A stretch of 64,000 nucleotides of DNA from Shouchella miscanthi (lineage in GTDB: Bacteria > Bacillota > Bacilli > Bacillales > Bacillaceae_D), in the NCBI RefSeq assembly GCF_007725405.1, contig NZ_CP042163.1, positions 2,418,001 through 2,482,000 on the forward strand, read 5' to 3'. The position numbers and the translations under genes were made by a program. The notes below the pieces were generated by a model that was given only the letters and a program-made list of their open reading frames with translations, was not told where the DNA came from and made no database searches. This document shows, one piece after another, positions 1-64,000 of the stretch (positions are counted from its first letter, which is position 1; the number at the start of each line of letters is the position of its first letter).

Positions 1-898
1 AGTTAACAATTGGATTCGTAATAGCTGTAAAGCCTTCAGCATGCTCTAAAATACCACTTAAGAACTGCATGGCTGTTTTGCTTAACTGACTTTCTGTTTT
101 CTCGTCATAAAATGCGTTACCCTCTTTTGTAAAGAGCGACATGTTTAAATGCATACCAGAGCCATTTACACCAAACAATGGTTTTGGCATAAACGTTGCA
201 TGAAGACCATGCTTACGAGCGATGGTTTTAACAACAAGCTTAAACGTCTGAATGTTGTCACATGCGGTAATCGCATCAGCGTATTTAAAATCAATTTCGT
301 GCTGACCAGGTGCAACTTCATGGTGAGATGCTTCAATGTCAAAGCCCATATCTTCTAGCTCTAAAACGATATCACGACGACAGTTCTCACCAAGGTCAGT
401 TGGTGCAAGGTCAAAATATCCACCTTTATCGTTTAACTCAAGGGTTGGCTCGCCTTTTTCATCATTCTTGAATAAGAAAAATTCCGGCTCTGGACCAATG
501 TTAAACCCTGTAAAACCTAATTCTTCTGCTTGTTTTAACACGCGCTTTAAAATCCCGCGAGGATCTCCATCAAATGGTGTTGGCTCTTCGCCTGGTTTAC
601 CTGGTTGATAAATATCACAAATTAATCGTGCTACTTTCCCTTTTTCAGGTGTCCATGGGAAGATGACCCACGTATCTAAATCCGGATAAAGGTACATATC
701 TGATTCTTCAATTCGTACAAAACCCTCGATGGAAGATCCGTCAAACATCATCTTGTTATCCAGCGCTTTTGAAAGCTGATCCACTGGAATTTCTACGTTT
801 TTAATTGTTCCTAATAAGTCTGTAAACTGTAGACGAATAAAGCGTACATTTTCGTCTTGTGCAATGCGAACAATATCTTCTCTTGAATAATTTGGCAA
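1..898 (-). CDS. glnA: Glutamine synthetase type I (3' part outside window)
   Basis: Makes glutamine from glutamate, ammonia and ATP in the cytosol, as a dodecamer. The first 299 codons are present and the C-terminal third lies beyond the left edge. The reading begins [14 protein letters not shown] and continues through beta-grasp and catalytic-domain landmarks that match Bacillus GlnA, such as [16 protein letters not shown] and [15 protein letters not shown]. The start is a TTG, chosen because GAGGAG sits 8-9 bases upstream; the nearby ATG at 901-903 is in another frame. It has its own sigma-A-like promoter. In B. subtilis glnR lies immediately upstream, but here ynbB does. The GlnA identity is certain; the TTG start is likely. 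Confidence 0.96.
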
Positions 899-940
899 CG
901 CATTTGCTCCTCTCACTCTGTTTTTATATGTAGAAAAGGA

Positions 941-958
941 CGTAAACGCCTTTTTACA
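941..958 (-). promoter_or_regulatory. Weak GlnR/TnrA-like inverted repeat in glnA leader
   Basis: Reads TGTAAAAAGGCGTTTACG on the minus strand, close to the GlnR/TnrA half-sites TGTNA and TNACA. The spacer is 8 rather than 7 bases and the last base is off. It sits about 20-40 bases downstream of the predicted start point, so it could act as a roadblock operator. Weak evidence. Confidence 0.2.
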
Positions 959-986
959 TGACTTTTAAACGATAAGCTATGTACGT

Positions 987-1015
987 ATCGTACTAAAGGC
1001 TTTTTTGTTCGTCAA
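987..1015 (-). promoter_or_regulatory. Predicted sigma-A promoter of glnA
   Basis: -35 TTGACG (1010-1015) and -10 TACGAT (987-992) are separated by 17 bases. A short palindrome, GTACG-ATA-CGTAC (981-993), covers the -10 and could be an operator or chance. The promoter lies directly behind the ynbB stop codon. Confidence 0.5.
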
Positions 1016-1024
1016 GAAAAGTCC

Positions 1025-2293
1025 TTATTCGTTGTCTTCCTTTTCCCCACGGTTCCTAAACGTCTTTTCTACTGCTTTCGTTACAGCAAGCTTCACATGT
1101 TCATACGTTAGGCCACCTTGAACATACGCAGTAAATGGCGCACGCAATGGGCCGTCAGCAGTTAATTCAATACTTGCACCTTGCACGAATGTGCCTGCCG
1201 CCATAATGACATCATCTTCATAACCTGGCATATAGCTCGGCGTTGGTGTAACGTGGGCATTTACTGGGGAAGTGTGTTGAATGGATTGACAAAAGGCAAC
1301 CATTTGTTCAGCTGTGTCAAAATAGACCGCTTGAATTAAATCAGTGCGTGTTTCACTCCAACGCGGTGACGTCTTCATTCCTACTTCTTCTAATAAAGCA
1401 GCTGTGAAATGAGCACCTTTTACGCTTTGAGCGACCACGTGTGGGGCTAAAAAGAAGCCTTGATACATGTCTGTTAGTGTCCCAAGTGTTGCCCCTCCTT
1501 CAGCACCAATACCCGGTGCAGCTAAACGATAGGAGGCTAACTCTACAAAATCCCGCTTCCCAACAATATACCCACCAGATTTAGCGATGCCACCACCTGG
1601 ATTTTTAATTAACGAACCTGCCATTAAATCAGCACCAACGTGACAAGGCTCTTTTGTTTCAACAAACTCTCCATAACAATTATCAACGAATACAATGACA
1701 TCCTCTTTTATCGATTTTACATAAGCGATAATATCTGCTAGTTCAGCAATCGTAAAGGAGGGACGATCTCCATACCCTCGTGAACGCTGAATTCCTATTA
1801 CTTTCGTCTGTTCATGAATCGCGTTTCGAATACCTTGCTTGTCCATTTTACCGTTCATAAGATCAACTTTGTTGTAGCCAATTGAATAATCACGCAGCGA
1901 GCCCTTACCATTTCCTCGAATACCGACAATTTCCTCGAGGGTATCATAAGGCGTTCCGCTAATGTATAGCAATTCATCTCCAGGACGTAATAGACCAAAA
2001 AGCGCTACAGCTATGGCGTGTGTACCAGACACAAGCTGATGGCGGACTAAGCTCGCTTCTCCTCCAAACACATCTGCATAAATTGCTTCTAACGTCTCTC
2101 GCCCCGCATCATCATACCCATAACCTGTTGAAGGAGTGAAATGAAAATCGGCGACTTGATGGGTCGCAAAACTTTCCATCACTCGATTCTGGTTAAATAG
2201 AGCGACTGCATCCACTTGTTCATGAATTGGTTTTATTTTGTCTTCTGCGCGTTGTACAAGCACGCTGACTTCTTTTGAAAATAATGATTTCAT
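1025..2293 (-). CDS. ynbB: YnbB, PLP-dependent methionine gamma-lyase-like protein
   Basis: A 422-residue fold-type I PLP enzyme of the 'aluminium resistance' / Met_gamma_lyase-like family (B. subtilis YnbB is about the same size). Visible landmarks are an N-terminal helical part, the glycine-rich STGYGYDDAGRETLE and LVSGTHAI segments, VDNCYGEF, and the probable PLP-lysine region SLIKNPGGGIAKSGGY. GGAGAG lies 9 bases before the ATG. The physiological substrate is not established, and the lyase activity is inferred from the fold. In B. subtilis it sits between hflX and glnR; both are missing here, so ynbB directly precedes glnA. No clear terminator is seen between the two. Confidence 0.9.
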   Translation of the reverse strand: MKSLFSKEVSVLVQRAEDKIKPIHEQVDAVALFNQNRVMESFATHQVADFHFTPSTGYGYDDAGRETLEAIYADVFGGEASLVRHQLVSGTHAIAVALFGLLRPGDELLYISGTPYDTLEEIVGIRGNGKGSLRDYSIGYNKVDLMNGKMDKQGIRNAIHEQTKVIGIQRSRGYGDRPSFTIAELADIIAYVKSIKEDVIVFVDNCYGEFVETKEPCHVGADLMAGSLIKNPGGGIAKSGGYIVGKRDFVELASYRLAAPGIGAEGGATLGTLTDMYQGFFLAPHVVAQSVKGAHFTAALLEEVGMKTSPRWSETRTDLIQAVYFDTAEQMVAFCQSIQHTSPVNAHVTPTPSYMPGYEDDVIMAAGTFVQGASIELTADGPLRAPFTAYVQGGLTYEHVKLAVTKAVEKTFRNRGEKEDNE

Positions 2294-2382
2294 ACGTTGT
2301 TTCTCTCCTAATTAAATTCAATCCTCTTAAGCTTATCACGTCATAAAAAAGAAAGAAATAAAATGGCGCCATGACACGCATC

Positions 2383-3309
2383 TTATTTCTTGAATGTGAA
2401 ATCTTCTTTTCGTAATGTCTCAAGCTCTGATTTTGTAAACTTATCTTCTTTTAACACCCGAACCGCTTGAAGTCGAATCGCTTCTTCCACCATATTTCTT
2501 ATATAACGTCCGTTGCTAAAAGCATACGTTTCCTCTACTAAAACATGCTTTAGATGCTCACGACAGCGATTCAATGCATCTTTTTCAATCATATAATCTC
2601 GATCTTTCGCCATTCCAATAAGCATCTCTATCAGTTCTTCTACCGAGTAATTCGGGAACGTAATTGAAATCGGAAAACGAGACGGTAAGCCCGGATTCAA
2701 AGACAGAAAAAAATCCATTTCTTTTGAATAACCCGCTAAAATGAGCACAAATTCATTTGCATGATTCTCCATTCCGCGAACGAGTGTATCAATGGCTTCT
2801 TTTCCAAAGTCTTTTTCCCCACCTCTTGAAAGAGAGTACGCTTCATCAATGAACAGAACGCCTCCTTGGGCTTGCTTTAAGACATCCCTTGTTTTCTGCG
2901 CAGTATGCCCAATATACTCACCAACAAGATCAGCCCGCTCCATTTCGATAAAGTGCCCTTTTGAGAGAACATTCATTTCATGTAAAAAAGAGGCAATAAG
3001 CCGAGCAACCGTTGTCTTGCCAGTGCCAGGATTGCCTTTGAAAATCATGTGCAATACTTGTTTTGGTGATTTTAAGCCGACTTCCTTCCGTCGTTCACTA
3101 ATATAAATCCATGCGTACAGTTCTTTTACAAGCGCCTTTATCTCTTTTAAGCCGATATAGTTTGCAAGTTTATGTTCAAACCGAACGAGAACTTCATGCT
3201 TTTCTTTTTCTTCAACAGACACAAACCAATCTGTGCTCGCACGCTTTTCAGGAGATTTATTTAACACGACATTTATCCGCGCATTATTTTTCATTTGGTG
3301 ATTTGACAT
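2383..3309 (-). CDS. spoVK: Stage V sporulation protein K, AAA+ ATPase
   Basis: An AAA+ ATPase of the CbbX/SpoVK group, needed for spore maturation in B. subtilis. Walker A is GNPGTGKTT (about residues 91-99) and Walker B is VLFIDEAY, followed by an arginine-finger region (LNPGLPSRFPISI). The start chosen is MSNHQMKNN, giving 308 residues, because GGGAGG precedes it by about 11 bases. An upstream in-frame TTG would add 26 residues that lack family similarity. The gene diverges from the recombinase gene. A mother-cell promoter is expected, but I could not pick one confidently; CGTATAGT about 45 bases upstream is only a poor sigma-E-like -10. Confidence 0.93.
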   Translation of the reverse strand: MSNHQMKNNARINVVLNKSPEKRASTDWFVSVEEKEKHEVLVRFEHKLANYIGLKEIKALVKELYAWIYISERRKEVGLKSPKQVLHMIFKGNPGTGKTTVARLIASFLHEMNVLSKGHFIEMERADLVGEYIGHTAQKTRDVLKQAQGGVLFIDEAYSLSRGGEKDFGKEAIDTLVRGMENHANEFVLILAGYSKEMDFFLSLNPGLPSRFPISITFPNYSVEELIEMLIGMAKDRDYMIEKDALNRCREHLKHVLVEETYAFSNGRYIRNMVEEAIRLQAVRVLKEDKFTKSELETLRKEDFTFKK

Positions 3310-3450
3310 GGTTAGTAAGACCTCCCTCGAAACCTCATCACTCCTACTACTATACGTGTAAGAAGACAATGCGTGATAAACACCCAAACGATGCTTCCTC
3401 TTCTTTATCTTATGGCTATGGTAGAAAAACCATGCCTCTAATCCTTCCCA

Positions 3451-3478
3451 TAGACATTTACACGGTTTTTGTTAAAAT
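3451..3478 (+). promoter_or_regulatory. Predicted sigma-A promoter of the recombinase gene
   Basis: TAGACA (3451-3456) and TAAAAT (3473-3478) are separated by 16 bases. This argues against the in-frame upstream start at 3469, which would lie inside the promoter. Confidence 0.5.
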
Positions 3479-3498
3479 TTAAGAAAAGGGGGAGTTGG

Positions 3499-4467
3499 AT
3501 GGACGTATTGTCGTGGAAAAACGTGTTTTTAGATCAGCTCGCTCTAAAAGGAAGAAAGCAGGGAACGATTCGTCGCTATGACTATGATTTGCTTGACTTC
3601 TTTCAATGGTTAGAAGAAAAGCCCTTTAAAACATTAACAACAGATGAGGTTGAAGCGTTTTACCATCACTTAATGATGTCACGTCAGTATAAAGTGCGGA
3701 CAATCCGCCGAATCTCTTCTGTACTTCGTCGTTTTACACTGTTTTTACTGGAAGAAGGCTCCTTACAAGATCATCCATTGCTCCATCATGAACCACCTTT
3801 GTTGAACCTTGAGCCCTTAACAAGAAATGAGTGGATTAGTCAAAAAGAAACAACAATTTTGCTCAAAACAAGCCATTCTGAAAGAGGGTTAACCGAAAAC
3901 CAACGAGCCGCTCGACCGCAATTAACAGAACGGAATTATACGATTTTGCTATTGCTAACGAACTATGGCATTACGCTAGGCGAAGCATGTGCGCTTACAA
4001 TGAGGGATACATCTTTTATTCAACAGACGATTATTGTTGGTTCAGATGCCTCTAAACGGACTCTAGTATTAGAGGACGACCACGCTAAACAACTTTATGT
4101 TTATTGGAGTAGCATTCCAGAACCTGTTCGACCTCGTATGCACACAGATGATTCATTCTTCGTCGCGTTTGATTTTACAAGACGAACCTATCATTGGTCT
4201 TATGAACACGATCGCCCAAAAGCATTAACTGCTATTGCTCTTCAAAAAATGATTCGTACAGAAGTTGCACGTGCACATTTACGGAAAGGCATTTCCGCAC
4301 AACATTTTCGTAATTCCTACTTACTACGATCGTTACTCTATTCTGGGCATGATCATCAGCTACAGCATAAACTTGGATTAAAAAGTCCGTTGTCTCTTCG
4401 CCGTTATGTACTGACCGTCTCGCGATTAACGACAAAAGAAAAAGCGCTTTTACTCACAACTAGATAA
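3499..4467 (+). CDS. Tyrosine-recombinase-like protein with degenerate active site
   Basis: A 322-residue protein with the two-domain layout of XerC/XerD-type recombinases: an N-terminal SAM-like core-binding domain (about residues 1-90) and a C-terminal catalytic-fold domain (about 105-310). Aligning by eye to XerD, the first catalytic Arg is Thr159 (YGITLGEA), the first His is Gln268, and the second His/Trp is Leu294 (KLGL). Lys186, Arg271 and Tyr303 are kept. Normal strand exchange is therefore doubtful, and a DNA-binding or structural role is possible. The start was chosen for GGGGGAG 4-5 bases upstream. It is one of two plus-strand genes, has its own promoter and terminator, and no phage genes surround it. 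Function unknown. Confidence 0.8.
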   Translation: MDVLSWKNVFLDQLALKGRKQGTIRRYDYDLLDFFQWLEEKPFKTLTTDEVEAFYHHLMMSRQYKVRTIRRISSVLRRFTLFLLEEGSLQDHPLLHHEPPLLNLEPLTRNEWISQKETTILLKTSHSERGLTENQRAARPQLTERNYTILLLLTNYGITLGEACALTMRDTSFIQQTIIVGSDASKRTLVLEDDHAKQLYVYWSSIPEPVRPRMHTDDSFFVAFDFTRRTYHWSYEHDRPKALTAIALQKMIRTEVARAHLRKGISAQHFRNSYLLRSLLYSGHDHQLQHKLGLKSPLSLRRYVLTVSRLTTKEKALLLTTR

Positions 4468-4503
4468 AAAAGATCTCTGAACAGTTGTTCAAGAGATCTT
4501 TTT
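4466..4503. terminator. Bidirectional terminator between recombinase gene and hfq
   Basis: AAAGATCTCT pairs with AGAGATCTTT around a loop that itself contains GAAC/GTTC. A-rich and T-rich flanks serve both strands, so it ends the two convergent transcripts. Confidence 0.85.
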
Positions 4504-4509
4504 CTACTT

Positions 4510-4743
4510 TTATACGTCCGTTTCGCTTTTCAACTGGACGTTTTTTTGCGGTGCAAATGTTGAAATTGCATGCTTATATACAAGCTGCTGCTTTCCTTCT
4601 GTCTCAATAATGACCGTGAAGTTGTCAAATCCCTTTATTGTGCCACGAAGTTGAAACCCATTTAATAAAAACATCGTGACTGGAATCGATTCCTTTCTTA
4701 GTTGATTTAAAAATTGATCTTGAATGTTCACCGTTGACTTCAT
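4510..4743 (-). CDS. hfq: RNA chaperone Hfq
   Basis: A 77-residue Sm-like protein that forms a hexameric ring and binds A- and U-rich RNA. The Sm1 region ([19 protein letters not shown]) and the Sm2 motif (LVYKHAIST) with the YKHAIS proximal-face signature are intact. [13 protein letters not shown] is the usual distal-face helix. The acidic C-terminal tail is short, as in Bacillus. It follows miaA by 37 bases, the same miaA-hfq order as in most bacteria, and ends at the shared terminator. Confidence 0.97.
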
Positions 4744-4780
4744 AACGATAGCCCCTCTCTCTCTATGTGTTTCTACTTAA

Positions 4781-5749
4781 TTATTCGAGTCCATTTTTAA
4801 ATTTCCTGCAAGAAAAATCGACGACTTTCGGTAAAATTTCTTCAATCGTCTGGGAAGTAACATCAAACCATTCTGCTTCACTTTTATTTTTAAACCACGT
4901 TAGTTGTCTTTTTGCATACTGGCGCGAACGAGTTTTGATTTGGTCAATAGCTTGTGACAATGATTGCTCTCGATTAAAGTAAGCATACAGTTCTTTATAA
5001 CCAATGGCTTGGATCGCCGGTCCTTCAATGCCTGCTTTATACAAAGCCTCTACTTCTTCAACAAGCCCCAGTTCCATCATACGGTCTACACGTTGATTTA
5101 TGCGACTATACAGAAGCTCTCTATCCATTGTTAGACCAATTAGCGCACTATGGAACCGAGGCACCGATTGTTCTTCTTCCCGTTCAGAAAAACGATGCCC
5201 TGTAGTATGAAGGACTTCCAAGGCACGGATGACACGTCGTTCGTTATGAGGATGAATGGATTCTGCTGCTTTTGGATCCTTCTCTACAAGCAATTGAAAC
5301 AGAGCTGATCCCCCCTGTTTTTGAGCAAACATTTCCAGCTCTTGCCTATAAGCTGGATCGCTTTCTGCTTTAGAAAACGATAAATGGTGGGTAATAGCTT
5401 GGACGTACAACCCTGTGCCTCCAACCATGATGGGCATTTTACCTCGGGCCTTTACATTCGAAATTGCTGCTAGTGCACGGTCTTGAAAGCTCGAAACTGT
5501 CCATGGCTCCGTTGGGTGCAGCATATCAATTAAATGGTGAGGTACACGTGCTCTCTCTGCATCAGTTGGCTTCGCCGTTCCAATCGTCATACCTTGATAC
5601 ACTTGCATCGAATCAGCATTAATTATTTCGCCTTGTAACGTTTCTGCTAGACGTATACTTAGTTCGGTTTTTCCGACTGCGGTTGGTCCAACAACTGCAA
5701 TTAATGGATCTTTTTTCAACAACATACTTCCTTCCACTGTTTCATTCAT
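4781..5749 (-). CDS. miaA: tRNA dimethylallyltransferase MiaA
   Basis: Transfers dimethylallyl from DMAPP to the N6 of A37 in tRNAs that read UNN codons; MiaB in this window then methylthiolates the product. The P-loop GPTAVGKTELS is at about residues 21-31, followed by DSMQVYQGMTIGTAKP and QDRALAAI; the C-terminal part has the RSRQYAKRQLTWFKN signature. The 322 residues are near the family length. The first ATG overlaps the preceding stop (ATGA). Nine codons in, an ATG at 5725 has GGAAGG just upstream and is a possible alternative start. Confidence 0.96.
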   Translation of the reverse strand: MNETVEGSMLLKKDPLIAVVGPTAVGKTELSIRLAETLQGEIINADSMQVYQGMTIGTAKPTDAERARVPHHLIDMLHPTEPWTVSSFQDRALAAISNVKARGKMPIMVGGTGLYVQAITHHLSFSKAESDPAYRQELEMFAQKQGGSALFQLLVEKDPKAAESIHPHNERRVIRALEVLHTTGHRFSEREEEQSVPRFHSALIGLTMDRELLYSRINQRVDRMMELGLVEEVEALYKAGIEGPAIQAIGYKELYAYFNREQSLSQAIDQIKTRSRQYAKRQLTWFKNKSEAEWFDVTSQTIEEILPKVVDFSCRKFKNGLE

Positions 5750-6519
5750 TGCTTGATTACACCATATTGAAACGATGCATTTGCTCGTTTTTCTACTGAA
5801 AACCCGAGCGTTGCAAACAAATCACTTTTTGTGTGATTTTTTAAAACGACTTTTTTTCGCGCGACTCGTTTTGCTTCTTCGACCATAGTGGCTGTTAACG
5901 ATTGATAAGACGCAAATTGCTTTAGCCCTGCAATACCAGGGGAATGTAACCGAACATCGAACATCGGATCAAAGTAAACGACATCGACACTTTTTGATTC
6001 GCTTTTCTTTAAAAAAGAGAGACTATCTGTTTTAGTTACGTTTATCCGCCTTAAAGCATCAATAAAAAGGTCATCACCTTCACGCCAATTTGCAAGTCCG
6101 TGACTGACAATAAATGCTACATAGGCATTTGCTTCTAAACCAATAACCTGTCCCTTTTGGCCGACAGCCAATTGTGCCATCGTAGCGTCTGCCCCCATAC
6201 CGAGTGTAGCGTCAATAAACGTGTCTCCTGGCCCTAACTCCGTTGCGGCTAGAAAAGGATCATAGCCTGATCTTCGCCACTGCTTATAGCGTAGAAAAGC
6301 AACATTCGGGTGATAATAAAACGGCTCTGCCCCTTGCTGCTTATGCAAAATTAGTTTGTCTTTCGCAACAACTAACAGTGGCTGATCACCAAACGCTAAA
6401 TAGAAATCTTCGATGGAGCGATCATTTCGATCAATAAACGTACCGTTAAGTGGCGTTATATAAGACATCGCTTCCTCTTTTAAGCGTTCCACTTGTTTTC
6501 TTGCTGTTGTTACAATCAC
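5746..6519 (-). CDS. RsmJ-like class I SAM-dependent methyltransferase
   Basis: A 257-residue Rossmann-fold methyltransferase. The SAM site is seen in DTFIDATLGMGADATMA (about residues 98-114) and the acidic loop VIGLEANAY. The motif VVYFDPMFD resembles the DPMFP motif of the RsmJ/YhiQ 16S rRNA G1516 methyltransferase family (B. subtilis YpiP). The target in this organism is an inference. Start is GTG with GAGGGG 9 bases upstream. It lies 14 bases after mutL and overlaps miaA by 4 bases, so it is translated within the mutS-mutL-miaA-hfq operon. Confidence 0.8.
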   Translation of the reverse strand: MIVTTARKQVERLKEEAMSYITPLNGTFIDRNDRSIEDFYLAFGDQPLLVVAKDKLILHKQQGAEPFYYHPNVAFLRYKQWRRSGYDPFLAATELGPGDTFIDATLGMGADATMAQLAVGQKGQVIGLEANAYVAFIVSHGLANWREGDDLFIDALRRINVTKTDSLSFLKKSESKSVDVVYFDPMFDVRLHSPGIAGLKQFASYQSLTATMVEEAKRVARKKVVLKNHTKSDLFATLGFSVEKRANASFQYGVIKQ

Positions 6520-6533
6520 GTTTGTTTGCCCCT

Positions 6534-8423
6534 CTACATTACACGTTTAAACATTTTTTCTAATTCATAGGTGGAGAAGTGGATCAGAATAGGACGACCA
6601 TGGGGACATGTATAAGGCTCTTCACACCGCCTTAACGTTTCTAGCAGTTCAAACATCTCATCATGTCGCAAGTGCCGATTCGCTTTAATGGCCGCTTTAC
6701 AACTCATTAAAATGGCCGCTTCTTCTCGCAACCGGTACAAGTCAATTCGTTTAGTCCCAAGCAACTGGTCTATGATTTCGCGAATAGACGACTCTTCTTC
6801 TCCTCTTGGAAACCATATTGGATGTGACCGCACAACATACGTATGGTGACCAAATGGTTCAAGGGTTAACCCTACCATTTCTAATTTCTCTTTTGATTCT
6901 TGAATCATGGCTGCTTCTCGAGCGGTAAATTCTAGTGTTAGCGGAACGAGTAAATCTTGTAACGTTGACGTAGGCTCACTTAGTTTTTTGCGGAAATACT
7001 CATATTTAATCCGTTCCTGTGCCGCATGTTGATCAATTAAGTACATACCGTTATCGTTTTGCGCAACGATATAAGTTCCATGCATTTGTCCAACTGGGTA
7101 CAAAGGAGGAATGGTTGAAACGATCACTTCTTCAGATTTTTCTTGTTTGAGTTCAGATTGAACCGTTGGCGCTGTTTCAACCAGTTGCTCCATTTCAGCT
7201 TCAACATCCTTTTGACTGTTGTATTGCTGTTCTTGCATCGAAAACGGTTCCTCAGTCTTGGAAGTCGTTTTCAGCGGTGCAAGGTCACTCAACGGTTTCT
7301 TTTTGTAGGCATATGTTTCTTCATGAACCGCTACATCTGTCTCCTCTGATTCTACTGCTCGATCTTGGTAGCGCAATGAAAACGCTAGTTGTTGCGACGT
7401 TTGTTTCTCAACAACCGGCTTAGGTGATTGTGGAATTAATGTTTCCTGTGCAAAGACTTCTTTGATTGCAGTTGTCATCACTTCGCCAAGAGCCTCTTCT
7501 TTACTAAGTCGCACTTCAAGCTTTGATGGGTGTACGTTCACATCAATTAATGTTGGGTCCATTTCAATTTTCACTACCGCTAGTGGATAACGGCCAATCG
7601 GCAACAACGTATGAAAGCCTTGTTGAATGGCTTGTGCCAACTTGTAGTTACGAATGTAACGACCATTAATAAAGATAGACATGTATTGTCGGCTCGCTCG
7701 GGTTAGTTCTGGCTTAGCCACATAACCAGACACCGTATAATCAAGAGACTGTCCTTCAATCGGCACCATCATTGAAGCGGTTTGACGACCATACACTTCT
7801 GCAATGACCTGTAAGAGTCGACCGTTCCCGGTTGTATTTAAAACCGTTTTCCCATCACTCGTGTAGTGAAAAGAAATAGCAGGATACGCCAACGCCATTC
7901 GATTGACTACATCACTAACATGACCAGATTCAGTCAATTTTGTTTTTAAGTACTTTAACCGCGCCGGTGTATTATAAAATAAATCTTTGATGACGATGCT
8001 TGTCCCTTTTTTTGCACTGGAAGGCTGCCGATCAATCAATTCACCACCATGAAGAGTCAATTCTACTCCTTGCGTCCCCGTACTCGTTTGCACAGTTAAC
8101 GTCGATACCGACGCAATACTTGGTAAAGCCTCTCCTCGAAACCCTAACGTACGAATAGAAAACAAGTCGCGATCGTTTTGGATTTTTGAGGTGGCATGGC
8201 GTAAAAATGCCGTTTCCACTTGATCCGATGCTATCCCATGTCCATTGTCAACAATACGAATCGATTCCATACCGCCCTCTACTATTTCAACTAAAATGTC
8301 TGTTGCATCAGCATCAATAGCATTTTCAATTAATTCTTTCACAATTGAGGCAGGACGTTCAACCACTTCCCCAGCGGCTATTTTGTTGGACAAAGAATCA
8401 TGTAACTGGCGAATGACTTTCAC
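6534..8423 (-). CDS. mutL: DNA mismatch repair endonuclease MutL
   Basis: Couples MutS mismatch recognition to strand incision. The GHKL ATPase N-terminus is intact (ENAIDADA, DNGHGI, TLGFRGEAL). The C-terminal endonuclease site is complete: DQHAAQERIKYE, matching DQHA-x2-E-x4-E, then SCKAAIKAN, CPHGRP and a terminal FKR, so strand discrimination does not depend on MutH. The linker (about residues 340-440) is low-complexity and Gln/Glu rich. GAGGTG is 6 bases before the GTG start chosen; another GTG three codons earlier overlaps that site. It begins 10 bases after mutS. Confidence 0.97.
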   Translation of the reverse strand: MKVIRQLHDSLSNKIAAGEVVERPASIVKELIENAIDADATDILVEIVEGGMESIRIVDNGHGIASDQVETAFLRHATSKIQNDRDLFSIRTLGFRGEALPSIASVSTLTVQTSTGTQGVELTLHGGELIDRQPSSAKKGTSIVIKDLFYNTPARLKYLKTKLTESGHVSDVVNRMALAYPAISFHYTSDGKTVLNTTGNGRLLQVIAEVYGRQTASMMVPIEGQSLDYTVSGYVAKPELTRASRQYMSIFINGRYIRNYKLAQAIQQGFHTLLPIGRYPLAVVKIEMDPTLIDVNVHPSKLEVRLSKEEALGEVMTTAIKEVFAQETLIPQSPKPVVEKQTSQQLAFSLRYQDRAVESEETDVAVHEETYAYKKKPLSDLAPLKTTSKTEEPFSMQEQQYNSQKDVEAEMEQLVETAPTVQSELKQEKSEEVIVSTIPPLYPVGQMHGTYIVAQNDNGMYLIDQHAAQERIKYEYFRKKLSEPTSTLQDLLVPLTLEFTAREAAMIQESKEKLEMVGLTLEPFGHHTYVVRSHPIWFPRGEEESSIREIIDQLLGTKRIDLYRLREEAAILMSCKAAIKANRHLRHDEMFELLETLRRCEEPYTCPHGRPILIHFSTYELEKMFKRVM

Positions 8424-8433
8424 TGCACACACC

Positions 8434-11019
8434 TCATTTCTTTCTTAACTGCATTTGCCAATCGTTCACCTTTTTCATTGCTTCAAAAGGCGTGACGTGC
8501 AAAAGATCTAATTCCTGTAGCGCCTTTAAAACGCTTTGTTCTTTTTTTGTTTTCCCATTCTTTTTCTCTTCTTTTACTTGAAACAAACTTAATTGCTCCA
8601 CATCTTCGTGAGTGGAAGCAACTTCTTCGTGAACGACTGTATGCTCTTGTGTAGCCTTTGTTGGTTTTGCTTCAAACGTCGCCAACAATTCATTTGCTCG
8701 TTTTGTTACAGACTCAGGTAAGCCAGCCAGCTCTGCAACATACACACCATAGCTACGATCGGCGGCACCTTCAATAATTTGGTGCAAGAACACGACTGTA
8801 CCGTCTTCTTCAGTAGCAGACACATGGACGTTTCGTAATGTTGGAATTGACTTTGCCAGTTCCGTCAATTCATGATAATGGGTGGAGAACAACGTCTTTG
8901 CACCAATAGATTCGTGGATATACTCAATAATAGCCTGTGCTAAAGCCATCCCGTCATAAGTTGATGTTCCACGACCAATTTCGTCTAGTATAATAAGGCT
9001 ATTTTCCGTCGCCTTTGTTAAGGCATCCTTTGTTTCCATCATTTCGACCATAAATGTACTTTGGCCACTCGCTAAGTCATCAGCAGCACCAATTCTCGTA
9101 AAGATTCGATCAAAAATCGGCATTGTTGCTTGCTTAGCAGGCACAAAACTTCCGATTTGAGTTAAGATAGCGCTAAGTGCAAGCTGTCGCATATAAGTAG
9201 ATTTACCACCCATATTCGGTCCAGTAATAAGTAACATATCTCGTTCATCTGTTAAATCAATATCGTTTTCAACATATGTTCCCCGCTGAATAACCGTTTC
9301 TACCACAGGGTGTCGACCTTGAATGATATTAATTTGACGTGTTTCTGTTACAGTTGGCTTTACATACTGCTGTTTTTCGGCTACCATCGCAAAGCTTGCG
9401 AGAACGTCCATTTCGCTTATTTCTGTAGCGAGTTTTTGCAAAGAAGGCACATATTCTTGCACAACTGTACGAATATCGATAAACAATTGATACTCTAGTT
9501 CTGTGAGTGATTCTTCCGCCTCTACTATTAATGCTTCTTTCTCTTTGAGCTCAGGTGTAATATAGCGTTCTGCGTTTGTTAACGTTTGCTTACGCTCATA
9601 TCTTCCTTCTGGTAGTAGGTGCGTATTCGCTCGTGACACTTCAATATAATAACCAAAGACTTTGTTATAACCGACTTTTAATGAACGGATGCCTGTAAAT
9701 TCTCGTTCTTGCTGTTCCAGTTGTGCAATCCACTGTTTTCCATTTTTACTGGCATCACGATACCGATCAAGCTCTTCATTATAGCCATCAACAAGAATGC
9801 CGCCATCCGTTAGCGAAATAGGTGGGTCGTCCACGATACTGCTCGTTAATAATTGAACAAGGGTTCCGTACGTTTCAATCGACTGTAGCCAATTTTTATT
9901 AATCGCTAAACCGTCTAACTGGGCTTTGATATCAGGTAGCTTTTTTAACGATCGCTTTAGCTGTACAAGTTCTCTCGCATTTACACTCCCGTACGCAATA
10001 CGAGCAGCTAAACGCTCTATATCGTACACTTCTTTTAATAAATCCCGTAACGCTTCTCGTTCAAAAAAAGCATGATAAAACTGCTCAACAACCTCTTGGC
10101 GCTCTTTAATTGCTCTAGGTCGTACAAGTGGTCGATCCATCCATTGTCGCATTAAGCGCCCGCCCATCGACGTAACCGTTTGATCAATAACTGACAGGAG
10201 CGAGCCTTGCTTTTTCTTCTCTCGTAATGTCTCCACTAGTTCTAAATTTCGTTTTGCGTGAATATCCAATTTCAAATAATCATCTGTTGATAGGAATGTA
10301 GCTTGTTGAAGATGATGTAACGATTGCTTCTGCGTCTCTACTAAGTAATGAAGTAATCGATAGTATGCTTTCTGTAATACAGGATGTTTAATGTTCGTAA
10401 CTAAATGCTGATATTCTTCTAGCGGCTCTTCATGCTGCCGATAAGAAATTAAAATGGAGCGATTATGGGCGAAGGAGGCATGTAACTGCTCTTCCACTTC
10501 AATAGGCGCTACAACTTCCTTGGAGCGACTTGTAGTAATCTCTTCTAGTAGATCATCCATAGTGCCGTTAATAAGTGTGACATCACTTTCGCCAGTCGAT
10601 AAATCACATCGAGCTACTCCGTACGCACCGTCAGCAACAGCAATGGCAACAAGAAAATTGTTTTCTCTTTCTGAAAGAAGCTTGCTGTTCATGAGTGTTC
10701 CGGGAGTCAATAATTTCGTCACTTCGCGTTTAACGACTCCCTTTACCATTTTAGGGTCTTCTACTTGCTCACAAATGGCCACTTTATAGCCTTTATCAAT
10801 TAACTGTGTCATATAATTTTCAGCTGAATGATGTGGAACACCACACATTGGAATTCGATCTTCCCCTTGCCCTCTACCTGTTAGCGTAATTTCTAATTCT
10901 TTCGCTGCCGTCTGTGCGTCTTCATAGAACATTTCATAGAAGTCACCTAATCTAAAAAATAGAATCGCATCTTGATAGTGTTCTTTTATCTCTAAATATT
11001 GCTTCATCATTGGCGTCAT
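8434..11019 (-). CDS. mutS: DNA mismatch recognition ATPase MutS
   Basis: An 861-residue mismatch sensor. The mismatch-binding motif GDFYEMF lies at about residues 25-31 and the P-loop GPNMGGKST at about 601-609. Walker B LIILDEIGRGTSTYDG and the dimer-contact STHYHEL follow. The C-terminal region carries QLSLF, a beta-clamp-binding motif. It is the first gene of the mutS-mutL-methyltransferase-miaA-hfq transcription unit. The start ATG has GGAGG 10 bases upstream. Confidence 0.98.
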   Translation of the reverse strand: MTPMMKQYLEIKEHYQDAILFFRLGDFYEMFYEDAQTAAKELEITLTGRGQGEDRIPMCGVPHHSAENYMTQLIDKGYKVAICEQVEDPKMVKGVVKREVTKLLTPGTLMNSKLLSERENNFLVAIAVADGAYGVARCDLSTGESDVTLINGTMDDLLEEITTSRSKEVVAPIEVEEQLHASFAHNRSILISYRQHEEPLEEYQHLVTNIKHPVLQKAYYRLLHYLVETQKQSLHHLQQATFLSTDDYLKLDIHAKRNLELVETLREKKKQGSLLSVIDQTVTSMGGRLMRQWMDRPLVRPRAIKERQEVVEQFYHAFFEREALRDLLKEVYDIERLAARIAYGSVNARELVQLKRSLKKLPDIKAQLDGLAINKNWLQSIETYGTLVQLLTSSIVDDPPISLTDGGILVDGYNEELDRYRDASKNGKQWIAQLEQQEREFTGIRSLKVGYNKVFGYYIEVSRANTHLLPEGRYERKQTLTNAERYITPELKEKEALIVEAEESLTELEYQLFIDIRTVVQEYVPSLQKLATEISEMDVLASFAMVAEKQQYVKPTVTETRQINIIQGRHPVVETVIQRGTYVENDIDLTDERDMLLITGPNMGGKSTYMRQLALSAILTQIGSFVPAKQATMPIFDRIFTRIGAADDLASGQSTFMVEMMETKDALTKATENSLIILDEIGRGTSTYDGMALAQAIIEYIHESIGAKTLFSTHYHELTELAKSIPTLRNVHVSATEEDGTVVFLHQIIEGAADRSYGVYVAELAGLPESVTKRANELLATFEAKPTKATQEHTVVHEEVASTHEDVEQLSLFQVKEEKKNGKTKKEQSVLKALQELDLLHVTPFEAMKKVNDWQMQLRKK

Positions 11020-11056
11020 TCTAAACGTGCCTCCGTTAATCCTAAAATCTTACGTC

Positions 11057-11065
11057 ATTATATCA
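11057..11065 (-). promoter_or_regulatory. Extended -10 promoter of mutS
   Basis: TGATATAAT on the minus strand is a perfect TATAAT with an upstream TG. No good -35 lies at 17 bases, which is common for extended -10 promoters. The start point would fall about 30 bases before the mutS ATG. Confidence 0.55.
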
Positions 11066-11092
11066 TAGTAAAGGCTGTCCCTTCATTCAAGA

Positions 11093-11124
11093 AAAAAAAA
11101 GCCAGCTGTATCATTCAGCTTGGC
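11093..11124 (-). terminator. Terminator of cotE
   Basis: GCCAAGCTG pairs with CAGCTGGC with one bulged A and is followed by a run of T on the minus strand. It starts right at the cotE stop codon. Confidence 0.8.
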
Positions 11125-11700
11125 TTAGGATTTATCGACTTCTTCTTGTAAAAAATTCGGATCAATTTGCTCATAATCATCATCGGATAGGTCTCTGCCT
11201 AAAGCATCTAGTGGATACTCTTCAATCACTCCTTCAGGGTTGACTGCAACAGCTACTTTTGTTTCCCCGATACATTCTACTACAAACTCTCGTTCTACTT
11301 GAACATCAACGGAATGGCCATTTTCACTAATGACTGCCTCTAACGTGTTTGGTTGTTGTACAGCTTTTGCAACAACGTCAAGTTCTTCAGAAATGACATT
11401 CTCATCTTTCATCGATAAAGGAACAATGTCGGTGTAAGAAACGGTTTGAGTGGCTACCTCTGTTTTTGTATTATTTCCGTATGAATACCAGACATTAATA
11501 TCGTACGTTCCGCTTACTTCAATGTTGTCTCCGCGTTTCTTTGCACTATAGGTATGATTAATGATCCAACACCCTAAAATACTTGACGGACGTTCTGTCG
11601 GTCGAATATGATGAGTAGCTTCTGAAAATTTCCGTCCTTTTCCACAGACCGCTTTCGTAATAATTTCACGATAACTTGATGAACTTCTTGGATCTGCCAT
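11125..11700 (-). CDS. cotE: Outer spore coat morphogenetic protein CotE
   Basis: Forms the shell that anchors outer-coat proteins around the forespore, and is made in the mother cell. The 191 residues align with B. subtilis CotE in YREIITKAVCGKGRKF, PSSILGCWIINH, YDINVWYSYGNNTKTEV and EREFVVE. The acidic tail ends in a short DPNFLQEE motif like that of B. subtilis (INPEFL). An N-terminal ADPRSSSS extension precedes YREII. GGAGGG, 6 bases upstream, fixes the start at MADPR rather than the ATG six codons earlier. The leader carries a sporulation-type -10 and a large hairpin. Confidence 0.96.
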   Translation of the reverse strand: MADPRSSSSYREIITKAVCGKGRKFSEATHHIRPTERPSSILGCWIINHTYSAKKRGDNIEVSGTYDINVWYSYGNNTKTEVATQTVSYTDIVPLSMKDENVISEELDVVAKAVQQPNTLEAVISENGHSVDVQVEREFVVECIGETKVAVAVNPEGVIEEYPLDALGRDLSDDDYEQIDPNFLQEEVDKS

Positions 11701-11725
11701 CCTGTTCCCTCCATTCACAATTCAC

Positions 11726-11772
11726 CTAAAGCCTAAGCAGCCAGCACTCTTTATCCGCTCCGCGGGCTTTAG
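11726..11772 (-). other. Imperfect long hairpin in cotE leader
   Basis: CTAAAGCC (11726-11733) is complementary to GGCTTTAG (11765-11772). Inner pairs GC/GC and AGC/GCT support an imperfect stem of 14-16 bp. It lies between the candidate start point and the ribosome binding site, with no T run, so a regulatory or stabilising leader is more likely than a terminator. Confidence 0.4.
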
Positions 11773-11788
11773 ATACACGCTTCTCTAT

Positions 11789-11797
11789 TAAGCTATG
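11789..11797 (-). promoter_or_regulatory. Candidate sporulation -10 element for cotE
   Basis: CATAGCTTA fits the sigma-K -10 pattern CATAnnnTA and partly the sigma-E pattern. No AC dinucleotide lies at 16-17 bases upstream, so the assignment is weak. B. subtilis cotE uses sigma-E and sigma-K promoters. Confidence 0.3.
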
Positions 11798-11822
11798 TGC
11801 ACGATGACTTGTTTAGACCATG

Positions 11823-11855
11823 AAAAAACACCCTAACGAAATAATTAGGGTGTTT
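11823..11855 (-). terminator. Terminator of ricA
   Basis: AAACACCCTAA pairs perfectly with TTAGGGTGTTT across an 8-base loop, with a T run on the minus strand. It begins 6 bases after the ricA stop. Confidence 0.85.
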
Positions 11856-11860
11856 CTAGG

Positions 11861-12280
11861 TTAGCAACGATGAAAGGGACTTTTCGTCGTTGTACCGCGC
11901 ATGACGTCTCCATCCATGGAACGAATAATTTCATCTGTTACACGTTTTGAAACGGTATTGGTTATAACTTGTAGTAGCTCATTCACTTCAATTTGACTAC
12001 GTTTAAATTCTTGAACCAGCGGAATGTCATCAATTTGATTATGAAGTTCATCTATTTTTGCTTCTACTTCTTTCATTGCTTCTAGTTTACCGTAATGGCG
12101 TAAATTAACAGCTTCCTTTTGGTGCTTTTTAATCTCAGCGATCATCTCTTGAACACGCAAATGTTCATTGATTTTCTTTTCTGCTCGTTTAAAGAAATCA
12201 ACCTCTTCTGTTTGCGCAAGCATCGTTGCCAGTTCTTTTGCTTTTTCCCGAATGTCTTTTCGTGTATACAGTGTGCTCAT
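11861..12280 (-). CDS. ricA: RicA/YmcA, Y-complex regulatory protein
   Basis: A small helical protein of the YlbF/YmcA family. With RicF and RicT it forms a complex that steers RNase Y and influences biofilm formation, competence and sporulation in B. subtilis. 139 residues, with EEVDFFKRAE, KQ/KHQKEAVNLRHY and IPLVQEFKRSQIEVN matching YmcA. The only cysteine is the last residue, Cys139; the B. subtilis protein has several C-terminal cysteines linked to Fe-S binding. Its ATG overlaps the miaB stop by one base (TAATG), so the two are translationally coupled. RNase Y, its partner, is encoded 4 kb away in this window. Confidence 0.92.
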   Translation of the reverse strand: MSTLYTRKDIREKAKELATMLAQTEEVDFFKRAEKKINEHLRVQEMIAEIKKHQKEAVNLRHYGKLEAMKEVEAKIDELHNQIDDIPLVQEFKRSQIEVNELLQVITNTVSKRVTDEIIRSMDGDVMRGTTTKSPFHRC

Positions 12281-13842
12281 TACACACGCACCTCCGCTGT
12301 TTCAATCATTTTTCCATTAAGAGACCATGTTTTAGCCTCTGTCACTTGAATATAGACAATCTCACCAATAACGGACTTAGGACCGACAAAGTTTACTAAT
12401 CGATTTGTTCGCGTTCTTCCAGCTAATACATCAGGGTTTTTCTTACTTTCACCTTCAACAAGAACTTCGACTACTTTATCTTGATAATCTAAGTTGCGCT
12501 TCTCAGATATGCTGTTTACAAGAGCATTCAAACGTGCCAGACGTTTCTTTTTTGTTTCCATCGGTACATTATCTTCCATTCGTGCAGCAGGCGTGCCTTC
12601 ACGAGGAGAATAAATATACGTAAAAGCTGCATCAAACTGCATCTCTTCAACAAGTGATAACATGTCTTCGAATTGTTCCTCAGTTTCATTTGGGAAACCA
12701 ACAATTAAATCCGTTGTAAACGAAGCATTAGGAATGGCTTCTTTAATTTTGCTTGCGAGGGTCACGTATTGCTCTCGTGAGTACTTTCTTCCCATCAGTT
12801 TTAAAATCTCAGTATTTCCATGTTGAACAGGTAAATGAATATGTTCAACTAAGTTTCCACCTTGAGCCAAAACCTCAATTAAATGATCATCAAAGTCTCT
12901 TGGATGACTTGTCGTAAACCGAACACGAGGTATGTCGATTTTATGAATTGCATCCATTAGTTCTCCAAGACCACCGTAATCACCAGGAAGATCTTTACCG
13001 TAAGCGTTAACGTTTTGCCCTAGTAATGTTACTTCTTTGTACCCCTGACGAGCTAAGTCACGAACTTCATTTATAATATCCTCTGGCAAACGACTTCGTT
13101 CTTTTCCTCGTGTATAAGGCACAATACAGTACGTACAGAATTTATCGCAACCGTACATGATGTTTACCCAAGCTTGCGTTTTATTTTGACGTTTTCGTGG
13201 CATATTTTCCACAACATCGCCCTCTTTTGACCATACTTCAACGACCATTTCTTTTCCAAAAATGGCTCCTTGTAAAAGAGTAGGCAAGCGGTGAATGTTA
13301 TGCGTACCAAAAATCAAATCAATGTGCTGATGTTTCTGTAGAATGCGGCTAACAACCGATTCTTCTTGTGACATACAGCCACAAACACCAATAATGAGCT
13401 CGGGTTTCTCTAATTTTAAAGGCTTTAAATGACCAATCTCTCCAAACACTTTGTTTTCTGCGTTTTCACGAATGGCACATGTGTTAAGAAGAATAACATC
13501 CGCTTCAGTCGTTTCGGTTGTTTCTTCGAAGCCCATTTCTACTAGCATCCCTGACATATTCTCTGAATCGTGTACGTTCATTTGGCAACCATATGTACGA
13601 ATCAGGAATTTTTTTCCCTTTCCGAGATTGGCCAACTCCGCTGGAACAATATGATCTGGTCGAATCACTTGAACTTCTTCACGCTTGCGTTTGCGACCAG
13701 AGCGATAGTTCGGTTGGTCATAAATTGTAATATCTCTACCTTTTATTTTGACTACCTTTTTTTCATCATCTTCTGATATAATCCGTGCATCACTAAAATC
13801 AAAGTAATGGCTGTAATCTTTCGCCTTCTTTTGATCAGACAT
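12280..13842 (-). CDS. miaB: tRNA-2-methylthio-N6-dimethylallyladenosine synthase MiaB
   Basis: A radical-SAM methylthiotransferase acting on i6A37 tRNA, the product of MiaA. The N-terminal UPF0004 domain carries the auxiliary-cluster cysteines ([21 protein letters not shown]). The radical-SAM core has [17 protein letters not shown], matching CxxxCxxC, and a C-terminal TRAM domain ends the protein. The 520 residues include a charged extension of about 70 residues before FLIRTYGCQ, as in Bacillus. AAAGGAG about 9 bases upstream supports this start over an in-frame start 32 codons earlier. Confidence 0.97.
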
Positions 13843-13884
13843 TTCTATTGCTCTCCTTTCGTGCCAACAATCCATTCCCTCCAT

Positions 13885-13913
13885 ATTATACGTGGCAAAG
13901 CGGTAGAACACAA
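13885..13913 (-). promoter_or_regulatory. Predicted sigma-A promoter of miaB-ricA
   Basis: A perfect TATAAT -10 (13885-13890) lies 17 bases from TTGTGT (13908-13913). The -35 is poor, the -10 is strong. It is about 40 bases before the miaB start. Confidence 0.55.
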
Positions 13914-14017
13914 TGACAACCGTTCTTTTCCTCTTCATTCGAGCTTCATGCGCATAATTTCTGTCACTTGATCATTGATTAATAGTAATCGTGCACACAT
14001 CATTGGAGGGATCTACG

Positions 14018-14824
14018 ATGATAACCATTCAAGATAAACCGTTAAATACATCTTCATTACCAGCTTTATCCCAAATCGAAACAGCTATCATTCAAAGTTT
14101 GGCTAGTCAAAGCGTTTCCTACAACTACGCATCTTTACAAGAGTTGAGCTTCGAACTAGCGTTACGAAAACACACGATTCACGCTTCTATTAGTTTGTTG
14201 CAAAGCGGGGCTCGTTTTGAATCGTTTATGCGCTCAACTTGTAATCCACGCTTTTGGAGACGAATGCCTAATGGTGCTTTTCAATTAAATCCTTATGTTC
14301 GTCCATCTGATGCCATCGAGGATATTTTTCAAAATGGGCAGCTGTATGGCTTTGAGTGCGCAACGGCCATTATTATTATTTTTTATAAAGCAGTGAAAGA
14401 CTCCATTGATCAACAATCCTTTGACCAATTGTTTCAGCAACTCTATTTATATTCTTGGGAACATGATGAAGATTTGCAGTTAGAAACACGAGCAGGAACA
14501 GACTACGTAATTGGTGACTGTCTTTACTTTGATAATCCTGATTTTGCACCTCAGCACTCAGTATGGCGGGGAGAAAATGTTATTAAGCTTAATGATAATT
14601 TATACTATGGTCATGGAATTGCCATTCGCACGTCTGAAGAAATCATTTATCATTTGAATCAAATGCGACGTCCTGGCGCAACTACCACGGCTCATTTACT
14701 TCCTCAAGTAACACGGTTAAACTTTACATTTGTGCGTACCTTTTCAAGCAATGGGTATACACCAAGAACGTCTCTTGATTCTGCGGTTACCATTCAAACC
14801 GGCAACCAAACAAGATTATCGTAA
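14018..14824 (+). CDS. tgl: Spore coat protein-glutamine gamma-glutamyltransferase Tgl
   Basis: A transglutaminase that cross-links coat proteins such as GerQ in the maturing spore. The 268 residues carry the catalytic Cys114 in YGFECATA, plus the downstream GDCLYFDNPDF, WRGENVI (catalytic Glu) and YYGHGI (catalytic His) segments of B. subtilis Tgl. GGAGGG, 7 bases upstream, supports the ATG chosen over an in-frame ATG 9 codons earlier. It diverges from miaB and converges on spoVS. A sigma-K promoter is expected, but I did not find a convincing CATAnnnTA element in the 80 bases upstream. Confidence 0.95.
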   Translation: MITIQDKPLNTSSLPALSQIETAIIQSLASQSVSYNYASLQELSFELALRKHTIHASISLLQSGARFESFMRSTCNPRFWRRMPNGAFQLNPYVRPSDAIEDIFQNGQLYGFECATAIIIIFYKAVKDSIDQQSFDQLFQQLYLYSWEHDEDLQLETRAGTDYVIGDCLYFDNPDFAPQHSVWRGENVIKLNDNLYYGHGIAIRTSEEIIYHLNQMRRPGATTTAHLLPQVTRLNFTFVRTFSSNGYTPRTSLDSAVTIQTGNQTRLS

Positions 14825-14826
14825 AA

Positions 14827-14865
14827 AAAAATAGAGAAGGTGTCATGGACACCTTCTCTATTTTT
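14827..14865. terminator. Bidirectional terminator between tgl and spoVS
   Basis: A perfect 18-bp stem, from AAAAATAGAGAAGG...GTC to its complement, closes around ATG. A and T runs on both sides serve the two convergent genes. Confidence 0.93.
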
Positions 14866-15124
14866 AACGCGGTTCAATAATTAGCTTAATAGCCGTTCGC
14901 TCTTCCCCTTCAATCTCTATATCCGTAAATGCCGGAATACAAACGAGATCAATTCCACTCGGGGCGACAAATCCTCTCGCAATGGCAACTGCTTTTATGG
15001 ACTGATTGAGTGCGCCTGCACCAATCGCTTGAATCTCTGCGGCACCTCTCTCACGAATAACGCCTGCCAAAGCTCCTGCTACTGAATTTGGTGTCGATTT
15101 TGCTGATACTTTTAACACTTCCAT
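14864..15124 (-). CDS. spoVS: Stage V sporulation protein S
   Basis: An 86-residue Alba-like, probable nucleic-acid-binding protein, nearly identical across spore formers. MEVLKVSAKSTPNSVAGALAGV and the IQAIGAGALNQSIKAVAIARG segment are diagnostic. In B. subtilis it affects septation and coat assembly. AAGGAGGGG lies 5 bases before the ATG. An imperfect hairpin (about 15168-15213) lies between ymdB and spoVS. In B. subtilis tdh-kbl follow; here tgl does. Confidence 0.97.
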   Translation of the reverse strand: MEVLKVSAKSTPNSVAGALAGVIRERGAAEIQAIGAGALNQSIKAVAIARGFVAPSGIDLVCIPAFTDIEIEGEERTAIKLIIEPR

Positions 15125-15237
15125 TTCTACCCCTCCTTAAGCAAATAACAGTTCGATCAATTCAAAATCGAATAGATGATGTCTAACAGGCTATCTGCCT
15201 TATTACATCTATATTTGCTTAGAGGGACAGATATGCC

Positions 15238-16029
15238 TTAATAAATGGTTTGCTCGTCCGTTCGAGTAATTCTCTTAATGCTCGTTGCGTTCATCGTCTT
15301 ATCGTTTATTGTAATGATGCATGCATTTAACTGTCTTTTTCCTTCTGCTACTTCAAATCGAACAGGCATACTTGTTAGAAATTTATGCAGCACAGCATGA
15401 CGATCCATTCCTAAAATTCCATCAAGAGGACCTGTCATACCAACATCTGATAAATACGCTGTCCCTTGAGGAAGAATTCGCTCATCAGCCGTTTGCACAT
15501 GTGTGTGTGTGCCAATTACTGCACTCACCCGACCATCTAAATACCAGCCCATCGCTTGTTTTTCGCTCGTTGTTTCAGCATGAAAGTCTACGAAAATGAC
15601 ATCTGCTTCACCATTCATTTCTGCTAAAATGTCATCAACTTTTTTAAACGGACAATCAACTGGGTTCATAAACGTTCGTCCAATTAAATTAATCACAGCT
15701 AACTTTACTTGATTAATTTGAATGATTCGATAGCCAACTCCTGGTGTCCCTTCAGGATAATTGGCTGGTCGAACAAGAGCCGTTGCATCTTCGATAAACG
15801 AAAAAATCTCTTTCTTATCCCAAGAATGATTTCCAAGTGTCACAGCCTGCGCACCTTCAGCTAAAAAACCTTTGTAAATTTTTTCGGTAATCCCTTTTCC
15901 ATGAGCCGCATTTTCGCCATTTATAATTGTCACCGTCGGCTTATATTCTTGCTTTAACCCTTTTATATGTTCAGTGATCATTTCTCTACCAGGAGAACCA
16001 ACAACATCACCAATAAATAAAATCTTCAA
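15238..16029 (-). CDS. ymdB: YmdB, 2',3'-cyclic-nucleotide phosphodiesterase
   Basis: A metallophosphoesterase of the YmdB/DR1281 family that controls biofilm versus motility genes in B. subtilis. Metal ligands are visible in FIGDVVGSPGR, INGENAAHGKGI, TLGNHSWD, VDFHAETTSEKQA and IGTHTHVQTAD. 263 residues, the usual length. The start is TTG with AGGGG upstream, set by alignment at MKILFIGDV. It follows rny after 53 bases; the rny terminator lies between them, so ymdB may rely on read-through or its own promoter. Confidence 0.95.
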   Translation of the reverse strand: MKILFIGDVVGSPGREMITEHIKGLKQEYKPTVTIINGENAAHGKGITEKIYKGFLAEGAQAVTLGNHSWDKKEIFSFIEDATALVRPANYPEGTPGVGYRIIQINQVKLAVINLIGRTFMNPVDCPFKKVDDILAEMNGEADVIFVDFHAETTSEKQAMGWYLDGRVSAVIGTHTHVQTADERILPQGTAYLSDVGMTGPLDGILGMDRHAVLHKFLTSMPVRFEVAEGKRQLNACIITINDKTMNATSIKRITRTDEQTIY

Positions 16030-16060
16030 AAAACCCCTACTTTCCTTTTGATTTACAAAA

Positions 16061-16088
16061 AAATAAAGTGGCTTTCGCCACTTTATTT
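16061..16088 (-). terminator. Terminator-like hairpin after rny
   Basis: AAATAAAGTGGC pairs perfectly with GCCACTTTATTT around TTTC, and overlaps the rny stop codon. The minus-strand T run is short, so read-through to ymdB is plausible. Confidence 0.7.
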
Positions 16089-17660
16089 AGCATATTCAAC
16101 TGCACGAGTTTCACGAATGACAGTAACACGTATATGTCCTGGATAATCTAGCTCTTGCTCAATCTTCTTCGTAATATCTCTAGCAAGACTGTGAGCTAGT
16201 GCGTCATCCACCACATCCGGTCTTACCATAATGCGTACCTCTCGACCGGCTTGAATCGCAAACGTCTTTTCAACACCATCAAATGATTCAGAGATCTCTT
16301 CTAGCTTCTCTAATCTTCGAATGTATGTTTCGAGGGTTTCACGTCTAGCACCAGGTCGAGCAGCTGATAATGCATCTGCTGCTGCAACAAGAGTGGAAAT
16401 AATGGATGTCGCTTCTACATCGCCGTGATGTGAAGCAATCGAGTTGATCACAACCGGATGCTCCTTGTATTTCGTCGCAAGCTCAACACCAATTTCAACA
16501 TGGCTTCCTTCCACTTCATGATCAATTGCTTTTCCAATGTCGTGCAATAAACCTGCACGCTTCGCTAGTTTAACATCCTCACCAAGTTCGGCAGCCATTA
16601 AGCCTGTCAAATGAGCGACTTCCATTGAATGTTTTAAGACATTTTGACCATAGCTTGTGCGGAAACGAAGTCGACCTAAAATCTTTATCAAATCAGGATG
16701 AAGACCATGAACGCCTACTTCAAATGTTGTTTGTTCACCATATTCGCGTATCGTTTCATCGACTTCTCTTCTTGATTTATCGACCATTTCTTCAATTCGA
16801 GCTGGATGAATTCGACCGTCTTGCACAAGTTTCTCTAACGCAGACCGCGCAATTTCACGACGAATTGGATCAAAGCCAGAAAGAATAACCGCTTCCGGTG
16901 TGTCATCAATAATTAAATCAATACCTGTCAACGTCTCTAAGGCTCGAATGTTACGACCTTCGCGTCCGATAATGCGGCCTTTCATTTCGTCGTTCGGCAG
17001 ATTCACTACTGAAACCGTTGTTTCGGCAACATGATCCGCTGAGCAACGTTGAATAGCGAGAGAAAGAATTTCTTTCGATCGCTTGTCCGCCGTTTCTTTT
17101 GCTTCAGCTAACTTTTCTTTAATGAGAATTGCTGACTCTTGAGCTACTTCTTGCTCAACTTCTTGGCGTATAATCATTCGTGCTTCTTCTCGGCTTAAGC
17201 CAGACACCCGCTCTAATTCTTGTTTTTGGTCCAGCAGCAGCTGGCTCATTTTACTTTCCATCTCTTCAACTTGTCGTTGTTTTTTGGCGAGAGATTCCTC
17301 TCGTTTTTCTAATGACTCTTCTTTCTTATCGAGAGTTTCACTTTTCCGATCTAGAATCTCTTCTTTTTGAACCAAACGATGCTCTTGTTTCTGAATCTCA
17401 TTTCTTCGCTCACGTACGTCGCGTTCTGCATCACTTCTTAGCTTGTGAACCTCGTCTTTTACTTCGAGAATCGCTTCTTTTTTGTTCGTTTCTGCTTCAC
17501 GCGTCGCATCATCAATGATTTGCTTTGCTGCTTGCTCCGCACTTGAAATTTTCCGTTCAGCGATTGATTTTCGAACAAGATATCCAACAACTGCAAAAAC
17601 TACAGAGAAAGCAAGTACAATGAGGCTTAGAACCAAGAGATTTAATTCAATGCTTGGCAT
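16083..17660 (-). CDS. rny: Ribonuclease Y
   Basis: The membrane-anchored endoribonuclease that starts much mRNA decay in Bacillus. The order is: N-terminal membrane helix (about residues 5-27), a long charged coiled coil (about 30-205), a KH domain with [13 protein letters not shown], then an HD domain with [12 protein letters not shown]. 525 residues against about 520 in B. subtilis. GGAGGTG fixes the ATG at MPSIELN. A near-consensus promoter and a structured leader of about 100 bases precede it. Its regulator RicA and other decay enzymes (PNPase, RNase J2) are also in this window. Confidence 0.97.
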
Positions 17661-17720
17661 CGTTACACCTCCCTTGCTATCCAATTGTTGGTTTAAATGT
17701 TTCACATTTGTTAATCAATA

Positions 17721-17734
17721 ATGAATATATTCAT
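17721..17734. repeat. 14-bp palindrome in rny leader
   Basis: ATGAATATATTCAT is a perfect palindrome. Further short stems (GATAC/GTATC and AAATG/CATTT) flank it in the same leader. Function unknown. Confidence 0.4.
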
Positions 17735-17770
17735 AAAAATTCAACCGTGATACATTGTGTATCATCCATT

Positions 17771-17799
17771 ATTTTACGCTTCACATCTTTTAATGTCAA
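17771..17799 (-). promoter_or_regulatory. Strong sigma-A promoter of rny
   Basis: TTGACA (17794-17799) is a perfect -35 and TAAAAT (17771-17776) is the -10, with 17 bases between. The -35 overlaps the stop codon of the upstream ATPase gene, so rny has a transcript independent of the Rad50-like operon. Confidence 0.8.
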
Positions 17800-18464
17800 G
17801 GGCTCGTCGCTTCTTCTACTTGGCTGATTCCATCCCGTATTGTTACGATAAATGCTTTATCTCCTGATTCCGTTAAATGATGATTGTGCGTAATCATCAG
17901 TATCTGTCGATCAAACATTGTCGCAAGAGATTTTAAGAACTCATATAAATAATGCGTATACTCTCCTGATACATGTTTTCCCGGTTCATCTAAGAGCAAT
18001 GGACCTGATTGCCTCGGTTGAGTCGTTTCCATTAATGCGACACGTAGTGCAAGAGTAACAATGTCTACGACCCCACCGCCTCTAGCATCCTGCGGCTTCG
18101 TTTTTATTTTCATACCATCGTAGTTAGAAACAACAAACATTTCTGCTACCGCTCTGTTACCATGTTCTTCAAGTTCAATTTCAAAAGCGATCATTGGCCC
18201 AAATACATATTGCAGTGCGTTCGTTACTAATGTTTCCATTTGCTGCTTCGCTTGCTTTCGTGCATACTCTGCCGATTGCTGTAACAGCACTCTCGCTTTT
18301 TCATAGGTGTCAAGGGTTTCTTCATATTCCTTTAAAGCCACTGTTGCTTGTTGAATTTTCTCATTAATAACGTTTCGCTTCTCATCTAAGCGCGTCCACT
18401 GATCGTTCTTCTCTCTTAAAGCACGCTCAAGGGCAACAATTGATTCTTGATTTTGATTAGTCAC
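17796..18464 (-). CDS. C-terminal half of a split Rad50/SbcC-like ATPase
   Basis: A 222-residue protein with a coiled-coil arm (about residues 8-80) followed by the C-lobe of an SMC/Rad50 ATPase. An RGGGVVDI signature (128-135) stands where LSGG is usual. Walker B is LLLDEP (156-161), the D-loop region is KHVS (163-166) and the H-loop is ITHN (His193). No Walker A is present; that lies in the 477-residue protein two genes upstream. The two presumably dimerise into one ATPase head. The GTG start overlaps the preceding frame by 8 bases. The signature resembles phage SbcC-like proteins from memory. No terminator is seen; the rny promoter overlaps its end. Confidence 0.85.
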   Translation of the reverse strand: MTNQNQESIVALERALREKNDQWTRLDEKRNVINEKIQQATVALKEYEETLDTYEKARVLLQQSAEYARKQAKQQMETLVTNALQYVFGPMIAFEIELEEHGNRAVAEMFVVSNYDGMKIKTKPQDARGGGVVDIVTLALRVALMETTQPRQSGPLLLDEPGKHVSGEYTHYLYEFLKSLATMFDRQILMITHNHHLTESGDKAFIVTIRDGISQVEEATSP

Positions 18465-18708
18465 GAGCGATCAATTCTTTCGGGATAAGTGACCATGCCC
18501 GTTCCATTGATTGCTCAATCTCTGCCTCTAACTTTACAATCTCTTCGTCTAAGTCTTCTGGCTGAACACCTAACTCTTCTAGTTCTTCAAGCAAGCGCTT
18601 CTTTTGATTCTCTAATTCTTCTAATTTTGCTTCTGCTCGATAACGCAGATCTTTTGCTTTATCAATGGCTTGCTTCATTTTATCTAAATCTTGCTCAACT
18701 TGTTTCAT
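18457..18708 (-). CDS. Small coiled-coil protein of the split Rad50-like operon
   Basis: An 83-residue, highly charged helical protein. Residues about 1-65 are heptad-like (LDKMKQAIDKA, KLEELENQKKRLLEELEEL) and predict one coiled coil, followed by LIPKELIARD. It has no known catalytic motif. Its ATG overlaps the stop of the N-terminal ATPase gene (ATGA), with AAGGAGGAG just upstream. Its end overlaps the next frame by 8 bases. By position it could be part of the returning arm of the Rad50-like coil or an adaptor. I do not recognise the family. Confidence 0.75.
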   Translation of the reverse strand: MKQVEQDLDKMKQAIDKAKDLRYRAEAKLEELENQKKRLLEELEELGVQPEDLDEEIVKLEAEIEQSMERAWSLIPKELIARD

Positions 18709-20138
18709 TTTGACTCCTCCTTCTGCTTTATTGGTTGTCCACATGTTGGACAAAGATTTAACGCGCTTAATGCCTCCGTATAACGTGCAACTTGTTCTTG
18801 TTCTTGTTGTTTGGAATGCGCTACAAACGCAGCCCCTTCTTCTAAACGCTTCTTTAAAAGCGTAATCTTTTCTTGGTAACGTGAAAGCACTTGCGTGCGT
18901 TCAAATGTTTGCGAAACACTTTCCGCTAGCGGATACGCTTGTAACACCGTATGTGCAAGCTGCTTTCGCTTTAATAACTCATTCTCTTCGTCAGTCGTTT
19001 TTTGCAGCCATTCTAAACGTTCTCGTAACTGTTGGGTCTTCATTACTTTCTTGCGTAAATCCGTTACGTGTTCCTCATTAAACGATTGTAAAAAGTGTGT
19101 TCGCTCTAAGTGGGCTTTCAATGCCGCTATATTCTCTGTCACGTTTTCCTTATTCTTCTTAAGCCGCTGTAAATGGAGCGTCTGGGTCACCTTATTTGCT
19201 AATGCTTTCGCCAGCTGGTCAACCTCGTCAATCGACTCCGTTTTCGTAAGCCATGTCTGACAGGTTGAAAGGTCCTTTGAAATACGTTGCCACTCACTTT
19301 GGACAGAAGAAAGCTGATAGCGCTTTGCTGTTAATTGCTGTAATTTTAAAAATAGCAACTCCCATGTATTTAGATCTTTTACCTTAGAAATGGTTTGATC
19401 CAGTTGACTTTTTTGACCATTCAATTGCTTAAACTGTTCACTTAAACGTTTTAGTACTTGAACCTTTTGTGCATGTTCCTTTACTCGTTCAAGTAAACGA
19501 AAACCTTCGTCTAATTGCTGCTTTGCTTGATCAAGAGGCTTGAATGGTTCCAGTTCTTTCGCTGCTGCTTCTAATTCTTGTTCTTTCCACTTCACCCTTT
19601 GTGTTAGCTGTGAAACGTCTTTTGATGTATCACGAATTGCCATATCTAAATAATGAGCTCCACTCATTCTACCAATGGTTTTCGCTCGTATTGAACCGGT
19701 TTGTTCCAGTAAAAACGGTCCTTCTAATTGTTGAGCAATTTGCAGCTGCCACTCATGATCGGCATCAATTCGAAACGGTCGCATTTGATGAGCGTTTAAG
19801 ACTTCCTCTGGTACCGACGAACCGAAACCTTCCAATACGAGATCATCTTGACCCTTTTTTTTAATGATATAGCGGTTCTTCGATGACGTCCGTTCACGCA
19901 CAAGTGTATGACCGTTTTCAAATTCAATTGTCACCCGTACAAAGTCCGCCCCGACTTTTAAAAAATCTGTCCCTCGTGGTTGATTAAAAAGTGCCCAGCG
20001 AACCCCTCTTAACACCGCTGTTTTACCACTATCTGATTGTCCGACAACAACGTTTAAACCTTTGGATAAAGAAACCATTGTATCTAAATGAGATTGAAAA
20101 TTCTCAAGCCGGACGGAAACCATTTTACTCAGTTTCAT
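18705..20138 (-). CDS. N-terminal half of a split Rad50/SbcC-like ATPase with zinc hook
   Basis: A 477-residue AAA_23-type protein. The N-lobe has VSVRLENFQSHLDT, then Walker A GQSDSGKT (33-40) and RGVRWALFNQPRG. A long coiled coil covers roughly residues 170-450. It ends in CPTCGQP (Cys463, Cys466), the zinc-hook motif that sits at the tip of Rad50/SbcC coils. The protein stops 11 residues later, so the second arm and Walker B must come from the downstream genes. Start ATG is preceded by GGGAG; a GTG one codon earlier is possible. The nuclease gene upstream overlaps it by 14 bases. This arrangement points to a Mre11-Rad50 type complex handling DNA ends. Confidence 0.88.
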   Translation of the reverse strand: MKLSKMVSVRLENFQSHLDTMVSLSKGLNVVVGQSDSGKTAVLRGVRWALFNQPRGTDFLKVGADFVRVTIEFENGHTLVRERTSSKNRYIIKKKGQDDLVLEGFGSSVPEEVLNAHQMRPFRIDADHEWQLQIAQQLEGPFLLEQTGSIRAKTIGRMSGAHYLDMAIRDTSKDVSQLTQRVKWKEQELEAAAKELEPFKPLDQAKQQLDEGFRLLERVKEHAQKVQVLKRLSEQFKQLNGQKSQLDQTISKVKDLNTWELLFLKLQQLTAKRYQLSSVQSEWQRISKDLSTCQTWLTKTESIDEVDQLAKALANKVTQTLHLQRLKKNKENVTENIAALKAHLERTHFLQSFNEEHVTDLRKKVMKTQQLRERLEWLQKTTDEENELLKRKQLAHTVLQAYPLAESVSQTFERTQVLSRYQEKITLLKKRLEEGAAFVAHSKQQEQEQVARYTEALSALNLCPTCGQPIKQKEESK

Positions 20139-21114
20139 CACGCTCCCATCGCTCTTCTATAAGCGTCATTCGCCTCAACGCCTCTTCTCTTACTTTTTCT
20201 TCCACATTGGACATGGCTGCGATTTCACGAATGATTTCACCCATTTGTAGCGTTTCAAAATTCGCTTTTTCTTTCACTTGCTGTACGAAGGCATGGAGCT
20301 TTTCCTCTTGATGGCTCGCTTTTTCTACGTAAGATCGATCTAAAACAGCTTCACCTTTTTGTGCTTTCAACTGTATCTCTTTCAACCTAATTCCAGATTC
20401 GTCTACTTCACCAAGGATGACAGTCGGCATCCGCTCTATTTCTGTCCAATGGTTGTTTATTCGTGCTAGTGCACCTGGGTTGCAAATTAATGTACCGTCT
20501 TTTTCCTTAATGCCAAAACCACTATGAAAATGACCAGTGAAAATGACGTCTGCGGTTGTTCCCCAAATATGGTCAATTAATGTGTGGGGCACCCCTTCTG
20601 GTAGCGCTCTTTCAACGAGCATACTATGAACAAGGTGAATCATGTATGTAGCATCAGTTTCATTAACAGGGTAATAATCAAGCTTTGGGTCCCGTTGATC
20701 AAGGTCATAGTGGTAAGGTTGCCCAGATAGCTGAACCCGAACACCCTCTTTTTCTACTAAAACTGGTTGATCTGGGTGAATAAGAGTCATAATGCCAAAA
20801 GCATCAAGAAGCCCTAGCATCGTCCGTGTTACAGTTAAAGGATTATGCCCAAATGTGTCGTGATTGCCAGCTATCGCATAAATAGGTGCTTTCGCCTTTC
20901 TAAATAACTGCGCAAACTGCCCAACTGTGCTCGGCGACAAATCAGGTCGGTCGAACACATCTCCACCATGGAGTAAAAAATCCACCTGATGCTCGTTAGC
21001 CAAAGCCATTACTTGATCAATTTTATCTTTAATAGTATCAGGAAACGAGTCTAAACGATTTTTCGGGGTCGTACCACGTATATGCGTATCAGTAAAGTAA
21101 AGGAATGATATCAT
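20125..21114 (-). CDS. Mre11/SbcD-like nuclease (metallophosphoesterase)
   Basis: A 329-residue calcineurin-like phosphoesterase with all Mre11 nuclease motifs: DTH (residues 9-11), GGDVFDR (50-56), AGNHD (82-86), a His at 163 and TGHFHSG (193-199). The C-terminal part (about 235-329) is charged and helical, suited to docking on the ATPase coil. It is shorter than chromosomal SbcD (about 390). GAAGGA 6 bases upstream supports the ATG. It heads an operon with the two ATPase halves and the small coil, directly downstream of recA, which suggests double-strand-break or palindrome processing. Confidence 0.88.
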   Translation of the reverse strand: MISFLYFTDTHIRGTTPKNRLDSFPDTIKDKIDQVMALANEHQVDFLLHGGDVFDRPDLSPSTVGQFAQLFRKAKAPIYAIAGNHDTFGHNPLTVTRTMLGLLDAFGIMTLIHPDQPVLVEKEGVRVQLSGQPYHYDLDQRDPKLDYYPVNETDATYMIHLVHSMLVERALPEGVPHTLIDHIWGTTADVIFTGHFHSGFGIKEKDGTLICNPGALARINNHWTEIERMPTVILGEVDESGIRLKEIQLKAQKGEAVLDRSYVEKASHQEEKLHAFVQQVKEKANFETLQMGEIIREIAAMSNVEEKVREEALRRMTLIEERWERDETE

Positions 21115-21176
21115 ACTATATCCTTCGTTCCTTTCGTTGTTAAACTATTTCTTTCTTTAAAGGGTACCATTATGAT

Positions 21177-21212
21177 AAAAGACTTTCCTTTTAAAAAACA
21201 GGAAAGTCTTTT
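21177..21212 (-). terminator. Terminator of recA
   Basis: AAAGACTTTCCT pairs with AGGAAAGTCTTT across a 10-base loop, with A/T flanks on both sides. It lies 8 bases after the recA stop. Confidence 0.88.
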
Positions 21213-21220
21213 GGCTATTA

Positions 21221-22270
21221 CTATTTTAAATCTAGAGGAACATCTTCAAAAGATTCTTTATCAGCTTCTTCTACTTTTACTTCTCCATCAAGATTGTGCT
21301 CATCACGAATTTTCCGTTCGATTTCAGCTGTAATCTCCACGTTTTCTTTTAGGAATTGTTTCGAGTTCTCACGACCTTGACCTAAGCGATCACCGTTGTA
21401 AGAATACCACGCACCACTCTTATCCACAATCTCTAAATCCGTAGCAATATCAAGAATGGATCCTTCTCTTGAAATTCCTTCGCCATACATAATATCCACT
21501 TCAGCAAGGCGGAATGGAGGCGCTACTTTGTTTTTCACTACTTTAATTTTGGTACGGTTTCCGACAATATCGTTTCCTTGTTTCAGTGCCTCAGCCCGTC
21601 GCACTTCTAAACGAACAGAAGAATAGAACTTAAGCGCACGTCCACCTGGAGTTGTTTCGGGGTTTCCGAACATCACGCCGACTTTTTCACGAATTTGATT
21701 GATAAAGACCGCTACGGTTTTCGATTTGTTAATTGCGCCAGATAGTTTTCTTAACGCTTGCGACATCAAACGAGCCTGCAAGCCGACGTGAGAATCTCCC
21801 ATTTCGCCTTCAATCTCTGCTTTCGGAACAAGAGCAGCGACACTATCAATAACAATCATATCCAGAGCGCCACTTCGTACAAGCGCCTCAGCGATTTCTA
21901 ATGCTTGTTCGCCTGTGTCAGGTTGAGACAGAAGCAATTCGTCTACATTTACACCAAGTTTACCAGCATAAACAGGGTCTAAAGCGTGCTCTGCATCAAT
22001 AAATGCAGCTTGACCACCTTGACGTTGTACTTCAGCAATAGCGTGAAGAGCAACTGTCGTTTTACCAGAAGACTCTGGTCCGTAAACTTCAATAACTCTA
22101 CCTTTTGGATAGCCACCAACACCTAAAGCAATATCTAAAGCTAGTGCACCACTTGAAACGGTTGAGATTCGTTGCTCCGCTCTCTCTCCTAATTTCATGA
22201 CAGAACCTTTACCAAACTGCTTTTCGATCTGGCGTAAGGCCATATCTAACGCTTGTTTCCGATCACTCAT
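21221..22270 (-). CDS. recA: RecA recombinase
   Basis: Forms ATP-dependent filaments on single-stranded DNA, promotes strand exchange and triggers LexA self-cleavage. Walker A is GPESSGKTT and Walker B is [10 protein letters not shown]. Loops L1 ([18 protein letters not shown]) and L2 ([20 protein letters not shown]) are intact. 349 residues with an acidic tail. GGAGATG precedes the ATG. A LexA box and a sigma-A promoter are present. The B. subtilis neighbour pbpX is absent; the split Mre11-Rad50 operon follows instead. Confidence 0.99.
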
Positions 22271-22359
22271 TCTTCCATCTCCTTTAAATCATCTTCATGT
22301 ATTGTTGAGACATATAACGTTATCTGTCTTGTTTCATCGTTAGCTATTGTTCTTGTTCT

Positions 22360-22388
22360 ATCATACCTCTTTTTTCATCGTTTGCCAA
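22360..22388 (-). promoter_or_regulatory. Predicted sigma-A promoter of recA
   Basis: TTGGCA (22383-22388) and TATGAT (22360-22365), 17 bases apart. The leader to the ATG is about 85 bases. Confidence 0.7.
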
Positions 22389-22397
22389 TAGGTTTTA

Positions 22398-22411
22398 CGA
22401 ACATTTATTCG
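22398..22411 (-). promoter_or_regulatory. LexA (DinR) operator of recA
   Basis: CGAACATTTATTCG on the plus strand matches the Bacillus SOS box CGAACRNRYGTTYG at 12 of 14 positions. It lies 9 bases upstream of the -35. Confidence 0.75.
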
Positions 22412-22425
22412 GTTTTTTTCAATAG

Positions 22426-22457
22426 AAAAAGATCGGGGGCACAACCCGATCTTTCTT
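22426..22457 (-). terminator. Terminator of the DEAD-box helicase gene
   Basis: AAAGATCGGG pairs with CCCGATCTTT around a 7-base loop, with A/T flanks. It separates the helicase from the recA promoter region. Confidence 0.8.
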
Positions 22458-22458
22458 C

Positions 22459-24075
22459 TTATGAACGGCGACCTGCAGCATGAGGACGACGCTCACGCTT
22501 AGGACGAGGCTTCGCCGGCTCTAAATTGACTCTAGCACCGTTGATTCTCGAATAGCGCAGACCTTCATATGCAAATGGTGCGCTCTCTTCAGGTACATCG
22601 ACGAACGAGAAGTTATCAAAGATATCAATACGTCCAATCGTTTTCACTGGAATACCAATTAAGCGACTAATTTCCTCACCAAGAATTTTCGGTGTTAAAT
22701 TGACGTTACGGCCGACGTTAATAAAGAAACGAACCATTCCTTTTGCTCCACCTGTTTCACCAAAGCTATAGCCCGCATCCTCACTTGCTGTTTCGGTCGA
22801 GAATTTCAGTTTTAGTAATGCAGAAATGATTTCTTTTGCGTCGACTTCTTCTTCTAACATTTGATCAGCGAGCGGACGGAATAATTCCATCTCTTTCCCA
22901 CCTGATTCGATTGTTTCTTTAATCAAATTTTTCCATGATGTTTGTTGTTTTTCAACCACATCTTCAATGGTTGGTACTTCTTGAGACGGGATGTACATTT
23001 TTATTTCTTTTTCAATTGAACGTAAGTGCTTCATTTCCCTTGGCGTCACAAGCGTAATTGCTGCACCCGTCCGGCCTGCACGACCTGTACGACCAATGCG
23101 GTGAACATAACTCTCTGGATCTTGTGGAATATCGAAGTTAATAACGTGACTCACATTTTCTACATCAATTCCGCGAGCTGCTACATCTGTTGCGATTAAA
23201 AATTCAATGGAAGAATCGCGGAATTTTTTCATCACAACATCACGCTGAGACTGTGTAAGATCTCCATGTAAACCGTCTGCTAAATAACCTCTTGCCTGAA
23301 GTGCTTCTGTTAATTCGGCGACCCCTTTTTTTGTACGGCAGAATAAAATACCAAGATCAACATCATCGCTGTCAATGATTCGACAAAGGGAATCGATTTT
23401 ATTACGCTCCAGCACTTTATAATACACTTGATTGATAGAAGGGGCGGTTACTTCTCCTTTATTAATCGTTACAGTAGCAGGATTGTTCATATAATTTCGT
23501 GATAGCTTACGAATTGCTGGTGGCATTGTTGCTGAGAAAAGAAGCGTTTGCCTTACATCATTCACTTCTTTTAAAATCGCTTCAATGTCTTCAACAAACC
23601 CCATGTCAAGCATTTCATCCGCTTCATCAAGCACGACTGTATGAACCGATTGAAGCTTTAATGTGCCACGACGCAAGTGATCAAGCATTCGACCTGGTGT
23701 ACCGATCACAATTTGTACACCTTGTTTTAACGCTTTAATTTGATGACCTATTGACTGCCCACCATAAATCGGTAGCGTGCGAATTGCTTTGTGCATAGAC
23801 AATTTTTGTAGTTCACCAGCTACTTGAATAGCAAGCTCACGTGTCGGTGTTAAAATAAGTGCTTGAATCGCTCGATCACTTGTCACTTTGTCCACAACAG
23901 GAATACCAAAAGCCGCTGTTTTACCAGTTCCTGTTTGAGCCTGGCCAATGACGTCGCCTCCGGTAAGAATAGCCGGGATGGCTTTTTCTTGGATAGGAGA
24001 TGGCTCTTCAAACCCCATCTCCTTAATTGCTTGTTTTACTTGGTCTGAAATCTCGAAGTCTGAAAAAAATGTCAT
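22459..24075 (-). CDS. DEAD-box RNA helicase with C-terminal DbpA RNA-binding domain
   Basis: A 538-residue ATP-dependent RNA helicase. The core has the Q motif (PSPIQEKAIP), AQTGTGKT, PTRELA, TPGR, DEAD, SAT and HRIGRTGRAG. After a helical linker, residues about 440-515 form a DbpA-type RRM-like domain (MVRFFINVGRNVNL, GRIDIFDNFSFVDVP), as in CsdA/DeaD and YxiN. The tail is Arg-rich (PKPRPKRERR). This suggests ribosome assembly or cold-shock RNA remodelling. The ATG overlaps the cinA stop (ATGA). In B. subtilis no helicase lies between cinA and recA. Confidence 0.94.
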   Translation of the reverse strand: MTFFSDFEISDQVKQAIKEMGFEEPSPIQEKAIPAILTGGDVIGQAQTGTGKTAAFGIPVVDKVTSDRAIQALILTPTRELAIQVAGELQKLSMHKAIRTLPIYGGQSIGHQIKALKQGVQIVIGTPGRMLDHLRRGTLKLQSVHTVVLDEADEMLDMGFVEDIEAILKEVNDVRQTLLFSATMPPAIRKLSRNYMNNPATVTINKGEVTAPSINQVYYKVLERNKIDSLCRIIDSDDVDLGILFCRTKKGVAELTEALQARGYLADGLHGDLTQSQRDVVMKKFRDSSIEFLIATDVAARGIDVENVSHVINFDIPQDPESYVHRIGRTGRAGRTGAAITLVTPREMKHLRSIEKEIKMYIPSQEVPTIEDVVEKQQTSWKNLIKETIESGGKEMELFRPLADQMLEEEVDAKEIISALLKLKFSTETASEDAGYSFGETGGAKGMVRFFINVGRNVNLTPKILGEEISRLIGIPVKTIGRIDIFDNFSFVDVPEESAPFAYEGLRYSRINGARVNLEPAKPRPKRERRPHAAGRRS

Positions 24076-25325
24076 TTACTACCATTTCTCCTTTTTAATT
24101 CGTCCAACAAATAGAAAAATCCATACTTAACCGCACGCATTCGTACGGCGTTTCTCCCACCAGATAACGAAAGTGGAATGGTTCGTACAGGTTGTTGTGG
24201 GAAGGCAATGCCAATTACAACCGTTCCTGGCTCTAGGTTCCCTTGTTTTTCTGGTCCTGCTACTCCGGTAAAAGAGATGGCTACATCGGTTCGTAGTTTT
24301 TTTTGAATTCCTTGAGCCATTTCTGCTGCACATGCTTCACTCACTGCCCCGTAATCTTGGAGGGTTTGTGGAGATACACCGAGTAACGCGATTTTAGCTT
24401 CTTCTGTATAAGCCGTAATACTTCCTGTTAAGATCGATGATGCGCCTGGTAAGGCAACGAGTTCACTGGCAAATAATCCGCCTGTAAGGCTTTCCGCACT
24501 GGCAACAGTAAGACCTTGTTCATGTAAGTAACGAGAAACTTCTTTAACGAGCGTTGTCTCATCGTAGCCGTACAGATAATCTCCTACTCGATCTGTAATC
24601 AAAGACTCTGTTTCATCAAGTAATCGCTTAATTTCATTTTTGTCGGTATGCTTCACCGTCAACCTTAACTTCACTTCACCGTCACTTGCAAGTGGTGCAA
24701 TTGTAGGGTTTTGCTGATTCTCAATAAGATCTTCTAGATCCGTTTCAAGTTGGGATTCACCGATACCAAAAAAATGAAGCACGCGCGACGTAATAGACGC
24801 TTGATCGTTTGTTCCTAATAAGACAGGTAAAAACTCTTTTTCAAACATAGGTTTCATTTCACTTGGCGGTCCTGGTAATAAAACGATTCTTTTTTCATCA
24901 GCTAGTTGAACAACCATTCCTGGTGCCATACCATGACGATTAGCAAGAACATGAGCACCTTCTATAACGTATGCTTGCTTTTTATTATTTGGTGTCATCG
25001 TCCGATTGTGTCGCTTAAAATATGCTTCAATATGATCAAGAGCATTTTGGTCATACACAAGCTCGCGTTCACAAAACTTTGCAACCGTATCTTTTGTTAA
25101 ATCATCTTTAGTCGGGCCTAACCCACCCGTTAAAATAAGCAAATCCGCACGAGCAAACCCTTCACTGATCGTCTTATACAGTCGATCCGCATTATCACCA
25201 ACCACTGTATGTGAATAAACGTCAACACCAACACTTGCAAGTTGTTTCGAAATGTATTGCCCATTTGTGTTGGCAATTTGGCCAAGCAACAACTCTGAAC
25301 CAACAGCAATGATTTCCGCGTTCAT
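24072..25325 (-). CDS. cinA: CinA family nicotinamide mononucleotide deamidase-related protein
   Basis: A competence/damage-inducible protein with an N-terminal MoCF_biosynth-like domain (residues about 1-170, GSELLLGQIANTNG and LTGGLGPTKDD) and a C-terminal CinA amidohydrolase domain (about 250-410, SAESLTGGLFASELV and FTGVAGP). Family members degrade ADP-ribose or deamidate NMN. 417 residues, usual length. In many Gram-positives cinA is cotranscribed with recA; here the helicase and a terminator come between them. AGGGG precedes the ATG. Confidence 0.96.
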   Translation of the reverse strand: MNAEIIAVGSELLLGQIANTNGQYISKQLASVGVDVYSHTVVGDNADRLYKTISEGFARADLLILTGGLGPTKDDLTKDTVAKFCERELVYDQNALDHIEAYFKRHNRTMTPNNKKQAYVIEGAHVLANRHGMAPGMVVQLADEKRIVLLPGPPSEMKPMFEKEFLPVLLGTNDQASITSRVLHFFGIGESQLETDLEDLIENQQNPTIAPLASDGEVKLRLTVKHTDKNEIKRLLDETESLITDRVGDYLYGYDETTLVKEVSRYLHEQGLTVASAESLTGGLFASELVALPGASSILTGSITAYTEEAKIALLGVSPQTLQDYGAVSEACAAEMAQGIQKKLRTDVAISFTGVAGPEKQGNLEPGTVVIGIAFPQQPVRTIPLSLSGGRNAVRMRAVKYGFFYLLDELKRRNGSK

Positions 25326-25336
25326 AGGATCAACCC

Positions 25337-25915
25337 CTATACTGACTTTAGAATAATATGTTTGTTTTTAACAAAATAATCAACGCCAGACCAAATCGTC
25401 AATATGGCTGCAACATAGAGCATTAAATCAGCGAACGGAAACGAAATCGCTGAGAAAGGAATGTTATGTAAGAGTGTCGCGATAATAGCAACCATTTGCG
25501 TTAAAGTCTTCCATTTCCCTAGGTTACTTGCCGCGATGACATCACCCTCAGCCGCTGCCACCAACCGAATGCCAGTCACAATAAATTCTCTACTAATAAT
25601 AACAATCGCAATCCAAGCTGGAATAAGTTGAATCTCCACCAGCCCAATTAATGCAGCCGTTACGAGCAATTTATCTGCAAGTGGATCAATAAACTTACCA
25701 AAGCTTGTTATCAGATTTAATTTACGCGCGTAATAGCCGTCAAGCCAATCCGTTCCAGCAGCAATGACAAAAATAAGCGCTGCAATGAGTAGCGATACAG
25801 CAATCGTATCATTAAACATTTCTAGCTCACCAAATGGTAAATCAACAAGCAAGAACAGCATGAATAGCGGAATTAAGCAAATCCGTGCGATTGTTATTTT
25901 GTTAGGTAAATTCAA
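25337..25915 (-). CDS. pgsA: CDP-diacylglycerol-glycerol-3-phosphate 3-phosphatidyltransferase
   Basis: Makes phosphatidylglycerol phosphate, the first committed step to phosphatidylglycerol and cardiolipin. The CDP-alcohol phosphotransferase motif D-G-x2-A-R-x8-G-x3-D-x3-D is seen in DGYYARKLNLITSFGKFIDP and the following LADK. About five hydrophobic segments make it an integral membrane protein. 192 residues. The start is TTG with AAGGG upstream. Its substrate CDP-diacylglycerol comes from CdsA, encoded at the far right of the window. Confidence 0.97.
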   Translation of the reverse strand: MNLPNKITIARICLIPLFMLFLLVDLPFGELEMFNDTIAVSLLIAALIFVIAAGTDWLDGYYARKLNLITSFGKFIDPLADKLLVTAALIGLVEIQLIPAWIAIVIISREFIVTGIRLVAAAEGDVIAASNLGKWKTLTQMVAIIATLLHNIPFSAISFPFADLMLYVAAILTIWSGVDYFVKNKHIILKSV

Positions 25916-25957
25916 TTTCTTCCCTTCTTTCCAACTACGATAAGCGAATCCTTATTT

Positions 25958-25966
25958 ATTGTACCA
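25958..25966 (-). promoter_or_regulatory. Extended -10 promoter of pgsA
   Basis: TGGTACAAT on the minus strand, a TG-extended TACAAT, about 45 bases before the pgsA start and just after the rodZ terminator. No good -35. Confidence 0.45.
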
Positions 25967-26000
25967 CAGTCACGTCCGTACTGAAAAAAAACGAACTCAA

Positions 26001-26030
26001 AAAAATGATTTCCGCCTGTAGACGGAAATC
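26001..26030 (-). terminator. Terminator of rodZ
   Basis: GATTTCCG pairs with CGGAAATC and is followed by a seven-T run on the minus strand, directly after the rodZ stop. Confidence 0.88.
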
Positions 26031-26034
26031 ACGT

Positions 26035-26934
26035 TTATTCATTTTCAGATTCAAGCAACACTTCAATTACTTGGACACTCGATGTATCTAAAAGATCAAT
26101 TTCTAACCCATTCACAGTAAACGTATCCACTTCTGCACCGAACCCAATTCGAACGTACAGAGATTCTAAATCTGTTACATCAGGTTCAAAGTCTTCGTTG
26201 AACGGTGGATAGTTTTGCTCTACCGTACCCGAGCCTTCATTTTCACGTAATTCAACATACGTACCTTCATCATTCATTTCAATTAATAGCGAATCAAATG
26301 AATCCGCATTCGTTAATGTATACGTTTTTGTCGTCGCGTCTTCATTTTCTAAAACGAGTTCTGGGTCAGCCCCATTATCTTCCGTATCACTATTCGCTTC
26401 TTCATCACCTTGAGCTTCATCTTCATCCGTCACGTCGCCTTCATCATTATCGGCTTCATCTTCGTCGGCAGTTGGCCCATCATAAGAAGAACCTTCTTGT
26501 GGTTCTTCTGCTGTATTATCTGTATTCGAGCTATCTCCTGCAGTCCAAACGAAATAAACAATGAGCGCAAGAACAATGACAATTAAGATCGGAACTAGAA
26601 TCGTTCCAAGAGATCGATTTCCGCTTTTTGCTGGTGCTTTTTGTTTTGGAGGCTTTACTCGCTCCGCTCGAGATGGTAAATCAACGCTTTCGCTTTGCGG
26701 GCTAGGAAGTTCATTCTTATACGTCGTTAATACTTCCTCTGCATTTAAGCCAACGGCTTCTGCATACGTCTTCACAAACGCCCTTGCATAGAAAATTCCT
26801 GGAAGCGTATCAAAATTCCCTTCTTCAATTGCCACTAAATAGCGCTTTTGGATCTTTGTTCGTTGCTGAAGATCATCAAGTGAAAGTTGTTTTTCTTCGC
26901 GATTTTCTTTTAAATAATTCCCTAGCTCTGACAT
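26035..26934 (-). CDS. rodZ: RodZ/YmfM-type cell-shape protein
   Basis: A bitopic membrane protein that links MreB filaments to the cell-wall machinery. The N-terminal HTH_25 domain (residues about 1-75, LGNYLKENREEKQLSLDDLQQ) faces the cytosol. A membrane helix follows at about 108-130 (LGTILVPILIVIVLALIVYF). Next comes an extremely acidic low-complexity linker (about 135-195, mostly D, E, N and S), then a DUF4115-like domain. The acidic external segment fits an alkaliphile. AGGTAGGTG precedes the ATG, 21 bases from the ymfK stop. Confidence 0.92.
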   Translation of the reverse strand: MSELGNYLKENREEKQLSLDDLQQRTKIQKRYLVAIEEGNFDTLPGIFYARAFVKTYAEAVGLNAEEVLTTYKNELPSPQSESVDLPSRAERVKPPKQKAPAKSGNRSLGTILVPILIVIVLALIVYFVWTAGDSSNTDNTAEEPQEGSSYDGPTADEDEADNDEGDVTDEDEAQGDEEANSDTEDNGADPELVLENEDATTKTYTLTNADSFDSLLIEMNDEGTYVELRENEGSGTVEQNYPPFNEDFEPDVTDLESLYVRIGFGAEVDTFTVNGLEIDLLDTSSVQVIEVLLESENE

Positions 26935-26955
26935 CTTTACACCTACCTAGTAACG

Positions 26956-27723
26956 TTAGCTAATATCGAATGAAGAAAAACCCGATTCAACCACATCGTA
27001 CGTAATCTCTTCATTATCATCGTTACGTAGTTCAATAATACAGTCAAAGTCTTCTAGCTCATACTCTGTCTCTCGAATAAAAATATCCGGATGCTCTACA
27101 ACCTTTACCGCTGGTAGACGCATAATATCATCAACTAGTATACGATGTTTTTCTGTTGCTCGCATGGTTGAAACGATGCCATCAATAATAAAAATGTTAT
27201 CGCCATCCATTTCATCTTCAGCGAGCTGGCTGCGCACAGTTTGGCGAAGCAATGTGGAAGAAATAAACGACCATCGTTTATTCGCACAAACGCTCGCTGC
27301 TACAACCGACTCTGTCTTCCCTACTCGGGGCATACCGCGAATACCAATTAAATAGTGCTCATCTCTTTTCATCATTTCTGCCATGAAATCAACGAGTAAG
27401 CCTAATTCACGACGAATAAATCGAAACGTCTTTTTTTCTGTTACGTTTCGCTCAATATAGCGACCATGTCGAATCGCTAGTCGATCTCGCACCCTCGGTT
27501 CACGAAATTTTGTTACAGTCACACTGCCAATTGTATGTAAGATTGCTTTAAATCGCTTGACATTGTCATCGTCAGTACTGCGAAGTAACATGCCTCGACG
27601 CGTATCGTCAACCCCATTAATCGTCACAATGTTTATAGAAAGCATACCAAGAAGAGAAGATATATCTCCAAGTATCCCTGGCCGGTTTTCATGTAGCTGG
27701 TACTCAAAATACCATTCTTTCAC
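26956..27723 (-). CDS. ymfK: YmfK, ACT-like and P-loop DUF3388 protein
   Basis: A 255-residue conserved Bacillus protein of unknown function. The N-terminal ACT-like region (about 1-80, YQLHENRPGILGDISSLLGM) is followed by an ATP-binding region with a P-loop-like IGIRGMPRVGKTES (GMPRVGKT at 130-137) and an IFIIDGIV Walker B-like strand. The start is a GTG with GGGAGTG 5 bases upstream; longer in-frame reading upstream lacks family similarity. It precedes rodZ and follows the ymfJ terminator, so it should have its own promoter; TATCAT near 27780 is a possible -10 only. Confidence 0.85.
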   Translation of the reverse strand: MKEWYFEYQLHENRPGILGDISSLLGMLSINIVTINGVDDTRRGMLLRSTDDDNVKRFKAILHTIGSVTVTKFREPRVRDRLAIRHGRYIERNVTEKKTFRFIRRELGLLVDFMAEMMKRDEHYLIGIRGMPRVGKTESVVAASVCANKRWSFISSTLLRQTVRSQLAEDEMDGDNIFIIDGIVSTMRATEKHRILVDDIMRLPAVKVVEHPDIFIRETEYELEDFDCIIELRNDDNEEITYDVVESGFSSFDIS

Positions 27724-27844
27724 CGTGCCACTCCCTTTCTCTAATAAATTGACAAATAAAGCTAATCTTCTTGGCTCTATGATATAGGATTCACTTTTAA
27801 AAGAAAAGCATTTTCCTTTAGAAACCACAAAACTACAAAAAGAA

Positions 27845-27878
27845 AAACTGCTTGTTCGTGTATACGAACAAGCAGTTT
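27845..27878 (-). terminator. Terminator of ymfJ
   Basis: A perfect 15-bp stem (AAACTGCTTGTTCGT and its complement) with a 4-base loop, just after the ymfJ stop. Confidence 0.88.
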
Positions 27879-27881
27879 AAC

Positions 27882-28130
27882 TTATCTGTGGCCGACTAAT
27901 TTCACCATCATATTTGCAATAGCATGTTGTTCTTTTTCATCAGCCACTTTCCAAAGTTCAGCAAGAACACGCTCTTGCTCGTTTTTAGGTTCTACTTGTT
28001 CAGCTAAATACTCACCAACCTGGTAAGCAACGTCGCTCACGATATTTTCATTCATTCCTTCGTGTTGCGCTTGATCAAGACGATCACCTAAAAATTCTTT
28101 CCAATGATCCCAGCTATCTAATACAGACAT
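27882..28130 (-). CDS. ymfJ: YmfJ, DUF3243 protein
   Basis: An 82-residue acidic helical protein of unknown function, conserved in Bacillaceae (DSWDHWKEFLGDRLDQAQ, VAYQVGEYLAEQVEP). GAGGAGGG sits 6-7 bases before the ATG. A forespore-type promoter candidate lies 40-70 bases upstream, which suggests sporulation expression. Confidence 0.9.
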   Translation of the reverse strand: MSVLDSWDHWKEFLGDRLDQAQHEGMNENIVSDVAYQVGEYLAEQVEPKNEQERVLAELWKVADEKEQHAIANMMVKLVGHR

Positions 28131-28168
28131 GTGAATCCCTCCTCTAAGTTTTAAAAAAGATTCACACC

Positions 28169-28197
28169 TAGTATGCCTTCGTCAAACAGAAATATAC
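28169..28197 (-). promoter_or_regulatory. Candidate sigma-G/sigma-F promoter of ymfJ
   Basis: -10 CATACTA (28169-28175) fits the forespore pattern CATnMTA. GTATA (28193-28197) matches the GMATR -35 at 4 of 5 positions, with 17 bases between. The same elements and spacing occur before tepA. Confidence 0.4.
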
Positions 28198-28200
28198 ATG

Positions 28201-28914
28201 TTAACAATGCCAAGCCCCATTCACTGAAAGTACTTGTCCATTAATATACGATGACCTTTCCTGGCTTAGAAATAATACCGCATGCGCTACCTCTTCCGGA
28301 CGTCCTAACCGGCCAGCTGGAATGTCGTCTGCCAGTTCGGCTAGTTCTTGTTCACTATAGATGGATAACATGTCACTGTTAATGGCCCCTGGCGCTACCG
28401 CGTTTATACGTACCTTACTTCGACCGACTTCTTTTGCAATGCTTTTCATAAAGCCATGCACACCGCTTTTTGCGGCTGCATAGACACTCTCCATACTAGC
28501 ACCTTCCAGTCCCCAGATAGAAGTAATAAGTGTAATAACGCCTTTCTGATGGTGAATCATTTGTGGCATCACTGCTTGAGTCAGTTTAATCGCACTCGTT
28601 AAATGCAATGTCATGGTTTCCTCTAGTTGTTGTGCACTAATATCTTGTAAGAGCTGAGGCTGGGAATTGCCGGCACAGTATACGACGATATCCGGGATAT
28701 TCGGTAGTTGCTCCATAAGAGTGGCAACACCATCGATTTTCCCCAAATTAGCATAGACTGGAATGGCATCACATTGCAATGATGCACACAAATCTCTTGC
28801 TTTCTTCTCATTACGAAAAAAATGAACATAGATGGTACTTGCTTCGAATTGAAAAGAGCGACAGACGGCTTGCCCGATCGCCCCTGTCGCTCCTGTCACT
28901 AAGACACTTCTCAT
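28201..28914 (-). CDS. ymfI: YmfI, short-chain reductase of EF-P modification
   Basis: In B. subtilis YmfI reduces the 5-aminopentanone group to 5-aminopentanol on Lys32 of elongation factor P. The Rossmann motif TGATGAIG is at residues 8-15. The catalytic Ser (ITSIWG) and Y-x3-K (VYAAAKSG) are intact, and PAGRLGRPEEVA plus the C-terminal INGQVLSVNGAW are typical of the SDR family. 237 residues. The ATG overlaps the ymfH stop by 4 bases, tying it to the two M16 peptidase homologues of the same modification system. Confidence 0.93.
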   Translation of the reverse strand: MRSVLVTGATGAIGQAVCRSFQFEASTIYVHFFRNEKKARDLCASLQCDAIPVYANLGKIDGVATLMEQLPNIPDIVVYCAGNSQPQLLQDISAQQLEETMTLHLTSAIKLTQAVMPQMIHHQKGVITLITSIWGLEGASMESVYAAAKSGVHGFMKSIAKEVGRSKVRINAVAPGAINSDMLSIYSEQELAELADDIPAGRLGRPEEVAHAVLFLSQERSSYINGQVLSVNGAWHC

Positions 28915-30206
28915 GACCCAGATTGATCATCCTTAACAATAAGTGTCGTTTTTGCTTGATCAGAAAAATGAGCATGTAATACAGTTTCTAGATCGTTTAC
29001 TGTAAGCTCTTCTAGAGTTGGCAATACAGCGAACAAATCCATATCATTAAAACGGTAACGAGTAAATTCATTTGCAATGTATTCTGGCGAGTTTAACGCT
29101 TTAAGGAATCCACCAATTTTCTTTTTAATCACACGTGCTGTATCATCTTCATTCAGTGAACCTGCTTTAAATGATGCAATCGTCTCTTCTACTACCGTAA
29201 TAAGCTGCTCCGGTTGTTGACTTTCACCACCGATAATGGAAAATCCAAATCCCTTTTCAGCAGTAAAATCAAACGAAAACGAGTCATCTGCAACACCGTT
29301 TTTATACATGTGCTCGTAGGCTTCTGAACTTGGTCCAAACATTAAATCTAGGAGTACATTGAGTGACAATTCGTAGCGAAGCAACTCTTGGCCTTGACGG
29401 CTTGCATTTGCTTCTTTATAGCCAATAAATACTTTTGGTGTTTGCACAGGCATGTGTATAACATTTGTCGGCTTATCCACTTCCAGCGGCTCGTCTGGAA
29501 ATGTACGGTCAATGCTCTCTGGCTCTGGAAACGATTTATTTGCTTGGTTTTCACGAATAAGAGTCATCATTTCTTCCGGCTCCACTGAACCAACAATGAA
29601 TAGTAACATATTGTTTGGGTGGTAAAATGTGTGATAGCACGTATAAAGATCTTCTTTTGTTATTTCATTAATTGAAGGCACAGTACCAGCAATATCTATT
29701 TTAACAGGGTGATGTTTATACATGTTTTCAATCGTTCCAAAATAAGCACGCCAATCAGGATTATCATCATACATCGTAATTTCTTGTTCAATAATGCCTT
29801 TTTCTTTTTCGACCGTTTGATCCGTAAAGTACGGGTGTTGTACAAAATCCATTAACGTTGTTAAATTTTCATTAACATTGGTTGTACTTGAAAACAAATA
29901 AGCGGTGCGAGTAAAGCTCGTAAAGGCATTGGCAGAAGCTCCTTGTTTGCCAAACGTATGAAAGACATCCCCTTCTTCGCTTTCGAACATTTTATGCTCA
30001 AGAAAGTGAGCAATACCGTCAGGGACGCGAACCGGCTTGTCTTTACCAATTGGCTTAAAATGATTGTCAATGGAGCCATATTTTGTTGTAAACGTCGCAA
30101 ACGTTTTATGAAATCCTTTTTTCGGCAAAATATAGACATCTAATCCATTGTCTAATTGCTCATGGTATAAGGTTTCTTCCAATTGCTTGTATTCAATCGG
30201 CTTCAT
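28911..30206 (-). CDS. ymfH: YmfH, M16 peptidase homologue of EF-P modification
   Basis: A 431-residue M16 (insulinase-like) zinc peptidase family member associated with EF-P 5-aminopentanol modification. The inverted zinc motif HFLEHKMF (HxxEH) and the downstream Glu region (VEKEKGIIEQEITM) are intact, so this is the catalytic partner. GGGGG precedes the chosen ATG at MKPIEYKQ, which overlaps the ymfF stop (ATGA). YmfF and YmfH likely form a heterodimer like other two-chain M16B enzymes; this is family knowledge, not shown here. Confidence 0.93.
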   Translation of the reverse strand: MKPIEYKQLEETLYHEQLDNGLDVYILPKKGFHKTFATFTTKYGSIDNHFKPIGKDKPVRVPDGIAHFLEHKMFESEEGDVFHTFGKQGASANAFTSFTRTAYLFSSTTNVNENLTTLMDFVQHPYFTDQTVEKEKGIIEQEITMYDDNPDWRAYFGTIENMYKHHPVKIDIAGTVPSINEITKEDLYTCYHTFYHPNNMLLFIVGSVEPEEMMTLIRENQANKSFPEPESIDRTFPDEPLEVDKPTNVIHMPVQTPKVFIGYKEANASRQGQELLRYELSLNVLLDLMFGPSSEAYEHMYKNGVADDSFSFDFTAEKGFGFSIIGGESQQPEQLITVVEETIASFKAGSLNEDDTARVIKKKIGGFLKALNSPEYIANEFTRYRFNDMDLFAVLPTLEELTVNDLETVLHAHFSDQAKTTLIVKDDQSGS

Positions 30207-31486
30207 GCTTTTTCCCCCTGTCCTTTTAAAAAGTAGATCGTATCTAGCTCCCATTTGGAAACAGCTCGCACGACATCCTCTTTCGTAACGGTTTTAATGT
30301 TCTCTATACGCTCTTGAATGGACTTACGATGGTTCGCGACAATTTCATGATAAGATAGTTCTGCAATTCCTCTCGGCGCATCTAAGGCTTCTAACGCTTG
30401 ATTAAGAAGCATGCCTTTTGCTTGCTCTACTTCAGCTTTTGAGAAATCACCCTTTTTCATTGCTTTTTCTTGTTCCTGAATGATTTCAACTGCACGATCA
30501 TACTTGTCAAATTCAATACCTGACATCACCATTAATACACCTTTATGGCTCTCAATTTGCGAAGCTGCATAATAGGCCAGACTTTCTTTCTCACGAACAT
30601 TTATAAACAGTTTGGAAGAAGGAAATCCTCCAAATAATGCATTTCCAACTCGAGCTGCTTCATAGTCATCATCCGAAAAGGTAGTGTGGGTTCTATAACC
30701 TAAATGAAGCTTACCTTGCTTCACTTGCTGTTCATCATGAACGATGTGAACCTGTTCGATCTCTTTGTCTGCTTTTGTAGGCTTAACCGTATTTACCGCT
30801 TTATGCTGCTCAGTAAACACTCGGCTTACAGTTTGTTTCACTTCTTCTTCTTGAAATGAGCCAATAACATACAAGTCAAATCGATCTTGTTCAAGCATTG
30901 ACTGATACGCGTCGTATAAGGTTTGCGAATTTAATTGGTCCAAGTCCTTTTCTCTTCCATACGGCGGCAATCGATAGGCTTCATGTTGGAACATTTCTTC
31001 TGTGATGCGGACATTGGCATAGCGCATTTTATCATCATAAATCGAAGCAATTCGCTGCTTTAACGACCGTTTTTCTTGTTCCACTGTTTGGGTAACAAAC
31101 ACGCCATCCTCCAAAACAGGCTGGTAAACGAGTTGATGTAAAAGCGTTAAAGCCTCTTCAACTAACGAAACGGAATCCTTCAAGTACTGCTCTGAGGCTA
31201 CATCCATTCGAAACGTAATGACTTGGGCTTCGCCTTTTTTTTGCACATCTGCCGTTAAAGTGGCACCATACATCTCTTCTAGCTTTTGTTTTAATCGCTT
31301 ACGATTTGGGTGATCTTTTGTTCCACCTTGAAGAACATGAGGAATTAGCGCTCTTGCCGTCACCGTTTCTTCTTGAAGTGGCGCATTTACCATTAACATG
31401 ATGCTAATTGTTTTAAACTTATCTGTGGCACCTAAATGAAGATGTAACCCATTTTGTTCCGTCGATTTCACTTGTAAATCCGTCAA
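30203..31486 (-). CDS. ymfF: YmfF, inactive M16 peptidase-like partner
   Basis: A 427-residue M16-family protein lacking the HxxEH zinc motif (the equivalent stretch reads ALIPHVLQGGT), so it is probably the non-catalytic chain of a YmfF-YmfH pair. The usual C-terminal glycine-rich loop is present (GNALFGGFPSSKLFINVREK). Start is TTG with AAGGAAG upstream; the nearer ATG (31493) is out of frame. It lies 32 bases after spoIIIE. Confidence 0.92.
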   Translation of the reverse strand: MTDLQVKSTEQNGLHLHLGATDKFKTISIMLMVNAPLQEETVTARALIPHVLQGGTKDHPNRKRLKQKLEEMYGATLTADVQKKGEAQVITFRMDVASEQYLKDSVSLVEEALTLLHQLVYQPVLEDGVFVTQTVEQEKRSLKQRIASIYDDKMRYANVRITEEMFQHEAYRLPPYGREKDLDQLNSQTLYDAYQSMLEQDRFDLYVIGSFQEEEVKQTVSRVFTEQHKAVNTVKPTKADKEIEQVHIVHDEQQVKQGKLHLGYRTHTTFSDDDYEAARVGNALFGGFPSSKLFINVREKESLAYYAASQIESHKGVLMVMSGIEFDKYDRAVEIIQEQEKAMKKGDFSKAEVEQAKGMLLNQALEALDAPRGIAELSYHEIVANHRKSIQERIENIKTVTKEDVVRAVSKWELDTIYFLKGQGEKA

Positions 31487-31518
31487 TTTTCATCTTCCTT
31501 CCGTTAATCGTTCTACTT

Positions 31519-33852
31519 TTAGGATGTCGCCTCTTCATCGGATCTATTCCCTATAAGTACTTCTCGCGGCTTACTACCCTCATATGGTCCAACAACGCCT
31601 CTTGCTTCCATTTCATCAACTATTCGTGCAGCCCTCGTATACCCAATACGGAAACGTCGCTGAAGCATAGAAACCGATGCCGTGCCGACTTCAATAACAA
31701 GGTCCACCGCATCGTTATAAAGATCATCCTCTGGCGCACTTTCTTTTGATTCAACTACCGTTGGTTCCATTTCTTCTACATACTGGGCTTTTTGTTGCGA
31801 AACAACGTATGAAACAATTTTCTCTACTTCTTCGTCAGAAAGAAACGCACCTTGAATTCTTGTTGGCTTTGTTGCTCCCATCGGCAAGTACAACATATCT
31901 CCTCGACCAAGAAGCTTCTCCGCTCCTCCACCATCCAAAATCGTTCGAGAATCGGTTTGCGAGGAAACGCCGAACGCAATTCTTGAAGGTATATTTGCTT
32001 TTATTACTCCTGTAATGACATCAACAGACGGACGTTGCGTAGCAATGATCATGTGAATACCTGCTGCCCTAGCCATCTGAGCGAGTCTTGCGATTGAGTC
32101 TTCAACGTCCCCAGATGCAACCATCATTAAGTCAGCAAGTTCATCAACAATGACGACAATATAGGGCAATGTCGGTTGTTTCGCATCATGTAGTTCATTT
32201 TGACGCTTAATATAGTCATTGTAGCCTTCCATATTACGCGTTCCTGAATGTGAAAACAAATCATAACGTCGCTCCATTTCCGCAACGACTTTTTTTAGTG
32301 CTTGAGATGCCTTCTTTGGTTCCGTAACAACGGGTGTTAACAAGTGAGGAATGCCATTGTATACATTCAGTTCAACCATTTTAGGGTCTATCATCATCAT
32401 TTTGACTTCATGAGGTTTTGCTTTCATTAATATACTAGTAATAATGCCATTGATGCATACACTTTTTCCACTTCCAGTTGCACCAGCAACAAGGAGATGC
32501 GGCATCTTATTTAACGGTGCCAAAACCGGTTCACCTGAAATATCTCGGCCTAGGCCAACTGAAAGGACTTCATGCTGTCTATCTGTCGAGCCACTTAATA
32601 CTTCTTTTAGCGATACAATCGCCACTTCTTGGTTTGGCACTTCAATTCCAACAGCAGATTTTCCTGGTATTGGAGCTTCAATACGAATATCTTTTGCTGC
32701 TAGTGCTAATGCTAAGTCGTCTGCTAAATTAACAATTTTGCTTACTTTCACTCCGACACTTGGATTAACTTCATATTTCGTAACAGCTGGGCCTAAGTGA
32801 ACTTTTGTCACTCGAACTTTCACTCCGAAACTTTCTAACGTTTTTTCAAGCTTCCGCGCATTCGATGTTAATTGTTGCTTTTCTGTAAGCTGATCAGGCT
32901 TAACTGGCGTATGTAATAAATCAAGATCCGGCAATAAATAAGACTCATTTGTCACATCTTCATTTACCAGTTCCGTTGAAAGTAACTCCATTTCTTTAGA
33001 GTCTTTCTCTTTGTCGTTCGACACCTCTTGAGCAGACTGCTGACGTTGATCAGCTATCGTCTCTTCTTTAGGCTGCTCTCTTTGTGAGAAATCAACAATT
33101 TCAGGTTCCTGCTTGCTATCCCAACGATCTTTTTCTCGTGTTTCTTCTTCTGGTAGAGGCTCCTCTTTTTTCTTCGTACGCGCTTGTTTACTACGTCTTT
33201 CATCATCCATTTTTTCTTTCGCTTCATTTCTCCATTGAGTAAAGTCAGACCAAGTTGATTTCACAAAATCTGTTACAAATAAATAGCTCCGACGATACCA
33301 CTTACCTAGCATATCGCTTAAGGAACGCCCAGAAATTAAAATGGCCCCGACCACAATGAGCATCAGACATAACAAATACGTTCCAGCATTATCAAACAAA
33401 AAATGGCTTACTGCATAGCCAATCGCTCCGAGCATACCGCCACCTAAGTCTTCTGTTTGTCCGGTTGTAAGCTCCTGCCAAAACAACGCCCATGTGCTTT
33501 GAATAACTGAACCATTTTCAAGCGTGCCTTCAATAGTAAGCTGTCGAAATAAGCTAACGTGCGCAATAATCGCTAGAGCGAGTACAACTGTATACATGCC
33601 ACTCAATTGTCGATTCCAAATGGCTGGCTTCTTCCTTTTAATCATAATGTAAAGGGCTGTTATGAAAAAACCGATAGCAAGTAAAATAAACCACTCCCCT
33701 AGGAACAGGCGAAACAATCGTACAAATGCTTCTCCTACACTTCCTAAACGAGCGAGTGTTACAAGTGCGATGACGAGCAGACCTAATCCAATTAGTTCGA
33801 ACGTTAATTGAGATTTCCATTGTGTTTTTTTTCGTTTCTTTCGCTTTGCCAT
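31519..33852 (-). CDS. spoIIIE: DNA translocase SpoIIIE/FtsK
   Basis: Pumps the chromosome into the forespore and clears DNA from division septa. Four or so membrane helices occupy residues about 17-190, followed by a charged linker (about 200-320). The motor has GATGSGKSV (about 457) and the Walker [13 protein letters not shown]. The gamma winged-helix domain, which reads SRS/KOPS sites, is at the end ([21 protein letters not shown]). 777 residues against 787 in B. subtilis. GAAGGTGA precedes the ATG at MAKRKKRKK; an upstream in-frame start would add 20 unlikely residues. Confidence 0.98.
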
Positions 33853-33877
33853 TCTGTCACCTTCTAAGTCATACTCG

Positions 33878-33908
33878 AACAAGCAGTCTAACTTATAGAC
33901 TGCTTGTT
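33878..33908 (-). other. Stem-loop in spoIIIE leader
   Basis: A 13-bp perfect stem (AACAAGCAGTCTA and its complement) with a 5-base loop but no T run on the minus strand. It lies between the candidate promoter and the spoIIIE ribosome binding site. It could end ylzJ weakly or act on the spoIIIE leader. Confidence 0.5.
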
Positions 33909-33919
33909 TCATCCTTATC

Positions 33920-33928
33920 AGTATAACA
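33920..33928 (-). promoter_or_regulatory. Extended -10 promoter of spoIIIE
   Basis: TGTTATACT on the minus strand, a TG-extended TATACT. The -35 is poor. It lies between the ylzJ stop and the leader stem-loop. Confidence 0.45.
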
Positions 33929-33938
33929 TATCTGTATT

Positions 33939-34160
33939 TTAATAGCGTAACGTACTGGATAAAATTGTACCAGGCTCATAGGCAGGATTTAAGTAAGCGT
34001 GTGGGTCACTTGAAAGCAAACGAATGATGCGATAGTCACCATCCCCTTGTTGCTCCACCATTAACGAGCCTGCTTCACACGGTATGGTTAATTGCTTCTG
34101 AAAATCACTTTGATCTGTGGGATAAAGTTGTTCTAATGGAACCGTTGTGTATAAAATCAT
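33939..34160 (-). CDS. ylzJ: YlzJ-like protein
   Basis: A 73-residue conserved protein of unknown function ([14 protein letters not shown], followed by [17 protein letters not shown]). Always found beside tepA. The ATG overlaps the tepA stop (ATGA), so it is translated with it. Confidence 0.88.
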
Positions 34161-34882
34161 TGTACGACCTCTGATGACTTTTGTTCATCTATGAGCTCGT
34201 TCAACTTCTTTATTGCTTGCCCAATCCCACCAACTTCATTAATCAATCCATATTCAACCGCATCGGTTCCAATGACATTCGTACCAATATCTCTTGTTAA
34301 ATTTCCTTTGGAGAACATTAATTCTTTAAATTTCTCTTCCGTTATTGAAGAGTGGTTTGTCACAAAATTAATCACGCGATCTTGCATTTTATCTAAATAT
34401 TCAAATGTCTGCGGAACCCCAATGACGAGACCTGTTAAGCGAACTGGGTGTATCGTCATTGTCGCTGTTTCGGCAATATACGAATAGTTTGCGGCTGTGG
34501 CGATTGGCACACCTATTGAATGACCACCACCAAGAACGAGAGTAACTGTAGGCTTTGAAAGAGAAGCGATCATTTCTGAAAGGGCAAGCCCCGCTTCCAC
34601 ATCACCACCAACAGTGTTTAAAATGATGAGCAATCCTTCAATTTTGGGGTTTTGTTCAACTGCTACTAATTGAGGAATCATATGCTCATACTTTGTCGTT
34701 TTATTTTGCGGTGGTAGCTGCATATGGCCTTCAATTTGACCAATGACAGTCATACAATGGATATTTGTTAGCCCCATATCCGGCACACCAGTCTGACCTA
34801 ACGCTTGTATTTTCTCCACCAATGAACCTTTTTCCTCTTTTGGTTTTGCCGTATCTGGTGCTGGTTGCTGTTCGTCTGCCAT
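34157..34882 (-). CDS. tepA: TepA, ClpP-class serine protease
   Basis: A 241-residue member of the ClpP/crotonase superfamily. In B. subtilis it takes part in breakdown of small acid-soluble spore proteins at outgrowth. The nucleophile Ser lies in GGGHSIGVP and the catalytic His in [21 protein letters not shown] is the usual oxyanion-side motif. The N-terminal 25 residues are charged. GGAG lies 9-10 bases before the ATG. A forespore-type promoter candidate is directly upstream, fitting a role in the spore. Confidence 0.93.
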
Positions 34883-34910
34883 GATTCCACGCTCCTTTTA
34901 GTCTTACGAC

Positions 34911-34939
34911 TAGTATGGTCTGCTTTCATTGGAATATGT
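34911..34939 (-). promoter_or_regulatory. Candidate sigma-G/sigma-F promoter of tepA
   Basis: -10 CATACTA (34911-34917) fits CATnMTA; ACATA (34935-34939) matches GMATR at 4 of 5, with 17 bases between. The arrangement is the same as before ymfJ. Confidence 0.45.
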
Positions 34940-34952
34940 GTAGGCGCAACTG

Positions 34953-34986
34953 AAAAAAACCATTATGATTCGCATCATAATGGTTT
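34953..34986 (-). terminator. Terminator of rnjB
   Basis: A perfect 13-bp stem AAACCATTATGAT / ATCATAATGGTTT with a 4-base loop and a minus-strand T run, 7 bases after the rnjB stop. Confidence 0.9.
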
Positions 34987-34993
34987 CCTTTTA

Positions 34994-36667
34994 TTATACT
35001 TCCATAATAATTGGTAAGATCATCGGACGGCGCTTTGTTTTTTCAAACAAAAAGCGGCTTAGCCCTTCGCGAATGTTACTCTTTAAACTAGACCATTCGC
35101 TCACATTTTCCGTCACGCACTTTTGTAGAATAGACGACACGAGTTCGTTAGACTGCTCAAGCAACGCTTCCGATTCACGCACATAAACAAAACCACGAGA
35201 AATGATATTTGGACCAGACACAATCGTACTCGTCTTTTTATTTAACGTGACAACAACAACGAGAATACCATCTTTTGAAAGCAAGCGTCGATCTCTTAAA
35301 ACAATATTACCAACGTCGCCAACACCAAGACCATCAATGAGCACATGTCCCGAAGGAACTTTTCCTGCGCGGCGAGCTTGATTGTTTGAAAACTCGACAA
35401 CTTCACCTTTTTCCACAATATAAATACGCTCCGGCTTTATACCGACGTTTATTCCTAAGTCTCGGTGAGCGTGCTGCATGCGAATCTCTCCGTGAATAGG
35501 CAAGAAATATTTCGGCTTCATTAAATTGAGCATTAGCTTTAATTCTTCTTGAGAACCATGACCTGAAGCGTGTACAGCCTGCGAACCATAAACAACATCA
35601 GCACCAATGCGATGAAGTTGATCGATAACAGACGAAACGCTTTTTTCATTTCCTGGAATAGCAGATGCTGCAATAATGACCGTGTCATTATCTGTTATGG
35701 TAATGTGGCGGTGAGCGCCTCTTGCCATCCGTGTCAAAGCAGACATTGGTTCACCTTGACTACCCGTTGTTAAAATAACAACTTGCTCTGGCTTATATCG
35801 ATTGACTTCATCAATATCGATGACCAAATCCTTAGGCATTTTTAAGTAACCTAACTTAGAAGCAATGGTAATGACACGAACCATACTCTTTCCAACAATG
35901 GACAATTTGCGGTTCGCAGCAGCTGTCGCTTGTATCACTTGCTGTAAGCGGTGCACATTTGAAGCGAAAGAGGTAACAATCAAACGTCCTGATGTTCGTG
36001 CAAATACATCTTTAATACCTATACCGACTTCCGCTTCGGATTTCGTCGTTCCTGGCCGTTCTGCGTTCGTTGAATCTGAAAGTAAGCAGAGTACACCTTT
36101 TTGTCCAATTGCCGCCATTTTACCAATTTCAGCATGTTTCCCATCAACCGGCGTTTGGTCAAACTTAAAATCTCCAGTGTGAACCACTGCACCTTGAGTT
36201 GTTTCAACACATACCCCGACACAATCAGGGATACTATGGCTTGTACGGAAAAATGATACAGGCGTTTTCCCTAATTTCACTCTTGAATTAGAATCAATTA
36301 AGCGAAGGGTCGTTTCTTTCAAAATCCCTGCTTCTTTAAGCTTTTCTTCAACTAAGCCAAGAGTTAATTTTGTTCCATAAACAGGTACATTTATTTTCTT
36401 TAACACATAAGACAATCCACCAATATGGTCTTCATGGCCATGTGTTAGAATAATTCCTTTTACTCGCTCTTCGTTTTCTACTAAGTACGAAACGTCTGGA
36501 ATGACGATATCAACACCGAGCATGTCGTCGTCAGGGAACATTAATCCAGCATCGACAACAATGATGTCTTCATCGACTTCAATTCCATACATATTTTTTC
36601 CAATTTCTCCTACGCCTCCGAGGGCAAACACTCGGACTTTTCCGTTTTCTATTTCTTGCTTAGACAA
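34994..36667 (-). CDS. rnjB: Ribonuclease J2
   Basis: A 557-residue metallo-beta-lactamase/beta-CASP RNase with 5'-3' exo and endo activity, partner of RNase J1. Placed as J2 by synteny (dapA-rnjB-tepA) and sequence. The zinc motif reads HGHEDH (residues 76-81); in B. subtilis J2 the same site is degenerate (HGHDEN), so this J2 may be catalytically competent. SHSIPD, TGDFKFD and SGHGSQEE follow, and the C-terminus is the usual PMILPIIMEV. Start is TTG, fixed by AGGAGG 9 bases upstream. Confidence 0.93.
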   Translation of the reverse strand: MSKQEIENGKVRVFALGGVGEIGKNMYGIEVDEDIIVVDAGLMFPDDDMLGVDIVIPDVSYLVENEERVKGIILTHGHEDHIGGLSYVLKKINVPVYGTKLTLGLVEEKLKEAGILKETTLRLIDSNSRVKLGKTPVSFFRTSHSIPDCVGVCVETTQGAVVHTGDFKFDQTPVDGKHAEIGKMAAIGQKGVLCLLSDSTNAERPGTTKSEAEVGIGIKDVFARTSGRLIVTSFASNVHRLQQVIQATAAANRKLSIVGKSMVRVITIASKLGYLKMPKDLVIDIDEVNRYKPEQVVILTTGSQGEPMSALTRMARGAHRHITITDNDTVIIAASAIPGNEKSVSSVIDQLHRIGADVVYGSQAVHASGHGSQEELKLMLNLMKPKYFLPIHGEIRMQHAHRDLGINVGIKPERIYIVEKGEVVEFSNNQARRAGKVPSGHVLIDGLGVGDVGNIVLRDRRLLSKDGILVVVVTLNKKTSTIVSGPNIISRGFVYVRESEALLEQSNELVSSILQKCVTENVSEWSSLKSNIREGLSRFLFEKTKRRPMILPIIMEV

Positions 36668-37107
36668 TGATTTATCCTCCTAAATAATTGGTTATATTCT
36701 CTATTTCATTTGTTAATCAGAACGTAATCACGCGTATACTAGGTTCATTATTAGGTCACTGTTAAAGAAACATCTAGAAAGCACAGCGCTATAAATCTTT
36801 TGAACCGCTCCTTAGCATTTGCCTAATGTCCCTGAAATGAATGGCAATATTCATACTACAGAAGCTTCAAAAGATAGACACACAGTCTTTCGTACAGTCG
36901 CAGTTAACAATGAAAAAAAGAATAGATGGTGATCTTCTCACCTTACCCGAACGCATCACTTGAAAACTAGTATACCTTAATTTTCTAGTTAAAAACAAGA
37001 GCCATTCCTCGAACACCGATTCTCCGACAAAAAATATCGATCCCTTTCAAATTGTTTCTTTTTCCGACAAAGAAACATTCTTGCAACTAAACCCCGTGTA
37101 ACTATAC
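36668..37107. other. Gene-free stretch between dapA terminator and rnjB
   Basis: About 440 bases with no credible coding sequence. It must hold the rnjB promoter, but no strong sigma-A match is evident. On the minus strand TATACT near 36970 is followed about 35 bases later by GGTGA-GAAGA-TCACC and then a T run, which could make a very short RNA. A perfect 8-bp inverted repeat and a repeated CCGACAAA (37024 and 37064) also lie here. Confidence 0.5.
37054..37076. repeat. Inverted repeat near the dapA end
   Basis: GTTTCTTT (37054-37061) and AAAGAAAC (37069-37076) are perfectly complementary across 7 bases. No T run follows, so a protein-binding or RNA-stability role is as likely as termination. 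Confidence 0.4.
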
Positions 37108-37156
37108 AAAAAAAAGACATGCAGAACAACAAGAAATTGTTTGCTCTACATGCCTC
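37108..37156 (-). terminator. Terminator of the asd-dapG-dapA unit
   Basis: A long imperfect stem, GGCATGTAGAGCAAACAA against TTGTTGTTCTGCATGTC, followed by an eight-base T run on the minus strand. Confidence 0.75.
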
Positions 37157-37171
37157 ACATTAAAGTTCGTT

Positions 37172-38068
37172 TTATTTTTTTACAGTTGATAAGGAAGCCA
37201 ATACGTGATCCACTTGCTTCTTCTCGAGAGCATTTAGTGGAATTAACGGCAGCTGTACATCACCAACGTGTACACCTATCTGATTTAAAGCGTACTTTAC
37301 ACAGGTAGGATTTGGTGCTAAAAACATGGTTTTCATCGCTGGCAGTAATTGTCTATGAGCCTTTGCGGCATCTTTTTTATTTCCTGCAAGAAATGCGTTA
37401 ACCATTTGTTTCATTTCCTGTCCGAGCACGTGGGAAGCAACAGACACAATCCCGTCTCCACCAATCGCTAAGACGGGTAATGTTAACCCATCATCACCGC
37501 TATATACTGCAAATGAGTCTGGCGTTCCTTCAATGATAGCCGCTATTTGATCCAAATTCCCACTCGCTTCTTTAATAGCAACGATTGATTCAATGGCAGA
37601 TAACCGAATCGCTGTTTCAGCTTCTAAATTACACCCTGTGCGGCCTGGAACATTGTAAAGCATAATCGGTAGCGAGGTTTTCGAAGCGACATGTTGAAAA
37701 TGAGCATATAACCCATCTTGTGACGGCTTATTATAGTAAGGTGTTACAAGCATAATCGCATCTACACCTGCTTCCTCAGCCATAAGCGATCGTTCAACTG
37801 TTGATTTTGTGGAATTAGTTCCTGTACCAGCAACGATTGGCACTCTACCATTTACATACTTAACACAAAAACGAAATAGCTGCTCACATGCTTCTTGCGT
37901 TAAAAACGGCGACTCACCAGTCGTACCTGCAACCACAAGCACATCTGTACCGGTGGCTATTAAATGATCCATTAATGATTCACAAGCTTTAAAATCGATT
38001 GATCCATTCTCATGAAACGGTGTTACCATGGCCGTCCAGAGCGGTCCGTACTTCCCTGTAGGTTTCAC
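37172..38068 (-). CDS. dapA: 4-hydroxy-tetrahydrodipicolinate synthase
   Basis: Condenses aspartate semialdehyde and pyruvate in the lysine/diaminopimelate pathway; its product also feeds dipicolinate synthesis by DpaAB. The Schiff-base Lys166 (IVAIKEASG), Tyr138 (LYNVPGRT) and the AGTTGESPFLT loop are intact. 298 residues. The start is GTG because GGAGGG lies 7 bases upstream; the in-frame ATG five codons earlier overlaps that site. It follows dapG after 31 bases. Confidence 0.97.
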   Translation of the reverse strand: MKPTGKYGPLWTAMVTPFHENGSIDFKACESLMDHLIATGTDVLVVAGTTGESPFLTQEACEQLFRFCVKYVNGRVPIVAGTGTNSTKSTVERSLMAEEAGVDAIMLVTPYYNKPSQDGLYAHFQHVASKTSLPIMLYNVPGRTGCNLEAETAIRLSAIESIVAIKEASGNLDQIAAIIEGTPDSFAVYSGDDGLTLPVLAIGGDGIVSVASHVLGQEMKQMVNAFLAGNKKDAAKAHRQLLPAMKTMFLAPNPTCVKYALNQIGVHVGDVQLPLIPLNALEKKQVDHVLASLSTVKK

Positions 38069-38099
38069 TTGCAATCCCTCCATTTACGCGCTAACGGAA

Positions 38100-39314
38100 T
38101 TACGTGATGACTTCATTAAGCTGAAACATTTTGTGAAGAGCATTTACTGCTTTGCTCATGTCTTCATTTTTTACGAGAACCCAGATGGTCGTGTGCGAGT
38201 CAGCGGATTGTAAGATTTGAATATTTTCTCCGCTTAAAGCTGAGACAATACGCGCAGCAACGCCAGGCACACCCGTCATTCCTGCTCCAACAGCTGATAC
38301 TTTTGCGCATCCTCGCTGAAGCTGTGGCTTGTAGCCTAACTCTGTTAAAATTCGTAAAGCATCATCAGCCGCTTCGTCTAAAACCGTATACATAACTCCA
38401 CTAGGACTTATATTTATAAAATCAACACTAATTCCAGCTTTCGCCATTGATTTAAACACGTTCTCTTGTAAATCAAATTGTCCCTCTTTAGCGGAGACTT
38501 TAATTTGCGTTACATTAGACACATGAGCAATACCTGTAATCATTCGCTCATGAATGTCCATTCCATGATTTAAAACCCCTGAATTAACTAACGTTCCTTC
38601 TGAATCAGAATACGTAGACCGAACTCGAATCGGAATTTTCGCCTGCATCGCAATTTCCACCGCCCGTGGATGTATTACTTTTGCGCCTTGATACGCCATA
38701 TTACAAATTTCATTGTATGACATTGACTCAAGCGCCCGGGCGTCTTTAACGATACGAGGGTCAGCTGTCATAACCCCTTCTACATCGGTAAAAATATCAA
38801 CGTAATCGGCTTGGACTGCAGCACCTATTGCCGTCGCTGATGTATCACTACCTCCACGGCCAAGTGTCGTCGTTTCACCACTCTTAGACTGGCCTTGAAA
38901 ACCTGTTACCACCACAACGTCAGACGACTCTAATGTTTTTAATAAGTGGTCACATTTCATTTCTCTTATTTTTGCATTTTGGAACTCTTCATTTGTTACA
39001 AAACCAGCCTTTGCGCCCGTCATTGCTTCTGCCTGAACTCCGTGAGCGTTTAGTTGCTCTGAAAACACAACCGCAGAAATCGTTTCGCCACACGAAACGA
39101 GCATATCTTGCTCACGCTTGGAAATGTGCGCTTTATGAACTAATGAAAGCAATGTATCCGTCGCATAAGGGTCACCGCTTCGTCCCATTGCTGATACTAC
39201 GACAACGACTTTGTAGCCCTCATTTACTGCATTTTGAACGTGTTTAATTGCAAGATCTCTTGATTCTTTTGATTTCACTGATGTGCCACCGAATTTTTGT
39301 ACAATTATCTTCAT
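38100..39314 (-). CDS. dapG: Aspartokinase I
   Basis: Phosphorylates aspartate, the first step to lysine, methionine and threonine. In B. subtilis DapG is the diaminopimelate-inhibited isozyme. The kinase motif VQKFGGTSVKS opens the protein, GRGGSDTSATAIGAA is the aspartate site, and two ACT domains fill the C-terminal 150 residues. 404 residues, exactly the usual length. It follows asd by 3 bases and precedes dapA, so the early pathway is one unit. Confidence 0.96.
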   Translation of the reverse strand: MKIIVQKFGGTSVKSKESRDLAIKHVQNAVNEGYKVVVVVSAMGRSGDPYATDTLLSLVHKAHISKREQDMLVSCGETISAVVFSEQLNAHGVQAEAMTGAKAGFVTNEEFQNAKIREMKCDHLLKTLESSDVVVVTGFQGQSKSGETTTLGRGGSDTSATAIGAAVQADYVDIFTDVEGVMTADPRIVKDARALESMSYNEICNMAYQGAKVIHPRAVEIAMQAKIPIRVRSTYSDSEGTLVNSGVLNHGMDIHERMITGIAHVSNVTQIKVSAKEGQFDLQENVFKSMAKAGISVDFINISPSGVMYTVLDEAADDALRILTELGYKPQLQRGCAKVSAVGAGMTGVPGVAARIVSALSGENIQILQSADSHTTIWVLVKNEDMSKAVNALHKMFQLNEVIT

Positions 39315-39317
39315 TGC

Positions 39318-40373
39318 TTATGCCTGCTTTTTAATCAGATTCAGTTTAATAAGACTTTCCGCAATTTGAACAGAATTCCATGCAGCACCTTTTAATAGAT
39401 TGTCAGATACGATCCATGCATGAAAACCGTTATCGCGATCTAAGTCTTTGCGAATACGGCCAACAAATACATCCGGCTTTCCTACCGCTGTTGTGACCAT
39501 TGGATAGACTTGATTAGTCGGATCATCTTGCAACGTTACACCAGGAGCGTCGCTTAATAGTGCTTTTACTTCTGTTGCGGAGGCACCACTTTTCTCTGTT
39601 TCGAAATAAACAGACTCTGAGTGACCTGTTTCAATTGGCAATCGCACACACGTCGCTGCTACCTCAAGAGAAGGTAAATGCATAATTTTCTTTGTTTCAT
39701 TTATCATTTTCATTTCTTCAAAGGTAAATCCATTCTCTTGAAACAAATCAATTTGTGGAATAGCATTAAAGGCAATTTGATAATGATTCTTATCACCTGA
39801 AACTGGCAATACCGATGCAGAGGCTTCTTCTCCTGCAAGTACCGCTTTTGTTTGGGCTTCCATCTCTTCTACCGCTTCAAGACCAGCACCTGAAACAGCT
39901 TGGTATGTTGAAACGACTACCTTATTTAAACCATACGCTTGGCGAATAGGTTCAAGGGCAACAACCATTTGAATGGTTGAACAGTTTGGATTTGCAATAA
40001 CTCCTTGGTGCGCTTGTAAATCTTGTTCGTTAACTTCTGGAACGACAAGTGGTACATCTTTATCCATACGAAACGCACTTGTATTATCCACACAAACAAC
40101 ACCGCGTTTTACCGCTTCTGGAATTAACGCTTTTGAAACAGAACCGCCAGCAGAAAAAAGTGCAATATCGATCCCTTCAAATGATTCTGGTGTTGCTTCC
40201 TCAACTGTATATGGCTGACCGCGAAACGTAATCGTCTTACCAGCTGATCGTTTTGAAGATAATAGTTTAAGAGTGGAAATTGGAAAATCGCGCTCTTCCA
40301 GTGTTTTTAACATTTGTTGCCCAACCGCACCTGTAGCACCGACAACGGCTAATTGATAGGATTTGTTCGTCAT
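39318..40373 (-). CDS. asd: Aspartate-semialdehyde dehydrogenase
   Basis: Reduces aspartyl phosphate to aspartate semialdehyde with NADPH. The Rossmann motif GATGAVG (12-18), the catalytic Cys131 (NPNCSTIQM) and the C-terminal [11 protein letters not shown] region with the active-site His are present. 351 residues. In B. subtilis it belongs to the spoVFA-spoVFB-asd-dapG-dapA cluster, the same order as here. Confidence 0.97.
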
Positions 40374-40431
40374 GGTATTCTTCCTCCCTAAAGTTCAGCA
40401 GTGGATCTTCTTTATCTTTGTCCTCTATTAA

Positions 40432-40460
40432 ACTTTACGGGATTTAGGAGCAAGACGCAA
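40432..40460 (-). promoter_or_regulatory. Candidate sigma-A promoter of asd-dapG-dapA
   Basis: TTGCGT (40455-40460) and TAAAGT (40432-40437) with 17 bases between, in the 110-base gap after dpaB. This would allow vegetative expression independent of the sporulation promoter. Confidence 0.35.
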
Positions 40461-40483
40461 CTGTCCTGCGCCTATTTTTGTGG

Positions 40484-41062
40484 TTACGTCGTCAGAACGG
40501 GCTGAAGTTGAGTATAAGAAAGCGCCGCTTCTGCCGCTGGGACAAGCTGATTCATGTCTGCTACGAGCGAATTGGGCTTCTTTTTATAGTCGTCCTGACC
40601 ATAAGGGATAAAGAAAATATTTTTCGTTGCCATCAGCCTCATGATGTTCACTCCATTTAAACCAAGACCATCATTAGTCGAAATTCCTAATAATACCGGC
40701 TTACCATTACGTAGTGTAGATTTGGCACCCATTAAAACAGGACTATCGGTCATAGCATTTGCAAATTTTGAGATTGAATTACCTGTAATAGGTGCAATAA
40801 TCATCAAGTCTAACGGTGTTTTCGGTCCAAACGGCTCCGCCTTTACCATGGAGTTGACAAATGGTTCTTGTGTAATGCTTTTTAACCGTTTCATCCAATC
40901 TTCACTATCACCAAATTTCGTATCTGTATGCTCAACTGTATATGTTAAAAAAGGGGATACTTTTGCTCCTAACTGGACGAGTTTTTCAATTTGAGGATAC
41001 ACAGCTTCATATGTGCAGTGGGAGCCTGTTAAACCAAATCCGATATGTTTACCTTTTAACAT
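40484..41062 (-). CDS. dpaB: Dipicolinate synthase subunit B
   Basis: A flavoprotein-like subunit (192 residues) that works with DpaA to make dipicolinic acid in the mother cell; DPA then moves into the spore core. The family landmarks GKHIGFGLTGSHCTYE, IIAPITGNSISKFANA and LGISTNDGLGLNG are clear. It follows dpaA by 21 bases and probably shares its sigma-K promoter. Confidence 0.95.
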   Translation of the reverse strand: MLKGKHIGFGLTGSHCTYEAVYPQIEKLVQLGAKVSPFLTYTVEHTDTKFGDSEDWMKRLKSITQEPFVNSMVKAEPFGPKTPLDLMIIAPITGNSISKFANAMTDSPVLMGAKSTLRNGKPVLLGISTNDGLGLNGVNIMRLMATKNIFFIPYGQDDYKKKPNSLVADMNQLVPAAEAALSYTQLQPVLTT

Positions 41063-41083
41063 GTTCTAAACTCCTTCTCCTTC

Positions 41084-41971
41084 TTATTGGGCGCGTGTTT
41101 GTTCAAGCAATAAATCACTTAAAACATTGGCAAGGATTTTTCCAGCTGTTTTTGGTGCAACCATACCTGGTAAGCCTGGAACAATCATAGATTTCAACCC
41201 ACGCTTTTGAGCATAATCATGATCAATGCCACCTGGTTTTGACGCTAAATCTAATAGAAACGCATGCTGCATCATTTCAGTTAATACGCTCGAGGTCACA
41301 ATTTTTGCTGGTACCGTATTGATAACCACGTCCGCTTGTTTTAACGCCTGTTTAATGTCATCTAAATGGAACGGCTTCATCCCCAGTTGAAAAGCTCTAG
41401 CAAGTGACGCTGACTCTTTATCACCTACAGAAACGGTTGCACCTAGTTTTTTGAACGTAGAAGCAATGGTCATCCCAATTCGCCCGAGACCTAAGACAGC
41501 GACATTGGCACCATGAATGGTTGAATCGGTATGCTGAATAACAAACATAACGGCACCTTCCGCTGTGGGAATGGAATTGTAAATCGCCACATCATCTCTG
41601 TTCATGAGTACCACAACATCTCGTTTTGCTTGGCTCGCCATTTTCTCTAACCGATTAGACGTAATTCCTGTATAAATCGTGCATGACTCCGATGTTTGCT
41701 TTACATGCTTAGCCTCTAGCTTAATTTTATTGGAGGAGAACACGCTATTAATAAAGCCGTCATTGCCAATGCCTCCTACTGGTAACAAGATCGCTTCAAC
41801 TGTCTTCCAATCAATATCATCCAATTCTTCCTTACTAACGCCGATAAAGCCTGCCTCTATTTGTTCGAAACCAACAAGGGAAACACGCGCATCTAATGTT
41901 GATAGTTTCCGAACAATTTCAATCTGCCTTGCATCGCCACCGATCATTACAACATGAATTCCTGTAAGCAT
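41084..41971 (-). CDS. dpaA: Dipicolinate synthase subunit A
   Basis: An NAD(P)-dependent subunit (295 residues) of dipicolinate synthase. It has an N-terminal domain starting HVVMIGGDARQIEIVRKL and a Rossmann motif VAVLGLGRIG (about 155-164). LLDLASKPGGID and the PGLPGMVAPKTAG segment are diagnostic. GGAGGG lies 6 bases before the ATG. It heads the spoVF pair under a well-matched sigma-K promoter. Confidence 0.96.
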   Translation of the reverse strand: MLTGIHVVMIGGDARQIEIVRKLSTLDARVSLVGFEQIEAGFIGVSKEELDDIDWKTVEAILLPVGGIGNDGFINSVFSSNKIKLEAKHVKQTSESCTIYTGITSNRLEKMASQAKRDVVVLMNRDDVAIYNSIPTAEGAVMFVIQHTDSTIHGANVAVLGLGRIGMTIASTFKKLGATVSVGDKESASLARAFQLGMKPFHLDDIKQALKQADVVINTVPAKIVTSSVLTEMMQHAFLLDLASKPGGIDHDYAQKRGLKSMIVPGLPGMVAPKTAGKILANVLSDLLLEQTRAQ

Positions 41972-42023
41972 GATTGGCCCTCCTACTCGTTCAATTACCC
42001 GTCACGATTTACCCGTACTTCTT

Positions 42024-42051
42024 TACCATATGTCTAGAAAAACAATTCCGT
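42024..42051 (-). promoter_or_regulatory. Sigma-K promoter of dpaA-dpaB
   Basis: CATATGGTA (42024-42032) matches the sigma-K -10 CATAnnnTA exactly, and the -35 AC (42050-42051) lies 17 bases upstream. This agrees with the known mother-cell control of spoVF. Confidence 0.65.
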
Positions 42052-42060
42052 GCAAACAGA

Positions 42061-42087
42061 AAAAAGCCTGTCACAAATGACAGACTT
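42061..42087 (-). terminator. Terminator of ymxH
   Basis: AAGTCTGTCA pairs with TGACAGGCTT (one G-T pair) around TTTG, then a T run on the minus strand. It lies just upstream of the dpaA promoter. Confidence 0.75.
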
Positions 42088-42133
42088 CTAGCTTGCCAAC
42101 AACGCTTTAAGCGAAACGTTGTGGATAAGGTAT

Positions 42134-42379
42134 TTAATTTCTTAACGATTGTGTGTCAATAATAATCATGTCTTGGCCTATCTTTTTAATTTGCTGCCAG
42201 TAAACCGTCACTTCTTTATCTTTACGATTGAATTGATACCATTTGGAGACCGGAACAACAAAAGCATGAATATCACCTGATTGCTCATCTAACAATACAT
42301 CTGTTTGACCTAAAATGCCAAGCCGTTCCCCTTTTTCGAAATCGATAATTTCTTTATTCGCAATTTCGCTTAATCGCAT
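42134..42379 (-). CDS. ymxH: YlmC/YmxH family PRC-barrel sporulation protein
   Basis: An 81-residue PRC-barrel protein (MRLSEIANKEIIDFEKGERLG, ending IIIDTQ). Its family is linked to sporulation, with no defined reaction. GAGGTGA, 5 bases upstream, supports this ATG over the ATG seven codons earlier. It sits between mlpA and dpaA as in B. subtilis. Confidence 0.9.
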   Translation of the reverse strand: MRLSEIANKEIIDFEKGERLGILGQTDVLLDEQSGDIHAFVVPVSKWYQFNRKDKEVTVYWQQIKKIGQDMIIIDTQSLRN

Positions 42380-42426
42380 CACGATCACCTCTTTCTTCAT
42401 CGTATGAGGCTTGTCGCTATTCTAGA

Positions 42427-43671
42427 CTATCTCGTAAAGATTGTATCTGGCATTGTTTCGCTTGGTGACACAATGGATAAAGCAGGTGCATCTTTAAAAA
42501 GTATATGAGCTAATTCGTTCACATCTTCTAAAGAAATATCGTTAATTCGATTTAATAGTTCATCTAAACTTTGGTGCTTCTTTAAGAGTAGCTCGTTTTT
42601 CCCATTACGACTCATACGGCTACTTGTACTTTCTAGCCCTAGCATAATACTGCCTTTTAGCTGTTCTTTTCCATTCTCTAATTCTTTTTTTGTTAGACCC
42701 TCTGCTTGCATCTGCGCTAATACGTTGTTCATTGATTCAGATAAAGCTTGTAGCTGATTCATTTGCGTACCTGCATATACGGTTACCGAGCCGATGTTTT
42801 CATAGGCAGAGTGATAGGAGAACACAGAGTAACATAACCCGCGCTCTTCCCTTATTTCTTGAAACAAACGACTCGACATACTTCCACCTAAAGCGTTATT
42901 TAATAAAATTAAATTAAACATTTGAGCGGAGCCAACTTCAAGACCAGGATAGGCTAAGCAAAGGTGAGCTTGTTCTGTTTCTTTTTGCAAATGCTTTTGT
43001 ACAGGAATAAACATGGCTTCCCGGGGCTGATGTTGCTTTTTAGCAGAAGGGACAGCTGAAAACGTATCTTCTAATTGCGCTAGCAAGTCTTCATGGTAAT
43101 GACCGGCTACCGAGATCACAACACGCTCACCTACATAATAATTGTCCATATACGATAAAATTTGCTCTCTTGTAAAGCTTGCAAGCGTTTCTTCTGTTCC
43201 AAGAATCGGATTGGCTAAAGTTGACTGACCAAATGATGCTTCACTCAACAATTCATGCACAAGATCATCTGGCGTATCTTCTACCATCCGTATTTCTTCT
43301 AACACGACATTTTTTTCACGTTCTATTTCTTGCTCATCGAACACAGAGTGAAAAAACATATCTTGTAATACATCTACAGCAATGTGGGCATGCTCATCTA
43401 GCACTTTGGCGTAATAACACGTATATTCTTTTGCTGTAAAGGCGTTTACTTGTCCGCCTATTCGGTCAAAAGCTTCCGCTATTTCTTGTGGCGATCTCGT
43501 TTTTGTTCCTTTAAACAACATGTGCTCAATAAAGTGAGAAATCCCATTCTGTTCATTTTCTTCATTACGAGAACCTGTTTTAACCCATATGCCAATCGCT
43601 ACTGAACGGACTGTATTGTTTTTTTCAGCCATAATTCGTACACCGTTACTTAGCTCTCTTTTATTAATCAC
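42427..43671 (-). CDS. mlpA: MlpA/YmxG, M16 zinc peptidase
   Basis: A 414-residue M16 peptidase, like the mitochondrial processing peptidase beta chain. The HxxEH zinc site is HFIEHMLFKGT (about residues 50-54), and EREKNVVLEEIRM supplies the third ligand. LGGSMSSRLFQEIREERGLCY is the C-terminal substrate loop. The start chosen is GTG with GGGGG 8 bases before it, giving MINKRELSNGVRI like B. subtilis MlpA; an ATG five codons earlier is possible. It overlaps the ylxY end. Confidence 0.93.
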   Translation of the reverse strand: MINKRELSNGVRIMAEKNNTVRSVAIGIWVKTGSRNEENEQNGISHFIEHMLFKGTKTRSPQEIAEAFDRIGGQVNAFTAKEYTCYYAKVLDEHAHIAVDVLQDMFFHSVFDEQEIEREKNVVLEEIRMVEDTPDDLVHELLSEASFGQSTLANPILGTEETLASFTREQILSYMDNYYVGERVVISVAGHYHEDLLAQLEDTFSAVPSAKKQHQPREAMFIPVQKHLQKETEQAHLCLAYPGLEVGSAQMFNLILLNNALGGSMSSRLFQEIREERGLCYSVFSYHSAYENIGSVTVYAGTQMNQLQALSESMNNVLAQMQAEGLTKKELENGKEQLKGSIMLGLESTSSRMSRNGKNELLLKKHQSLDELLNRINDISLEDVNELAHILFKDAPALSIVSPSETMPDTIFTR

Positions 43672-44665
43672 TACTTGAACCCCCATTGATGTCTACTTCC
43701 ATGTTTCGTGGCAAACGGTTTTCGCTCATCAGTTCAGAAACCGTCCCTACCAGTAAATTCTTCTCTTTTATCCCCTTTATCATCGCGTCGAGCCCTTGTG
43801 ATGATGACTCAGTTGGATGCATGAGTAACATTGATCCAGCTTCCATTTTCGGAACAACTCGATTGACCATTGAATGAACCTCAGGCTTCTTCCAATCAAT
43901 CGTATCAACCGTCCACATAATCGTATTCATACCGTGAGCATGGGCACGATCAACAACAAGCTGATTGTAATCACCACTGGGCGGGGCAAACCACTTAGGT
44001 GTTTCGTCTACTGTCGCTTTAATTACATCTGTTGTTTTTTCTAACTCTTCGTCTATTTTTTCTACACTTAGTTTACTCATTTGCGGGTGGGAATAAGCGT
44101 GACTCCCAATTTCGTGTCCCTCTTCTTTAATCATCATGGCTAATTGGGGATTTTTCTTTACCCACGAGCCATCTAAAAAGAACGTTGCGTGGACTTGGTG
44201 CTGACGAAGTGTTCGAAGCATATCAGGGATATACTCATTTCCCCAAGCTACATTAATGAGCATGGCAGTCATTGGTTTCTCTGATACTCCTCGATAAATT
44301 GGTGCAGGGTCTAAATCACTTAAATGGACCTCTGGCTTAGCATCTTTAAAAATAAGCATCGACTGGTTAAATGTGCCAGATTCTTTCATCTTATCATAGG
44401 ATTTTTCAACGTCAACCTCTAGTCCATTGTATCCAGGCATCGCCTTCCAAACCCGATCCATTTTCGCATTTATCGCCGGAATATTCACTTTATTAGCGTG
44501 TTCAAGAATGGCTTCGTAGAGTGGATCTTCAACAGCTTCAACCATCATAGACGCGTTTAATTTAACCGTTTCCACATATTGATTTGAAAACGGGTTCTGG
44601 ATTGCAACAAGAGCTAGTAAAACTACCGTAGAACAAAGGATAACATGTATAACTTTGTGCTTCAT
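43664..44665 (-). CDS. ylxY: YlxY, polysaccharide deacetylase-like exported protein
   Basis: A 333-residue NodB-fold protein with an N-terminal signal or anchor (VIHVILCSTVVLLALVAI). The usual TFDDG catalytic motif is replaced by INVAWGNEY, while the metal-type motif SHAYSHP and the FAPPSGDYN and LLMHPTE motifs remain. This altered first motif is shared by YlxY as far as I recall, so activity is uncertain. It acts outside the membrane, perhaps on spore or wall peptidoglycan. GGGAGGGG is close upstream of the ATG. Confidence 0.9.
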   Translation of the reverse strand: MKHKVIHVILCSTVVLLALVAIQNPFSNQYVETVKLNASMMVEAVEDPLYEAILEHANKVNIPAINAKMDRVWKAMPGYNGLEVDVEKSYDKMKESGTFNQSMLIFKDAKPEVHLSDLDPAPIYRGVSEKPMTAMLINVAWGNEYIPDMLRTLRQHQVHATFFLDGSWVKKNPQLAMMIKEEGHEIGSHAYSHPQMSKLSVEKIDEELEKTTDVIKATVDETPKWFAPPSGDYNQLVVDRAHAHGMNTIMWTVDTIDWKKPEVHSMVNRVVPKMEAGSMLLMHPTESSSQGLDAMIKGIKEKNLLVGTVSELMSENRLPRNMEVDINGGSSSD

Positions 44666-44742
44666 TTATTCCCCTCCCTAACCATAAAAAGCTTCTCTTA
44701 GCATGTCTATGTCTTATGAAGGGCAACTAGAATGAACAAACA

Positions 44743-44768
44743 AAAAAGACTAGGAATTTTCCTAGTCC
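44743..44768 (-). terminator. Terminator of pnp
   Basis: GACTAGGA pairs with TCCTAGTC and is followed by a six-T run on the minus strand. Confidence 0.88.
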
Positions 44769-44773
44769 ATCTA

Positions 44774-46924
44774 TTACGACTGCTCTTGTTCGTTAGATTG
44801 TTCTTCTTGCGTTTGATTTTCTTTCTCTTCTTTTTCACGCTGTTCCTTTAAAAGAACTTTGCGAGACAAGTTAACACGACCTTGATTATCAATCTCCGTT
44901 ACACGAACGTCAAGCTCATCACCTAATTTTAAGATGTCCTCAACCTTGTTTACTCGTTCTTCCGCAATTTGTGAAATGTGTAGTAAACCATCTTTGCCTT
45001 TGAAAATTTCAAGGAACGCACCGAATTTTTCAATTCGCTTTACTTTACCTGTGTACGTTTTTCCAACTTCAACTTCACGTACAAGGTCTTCAATGATTTG
45101 TTTTGCTTTTCGGTTCATCTCAGAGTCAAGGGAAGAAATATAAACCGTGCCATCTTGTTCGATGTCAATCTTTACATTTGTTTCTTCGATAATCTTGTTA
45201 ATGACTTTACCGCTTGGTCCAATGACATCACGAATCTTATCAGGGTTAATGGCTAATGTTAAAATTTTCGGCGCATAGTCCGAAAGTTCTTTACGCGGTT
45301 CTTGAATAGCCGTCAACATATTATCAAGAATTTTCAAGCGTCCTTGTTTTGCTTGATCAAGGGCTTGTTCAAGTACTTCTCGGTTTATACCAGAAATTTT
45401 AATATCCATTTGCAACGCAGTAATACCTGTCGCTGTTCCTGCTACTTTAAAGTCCATGTCACCTAAGGCATCTTCCATCCCTTGGATATCTGTCAGTACA
45501 GTCATATGGTCGCCTTGCTTCACGAGACCCATTGCAATACCTGCTACTGGGGCTTTAATTGGAACACCTGCATCCATCATTGCAAGGGTACTCGCACAAA
45601 TACTTGCTTGAGACGTTGAACCGTTTGATTCAAGCACTTCTGATACAAGACGGATCGTGTAAGGAAACTCTTGCTCCGAAGGAATAACTTGCTCAAGCGC
45701 TCGTTCACCTAACGCACCGTGACCAATTTCACGACGTCCTGGAGCACGAATGGGACCTGTTTCACCAACGCTAAATTGAGGGAAATTATAATGGTGCATA
45801 AATCGCTTCGTTTCTTCAATGCCAAGGCCGTCCAAAATCTGAACATCTCCTAGTGCACCTAAAGTACAAATACTTAACGCTTGAGTTTGTCCACGTGTAA
45901 ACAAGCCTGAACCATGTGTACGTGGCAGCATATGAATCTGTGAATCAAGTGGGCGAATTTCGTCTACACCACGGCCATCAGGACGAACCTTATCAACGGT
46001 AATAAGACGACGAACTTCTTCTTTTACAAACATTTGTAAAATGCCTTTGACTTCACTTACTTCAACTGTTTCGTCTTCTTCATAACGCTCTACTTGTGCT
46101 TTGATGACAGCATCAATCGCATCTTGACGAGCGTGCTTTTCTTCCACACGAACAGCTTCTTTAATTTGTGCCTCTACGGTTTCTCTAAGGGCATTTTCCA
46201 GCTCAGCATCAAATGTTTTTAATTTCAGCTCGCTTTTTTCTTTTCCGCATGCTTCCACAATTTTTTCTTGGAACGCAATCATTTCTTTAATATTTTCATG
46301 ACCAGCTAGAATTGCTTCTAACATCACTTCTTCAGGTACTTCTTTCGCACCTGCTTCAACCATATTGATGGCTTCTTTTGTACCAGCAACAATTAGTTCA
46401 ATATCACTCTCTGCCAATTGAGCAGGAGTAGGGTTCATAATAAATTCGCCATTAATACGACCTACCGTTACCCCAGCAATTGGGCCACCAAAAGGAATAT
46501 CTGAAACAGACAAAGCTAGAGAAGAACCAATCATTGCAGCCATTTCTGACGATGCGCTTTGATCAGAACTCATGACGATGCTAATGACTTGTACTTCATT
46601 TCGAAACCCATCAGGGAATAATGGACGAATCGGACGATCAATTAAACGACTTGTTAAAATCGCTTGTTCACTTGGACGCCCTTCACGTTTAATAAACCCT
46701 CCTGGTATTTTTCCTGCTGCATATAAACGTTCTTCATAATTGACCGTTAGTGGAAAGAATGGTAGATCTTTAGGTTCCTTCGACGCTGTTGCTGTCGATA
46801 AAACCGCAGTCTCACCATAACGGACAAGAACTGCACCATTTGCTTGTTTTGCGAGTTGACCAACTTCAACGCTGAATGTACGTCCAGCCCAGTTGATTGT
46901 AAACTCGTGACGTTCTTGATCCAT
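44774..46924 (-). CDS. pnp: Polyribonucleotide nucleotidyltransferase (PNPase)
   Basis: A phosphorolytic 3'-5' exoribonuclease, a trimeric ring in the degradosome. Two RNase PH domains flank a helical linker; the second has the phosphate-site [12 protein letters not shown]-like segment ([10 protein letters not shown]) and [13 protein letters not shown] domain ([15 protein letters not shown]) and an S1 domain follow, then an acidic tail rich in E and Q. 716 residues against 705 in B. subtilis. GAGAGGAG precedes the chosen ATG at MDQERHEF; an in-frame upstream start would add 13 residues. Confidence 0.98.
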
Positions 46925-46990
46925 GTATGTGTACTCCTCTCGTACATCTAAAAAAATTCTCATTCTTTATTATGACCGAAACAGCGTAAG

Positions 46991-47019
46991 TTTAAAAGAG
47001 CGAATTACAGCTGTTTCAA
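46991..47019 (-). promoter_or_regulatory. Candidate sigma-A promoter of pnp
   Basis: TTGAAA (47014-47019) and TTTAAA (46991-46996), spaced 17. A second -10 candidate CATAAT lies at 46969-46974. An inverted repeat GAAACAGC/GCTGTTTC (46978-46985 and 47010-47017) embraces the core promoter. Confidence 0.35.
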
Positions 47020-47052
47020 TGTTTTTTAGATTCCATTGTTTTTCACATGAAG

Positions 47053-47080
47053 AAAAAAGCGGGAGAACATCCCCCGCTTT
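47053..47080 (-). terminator. Terminator of rpsO
   Basis: AAAGCGGG pairs with CCCGCTTT around a 9-base loop; a T run follows on the minus strand, 8 bases after the rpsO stop. Confidence 0.88.
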
Positions 47081-47088
47081 TACAAACC

Positions 47089-47358
47089 TTATCGACGTAA
47101 GCCAAGTTTGTCAACTAAGTTACGGTAACGCGTAACATCTTTTTTACGCAAATACGTTAACAAATTACGACGTTGTCCAACCATTTTCAAAAGACCGCGA
47201 CGTGAGTGGTGATCTTTCTTGTGTGTACGTAAATGATCGTTTAATGAATTAATTTGCTCTGTTAAAATCGCCACTTGAACTTCTGGAGAACCAGTGTCCG
47301 TGTCGTGTGTTTTGAAGTCTGCAATTAGTTCATTTTTACGCTCTTGTGTTAAAGCCAT
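47089..47358 (-). CDS. rpsO: 30S ribosomal protein S15
   Basis: An 89-residue primary 16S rRNA-binding protein ([44 protein letters not shown]). AAGGAGGTG gives the ATG chosen; reading further upstream in frame is leader RNA, not protein. It sits between ribF and pnp, the standard order. Confidence 0.99.
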
Positions 47359-47456
47359 TAGAGCCACCTCCTTGTAATGTAACCCTAGTTTCCGAGCAAA
47401 CGTTGGTGAATCGTTTTGCCAAGAAGCGGGCTGTCCTCTGAAAACTTCAGTGAACA
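47359..47456 (-). promoter_or_regulatory. rpsO 5' leader, possible S15 autoregulatory site
   Basis: A leader of about 98 bases separates the promoter from the rpsO start. S15 represses its own mRNA by binding leader structure in Geobacillus and other bacteria. Short GC-rich segments here could form a junction, but I did not derive a specific fold. Confidence 0.3.
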
Positions 47457-47462
47457 TTAGTT

Positions 47463-47491
47463 ATTATAGACGGTTGCTTGTTAAAATGCAA
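47463..47491 (-). promoter_or_regulatory. Predicted sigma-A promoter of rpsO
   Basis: A perfect TATAAT (47463-47468) with TTGCAT (47486-47491) 17 bases upstream. Confidence 0.65.
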
Positions 47492-47496
47492 GTGTC

Positions 47497-48453
47497 TTAG
47501 TGTATGTTCTCCTCAAGCCATCGTAAACTCGTTTCTTGATCACGGGTGAGCTGAGCTTTGATTTCATCAATACCGTTAAACTTTTGTTCTGCTCGAATCC
47601 ACTTAAGGAACTCAACTTCAACAATTTCTCCGTATATGTCCTCGGCAAAATGAAAGAGGTTTACTTCCACACTTGGTTCTGGTAAATTGTCTACAAAAGT
47701 TGGTTTGTAGCCAACATTAGCCATCCCCGTATACTTGTTTCCCTTTACATAGAAAGCAACAACATATACACCCGTTTTCGGTATATGATAGCGCTCAGCA
47801 GCACTTACGTTTGCAGTCGGGAAACCGAGTAAACGCCCTCTCGCATCTCCATGGATAACCTCGCCTTTTACTTTGTACGGATAGCCAAGAAGAAACGATG
47901 CTCTTTGAACATCACCTTCCTCTAATTCTTGGCGAATGCGTGTCGATGAAATCTTTTCGTCTTCATCGGTTACTTTGTCAATAATACTATACGTGAAGCG
48001 CTCTTTCGCATAGTCGCCAAGCTGCTCCATCGTTCCTGCACCTTTTACACCGTATGTAAAATCAAACCCTGCAACGACATGCTCAACATGAAGGGACACA
48101 ATAAAGTCATCGACAAATTGTTGTGGTGTTAACTTAGAAAATGATGGCGTGAAACGCACCGCATAAATCCGGTCAACACCAAGCGCTTTTAAACGTTCAA
48201 TCTTTGAATCAAAAGGGGTTAAATAGCGCATAGGTACTTCTGGTTTACCAAGAACCTCTTTAGGATGGGGGAAGAACGTCATCACCGCTGCTTCAATCCC
48301 TCTTGCGCTTGCTTCATCTATTGCTTTTTTTATAACGGTTTGGTGCCCTTTATGGACACCATCAAAATAACCAATCGCCAAAACAGTACGAGCGGCTTCT
48401 TTCGTCCACTCCTGTTTGTCCATATGATCTAAATCAATTTTTATAAGCTTCAT
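47497..48453 (-). CDS. ribF: Bifunctional riboflavin kinase/FAD synthetase
   Basis: Converts riboflavin to FMN and then FAD. The N-terminal adenylyltransferase domain has IGYFDGVHKGHQ (27-38) and STRIRQELEEGD; the C-terminal kinase domain has GRLLGFPTAN and GMANVGYKPTF. 318 residues. In B. subtilis this protein is RibC. GGAGGG precedes the ATG; truB is 12 bases upstream. Confidence 0.97.
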   Translation of the reverse strand: MKLIKIDLDHMDKQEWTKEAARTVLAIGYFDGVHKGHQTVIKKAIDEASARGIEAAVMTFFPHPKEVLGKPEVPMRYLTPFDSKIERLKALGVDRIYAVRFTPSFSKLTPQQFVDDFIVSLHVEHVVAGFDFTYGVKGAGTMEQLGDYAKERFTYSIIDKVTDEDEKISSTRIRQELEEGDVQRASFLLGYPYKVKGEVIHGDARGRLLGFPTANVSAAERYHIPKTGVYVVAFYVKGNKYTGMANVGYKPTFVDNLPEPSVEVNLFHFAEDIYGEIVEVEFLKWIRAEQKFNGIDEIKAQLTRDQETSLRWLEENIH

Positions 48454-48465
48454 TCCATGACCCTC

Positions 48466-49383
48466 CTAAAGTCCTGCTGCCTGAGAGAAAAGCTTTTCTG
48501 GCTTCATCAAGCCTTCTTTTGTCGGGTGAGGTTGATAAAGCGCAAGACATTCTCCATCCTCATTATAAAATAAAAAGCGCGTGTCTCCAAAAATTTGGTC
48601 TTCGTTCGCTAAGACAGCACCATTTTTTATTCGTTGTTCGAGAGCTCGGTCAGCCGTTCTTTTCGGAAAATTTGTCAATGCATGATCAAACGGATACAGT
48701 TTCTCGTACCGTTCTTCTAGCGACAGCTCCTCCAACGTATCAAATGTAATGGTGTTGGCCAGCTCAAATGAGCCAGAAGCCGTCCTAGTAAGAGAAGACA
48801 TATGAGAGGGGAAACCCAGGGCAGCACCTATATCCACTGCTAACGTTCGGACATAGGTGCCTTTGCTGCAGCGCACATCAAAAGAAAAACGTTGCGTGTC
48901 TTCTTTCGCTTCTTCTACATTGGTTAAAGTTAATTGATGAATGTTCACTTGCCGCGTTGGTCTGTCTACTTCAATACCTTTCCTTGCATATTCATACAAT
49001 CTTTTCCCATTCACTTTAACAGCTGAATAGTAAGGAGGTGTCTGCATGATAGCACCTCGAAATTGCGCGAGAACTGCTTCAATCTGGTCACTAGAGACAG
49101 ATTGAAGAACAGGAAGCCGTTCTACTACTTCTCCATAAGCATCCTCAGTAGTCGTCGTAAATCCTAATGTGACATCGCCAGTATAGGTCTTATCGAAGTC
49201 AGACATATACTCAGCCACTTTCGTCGCTTTGCCAATACAAATTGGCAGCACGCCATCAACTTCTGGGTCAAGAGTCCCAGTGTGTCCAACTTTCTTTGTT
49301 TTGTACAACCGACGAATACGATTTACACAGTCGTGGGACGTCATCCCTCTTGGTTTATACAAAGCTACTATTCCTGCATCCAT
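48466..49383 (-). CDS. truB: tRNA pseudouridine(55) synthase TruB
   Basis: Makes pseudouridine 55 in the T loop of tRNAs. The catalytic Asp is in GHTGTLDPEVDGVL, with KPRGMTSHDCV and RCSKGTYVRTLA as supporting motifs. 305 residues. The start at MDAGIVALYKPRG is backed by AAAGGAA 8 bases upstream; an in-frame GTG six codons earlier is less likely. The gap to rbfA holds a terminator-like hairpin. Confidence 0.97.
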   Translation of the reverse strand: MDAGIVALYKPRGMTSHDCVNRIRRLYKTKKVGHTGTLDPEVDGVLPICIGKATKVAEYMSDFDKTYTGDVTLGFTTTTEDAYGEVVERLPVLQSVSSDQIEAVLAQFRGAIMQTPPYYSAVKVNGKRLYEYARKGIEVDRPTRQVNIHQLTLTNVEEAKEDTQRFSFDVRCSKGTYVRTLAVDIGAALGFPSHMSSLTRTASGSFELANTITFDTLEELSLEERYEKLYPFDHALTNFPKRTADRALEQRIKNGAVLANEDQIFGDTRFLFYNEDGECLALYQPHPTKEGLMKPEKLFSQAAGL

Positions 49384-49412
49384 CAAAACGATTCCTTTCA
49401 CTTAACGTTATG

Positions 49413-49452
49413 TAAAAAATGAGGATAGCAATGTTTGCCACCCTCACTTTTT
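49413..49452 (-). terminator. Terminator-like hairpin between rbfA and truB
   Basis: GTGAGG...CCTCAT with an inner GGC/GCT pairing and a six-T run on the minus strand; the plus strand also ends in Ts. It would attenuate the nusA-infB operon ahead of truB-ribF. Confidence 0.65.
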
Positions 49453-49809
49453 TTACTGACTTTCGTTTTCGCTTTTCACTTCTCGTAAAAGCGACTCAAT
49501 TCGATTACCGTATTGAATTGACTCATCAATTGAGAAACTTAGCTCCGGGGTTTTTCGAAGACGAATTCTTTTTCCGATCTCGGAACGAATGAATCCTTTT
49601 GCCTTTTCTAAACCAGCGAGAGTCGCTTTTTGTTCTTCTTCGTTCCCAAGAACGGTAATAAACGCCGTTGCTTGTTGAAGATCTCCGGTTACATCCACAC
49701 CTGTAATGGTCACAAATTTTACCCGTGGATCTTTAATTTCACGTAGAAGAATGTCGCTAAGTTCTTTCTTCATTTGTTCGCCAACTCGTTCAGCACGATT
49801 GTTCGCCAT
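49453..49809 (-). CDS. rbfA: Ribosome-binding factor A
   Basis: A 118-residue KH-like factor for 30S maturation at the 5' end of 16S r[22 protein letters not shown] and [19 protein letters not shown] are diagnostic. GAGGTGA precedes the ATG at MANNRAE. A hairpin ATCGAACC/GGTTCGAT (49839-49859) lies in the 83-base gap after ylxP. Confidence 0.97.
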
Positions 49810-49892
49810 GACTTTCACCTCTATCTATCTGACTATTCATCGAACCCATTTGGTTCGATCTACTCTCATGGAGTGCCCTTTTTTAGGACAGA

Positions 49893-50174
49893 TTAAACCC
49901 ATTCCCAGTCGGTTAAAGTACGCTCTGCCTCACCATGTCGATCAAGAAGATCGAGCGCTTTTTGTAGTTCGGTTTCGACGCTTTGTCTAGATGAACCGAC
50001 TGCAGCGATAGTTAGCTCTGCTCGCTGCCATACATTTTGGTGGTCAGTTTCAGCTACACTAACATTTAATCGTTGCCGCATTCTCGTTACAATGCTTTTA
50101 ACAACAGATCGTTTATCCTTTAAAGACTGCGCCATAAAGATAAAGCATTCACAACGGACAACCGCAACGTGCAT
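49893..50174 (-). CDS. ylxP: YlxP, DUF503 protein
   Basis: A 93-residue ferredoxin-like protein (SLKDKRSVVKSIVTRMRQR, AETDHQNVWQRAELTIAAV) of the DUF503 family, always between infB and rbfA in Bacillus; a role in ribosome assembly is suggested by context only. The ATG overlaps the infB stop by one base (TAATG). Confidence 0.93.
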   Translation of the reverse strand: MHVAVVRCECFIFMAQSLKDKRSVVKSIVTRMRQRLNVSVAETDHQNVWQRAELTIAAVGSSRQSVETELQKALDLLDRHGEAERTLTDWEWV

Positions 50175-52357
50175 TAGCGCTTAACTTCTTCCATCACATA
50201 GGCTTCAATAATATCGCCTTCTTTAATGTCGTTAAACTTCTCAAGAGTAATACCACACTCGTACCCTGCAGCAACCTCTTTCGCATCATCTTTAAAACGT
50301 TTTAATGCGTTCAGTTCACCTTCATAGACAACAATTCCGTCACGGATTAAGCGAACAGCTGAGTTACGCGTGATTTTTCCTTCGGTTACGTACGAACCTG
50401 CAATTGTACCGATTTTCGATACTTTGAACGTTGTACGAACCTCTACCTGACCAATGACTTTTTCTTCAAACTCAGGATCAAGTGCGCCTTTCATCGCTTG
50501 CTCAATTTCATCTATTGCGTTATAGATAACACGGTGTAGACGAATATCTACATTTTCAGCTTCAGCTACACGCTTCGCATTCACATCTGGACGAACATTA
50601 AATCCAATGACAATAGCATTTGATGCAGAAGCTAAAATAATATCGGACTCTGTAATGGCGCCAGCACCTGTGTGAATAATATTTACTTTTACACCAGCGA
50701 CATCAATTTTTTCCAGTGATCCTTTCATTGCTTCAACCGAACCTTGAACATCCGCTTTAATAATGACGTTAATATCTTTAATATCCCCTTGCTGGATTTG
50801 ATTAAAGAGATCATCTAAGCTAACTTTGGATGTTTCAGACAAGTTTTGCTCACGGTAACGAGCCATTAAGCCTTCACCAACTTGGCGCGCTTTCTTCTCG
50901 TCTTTAAAGGCTTGGAAACGATCGCCTGCTTGTGGAACTTCATTTAAGCCCGTTATTTCAACTGGTGCAGACGGACCAACCGTTTTCACACGGCGACCAA
51001 GATCATTTACCAATGCTCGGACACGACCGAATGTGCTACCCACAACAACCGCATCTCCAACGTTTAACGTACCACTTTGAACAAGAAGTGTTGCAACAGG
51101 GCCACGACCTTTGTCAAGCTGTGCTTCTACAACAGTACCTGTAGCAAGCTTATCAGGATTTGCTTTTAGCTCTTCTACCTCAGAAACAAGTAGAATCATT
51201 TCAATCAGCTCGTCAATGCCGTCTCCATTCAATGCGGATACGTTAACAAAAATAGTATCCCCGCCCCACGCTTCAGGAACAAGTTCATACTCTGTTAATT
51301 CTTGCATAACACGGTCTGGATTGGCAGTTTCTTTATCCATTTTGTTGACAGCGATAATAATTGGCACTTCTGCCGCTTTCGCATGGCTAATCGCTTCTTT
51401 TGTTTGAGGCATGACACCGTCATCAGCTGCTACAACAATAATAGCGATATCCGTTACTTGCGCACCACGTGCACGCATCGTCGTAAATGCAGCGTGTCCA
51501 GGTGTATCTAAGAACGTAATCTTTTTATTGTTTTGCTCAATTTGATACGCTCCGATGTGCTGCGTAATACCGCCAGCCTCACCTGCTGTTACTTTTGTGT
51601 TACGAATAGAGTCAAGCAACGTTGTTTTCCCGTGGTCGACGTGACCCATAATCGTTACGACTGGCGGGCGCTCTTGCAATTCTTCTTCTTTATCTTCGCT
51701 ATCATAAAGCTCAATATCAAGCTCATCCACAAATACTTCTTCTTCCACTGCTACGCCGTAGTCAGCAGCAAGTAGCTCGATTGTATCTTTATCGAGTTCT
51801 TGATTAATCGTCGCCATTACACCAAGCTTCATTAGTTTTTTAATCAATTCAGATGCTTCACGGTGGAGTTTCGCTGCAAGTTCACTTACGCTTAAGCTAC
51901 CTGAAATCATAATTTTTTCAGGTAAAGGCATTTGTTGGTGATTTGGACGGTTTTGTGGTCCGCCACGCTTCTTCCCACGACCTTGATTGCGTCGGTTGTT
52001 ATTTCCAGGTCTTCCTTGAGTGCGGTTTCCGCCACCACCAGGACGATTCCCTTGAGTGCGGTTATTTGGACCACGGTTTCCACCTTGAGTCGCATTGCCT
52101 TGCTTTTGCGCGCCTCGTTGTTCTTGGCCTGCTGGTTTCTTATCGTTCGGTCGATCATCTGTTTTTTTGTTCATACTTTTTTGATCTCCATTTCCTCCAG
52201 AAGCCTGTACTTGTAGGTTGGCTTTCTTTAATGTCTCCTCTTCCACAGTCGACATATGGTTTGACACAGTTTCACCCATCGCTTTTAGCTTTTCGATTAA
52301 TTGTTTGCTTTGAACATTATTTGCTTTTGCGTATTCATGAATTCGCATTTTTGACAT
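50174..52357 (-). CDS. infB: Translation initiation factor IF-2
   Basis: A GTPase that places fMet-tRNA on the 30S subunit. The N-terminal IF2_N motif ([21 protein letters not shown]) is followed by a low-complexity Gly/Asn/Arg/Gln linker (about residues 60-140). A second IF2_N and the G domain ([24 protein letters not shown]) follow, then domains II-IV. 727 residues. The ATG chosen lies 6 bases after GGAGGT; the ATG two codons earlier directly abuts it. Confidence 0.98.
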
Positions 52358-52370
52358 ATACATACCTCCA

Positions 52371-52679
52371 TTATTGGTTCAGTAATGCAGCAATTTTCTT
52401 AGCAAACCCTTTACTTCGTATGCCTATTACAACACGTGCTTCTTTCCCTATTGCAGAACCGAGTTCGTAACGATCACTAACGGCAAAAAGGGGAACATGA
52501 TAATAGCTACATTTATCTCGCACTTTTTTTGCTGTATTTTCACTTGCATCACTAGCTAGTAATACAAGCGCTACATTCTTTTTGCGGACTGCTTCTAACG
52601 TTAATTCTTCTCCTGTTACAAGCTCCCCTGCACGCATACAAAGCCCGAGTAATGATAAATAGTGTTGGTTAGGGTTCAT
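52371..52679 (-). CDS. ylxQ: YlxQ, L7Ae-family RNA-binding protein
   Basis: A 102-residue L7Ae/L30e-fold K-turn-binding protein ([34 protein letters not shown]). It is encoded between rnpM and infB in all Bacillus nusA operons. Its ATG overlaps the rnpM stop. Confidence 0.93.
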
Positions 52680-52951
52680 TTCTTTTTAACCTTCTTTAAG
52701 TCAGTTAAAAGCTGATCATACACTTCAGCCGTTACGTTCACTTGTAAGTGTCGTGTCAAACTATTTCTTTTTTTCGCCAGCTCAAATACATCTTCATCGT
52801 GTGATAAGTAGGCTCCTCGACCGTTCTTTTTACCAGTCGGGTCTAGCTCTACAGTTCCTTCAGGTGTTCGGACAATTCGAATCAGTTCACCTTTAGGCTT
52901 CATTTCGTTTGTGACGATACATTTTCTAAGCGGTATTTTTCGTTGCTTCAT
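52676..52951 (-). CDS. rnpM: RNase P modulator RnpM (YlxR)
   Basis: A 91-residue YlxR-family protein (KIPLRKCIVTNEMKPKGELIR, DPTGKKNGRGAYLS) recently assigned as an RNA-binding modulator of RNase P in B. subtilis. It follows nusA by 21 bases. Confidence 0.93.
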   Translation of the reverse strand: MKQRKIPLRKCIVTNEMKPKGELIRIVRTPEGTVELDPTGKKNGRGAYLSHDEDVFELAKKRNSLTRHLQVNVTAEVYDQLLTDLKKVKKK

Positions 52952-52972
52952 CTTGACCCCCGCCTTATTCGA

Positions 52973-54070
52973 TTAATCTAGCTCTTGTTCAAGAAGATCT
53001 TCATCTAGGGTTTCCTCAGCGTCAAGTAGTCCTAACTCTCTAGCTTCTGTTTCGTTTTTGATATCGATTTTCCAACCGGTTAATTTGGCTGCTAAACGCG
53101 CATTTTGACCACGTTTTCCGATTGCTAGAGAAAGCTGATAATCAGGTACGATGACTTGAGTCATTTTCTCCTCTTCGTTTACATTCACACGCATAACTTT
53201 CGCTGGGCTTAGAGCGTTTGCGATGTAAACAACTGGATCTTCAGACCATTCAACAATATCAATTTTTTCACCTTTAAGTTCGTCCACAATGGTTTGAACA
53301 CGTTGGCCTCTTTGTCCAACACATGCACCAACAGAATCGACTTCAGGGTTTTCAGAATGAACAGCAATCTTTGAACGATCACCAGCTTCTCGTGATACGG
53401 ATTTAATTTCAACGGTTCCGTCGTAAATTTCCGGTACTTCTAGTTCAAATAATCGCTTTAATAAACCAGGATGAGTACGGGAAATTAAAATTTGTGGTCC
53501 TTTTGTTGTTTTTTCGACTTTCGTAATATAAGCCTTAATACGATCATTATGGCGGTATACTTCGTTTGGCATTTGTTCTGTTAATGGTAATAGTGCTTCT
53601 ACTTTACCGAGATCAACATAAATAAAGCGGTGATCTTGCCTTTGCACAATTCCATTCATAATGTCTTCTTCACGATCAATAAAGTCTGAATAAATAATGC
53701 CACGCTCTGCTTCACGCACACGCTGCGTTACAACTTGCTTTGCCGTTTGGGCTGCAATTCGGCCAAAGTCTTTCGGCGTGACTTCGATTTCGACAACGTC
53801 GTCTACTTCAAAGTTTTGATTAATCCCTTGTGCTTCTTCCTCTGAAATTTCTAGTCTTTTATCAAACACTTCTTCGACAACGACTTTACGTGCAAACACG
53901 CGGATGCTTCCGTTCGTACGGTTCACATCAACGCGAACGTTTTGTGCTTGCCCGAAATTCCGTTTATAACCAGAAATAAGTGCTGCTTCAATCGCTTCTA
54001 TGATGACTTCCTTTTTTATCCCTTTGTCAGCTTCAAGGGTTGTTAAAGCTTCCATAAATTCGCTATTCAT
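52973..54070 (-). CDS. nusA: Transcription termination/antitermination factor NusA
   Basis: Binds RNA polymerase and RNA to control pausing and termination. The N-terminal domain (EALTTLEADKGIKKEVIIEAIEAAL), S1 domain and two KH domains (VGACVGQRGQRVQ and LAIGKRGQNARLAAKLTGW) are in order, with a short acidic tail. 365 residues. AAGGAGGTG precedes the ATG at MNSEFMEAL. Confidence 0.98.
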   Translation of the reverse strand: MNSEFMEALTTLEADKGIKKEVIIEAIEAALISGYKRNFGQAQNVRVDVNRTNGSIRVFARKVVVEEVFDKRLEISEEEAQGINQNFEVDDVVEIEVTPKDFGRIAAQTAKQVVTQRVREAERGIIYSDFIDREEDIMNGIVQRQDHRFIYVDLGKVEALLPLTEQMPNEVYRHNDRIKAYITKVEKTTKGPQILISRTHPGLLKRLFELEVPEIYDGTVEIKSVSREAGDRSKIAVHSENPEVDSVGACVGQRGQRVQTIVDELKGEKIDIVEWSEDPVVYIANALSPAKVMRVNVNEEEKMTQVIVPDYQLSLAIGKRGQNARLAAKLTGWKIDIKNETEARELGLLDAEETLDEDLLEQELD

Positions 54071-54097
54071 GGAAAGCACCTCCTTCGTTTTCTTAAC

Positions 54098-54568
54098 CTA
54101 GAACAGAATCGATAAACGGATATTCGCAATTTTATCGTATGGAATAGTATACGTCACAGTACGTGTTTTCACTTTTGTATCAACTGTAAGCTGATCATCT
54201 TCAAAAGCTTTCAGCGTACCTTCAAACGTTTTTTCGCCATTTAAAGGTTCGTATGTTGTGATGTAAACGCCTTTTCCAACCGCTTTCTCCACGTCTGCTT
54301 TTTTCTTTAATGGACGCTCTGCCCCTGGTGAAGATACTTCAAGAAAATAAGCTTCTTTAATAGGATCCGCTTCGTCTAGCTGTTCACTAAGCTTTTCGCT
54401 GACCTTTTCGCAGTCATCTAGATCAACGCCTTTATCTGAATCAATATAAACGCGTAAAAACCAGTTCGGCCCTTCTTTTTTGTATTCTACTTCTACTAAT
54501 TCAAGCTGTAAGTCGTCTACAATTGGAAGGACCAATTGTTCCACTTTACTAGAGACAATTTTACTCAA
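54098..54568 (-). CDS. rimP: Ribosome maturation factor RimP
   Basis: A 156-residue 30S assembly factor and first gene of the nusA-infB operon. [21 protein letters not shown] and the [13 protein letters not shown] motif are diagnostic. The start is TTG after AGGAGGG; the adjacent ATG is out of frame. A terminator-like hairpin lies only 29 bases before the start. Confidence 0.95.
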
Positions 54569-54596
54569 ACATCTGTCCCTCCTTTTATCACATAAT

Positions 54597-54628
54597 AAAA
54601 AAACGTATGCCTATAACCAGCATACGTC
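54597..54628 (-). terminator. Terminator-like hairpin in front of rimP
   Basis: ACGTATGC pairs with GCATACGT around a 9-base loop, followed by seven Ts on the minus strand. As a second terminator after that of polC, it may be an attenuator in the rimP-nusA-infB leader. Confidence 0.75.
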
Positions 54629-54671
54629 ATCAGGCATATCCAACTTTTCATGCGCCTAGCGAGTTGCGAAC

Positions 54672-54697
54672 AAAAAGAGTGGGTTGCCCCACTCTTT
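54672..54697 (-). terminator. Terminator of polC
   Basis: AAAGAGTGGG pairs perfectly with CCCACTCTTT around 4 bases, followed by further Ts on the minus strand. Confidence 0.85.
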
Positions 54698-54774
54698 CAT
54701 CATTCCGTATGCTAACTATTACCATAAACGATTTTATCACAGGATAGAGCCTCGCGCAAGGCTTGTTCTCTTTC

Positions 54775-57700
54775 TTAAAATAGTGATAGCTGATTTGATT
54801 CAGGAAGATCGTGTAAACATCCGTGATCAGATAAATTCTCGACAACTGTTTTTGTCAACTTCGCTCGTTGCTGTAGATCCTCTTTTGACAAAAAGTGACC
54901 ATTTTCTCTTGCTTTCACAATATTAAGCGCCGCGTTTGTACCAACTCCGTTTAATGAATTAAACGGCGGAAGTAACGTATCGCCATCCACAATGAATTCG
55001 GTTGCTGACGATTTATAAAGATCGACTTTTTGGAAACCAAAGCCGCGTTCACACATCTCAAGAGAAAGTTCAAGTACTGTTAGGACAGCTTTCTCTTTTG
55101 GCGCAGCGTCTAAGCCTTTTGCATTAATTTCATCGATTTTAGCACGAATCGAACTTGATCCTTTTATCATCACGTCCATCTCAAAATCATCTGCTCGTAC
55201 CGTAAAATACGTAGCATAATAAAGGATAGGATGATGCACTTTGAAATATGCAATTCGTACGGCCATTAATACGTATGCCGCTGCATGGGCTTTAGGGAAC
55301 ATATATTTTATTTTCGTACAGGAATCAATGTACCAATCTGGCACGTCATGCTTTTTCATTTCTTCAACCCATTCAGGCTGAAGTCCTTTTCCTTTACGAA
55401 CAAATTCCATAATTTTAAATGCCAATGACGACTCTAGCCCTTTGTATATTAAATAGACCATAATATCATCACGACACCCAATAACGTCTTTCAATTCACA
55501 CGTACCATTATAAATCAATTCATTCGCGTTACCGAGCCATACATCCGTACCGTGGGATAACCCAGAAATTTGCAGAAGTTCAGAGAATGTGCTCGGCTTT
55601 GTTTCTTCGAGCATTTGACGAACGAAACGTGTTCCAAATTCAGGAATGCCTAAAGTTCCCGTCTTACACATAATCTGCTCTTCTGTTACGCCTAAAATGT
55701 CTGGAGAGGCAAATATTTTCATAACGTCTGGGTCATCCGTTGGAATCGTCTTTGGATCAATACCACTTAAATCTTGAAGCATTCGAATTGCCGTTGGATC
55801 ATCGTGTCCAAGAATATCGAGTTTCAGAAGATTGTCGTGAATTGAATGGAAATCAAAATGAGTGGTTTTCCACTCTGAGTTTTTGTCGTCTGCTGGATAT
55901 TGTATAGGTGAAAAATCGTGAATGTCTTTATAATCCGGCACAACGATAATTCCGCCTGGATGTTGTCCAGTCGTTCGTTTAACACCGGTACAACCTGAAA
56001 CGAGCCGGTCAATTTCTGCTCCTCTCATTAACAAATCGTGATCACCTTGATAGCCTTTCACAAAACCGTACGCCGTCTTTTCGGCAACCGTACCGATTGT
56101 TCCAGCTCGATAGACATATTCCTCACCAAACAAGTCTTTCGTATACGCATGGGCTCTCGGCTGATACTCACCAGAAAAGTTCAAATCAATATCGGGTACT
56201 TTATCTCCTTTGAAGCCTAGAAACGTTTCAAACGGGATATCTTGACCATCTTTTTGATAAGCCGATCCGCATTCAGGACAGTTTGCATCTGGCAAATCAT
56301 ACCCAGACGCAACAGAACCATCATCGAAAAAATGCGAGTGCTGGCAGTTCGGGCAAACATAGTGTGGCGGTAGAGGGTTGACTTCAGTAATTTCCGTCAT
56401 GGTTGCGACAAATGAAGAACCAACGGAACCACGGGAACCTACCAGATAGCCATCATCAAGTGATTTTTTAACAAGCTTCTGTGAAATTAAATAAATAACT
56501 GCGAAGCCGTGTCCAATAATACTGTTAAGTTCTTTTTCTAGTCGTGCCTCAACAATTTCAGGAAGCGGATTTCCGTATATAGCTCTTGCTCTTCCATAGC
56601 TCATTTCGCGCATTTCATCATCTGCACCTTCAATTTTTGGTGCGTATAATTCGTCCGGAATAGGGTGAACCTCTCCAACTTCGTTTGCAATACGATTCGA
56701 ATTTGTCACAACGAGGTCGTGAGCTTTTTCTTCTCCAAGAAATGCAAACTCAGCCATCATTTCATCTGTTGTCCGGAAATGAACAAGTGGAAGTGCTTGA
56801 CGATTTAATGGGTTCGCTCCACCTTGAGAAGCAATTAAAATTTTACGATAGATTGCGTCATTTTCATTAACGTAATGAACGTTGCCCGTTGCTACAACAG
56901 GTATGTTGAGCTGTTCTCCCAACGAAATAATTTTACCGATAATTTCTTGAAGAGCCTGTTCATCTTTAATCAGTTCTCGTTCAATAAGGTGGCGGTAATT
57001 ACCCGGTGGTTGAATCTCTAGGAAATCATAGAATCGTGCGATGTTTTCAACTTCGTCGGCTGATTTCTGCATCATTCCTTCAAATACTTCGCCTTTATCA
57101 CATGCTGATCCGATAAACAAACCTTCTCGATGCTTGCTTAATTCAGAACGCGGAATTCTTGGTGTACGGAAATAATAATTGACGTGAGACATCGTGACAA
57201 GTCGGTAAAGATTTTTTAATCCTTCTTGAGACGTTACATGAATGGTTGCGTGAAAAGGGCGCTGTCGATGAAAATTGCCTTGCCCCATATGATTATTCAG
57301 TTCATCATGAAACATAATCTCTTTTTCCGCTGCATCTTTTACCATTTTCCATAATAAATAGGCTGTTGCTTGAGTATCGTATATAGCTCGGTGATGGCTG
57401 ACTAATTCAATATCGAATTTCTTACATAATGTATTTAACCGATGATTTTTTAATTCAGGGTAAAGAAAACGACCCAGTTCCAATGTATCAATGACTGGAT
57501 TTTTCACTTCTGTAAAGCCCATCTTCTTATATCCCACATTTAAGAAGCCGATATCAAAGCTCGCATTATGGGCAACAATCGTTCCGTTTCCTGCAAATTC
57601 TTTGAATTGCTTAAGTACGTCTAACGGGTCAGGAGCGCCTTGAAGCATGTCATCAGTTATCCCTGTTAAGTCAATGATCGTTGACGATAGTGGCTCTTTA

Positions 57701-59067
57701 GGGTCAGCAAACGATTCAAATGTATCAACAATTTCTCCATTTTTAATTTTGACTGCCGCCAGCTCAATAACCGTATTGTATACAGCAGACAAACCTGTTG
57801 TCTCTACGTCGAATACAACATATTCTTCATCCAATAGCTTACGATGATCTGAATTGTAGGCAATAGGTACGCCGTCATCAACAATATTGGCTTCCATTCC
57901 AAAAATAACTTTTATTCCGTGCTTTTTACTAGCGTTATAGGCTTCAGGAAAGGCTTGTACAACACCATGATCCGTAATCGCTACCGCACTATGTCCCCAT
58001 TTCGCTGCTTGTTCCACATATTGACCAACCGATGCCATTCCATCCATTTGGCTCATCGTTGAATGAGTATGCAGTTCGACTCGCTTTTCTTCTGCTGTAT
58101 CAATACGAGATTTAGGCGTTATTTGATTAAAATCATTCGCAATCATCACAAGATCGCGAACGAATGTATCGTTTTGGATACCTCCACGGACCTTCATCCA
58201 CATGCCTTTTTTCACTGCTTGTAAAATCGGAATATCTTCTTTATCACGTGAAAACATTTTTACTAATATCGAATCGGTGTAATCTGTAATTTTAAACGTT
58301 AACAGCGTTCGACCACTTCTTAGCTCTCGGGTCTCTGCAGCAAACACATATCCTTGAACCGTAATTCTTCGCTCTTCATCCACAATCGCTTCAAGAGGAA
58401 TAGGGTCATCTTTAATTGGATAGCCCATTGATAAATTCGCAGCCGAAACTTGTTTCGTCATCTCTTCCTCTTGACGTTTTTTCTCAAGCATTGCTTCCAC
58501 GACTTTAGAATGATCTTCTTCTTGGCGCTTTCGTACAAATTCATCATACGCTTCTTTTGATTCTTCTACCGATATGTGCAATGGAATCGTCGGCAAACCA
58601 TAACGAGTACAAATTTGTTTGAACGGTTCAACGAGCTTCCGCTTCATTGCTTGACCCTCTGCATCATTTTGTGCAACAAGTGCCAGTGTGCCTTTGCTCA
58701 TATCTGGCGTTTGCTTTTGTAGTGCAGATGCAAGAGGTGGTGACAATAGCGAAAACTCACTCATAATGATTGGCCAGTAGTTGTTCCAAGCGTCTACTGT
58801 CATCTCGTTATGATCGTACGTAAATGTACAAGTTGCTTTAGCAATTTCTTTAAACGTTACTTCTAATTTCGATTTAAACAGTTGAGCTAAATCAGCTGGA
58901 AGTACCGTTTGCAAATGAATATAAAAATGCCACGATTTCGTCTCTCGCGTGATCGCCAATTTTTTTATATAGCCGTTTTCGAAATAGGTATGTCCATCTG
59001 TCGGGACTTGTAATTGTTCGAGTAATAAACGAAGGCGTTCTTCTCTTGATCCCATCTCATTGTTCAC
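54775..59067 (-). CDS. polC: DNA polymerase III alpha subunit PolC (Gram-positive type)
   Basis: The 1430-residue replicative polymerase with its own proofreading exonuclease. The order is: N-terminal domains, OB fold (about 235-310), first PHP part ([14 protein letters not shown], about 331), an inserted DEDDh exonuclease ([11 protein letters not shown], about 418), second PHP part, zinc-binding cysteines (CPNC...CPEC, about 905-930) and the palm with [12 protein letters not shown] (about 961). The beta-clamp-like motif QLSLF ends the protein. The start is GTG with GGAG 9 bases upstream. Confidence 0.98.
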
Positions 59068-59094
59068 TAAAAATCACTCCCCCGTGCAAGGAAA

Positions 59095-59118
59095 TGGACT
59101 GACCGATTGGCCAGTCCA
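59095..59118 (-). terminator. Hairpin between proS and polC
   Basis: TGGACTGACC pairs with GGCCAGTCCA (one mismatch) around GATT, with a weak T tract on the minus strand. It may end or attenuate the upstream transcript. Confidence 0.5.
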
Positions 59119-59124
59119 CTTCTG

Positions 59125-60822
59125 TCAATTGGCAAATTCCTTTACCCATTGTACTAGATCTTCTTTTGTTAGCTCAAGCTGTTCGCCTGTTTTTCTTACT
59201 TTTACTTCAACAATTCCTTCACCTGCACGTTTACCAACTGCGATTCGTATAGGAAGGCCAATCAGATCAGCATCTTTAAATTTCACACCAGCTCGCTCAC
59301 CACGATCATCAAATAATACATCGATTCCCGCCTGTTTTAAGTCTGCATAAATCGCTTCCGCTAATGCTTGCTGCTCTTCATTTTTCACATTAAGGGCTAG
59401 TAGGTGAACGAGAAACGGCGCAATGGATGTAGGCCAAACGATACCATTCTCATCGTGATGCTGTTCAATCACTGCCGCAATGGTTCTTGAAACACCAATT
59501 CCATAGCAGCCCATTAGAAACGTCTGCGCTTTGCCGTTTTGGTCAAGGTACTTCGCTTGTAATGATTCAGAATACTTGCGACCAAGTTTGAATACTTGAC
59601 CTACTTCAATGCCTTCTGCAAATTGAAGGGTGCCTTGTCCATCAGGAGATGGATCTCCTTCTTTTACTGTACGTAAATCTTTATAAGCTGTGGCTTGATA
59701 ATCTTTACCCGGTCCGACATTGATATAATGGTAGCCGGTGTCATTCGCACCACAAGCAATGGTTTCCATTCCATGAATACGGTGATCTGCATAAATTGGT
59801 ACAGTGGTCACATTGATGGGGCCAATAGAGCCTGGTGTCGCCCCAAATAACTCAACAACTTCTTCCTCTGTTGCCATACGCAGTTCTTTAGCACCTAGCT
59901 CATGAAGAGCTTTTACTTCATTTAACTCATCATTTCCGCGAAGCAGTAAAAGCGAACCTTTGCCATCGATGAATACCACTAACGCTTTTAAAATATGATC
60001 AGGGTCGATACCTAAGACAGCTGCCGCATCATTGACCGTTTTCGCTCCAGGAGTCGCTTTCTTTTCAAGCAAGCCATATTCCTGTGCTTGAGGCGGCTCT
60101 GGTGCAAGGCTTGAAGCCATTTCAAGGTTCGCTGCATAGTCCGAGCCGTCTGAATAAGCAATGGTGTCTTCACCAACCGAAGCGAGTGCCATAAATTCAT
60201 GGGTGTCCTTACCACCCATCGTACCAGAATCAGCAATAACCGGGCGGAATGTTAGCCCTACACGTGAAAAAATGCGAGAATACGCTTCGTGCATAGCCCA
60301 ATAGGTTTCATTTAAACTTTCTTCTGTGTCATGAAACGAATACGCGTCTTTCATAATAAATTCACGCCCACGCAATAAACCGAAGCGCGGACGGCGCTCA
60401 TCCCTGAATTTCGTTTGGATTTGATAGACATTTAATGGAAGCTTTTTATATGACGTAATGCCATCTTTAATAATGGTTGTAATCACTTCCTCATGGGTTG
60501 CACCGAGGGCAAAATCACGATTGTGACGATCTTTTAAACGAATCAATTCATCGCCCATATCTTCCCACCGACCAGATTCTTGCCAGAGCTCAGCTGGGTG
60601 TAAAGCTGGCAATGTTAATTCTTGCGCGCCAATTCCATCTAATTCTTCACGAATAATCGCTTCAATCTTCGTCATCGCTCTTTTCGCTAATGGAAGATAG
60701 GCATATACTCCCGATGCAAGTTGGCGCATCATTCCTGCCCGAAGCATAAGTTGGTGACTTATCGCTTCAGCGTCAGCGGGCACATCACGCATCGTTGGTA
60801 CTAAATAAGTTGACTGTCTCAT
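59125..60822 (-). CDS. proS: Prolyl-tRNA synthetase (bacterial type with editing domain)
   Basis: A class II synthetase that charges tRNA-Pro. Motif 1 and 2 regions (LPALHPAELWQESGRW, FRDERRPRFGLLRGREF) are intact. An INS editing domain (about residues 225-400) removes mischarged Ala, and motif 3 is GCYGIGVSR. 565 residues. The ATG at MRQSTYLVPTMRD is preceded by AAAGGAAGTGA. It follows rasP by 31 bases. Confidence 0.98.
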   Translation of the reverse strand: MRQSTYLVPTMRDVPADAEAISHQLMLRAGMMRQLASGVYAYLPLAKRAMTKIEAIIREELDGIGAQELTLPALHPAELWQESGRWEDMGDELIRLKDRHNRDFALGATHEEVITTIIKDGITSYKKLPLNVYQIQTKFRDERRPRFGLLRGREFIMKDAYSFHDTEESLNETYWAMHEAYSRIFSRVGLTFRPVIADSGTMGGKDTHEFMALASVGEDTIAYSDGSDYAANLEMASSLAPEPPQAQEYGLLEKKATPGAKTVNDAAAVLGIDPDHILKALVVFIDGKGSLLLLRGNDELNEVKALHELGAKELRMATEEEVVELFGATPGSIGPINVTTVPIYADHRIHGMETIACGANDTGYHYINVGPGKDYQATAYKDLRTVKEGDPSPDGQGTLQFAEGIEVGQVFKLGRKYSESLQAKYLDQNGKAQTFLMGCYGIGVSRTIAAVIEQHHDENGIVWPTSIAPFLVHLLALNVKNEEQQALAEAIYADLKQAGIDVLFDDRGERAGVKFKDADLIGLPIRIAVGKRAGEGIVEVKVRKTGEQLELTKEDLVQWVKEFAN

Positions 60823-60853
60823 TGCGTCACTTCCTTTACTCACTTCATCTAAC

Positions 60854-62107
60854 TTAAGAGAATAGCTTGCTTATATCGTTCCACGTCACCACGATCATCA
60901 ATAACATCACTAAAGCAAAGCCAATAAATTGAATAGCACCTTCTTTTTCTGGCGAGACAGGTTTACCTCGTATAGCTTCGTACGCCAGAAACATTAATCG
61001 TCCGCCGTCCAAAGCAGGAATTGGGAACAAATTAATTACACCAAGGTTGACACTTAGCAGTGCCGCAAAAAAGAATACCTGGTACGTTCCTGCCGCCACA
61101 GCAGAATCCGTTATATTATAAATCCCAACAGGACCAGAAATATAATCAAGTGAAAACTCACCAGTAAGAATCAAACCTAATGTACTAAAAATAGATGTGG
61201 CAAAATCCACAAATGTAGTTGCCGATTCACCAACAGCTGCAACGAATCCAGATTCTCTTAATGGAGCTACGCCAATCACACCGATTTCTTCGTCAATTTC
61301 TGACACATAGTTTGAGCCAGTTGTCAGCGTTACTTCTTGCTGTGCACCTTCACGTTCAAACGTAATCGCCACATCTTGGTTTGGTCTTTCACCAATAGCT
61401 TGCTGCATATCTTGCCAACGTTCTGTTGCATTGCCATCTACAGCGACGATTAAATCTCCAGCTTGCAAACCTGCTTGTTCTGCCGGCGATCCTTCTATTG
61501 GGTCAATTTGATTTGTCGAAAAGCCCGCAATGGAAAACAATCCTAGCAAAATAACATACGCTAAAATAAAGTTCATTAGCGGTCCAGCGAAAATCGCCAT
61601 TGCACGAGCCCCTAATGATTTTGAACCAAACTGACGATGCCATGGTGCATTCATTTGCGCAACTTCATCTTGGACAATCATTGCTTTTTCGTGAATGGGA
61701 TAGCGTACAAGCTCACCTGAATCCTCATCAATGGTTTCAATATAAAGATCGTGAACAAGATCAATTCGTTCAACCTGTACAACATGAGCTTCGGGGTGCT
61801 TTGATTTATTGTTGACAATAATTTCGGTTACACGCTGCTGGTCATCAAATACGAGTCCAACTTCATAACCTGGTCGAATAACCGTTTGCTCTGGCTCTTC
61901 ACCAGCCATGCGAACGTAGCCACCAATCGGTAGTAGACGCACTGTATAAATGGTGTCGTTTCTTTCAAAAGCAAACAGCTTCGGCCCCATTCCGATTGCA
62001 AATTCGTAGCAAAGAATGCCTGCCCTCTTCGCAAAAAATAAATGACCCCATTCGTGTACAAATACAAGCACACTGAATATGGCAATAAAAGCTAGTAACG
62101 TATTCAA
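60854..62107 (-). CDS. rasP: Site-2 zinc metalloprotease RasP
   Basis: An RseP-like intramembrane protease that cuts anti-sigma factors (RsiW) and division protein remnants in B. subtilis. HEWGH (residues 18-22) lies in the first membrane helix, one PDZ domain is in the middle (SPAEQAGLQAGDLIVAVDG), and the LDG metal motif (PALDGGR) is in a later helix. 417 residues. The start is TTG with AAGGCGG upstream, placed by MNTLLAFIAIFS homology. Confidence 0.96.
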   Translation of the reverse strand: MNTLLAFIAIFSVLVFVHEWGHLFFAKRAGILCYEFAIGMGPKLFAFERNDTIYTVRLLPIGGYVRMAGEEPEQTVIRPGYEVGLVFDDQQRVTEIIVNNKSKHPEAHVVQVERIDLVHDLYIETIDEDSGELVRYPIHEKAMIVQDEVAQMNAPWHRQFGSKSLGARAMAIFAGPLMNFILAYVILLGLFSIAGFSTNQIDPIEGSPAEQAGLQAGDLIVAVDGNATERWQDMQQAIGERPNQDVAITFEREGAQQEVTLTTGSNYVSEIDEEIGVIGVAPLRESGFVAAVGESATTFVDFATSIFSTLGLILTGEFSLDYISGPVGIYNITDSAVAAGTYQVFFFAALLSVNLGVINLFPIPALDGGRLMFLAYEAIRGKPVSPEKEGAIQFIGFALVMLLMIVVTWNDISKLFS

Positions 62108-62126
62108 CAGCCATACCGCCTTCCTG

Positions 62127-63269
62127 TTAGTTGTTCATTACACGTGCACGAACTGCTTGATCAACAGCAAGAATTTCTTCAAGTGAAGGATTTGCTTGCT
62201 TTGTGTGTGTATGTAATGCTTGTTCAATCACGTCTTCAATCTGTAAAAATGTAAGTTCACCTTTTAAAAACTTAGCCACTGCCACTTCATTTGCTGCATT
62301 TAAAACGGTTGGCATAGTGCCTCCACTTTTGCCTGCTTCATAAGCAAATTTCATACAGCGATAACGTTCAAAATCAAGATCCTTAAAATGAAGTTTACCG
62401 ATTTCGGCAAGATTCAATCGCTCTCCTTCAGGTCGTGCATAACGATCAGGGTACGTCAACGCATACTGAATGGGTACACGCATATCTGGTGTTCCTAATT
62501 GAGCGATCACACTCCGGTCATGAAACTCTACCATTGAATGAATAATACTCTCTTTATGGATTACTACATCAATATGGTCATAGTCCATGTTAAATAACCA
62601 ATTTGCTTCAATCACTTCCAAGCCTTTATTCATCATTGTAGCAGAATCAATCGTAATCTTTGCTCCCATTGACCAGTTTGGATGGGATAGAGCCTGTTCC
62701 ACAGTGACATCTTGGAGCTCATGTCGAGCTTTATCTCGGAAACTTCCTCCTGATGCAGTTAAAATTAACCGATCAATTGCTTTATGAGGTTCTCCATTTA
62801 AAGCTTGAAAAATAGCAGAGTGCTCGCTATCGACAGGAATAAGTGGAACAGCTTGTTTTTTCGCTGCTTCCATTACTAGATGCCCTGCTGTTACAAGGGT
62901 TTCTTTGTTTGCAATGGCAACAGGTTTGCCTGCTTCAATGGCAGCCAGCGTTGGCAGCAAGCCGACAGATCCTGTAATAGCGGTAACCACAACATCGGCA
63001 TCAGACGACTTTGCAACTTCTACTAAACCAGAGTCGCCATAATAGAATTCCACTTCTTTGCCAAATTCCCTTTGAAGCGTTTTAGCATCCTCTTCTTTTG
63101 CCACCGAAACGAGGTTCGGTTTAAATTCTTTAATTTGGTTTCGAGCCAGCTCGATATTTACACCACAGGACAATGCTACTAAGGAAAATGCTTGAGGATG
63201 TTCCCGAATAACATCTAATGTCTGTGTACCAATTGAACCTGTTGAGCCTAATAAACTAATTTTTTTCAT
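62127..63269 (-). CDS. dxr: 1-deoxy-D-xylulose 5-phosphate reductoisomerase
   Basis: The second enzyme of the MEP isoprenoid pathway, which supplies undecaprenyl phosphate and the DMAPP used by MiaA. The NADPH motif [16 protein letters not shown] (6-21) and the metal-site [11 protein letters not shown] are intact. [20 protein letters not shown] and the catalytic loop follow. 380 residues. The ATG is preceded by GGAGGAG. Confidence 0.98.
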
Positions 63270-63309
63270 CGTTTCTCCTCCCCATCTCGCAAGCGAACTA
63301 CTTCATCTT

Positions 63310-64000
63310 TTATATTAATTGCAAAAGATGCAAGAGCGGCATGACAAAGATTAAGCTATCAAACCGATCCAATATACCACCATGTCCAGGTAATACATTT
63401 CCTGAATCTTTCACGGCATAATGGCGTTTTAACGCTGACTCTACTAAATCACCAATTTGCCCAAAAACGGCAGTGGCAAGCATAATAAAGACTGCGGTTA
63501 TGTATGAAGTAAATGCCGGCGTAAGGAAAAAGAACAAACTTCCGACGATAACAGCTAAAACAATCCCACCGAGAGAGCCTTCAATCGTCTTATTCGGACT
63601 AATTTCTGGCCAAAGCTTATGTTTTCCCATCGCTTTCCCAACAAAATAGGCACCAGAGTCGGTTGTCCAAATTAAGACAATGACAAATAAAACGAGCCAC
63701 AGACCAACTTCGGTTACATTTCGAGCCTCTATCAAGAAGTGAAAACCAAACCCAACATAAACGCTTGATAGTATCATAAATCCAACCTCATCAAAGGTTA
63801 GTTTATTCTTTGTTAACACCGTCAGCATTAACAAAATAAGGATGAGAAAAATAAACAATTCTATTTTTGTATTTTCTATCGGAATAAATTGATCAAACCA
63901 GTTCGTTGGAATTAATAGCAGCCACATTGATATAAGCCCGGCTATTCCTCTTAACGATAAGGCTTGAATTTTTTTCATTTTAAGTAATTCCATCATCGCG
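63310..64000 (-). CDS. cdsA: Phosphatidate cytidylyltransferase (5' part outside window)
   Basis: Makes CDP-diacylglycerol, the substrate of PgsA. The last 229 residues are present: about six membrane segments and the family signature (SALKRHYAVKDSGNVLPGHG and the GILDRFD that follows). The frame stays open to the right edge. The first in-window Met aligns about 40 residues into B. subtilis CdsA (ELLRMKK), so the true start lies beyond the window. Confidence 0.95.
   Translation of the reverse strand, partial: AMMELLKMKKIQALSLRGIAGLISMWLLLIPTNWFDQFIPIENTKIELFIFLILILLMLTVLTKNKLTFDEVGFMILSSVYVGFGFHFLIEARNVTEVGLWLVLFVIVLIWTTDSGAYFVGKAMGKHKLWPEISPNKTIEGSLGGIVLAVIVGSLFFFLTPAFTSYITAVFIMLATAVFGQIGDLVESALKRHYAVKDSGNVLPGHGGILDRFDSLIFVMPLLHLLQLI

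Follow-up and report, generated by a model that had tools for sequence, protein, structure and literature searches.

A Mre11-Rad50-like gene set of Shouchella miscanthi and other Bacillota in which Rad50 appears to be made as three proteins

In many Gram-positive bacteria Rad50, the motor of the Mre11-Rad50 machinery for repairing DNA breaks, appears to be made as three separate proteins. In the window, by which we mean the whole 64,000-nucleotide stretch of Shouchella miscanthi DNA analysed here, four genes encode M, a nuclease of the Mre11 type; N, the N-terminal half of Rad50, with a zinc hook at its end; m, a small coil protein; and C, the C-terminal half of Rad50. The reading that we favour, with a probability of roughly 0.8, is that they specify an Mre11-Rad50 complex of a distinct lineage, with Rad50 as three chains, that would work together with NurA-HerA at a step ahead of RecA and take over most of the role of SbcCD. 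At the level of sequence, the four genes are separate and conserved, the two lobes have homology to those of Rad50, a hook is present, the set is linked to recA or nurA-herA, and its presence goes with that of NurA and nearly excludes SbcD.

The gene set and its four products

The genes lie on the minus strand in the order recA, M, N, m, C, rny (Table 1), and both the four reading frames and the position beside recA are as an initial annotation of the window had them. The length of m is counted from an ATG, the mechanical reading frame beginning further upstream at a TTG. The terminator-like hairpin is absent from a consensus terminator scan, whose limit is exceeded by its loop of 10, and a promoter scan gave 10 sites against 9.3 expected in shuffles. 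The tight overlaps described in the annotation proved to be local: the 4-base overlap of N with m in the window gives way to a gap of 1–32 bases in 19 of 30 loci, the window's own being counted among the 30 (the counts depend on the start codons chosen), and a programmed frameshift joining N to m is thus ruled out as a general rule. The claim of good ribosome sites holds for m (AAGGAGG, strong), whereas that of C is not obvious. Against the nearest relative (G003), dN/dS was 0.02 for M, 0.12 for N, 0.08 for m and 0.05 for C, and these low values indicate purifying selection on all four genes.

Table 1. Features of the locus and its surroundings (positions in the window).
Feature	Position	Strand	Basis or remark
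recA, upstream neighbour	21221-22270	-	
Terminator-like hairpin behind recA, upstream of M	21177-21212	-	-16.4 kcal/mol, z -5.3
M, Mre11/SbcD-type nuclease	20125-21114	-	329 aa ORF
N, Rad50 N-lobe, rising coil and hook	18705-20141	-	478 aa ORF
Walker A GQSDSGKT in N	20019-20042	-	G.SD.GK[ST] in 42/43 rows
CPTC, putative zinc-hook half, C-terminus of N	18741-18752	-	CPxC in 43/43 rows
m, helical hairpin with GVxP turn	18457-18708	-	83 aa, from ATG
GVQP turn of m	18559-18570	-	Alignment; AlphaFold2 model of a relative
C, short coil and Rad50 C-lobe	17796-18464	-	222 aa ORF
RGGG, ABC signature position in C	18072-18083	-	HMMER alignment to 3qkr/1ii8/3qku
Walker B LLLDE in C, then PGKHVS at D-loop position	17985-17999	-	
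rny, downstream neighbour	16083-17705	-	

M had been called a complete-motif Mre11-type nuclease, and rightly: Metallophos matches it at 4.9e-13 in a profile search, the Mre11 motifs DxH, GDxxD, GNHD and GHxH are all present, and the corresponding metal-site residues (DTH, GGDVFD, GNHD, GHxH) are invariant in 21 of 21 aligned rows. Against the SbcD model TIGR00619 it scores about 34–34.8 bits, below the cut-off of 77.65.

N, matched by AAA_23 at 5.1e-14, carries Walker A and a CxxC hook as described, the sole row without Walker A (L094) starting late. After the CPTC, 11 residues remain in the window's protein, and across 43 rows the CPxC sits 6–29 residues before the end. A profile built from N and 42 relatives gave matches to two solved zinc hooks of Rad50, 1l8d (E 7.1e-6) and 6zff (3.3e-6), and the CPTC probably binds zinc. 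An AlphaFold2 model of N has a head at residues 1–160 and helices at 162–254, 257–301, 304–344 and 357–460, followed by the hook; a Foldseek search with N returned Rad50 entries at all of ranks 1–24, and VIA-align did not separate Rad50 heads from those of SMC and RecF.

The profile of C matches solved Rad50 C-lobes, best 3qkr chain B at 1.3e-9 and others more weakly, and PHROG 15167 matches C at 1.2e-60. An ABC-type N-lobe with Walker A and a C-lobe with Walker B and H-loop are both present, and to this extent the C-half motifs are as first annotated; the signature, however, is non-canonical: all 44 C rows have GGG at the position aligned with the SGG of canonical Rad50, and none has SGG there. 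DE.GKHVS is likewise common to all 44. N falls into length classes near 430, 473 and 525 residues, and C (sd 5) and m (sd 3) are near constant. The N and C motif counts and length classes come from 77 loci, near-copies included, after leaving out a duplicate (L042), fused (L151–L153), broken (L046, L052) and cut (L086, L154, L158) loci, and those missing a part.

Two prolines of m are invariant in 23 rows. In an AlphaFold2 model of N with m, made for a relative, m is a hairpin whose turn is flanked by helices of 42 and 25 residues; the pTM is 0.34, and the hook region is at pLDDT under 50–60. PHROG 18563 matches m at 4e-8. Compared with solved structures, m gave no clear homologue, the best matches being designed repeat proteins, and a weak match to the coiled-coil hairpin msmeg_4306 (1.7e-4).

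Linkage to NurA-HerA and near-exclusion of SbcD

The set is flanked by recA and/or rny in 36 of 50 loci and 8 of 32 further regions, and has nurA and/or herA just upstream in 11 of the 50 and 11 of the 32, the two collections having some species in common. In the window's own genome nurA and herA are adjacent, at 57.4–60.2 kb. Elsewhere, pieces of HerA were found in L079 and L084 and only a HerA end in L088; neither HerA nor NurA was found in L087 or in L089, the latter cut by a contig end. NurA-HerA genes are thus present, and linked to the set or co-occurring with it: NurA is found in 22 of 22 genomes examined of the window's family versus 0 of 14 others, and in a Bacillota sample, where 72 of 398 genomes have it, it accompanies C in 52 of 64 C-positive genomes versus 19 of 334 others. 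Cooperation of the complex with NurA-HerA appears probable from these patterns.

SbcD shows the opposite distribution: 4 of the 36 family genomes have a match above the cut-off of its model, versus 20 of 24 others, and at E<=1e-18 in the Bacillota sample it occurs in 3 of 64 C-positive genomes versus 165 of 334 others. For both sample counts, two weak candidates (G305 and G342; 42–46 bits, frames of ~560 aa) were dropped from the C-positive set, and the genome that holds the window was not entered among the positives; as it stayed in the total of 398, it counts as a negative there. Whether a canonical sbcCD exists elsewhere in that genome had been raised by the annotation; by the SbcD model and the SbcC Walker B model (PF13558, without a match) it is absent. 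The complex would, then, largely stand in for SbcCD. Replacement of AddAB was also considered and dropped, since AddA and AddB are both present in full in the window's genome; divergent AddA/AddB-like neighbours occur in most genomes of the family.

Assembly of the chains and rival readings

Three genomes of one family encode a single chain of 684–700 aa that consists of M, the N-lobe and the C-lobe and is without coil, hook or m. This suggests that N and C make one ATPase head and that m is part of the arm. The profiles of N and C match different chains of two-chain Rad50 heads (1f2t, 1ii8, 1us8 and 3qkr, A/B). We infer that N, C and m assemble and that ATP drives the nuclease. N, with the N-lobe, rising coil and hook, and C, with its short coil and C-lobe, would form a bipartite ABC ATPase head; two heads would dimerise around ATP, held by an Mre11 dimer at the coil root, the two N chains would be joined through their terminal CPxC pairs via zinc, and the m hairpin would belong to the arm rather than to the head. 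The complex would open, nick or trim DNA ends, and NurA-HerA would then resect these to give 3′ tails for RecA.

The strongest of the alternatives is a gene fission that left the mechanism as it was. In this view an ordinary SbcC would be put together again from the three chains, its descending strand supplied by m and the coil of C, and the function would be that of SbcCD. The distribution complementary to SbcD fits this, as does the crystallisation of Rad50 heads from two separate chains (1f2t, 1ii8), but we consider it rather doubtful: in the model the coil of N is about 300 residues long (162–460), more than m (~83) and the coil of C (~75) can cover, N varies by classes while m and C keep their lengths, the signature is changed in every C row, and SbcCD is not known for so close an association with NurA. 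We offer, tentatively and with the same reserve, another arrangement, in which the arm may consist of parallel N chains running from two heads to a shared zinc hook instead of an intramolecular antiparallel coil. N alone might then form the middle of the arm, the m hairpin acting as a clamp on it, and C would be present only at the root; C, and m, may leave or exchange, making head assembly a regulatory step; arm length might be set by gain or loss of ~45–50-residue blocks in N; and with NurA-HerA the complex might provide general end resection in many Bacillota, alongside AddAB and in place of SbcCD.

Returning to the distinct-lineage complex, we find its derivation from a domesticated phage recombination system, which the annotation had named as one of two possibilities, improbable. 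The same split set does occur in phages and in prophage-like or plasmid regions, and the best PHROG matches span the full length. However, a clade (100/98) made up of phage vB_BboS-125, L094 and three prophage-like copies stands apart from that of the window's family (100/100), so that the window's copy does not group with phage copies in this careful tree, which is unrooted and leaves out 20 of 70 rows; the gene order is N-m-C-M in the vB_BboS-125-type clade and M-N-m-C on chromosomes, and the chromosomal sets have fixed places, at recA-rny or nurA-herA. Neither this tree nor a first one, made quickly and with long branches, supports recent domestication. For the lineage as a whole, an ancient origin in phages may nevertheless be considered; phage locus L096, on a long branch, has no firm place in the careful tree.

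Still less probable is an anti-phage defence module resembling Lamassu (LmuB) or MADS, to which PADLOC matches are weak and partial (N to LmuB at 8.4e-17, C to mads_3 at 6.9e-9). The set is present at one chromosomal place in every family genome examined and not patchily in islands, M keeps its Mre11 motifs, no extra nuclease or effector gene adjoins, the neighbours being recA and rny, and the linkage is to recA and nurA-herA.

Sequencing error, a frameshift or a decaying gene can be set aside as having next to no probability, for although frame breaks do occur in drafts (N in two ORFs in L046 and L052, M in two in L045), all 36 family genomes have N as a frame of its own, the same division into N, m and C is seen in distant Bacillota and in phages, and the N–m spacings and low dN/dS agree. 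All four genes are present in 49 of the 50 loci. A fused ORF in relatives, which would have argued against a Rad50 divided over separate proteins, was looked for; N–C fusions number 0 of 50, none retaining the coil was seen among the loci examined, and a chain with both lobes and both coil strands was found in none of the 36 family genomes or 50 loci.

Relation to known systems and meaning

The accepted picture of Rad50 is of a single chain that turns back on itself at the hook. The set resembles SbcCD/Mre11-Rad50 in its Mre11-motif nuclease, its Rad50-type N-lobe, coil, CPxC hook and C-lobe and the adjacency of its genes; it differs in the three chains, the hook at a chain end, the additional m, the GGG signature and the PGKHVS D-loop, in the low SbcD score of M, and in that PF13558 finds nothing in the window's genome. 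Two-chain head constructs (1f2t, 1ii8) likewise build a head from separate N- and C-chains, but these are laboratory fragments, whereas the division in the Bacillota set is natural.

Linkage of nurA, herA, mre11 and rad50 is known in hyperthermophilic archaea (PMC2288612). Several Bacillota families similarly have NurA and HerA directly before M-N-m-C; unlike the archaeal clusters, Rad50 is split here and m is present, and in the window's family nurA-herA lies elsewhere and the set stands beside recA. Mre11/Rad50 fusion proteins, Mimivirus R555 among others, are described in PMC3175470 (2011), and comparable are the phage loci L095 and L096, in which M is fused to N, and the coil-less chains of the three genomes. 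The same paper states of Bacillus phage 0305phi8-36 that one SbcC P-loop NTPase segment "was not observed"; L096 encodes this segment by a gene of its own. NurA-HerA is described in PMC9960219 as limited to a few bacteria, for example Deinococcus-Thermus; among the sampled Bacillota it occurs in 72 of 398 genomes and travels with the M-N-m-C complex.

A description of such a three-chain Mre11-Rad50 system was not found in the literature searched. It has long been asked how the ATP state of the head is communicated through the arm to the hook. Where one lineage holds a Rad50 of three chains, a single-chain relative without coil and several classes of arm length, the parts become separately testable, and the lineage would offer a natural test of how Mre11-Rad50 works.

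Conservation and surroundings of the split operon

The initial annotation had taken the division of Rad50 in this operon, which comprises an Mre11-type nuclease (M), an N-terminal Rad50 half ending in a CPTC hook (N), an 83-residue coil protein (m) and a C-terminal half (C), to be real, and the relatives bear this out: all 36 genomes of the window's family, with the window's own (4.25 Mb, single contig) counted, encode N as a separate ORF, and no N–C fusion exists among the 50 loci from a genome scan with C. All four genes were found in 49 of these loci, and the remaining one, L086, is truncated where its contig stops. Three drafts have a gene divided over two ORFs: N in L046 and L052, M in L045. 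In other families of the order, the search with N gave a weak match in 1 of 24 genomes.

Coordinates of the operon, its flanking genes and the single-chain forms
Feature	Sequence	Position	Strand	Location
recA	window	21221-22270	minus	
M	window	20125-21114	minus	between recA and rny
N	window	18705-20141	minus	between recA and rny
m	window	18457-18708	minus	between recA and rny
C	window	17796-18464	minus	between recA and rny
rny	window	16083-17705	minus	
Single-chain form	L151	5764-7818		
Single-chain form	L152	7152-9254		
Single-chain form	L153	7083-9170		

A terminator-like hairpin follows recA, and the four genes are therefore probably a transcription unit apart from it. Of the loci retrieved, that of Shouchella oshimensis (L074) comes from the closest named relative, with identities of 99.1% in RecA and 99.4% in Rny. 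Between cinA and recA, the window carries a DEAD-box RNA helicase with a DbpA domain (22459-24075, minus), a gene found at that site in most family loci among the 50; the spore transglutaminase Tgl (13991-14824, plus; PF20085, 2.7e-99) lies beside the minus-strand spoVS-ymdB-rny.

recA and/or rny flank 36 of the 50 scan loci, including two from Peptoniphilus with the order pgsA-cinA-recA-MNmC-rny; NurA and/or HerA lie upstream in 11, and 3 have neither context. Thirty-two further Bacillota regions, some of them from species already among the 50 loci (NurA is identical in L128 and L043 and in L138 and L091), comprise 8 recA-MNmC-rny, 11 NurA-HerA-MNmC, 5 with C then M as in phages, 3 with a single-chain form and 5 other or cut contexts. 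Across 397 genomes sampled from the order, C occurs in 24 (16 of the window's family and 8 from five other families), and the 5 regions fetched from these hold three recA-MNmC-rny, one N-m-C-M and one C only. In an Ammoniphilus locus (L082 6964-11303), a YhaO-YhaN-like pair stands directly 3' of NurA-HerA-M-N-m-C.

Two viral contigs, phage vB_BboS-125 (L093) and L094, have the order N-m-C-M, and in two others, L095 and L096, M is fused to N with C separate; of these two, only L096 has a recognisable m. An AP2-domain gene sits between N and m of vB_BboS-125, the M gene of which (L042 8893-9873, Mre11-type) is unannotated in the phage record. C-half relatives also occur on nine plasmid records from Bacillus, Paenibacillus, Geobacillus, Brevibacillus and others. 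The careful tree, built from 50 of 70 loci and unsure in its root and the position of L096, resolves a clade of the window's family (support 100/100), a NurA-HerA clade (100/100) whose 23 rows include two that lack context as well as the single-chain form, and a clade (100/98) made up of vB_BboS-125, L094 and three prophage-like copies.

Protein parts, head and arm

The best family match of M is to calcineurin-like phosphoesterases (4.9e-13), and all 21 aligned rows retain the metal-site motifs of Mre11, but M scores 34-35 bits against the SbcD model, below the cut-off of 77.65. N matches AAA_23 (5.1e-14) and, as a profile, Rad50 N-lobes (3qkr chain A, 1.6e-12); its profile residues 414-478 match the zinc-hook structures 6zff (3.3e-6) and 1l8d (7.1e-6), and CPxC stands 6-29 residues from the chain end in 43/43 rows. 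C resembles Rad50 C-lobes (3qkr chain B, 1.3e-9), with DExGKHVS, the H-loop histidine and, by HMMER alignment, an ABC signature of GGG in place of SGG in 44/44 rows. Two prolines of m are invariant across the aligned rows, and the m of one relative is predicted to be a two-helix hairpin.

In Rad50 heads solved as two chains (1f2t, 1ii8, 1us8, 3qkr), the N-profile hits one chain and the C-profile the other. Three genomes of one Bacillota family encode a single chain of 684-700 residues in which M is followed by N positions ~3-171 and C positions ~44-216, and in which coil, hook and m are lacking. This natural fusion suggests a single head built from both lobes, and an m that goes with the coil. 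For N, AlphaFold2 (pLDDT 79, pTM 0.38) models a head (1-160), helices at 162-254, 257-301, 304-344 and 357-460, and then the hook; Foldseek ranks 1-24 are all Rad50 or Mre11-Rad50 entries, and VIA-align ties SMC, RecF and Rad50 heads. Over 77 loci, N spans fall into classes of 424-435 (21 loci), the 440s (1), 460-489 (50) and 520-530 (5), while m (71-83, sd 3.2) and C (174-222, sd 5.4) are nearly constant in length, so pairing of the variable mid-arm of N with m or C appears unlikely.

Co-occurrence and proposed working

SbcD exceeds its cut-off in 4/36 family genomes (G013, G016, G024, G033; 0/12 in Shouchella) compared with 20/24 others; the Walker B domain of SbcC is found in ORFs of SbcC size in the same four, and has two more family matches, in ORFs 695 and 1399 aa long. 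NurA is present in 22/22 family genomes searched and 0/14 others. C occurs in 67 of 398 sampled Bacillota genomes, the window's own counted; two were set aside, and the own genome stands among the C-negatives in the statistics. SbcD (E<=1e-18) accompanies C in 3/64 genomes against 165/334 others (Fisher p 4e-13), and NurA in 52/64 against 19/334 (p 2e-37), both uncorrected for shared descent. Two of the three genomes with both C and SbcD (G156, G445) have the phage-like order.

The own genome encodes adjacent NurA (319 aa) and HerA (610 aa) at ~57.4-60.2 kb (L159 7409-10215), this HerA being 47% identical to one encoded in an operon, and full AddA and AddB. The AddA and AddB models exceed their cut-offs in only 4/36 family genomes; of the remainder (G002, G004, G006-G035), most have divergent, mutually adjacent AddA/AddB-like proteins.

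Archaeal nurA-herA is linked to rad50-mre11 according to PMC2288612, and NurA-HerA is said in PMC9960219 to occur in just a few bacteria; we found NurA in 72/398 Bacillota genomes. We found no description of a naturally split Rad50 or SbcC in the open-licence literature, nor is a split SbcC mentioned in the consulted sections of PMC7824862. PMC3175470 describes M-Rad50 fusions and remarks that one NTPase segment is absent in Bacillus phage 0305phi8-36; in L096 the half reported missing there is a separate gene.

What the sequences establish is that the four genes are conserved, to what their parts are homologous, and how the genes are linked and co-occur. N and C would form the ATPase head, two such heads closing upon ATP. 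M would dock at the coil root and m would stabilise the arm, with zinc joining a pair of N chains. The complex may work on DNA ends, which would pass to NurA-HerA resection and then to RecA.
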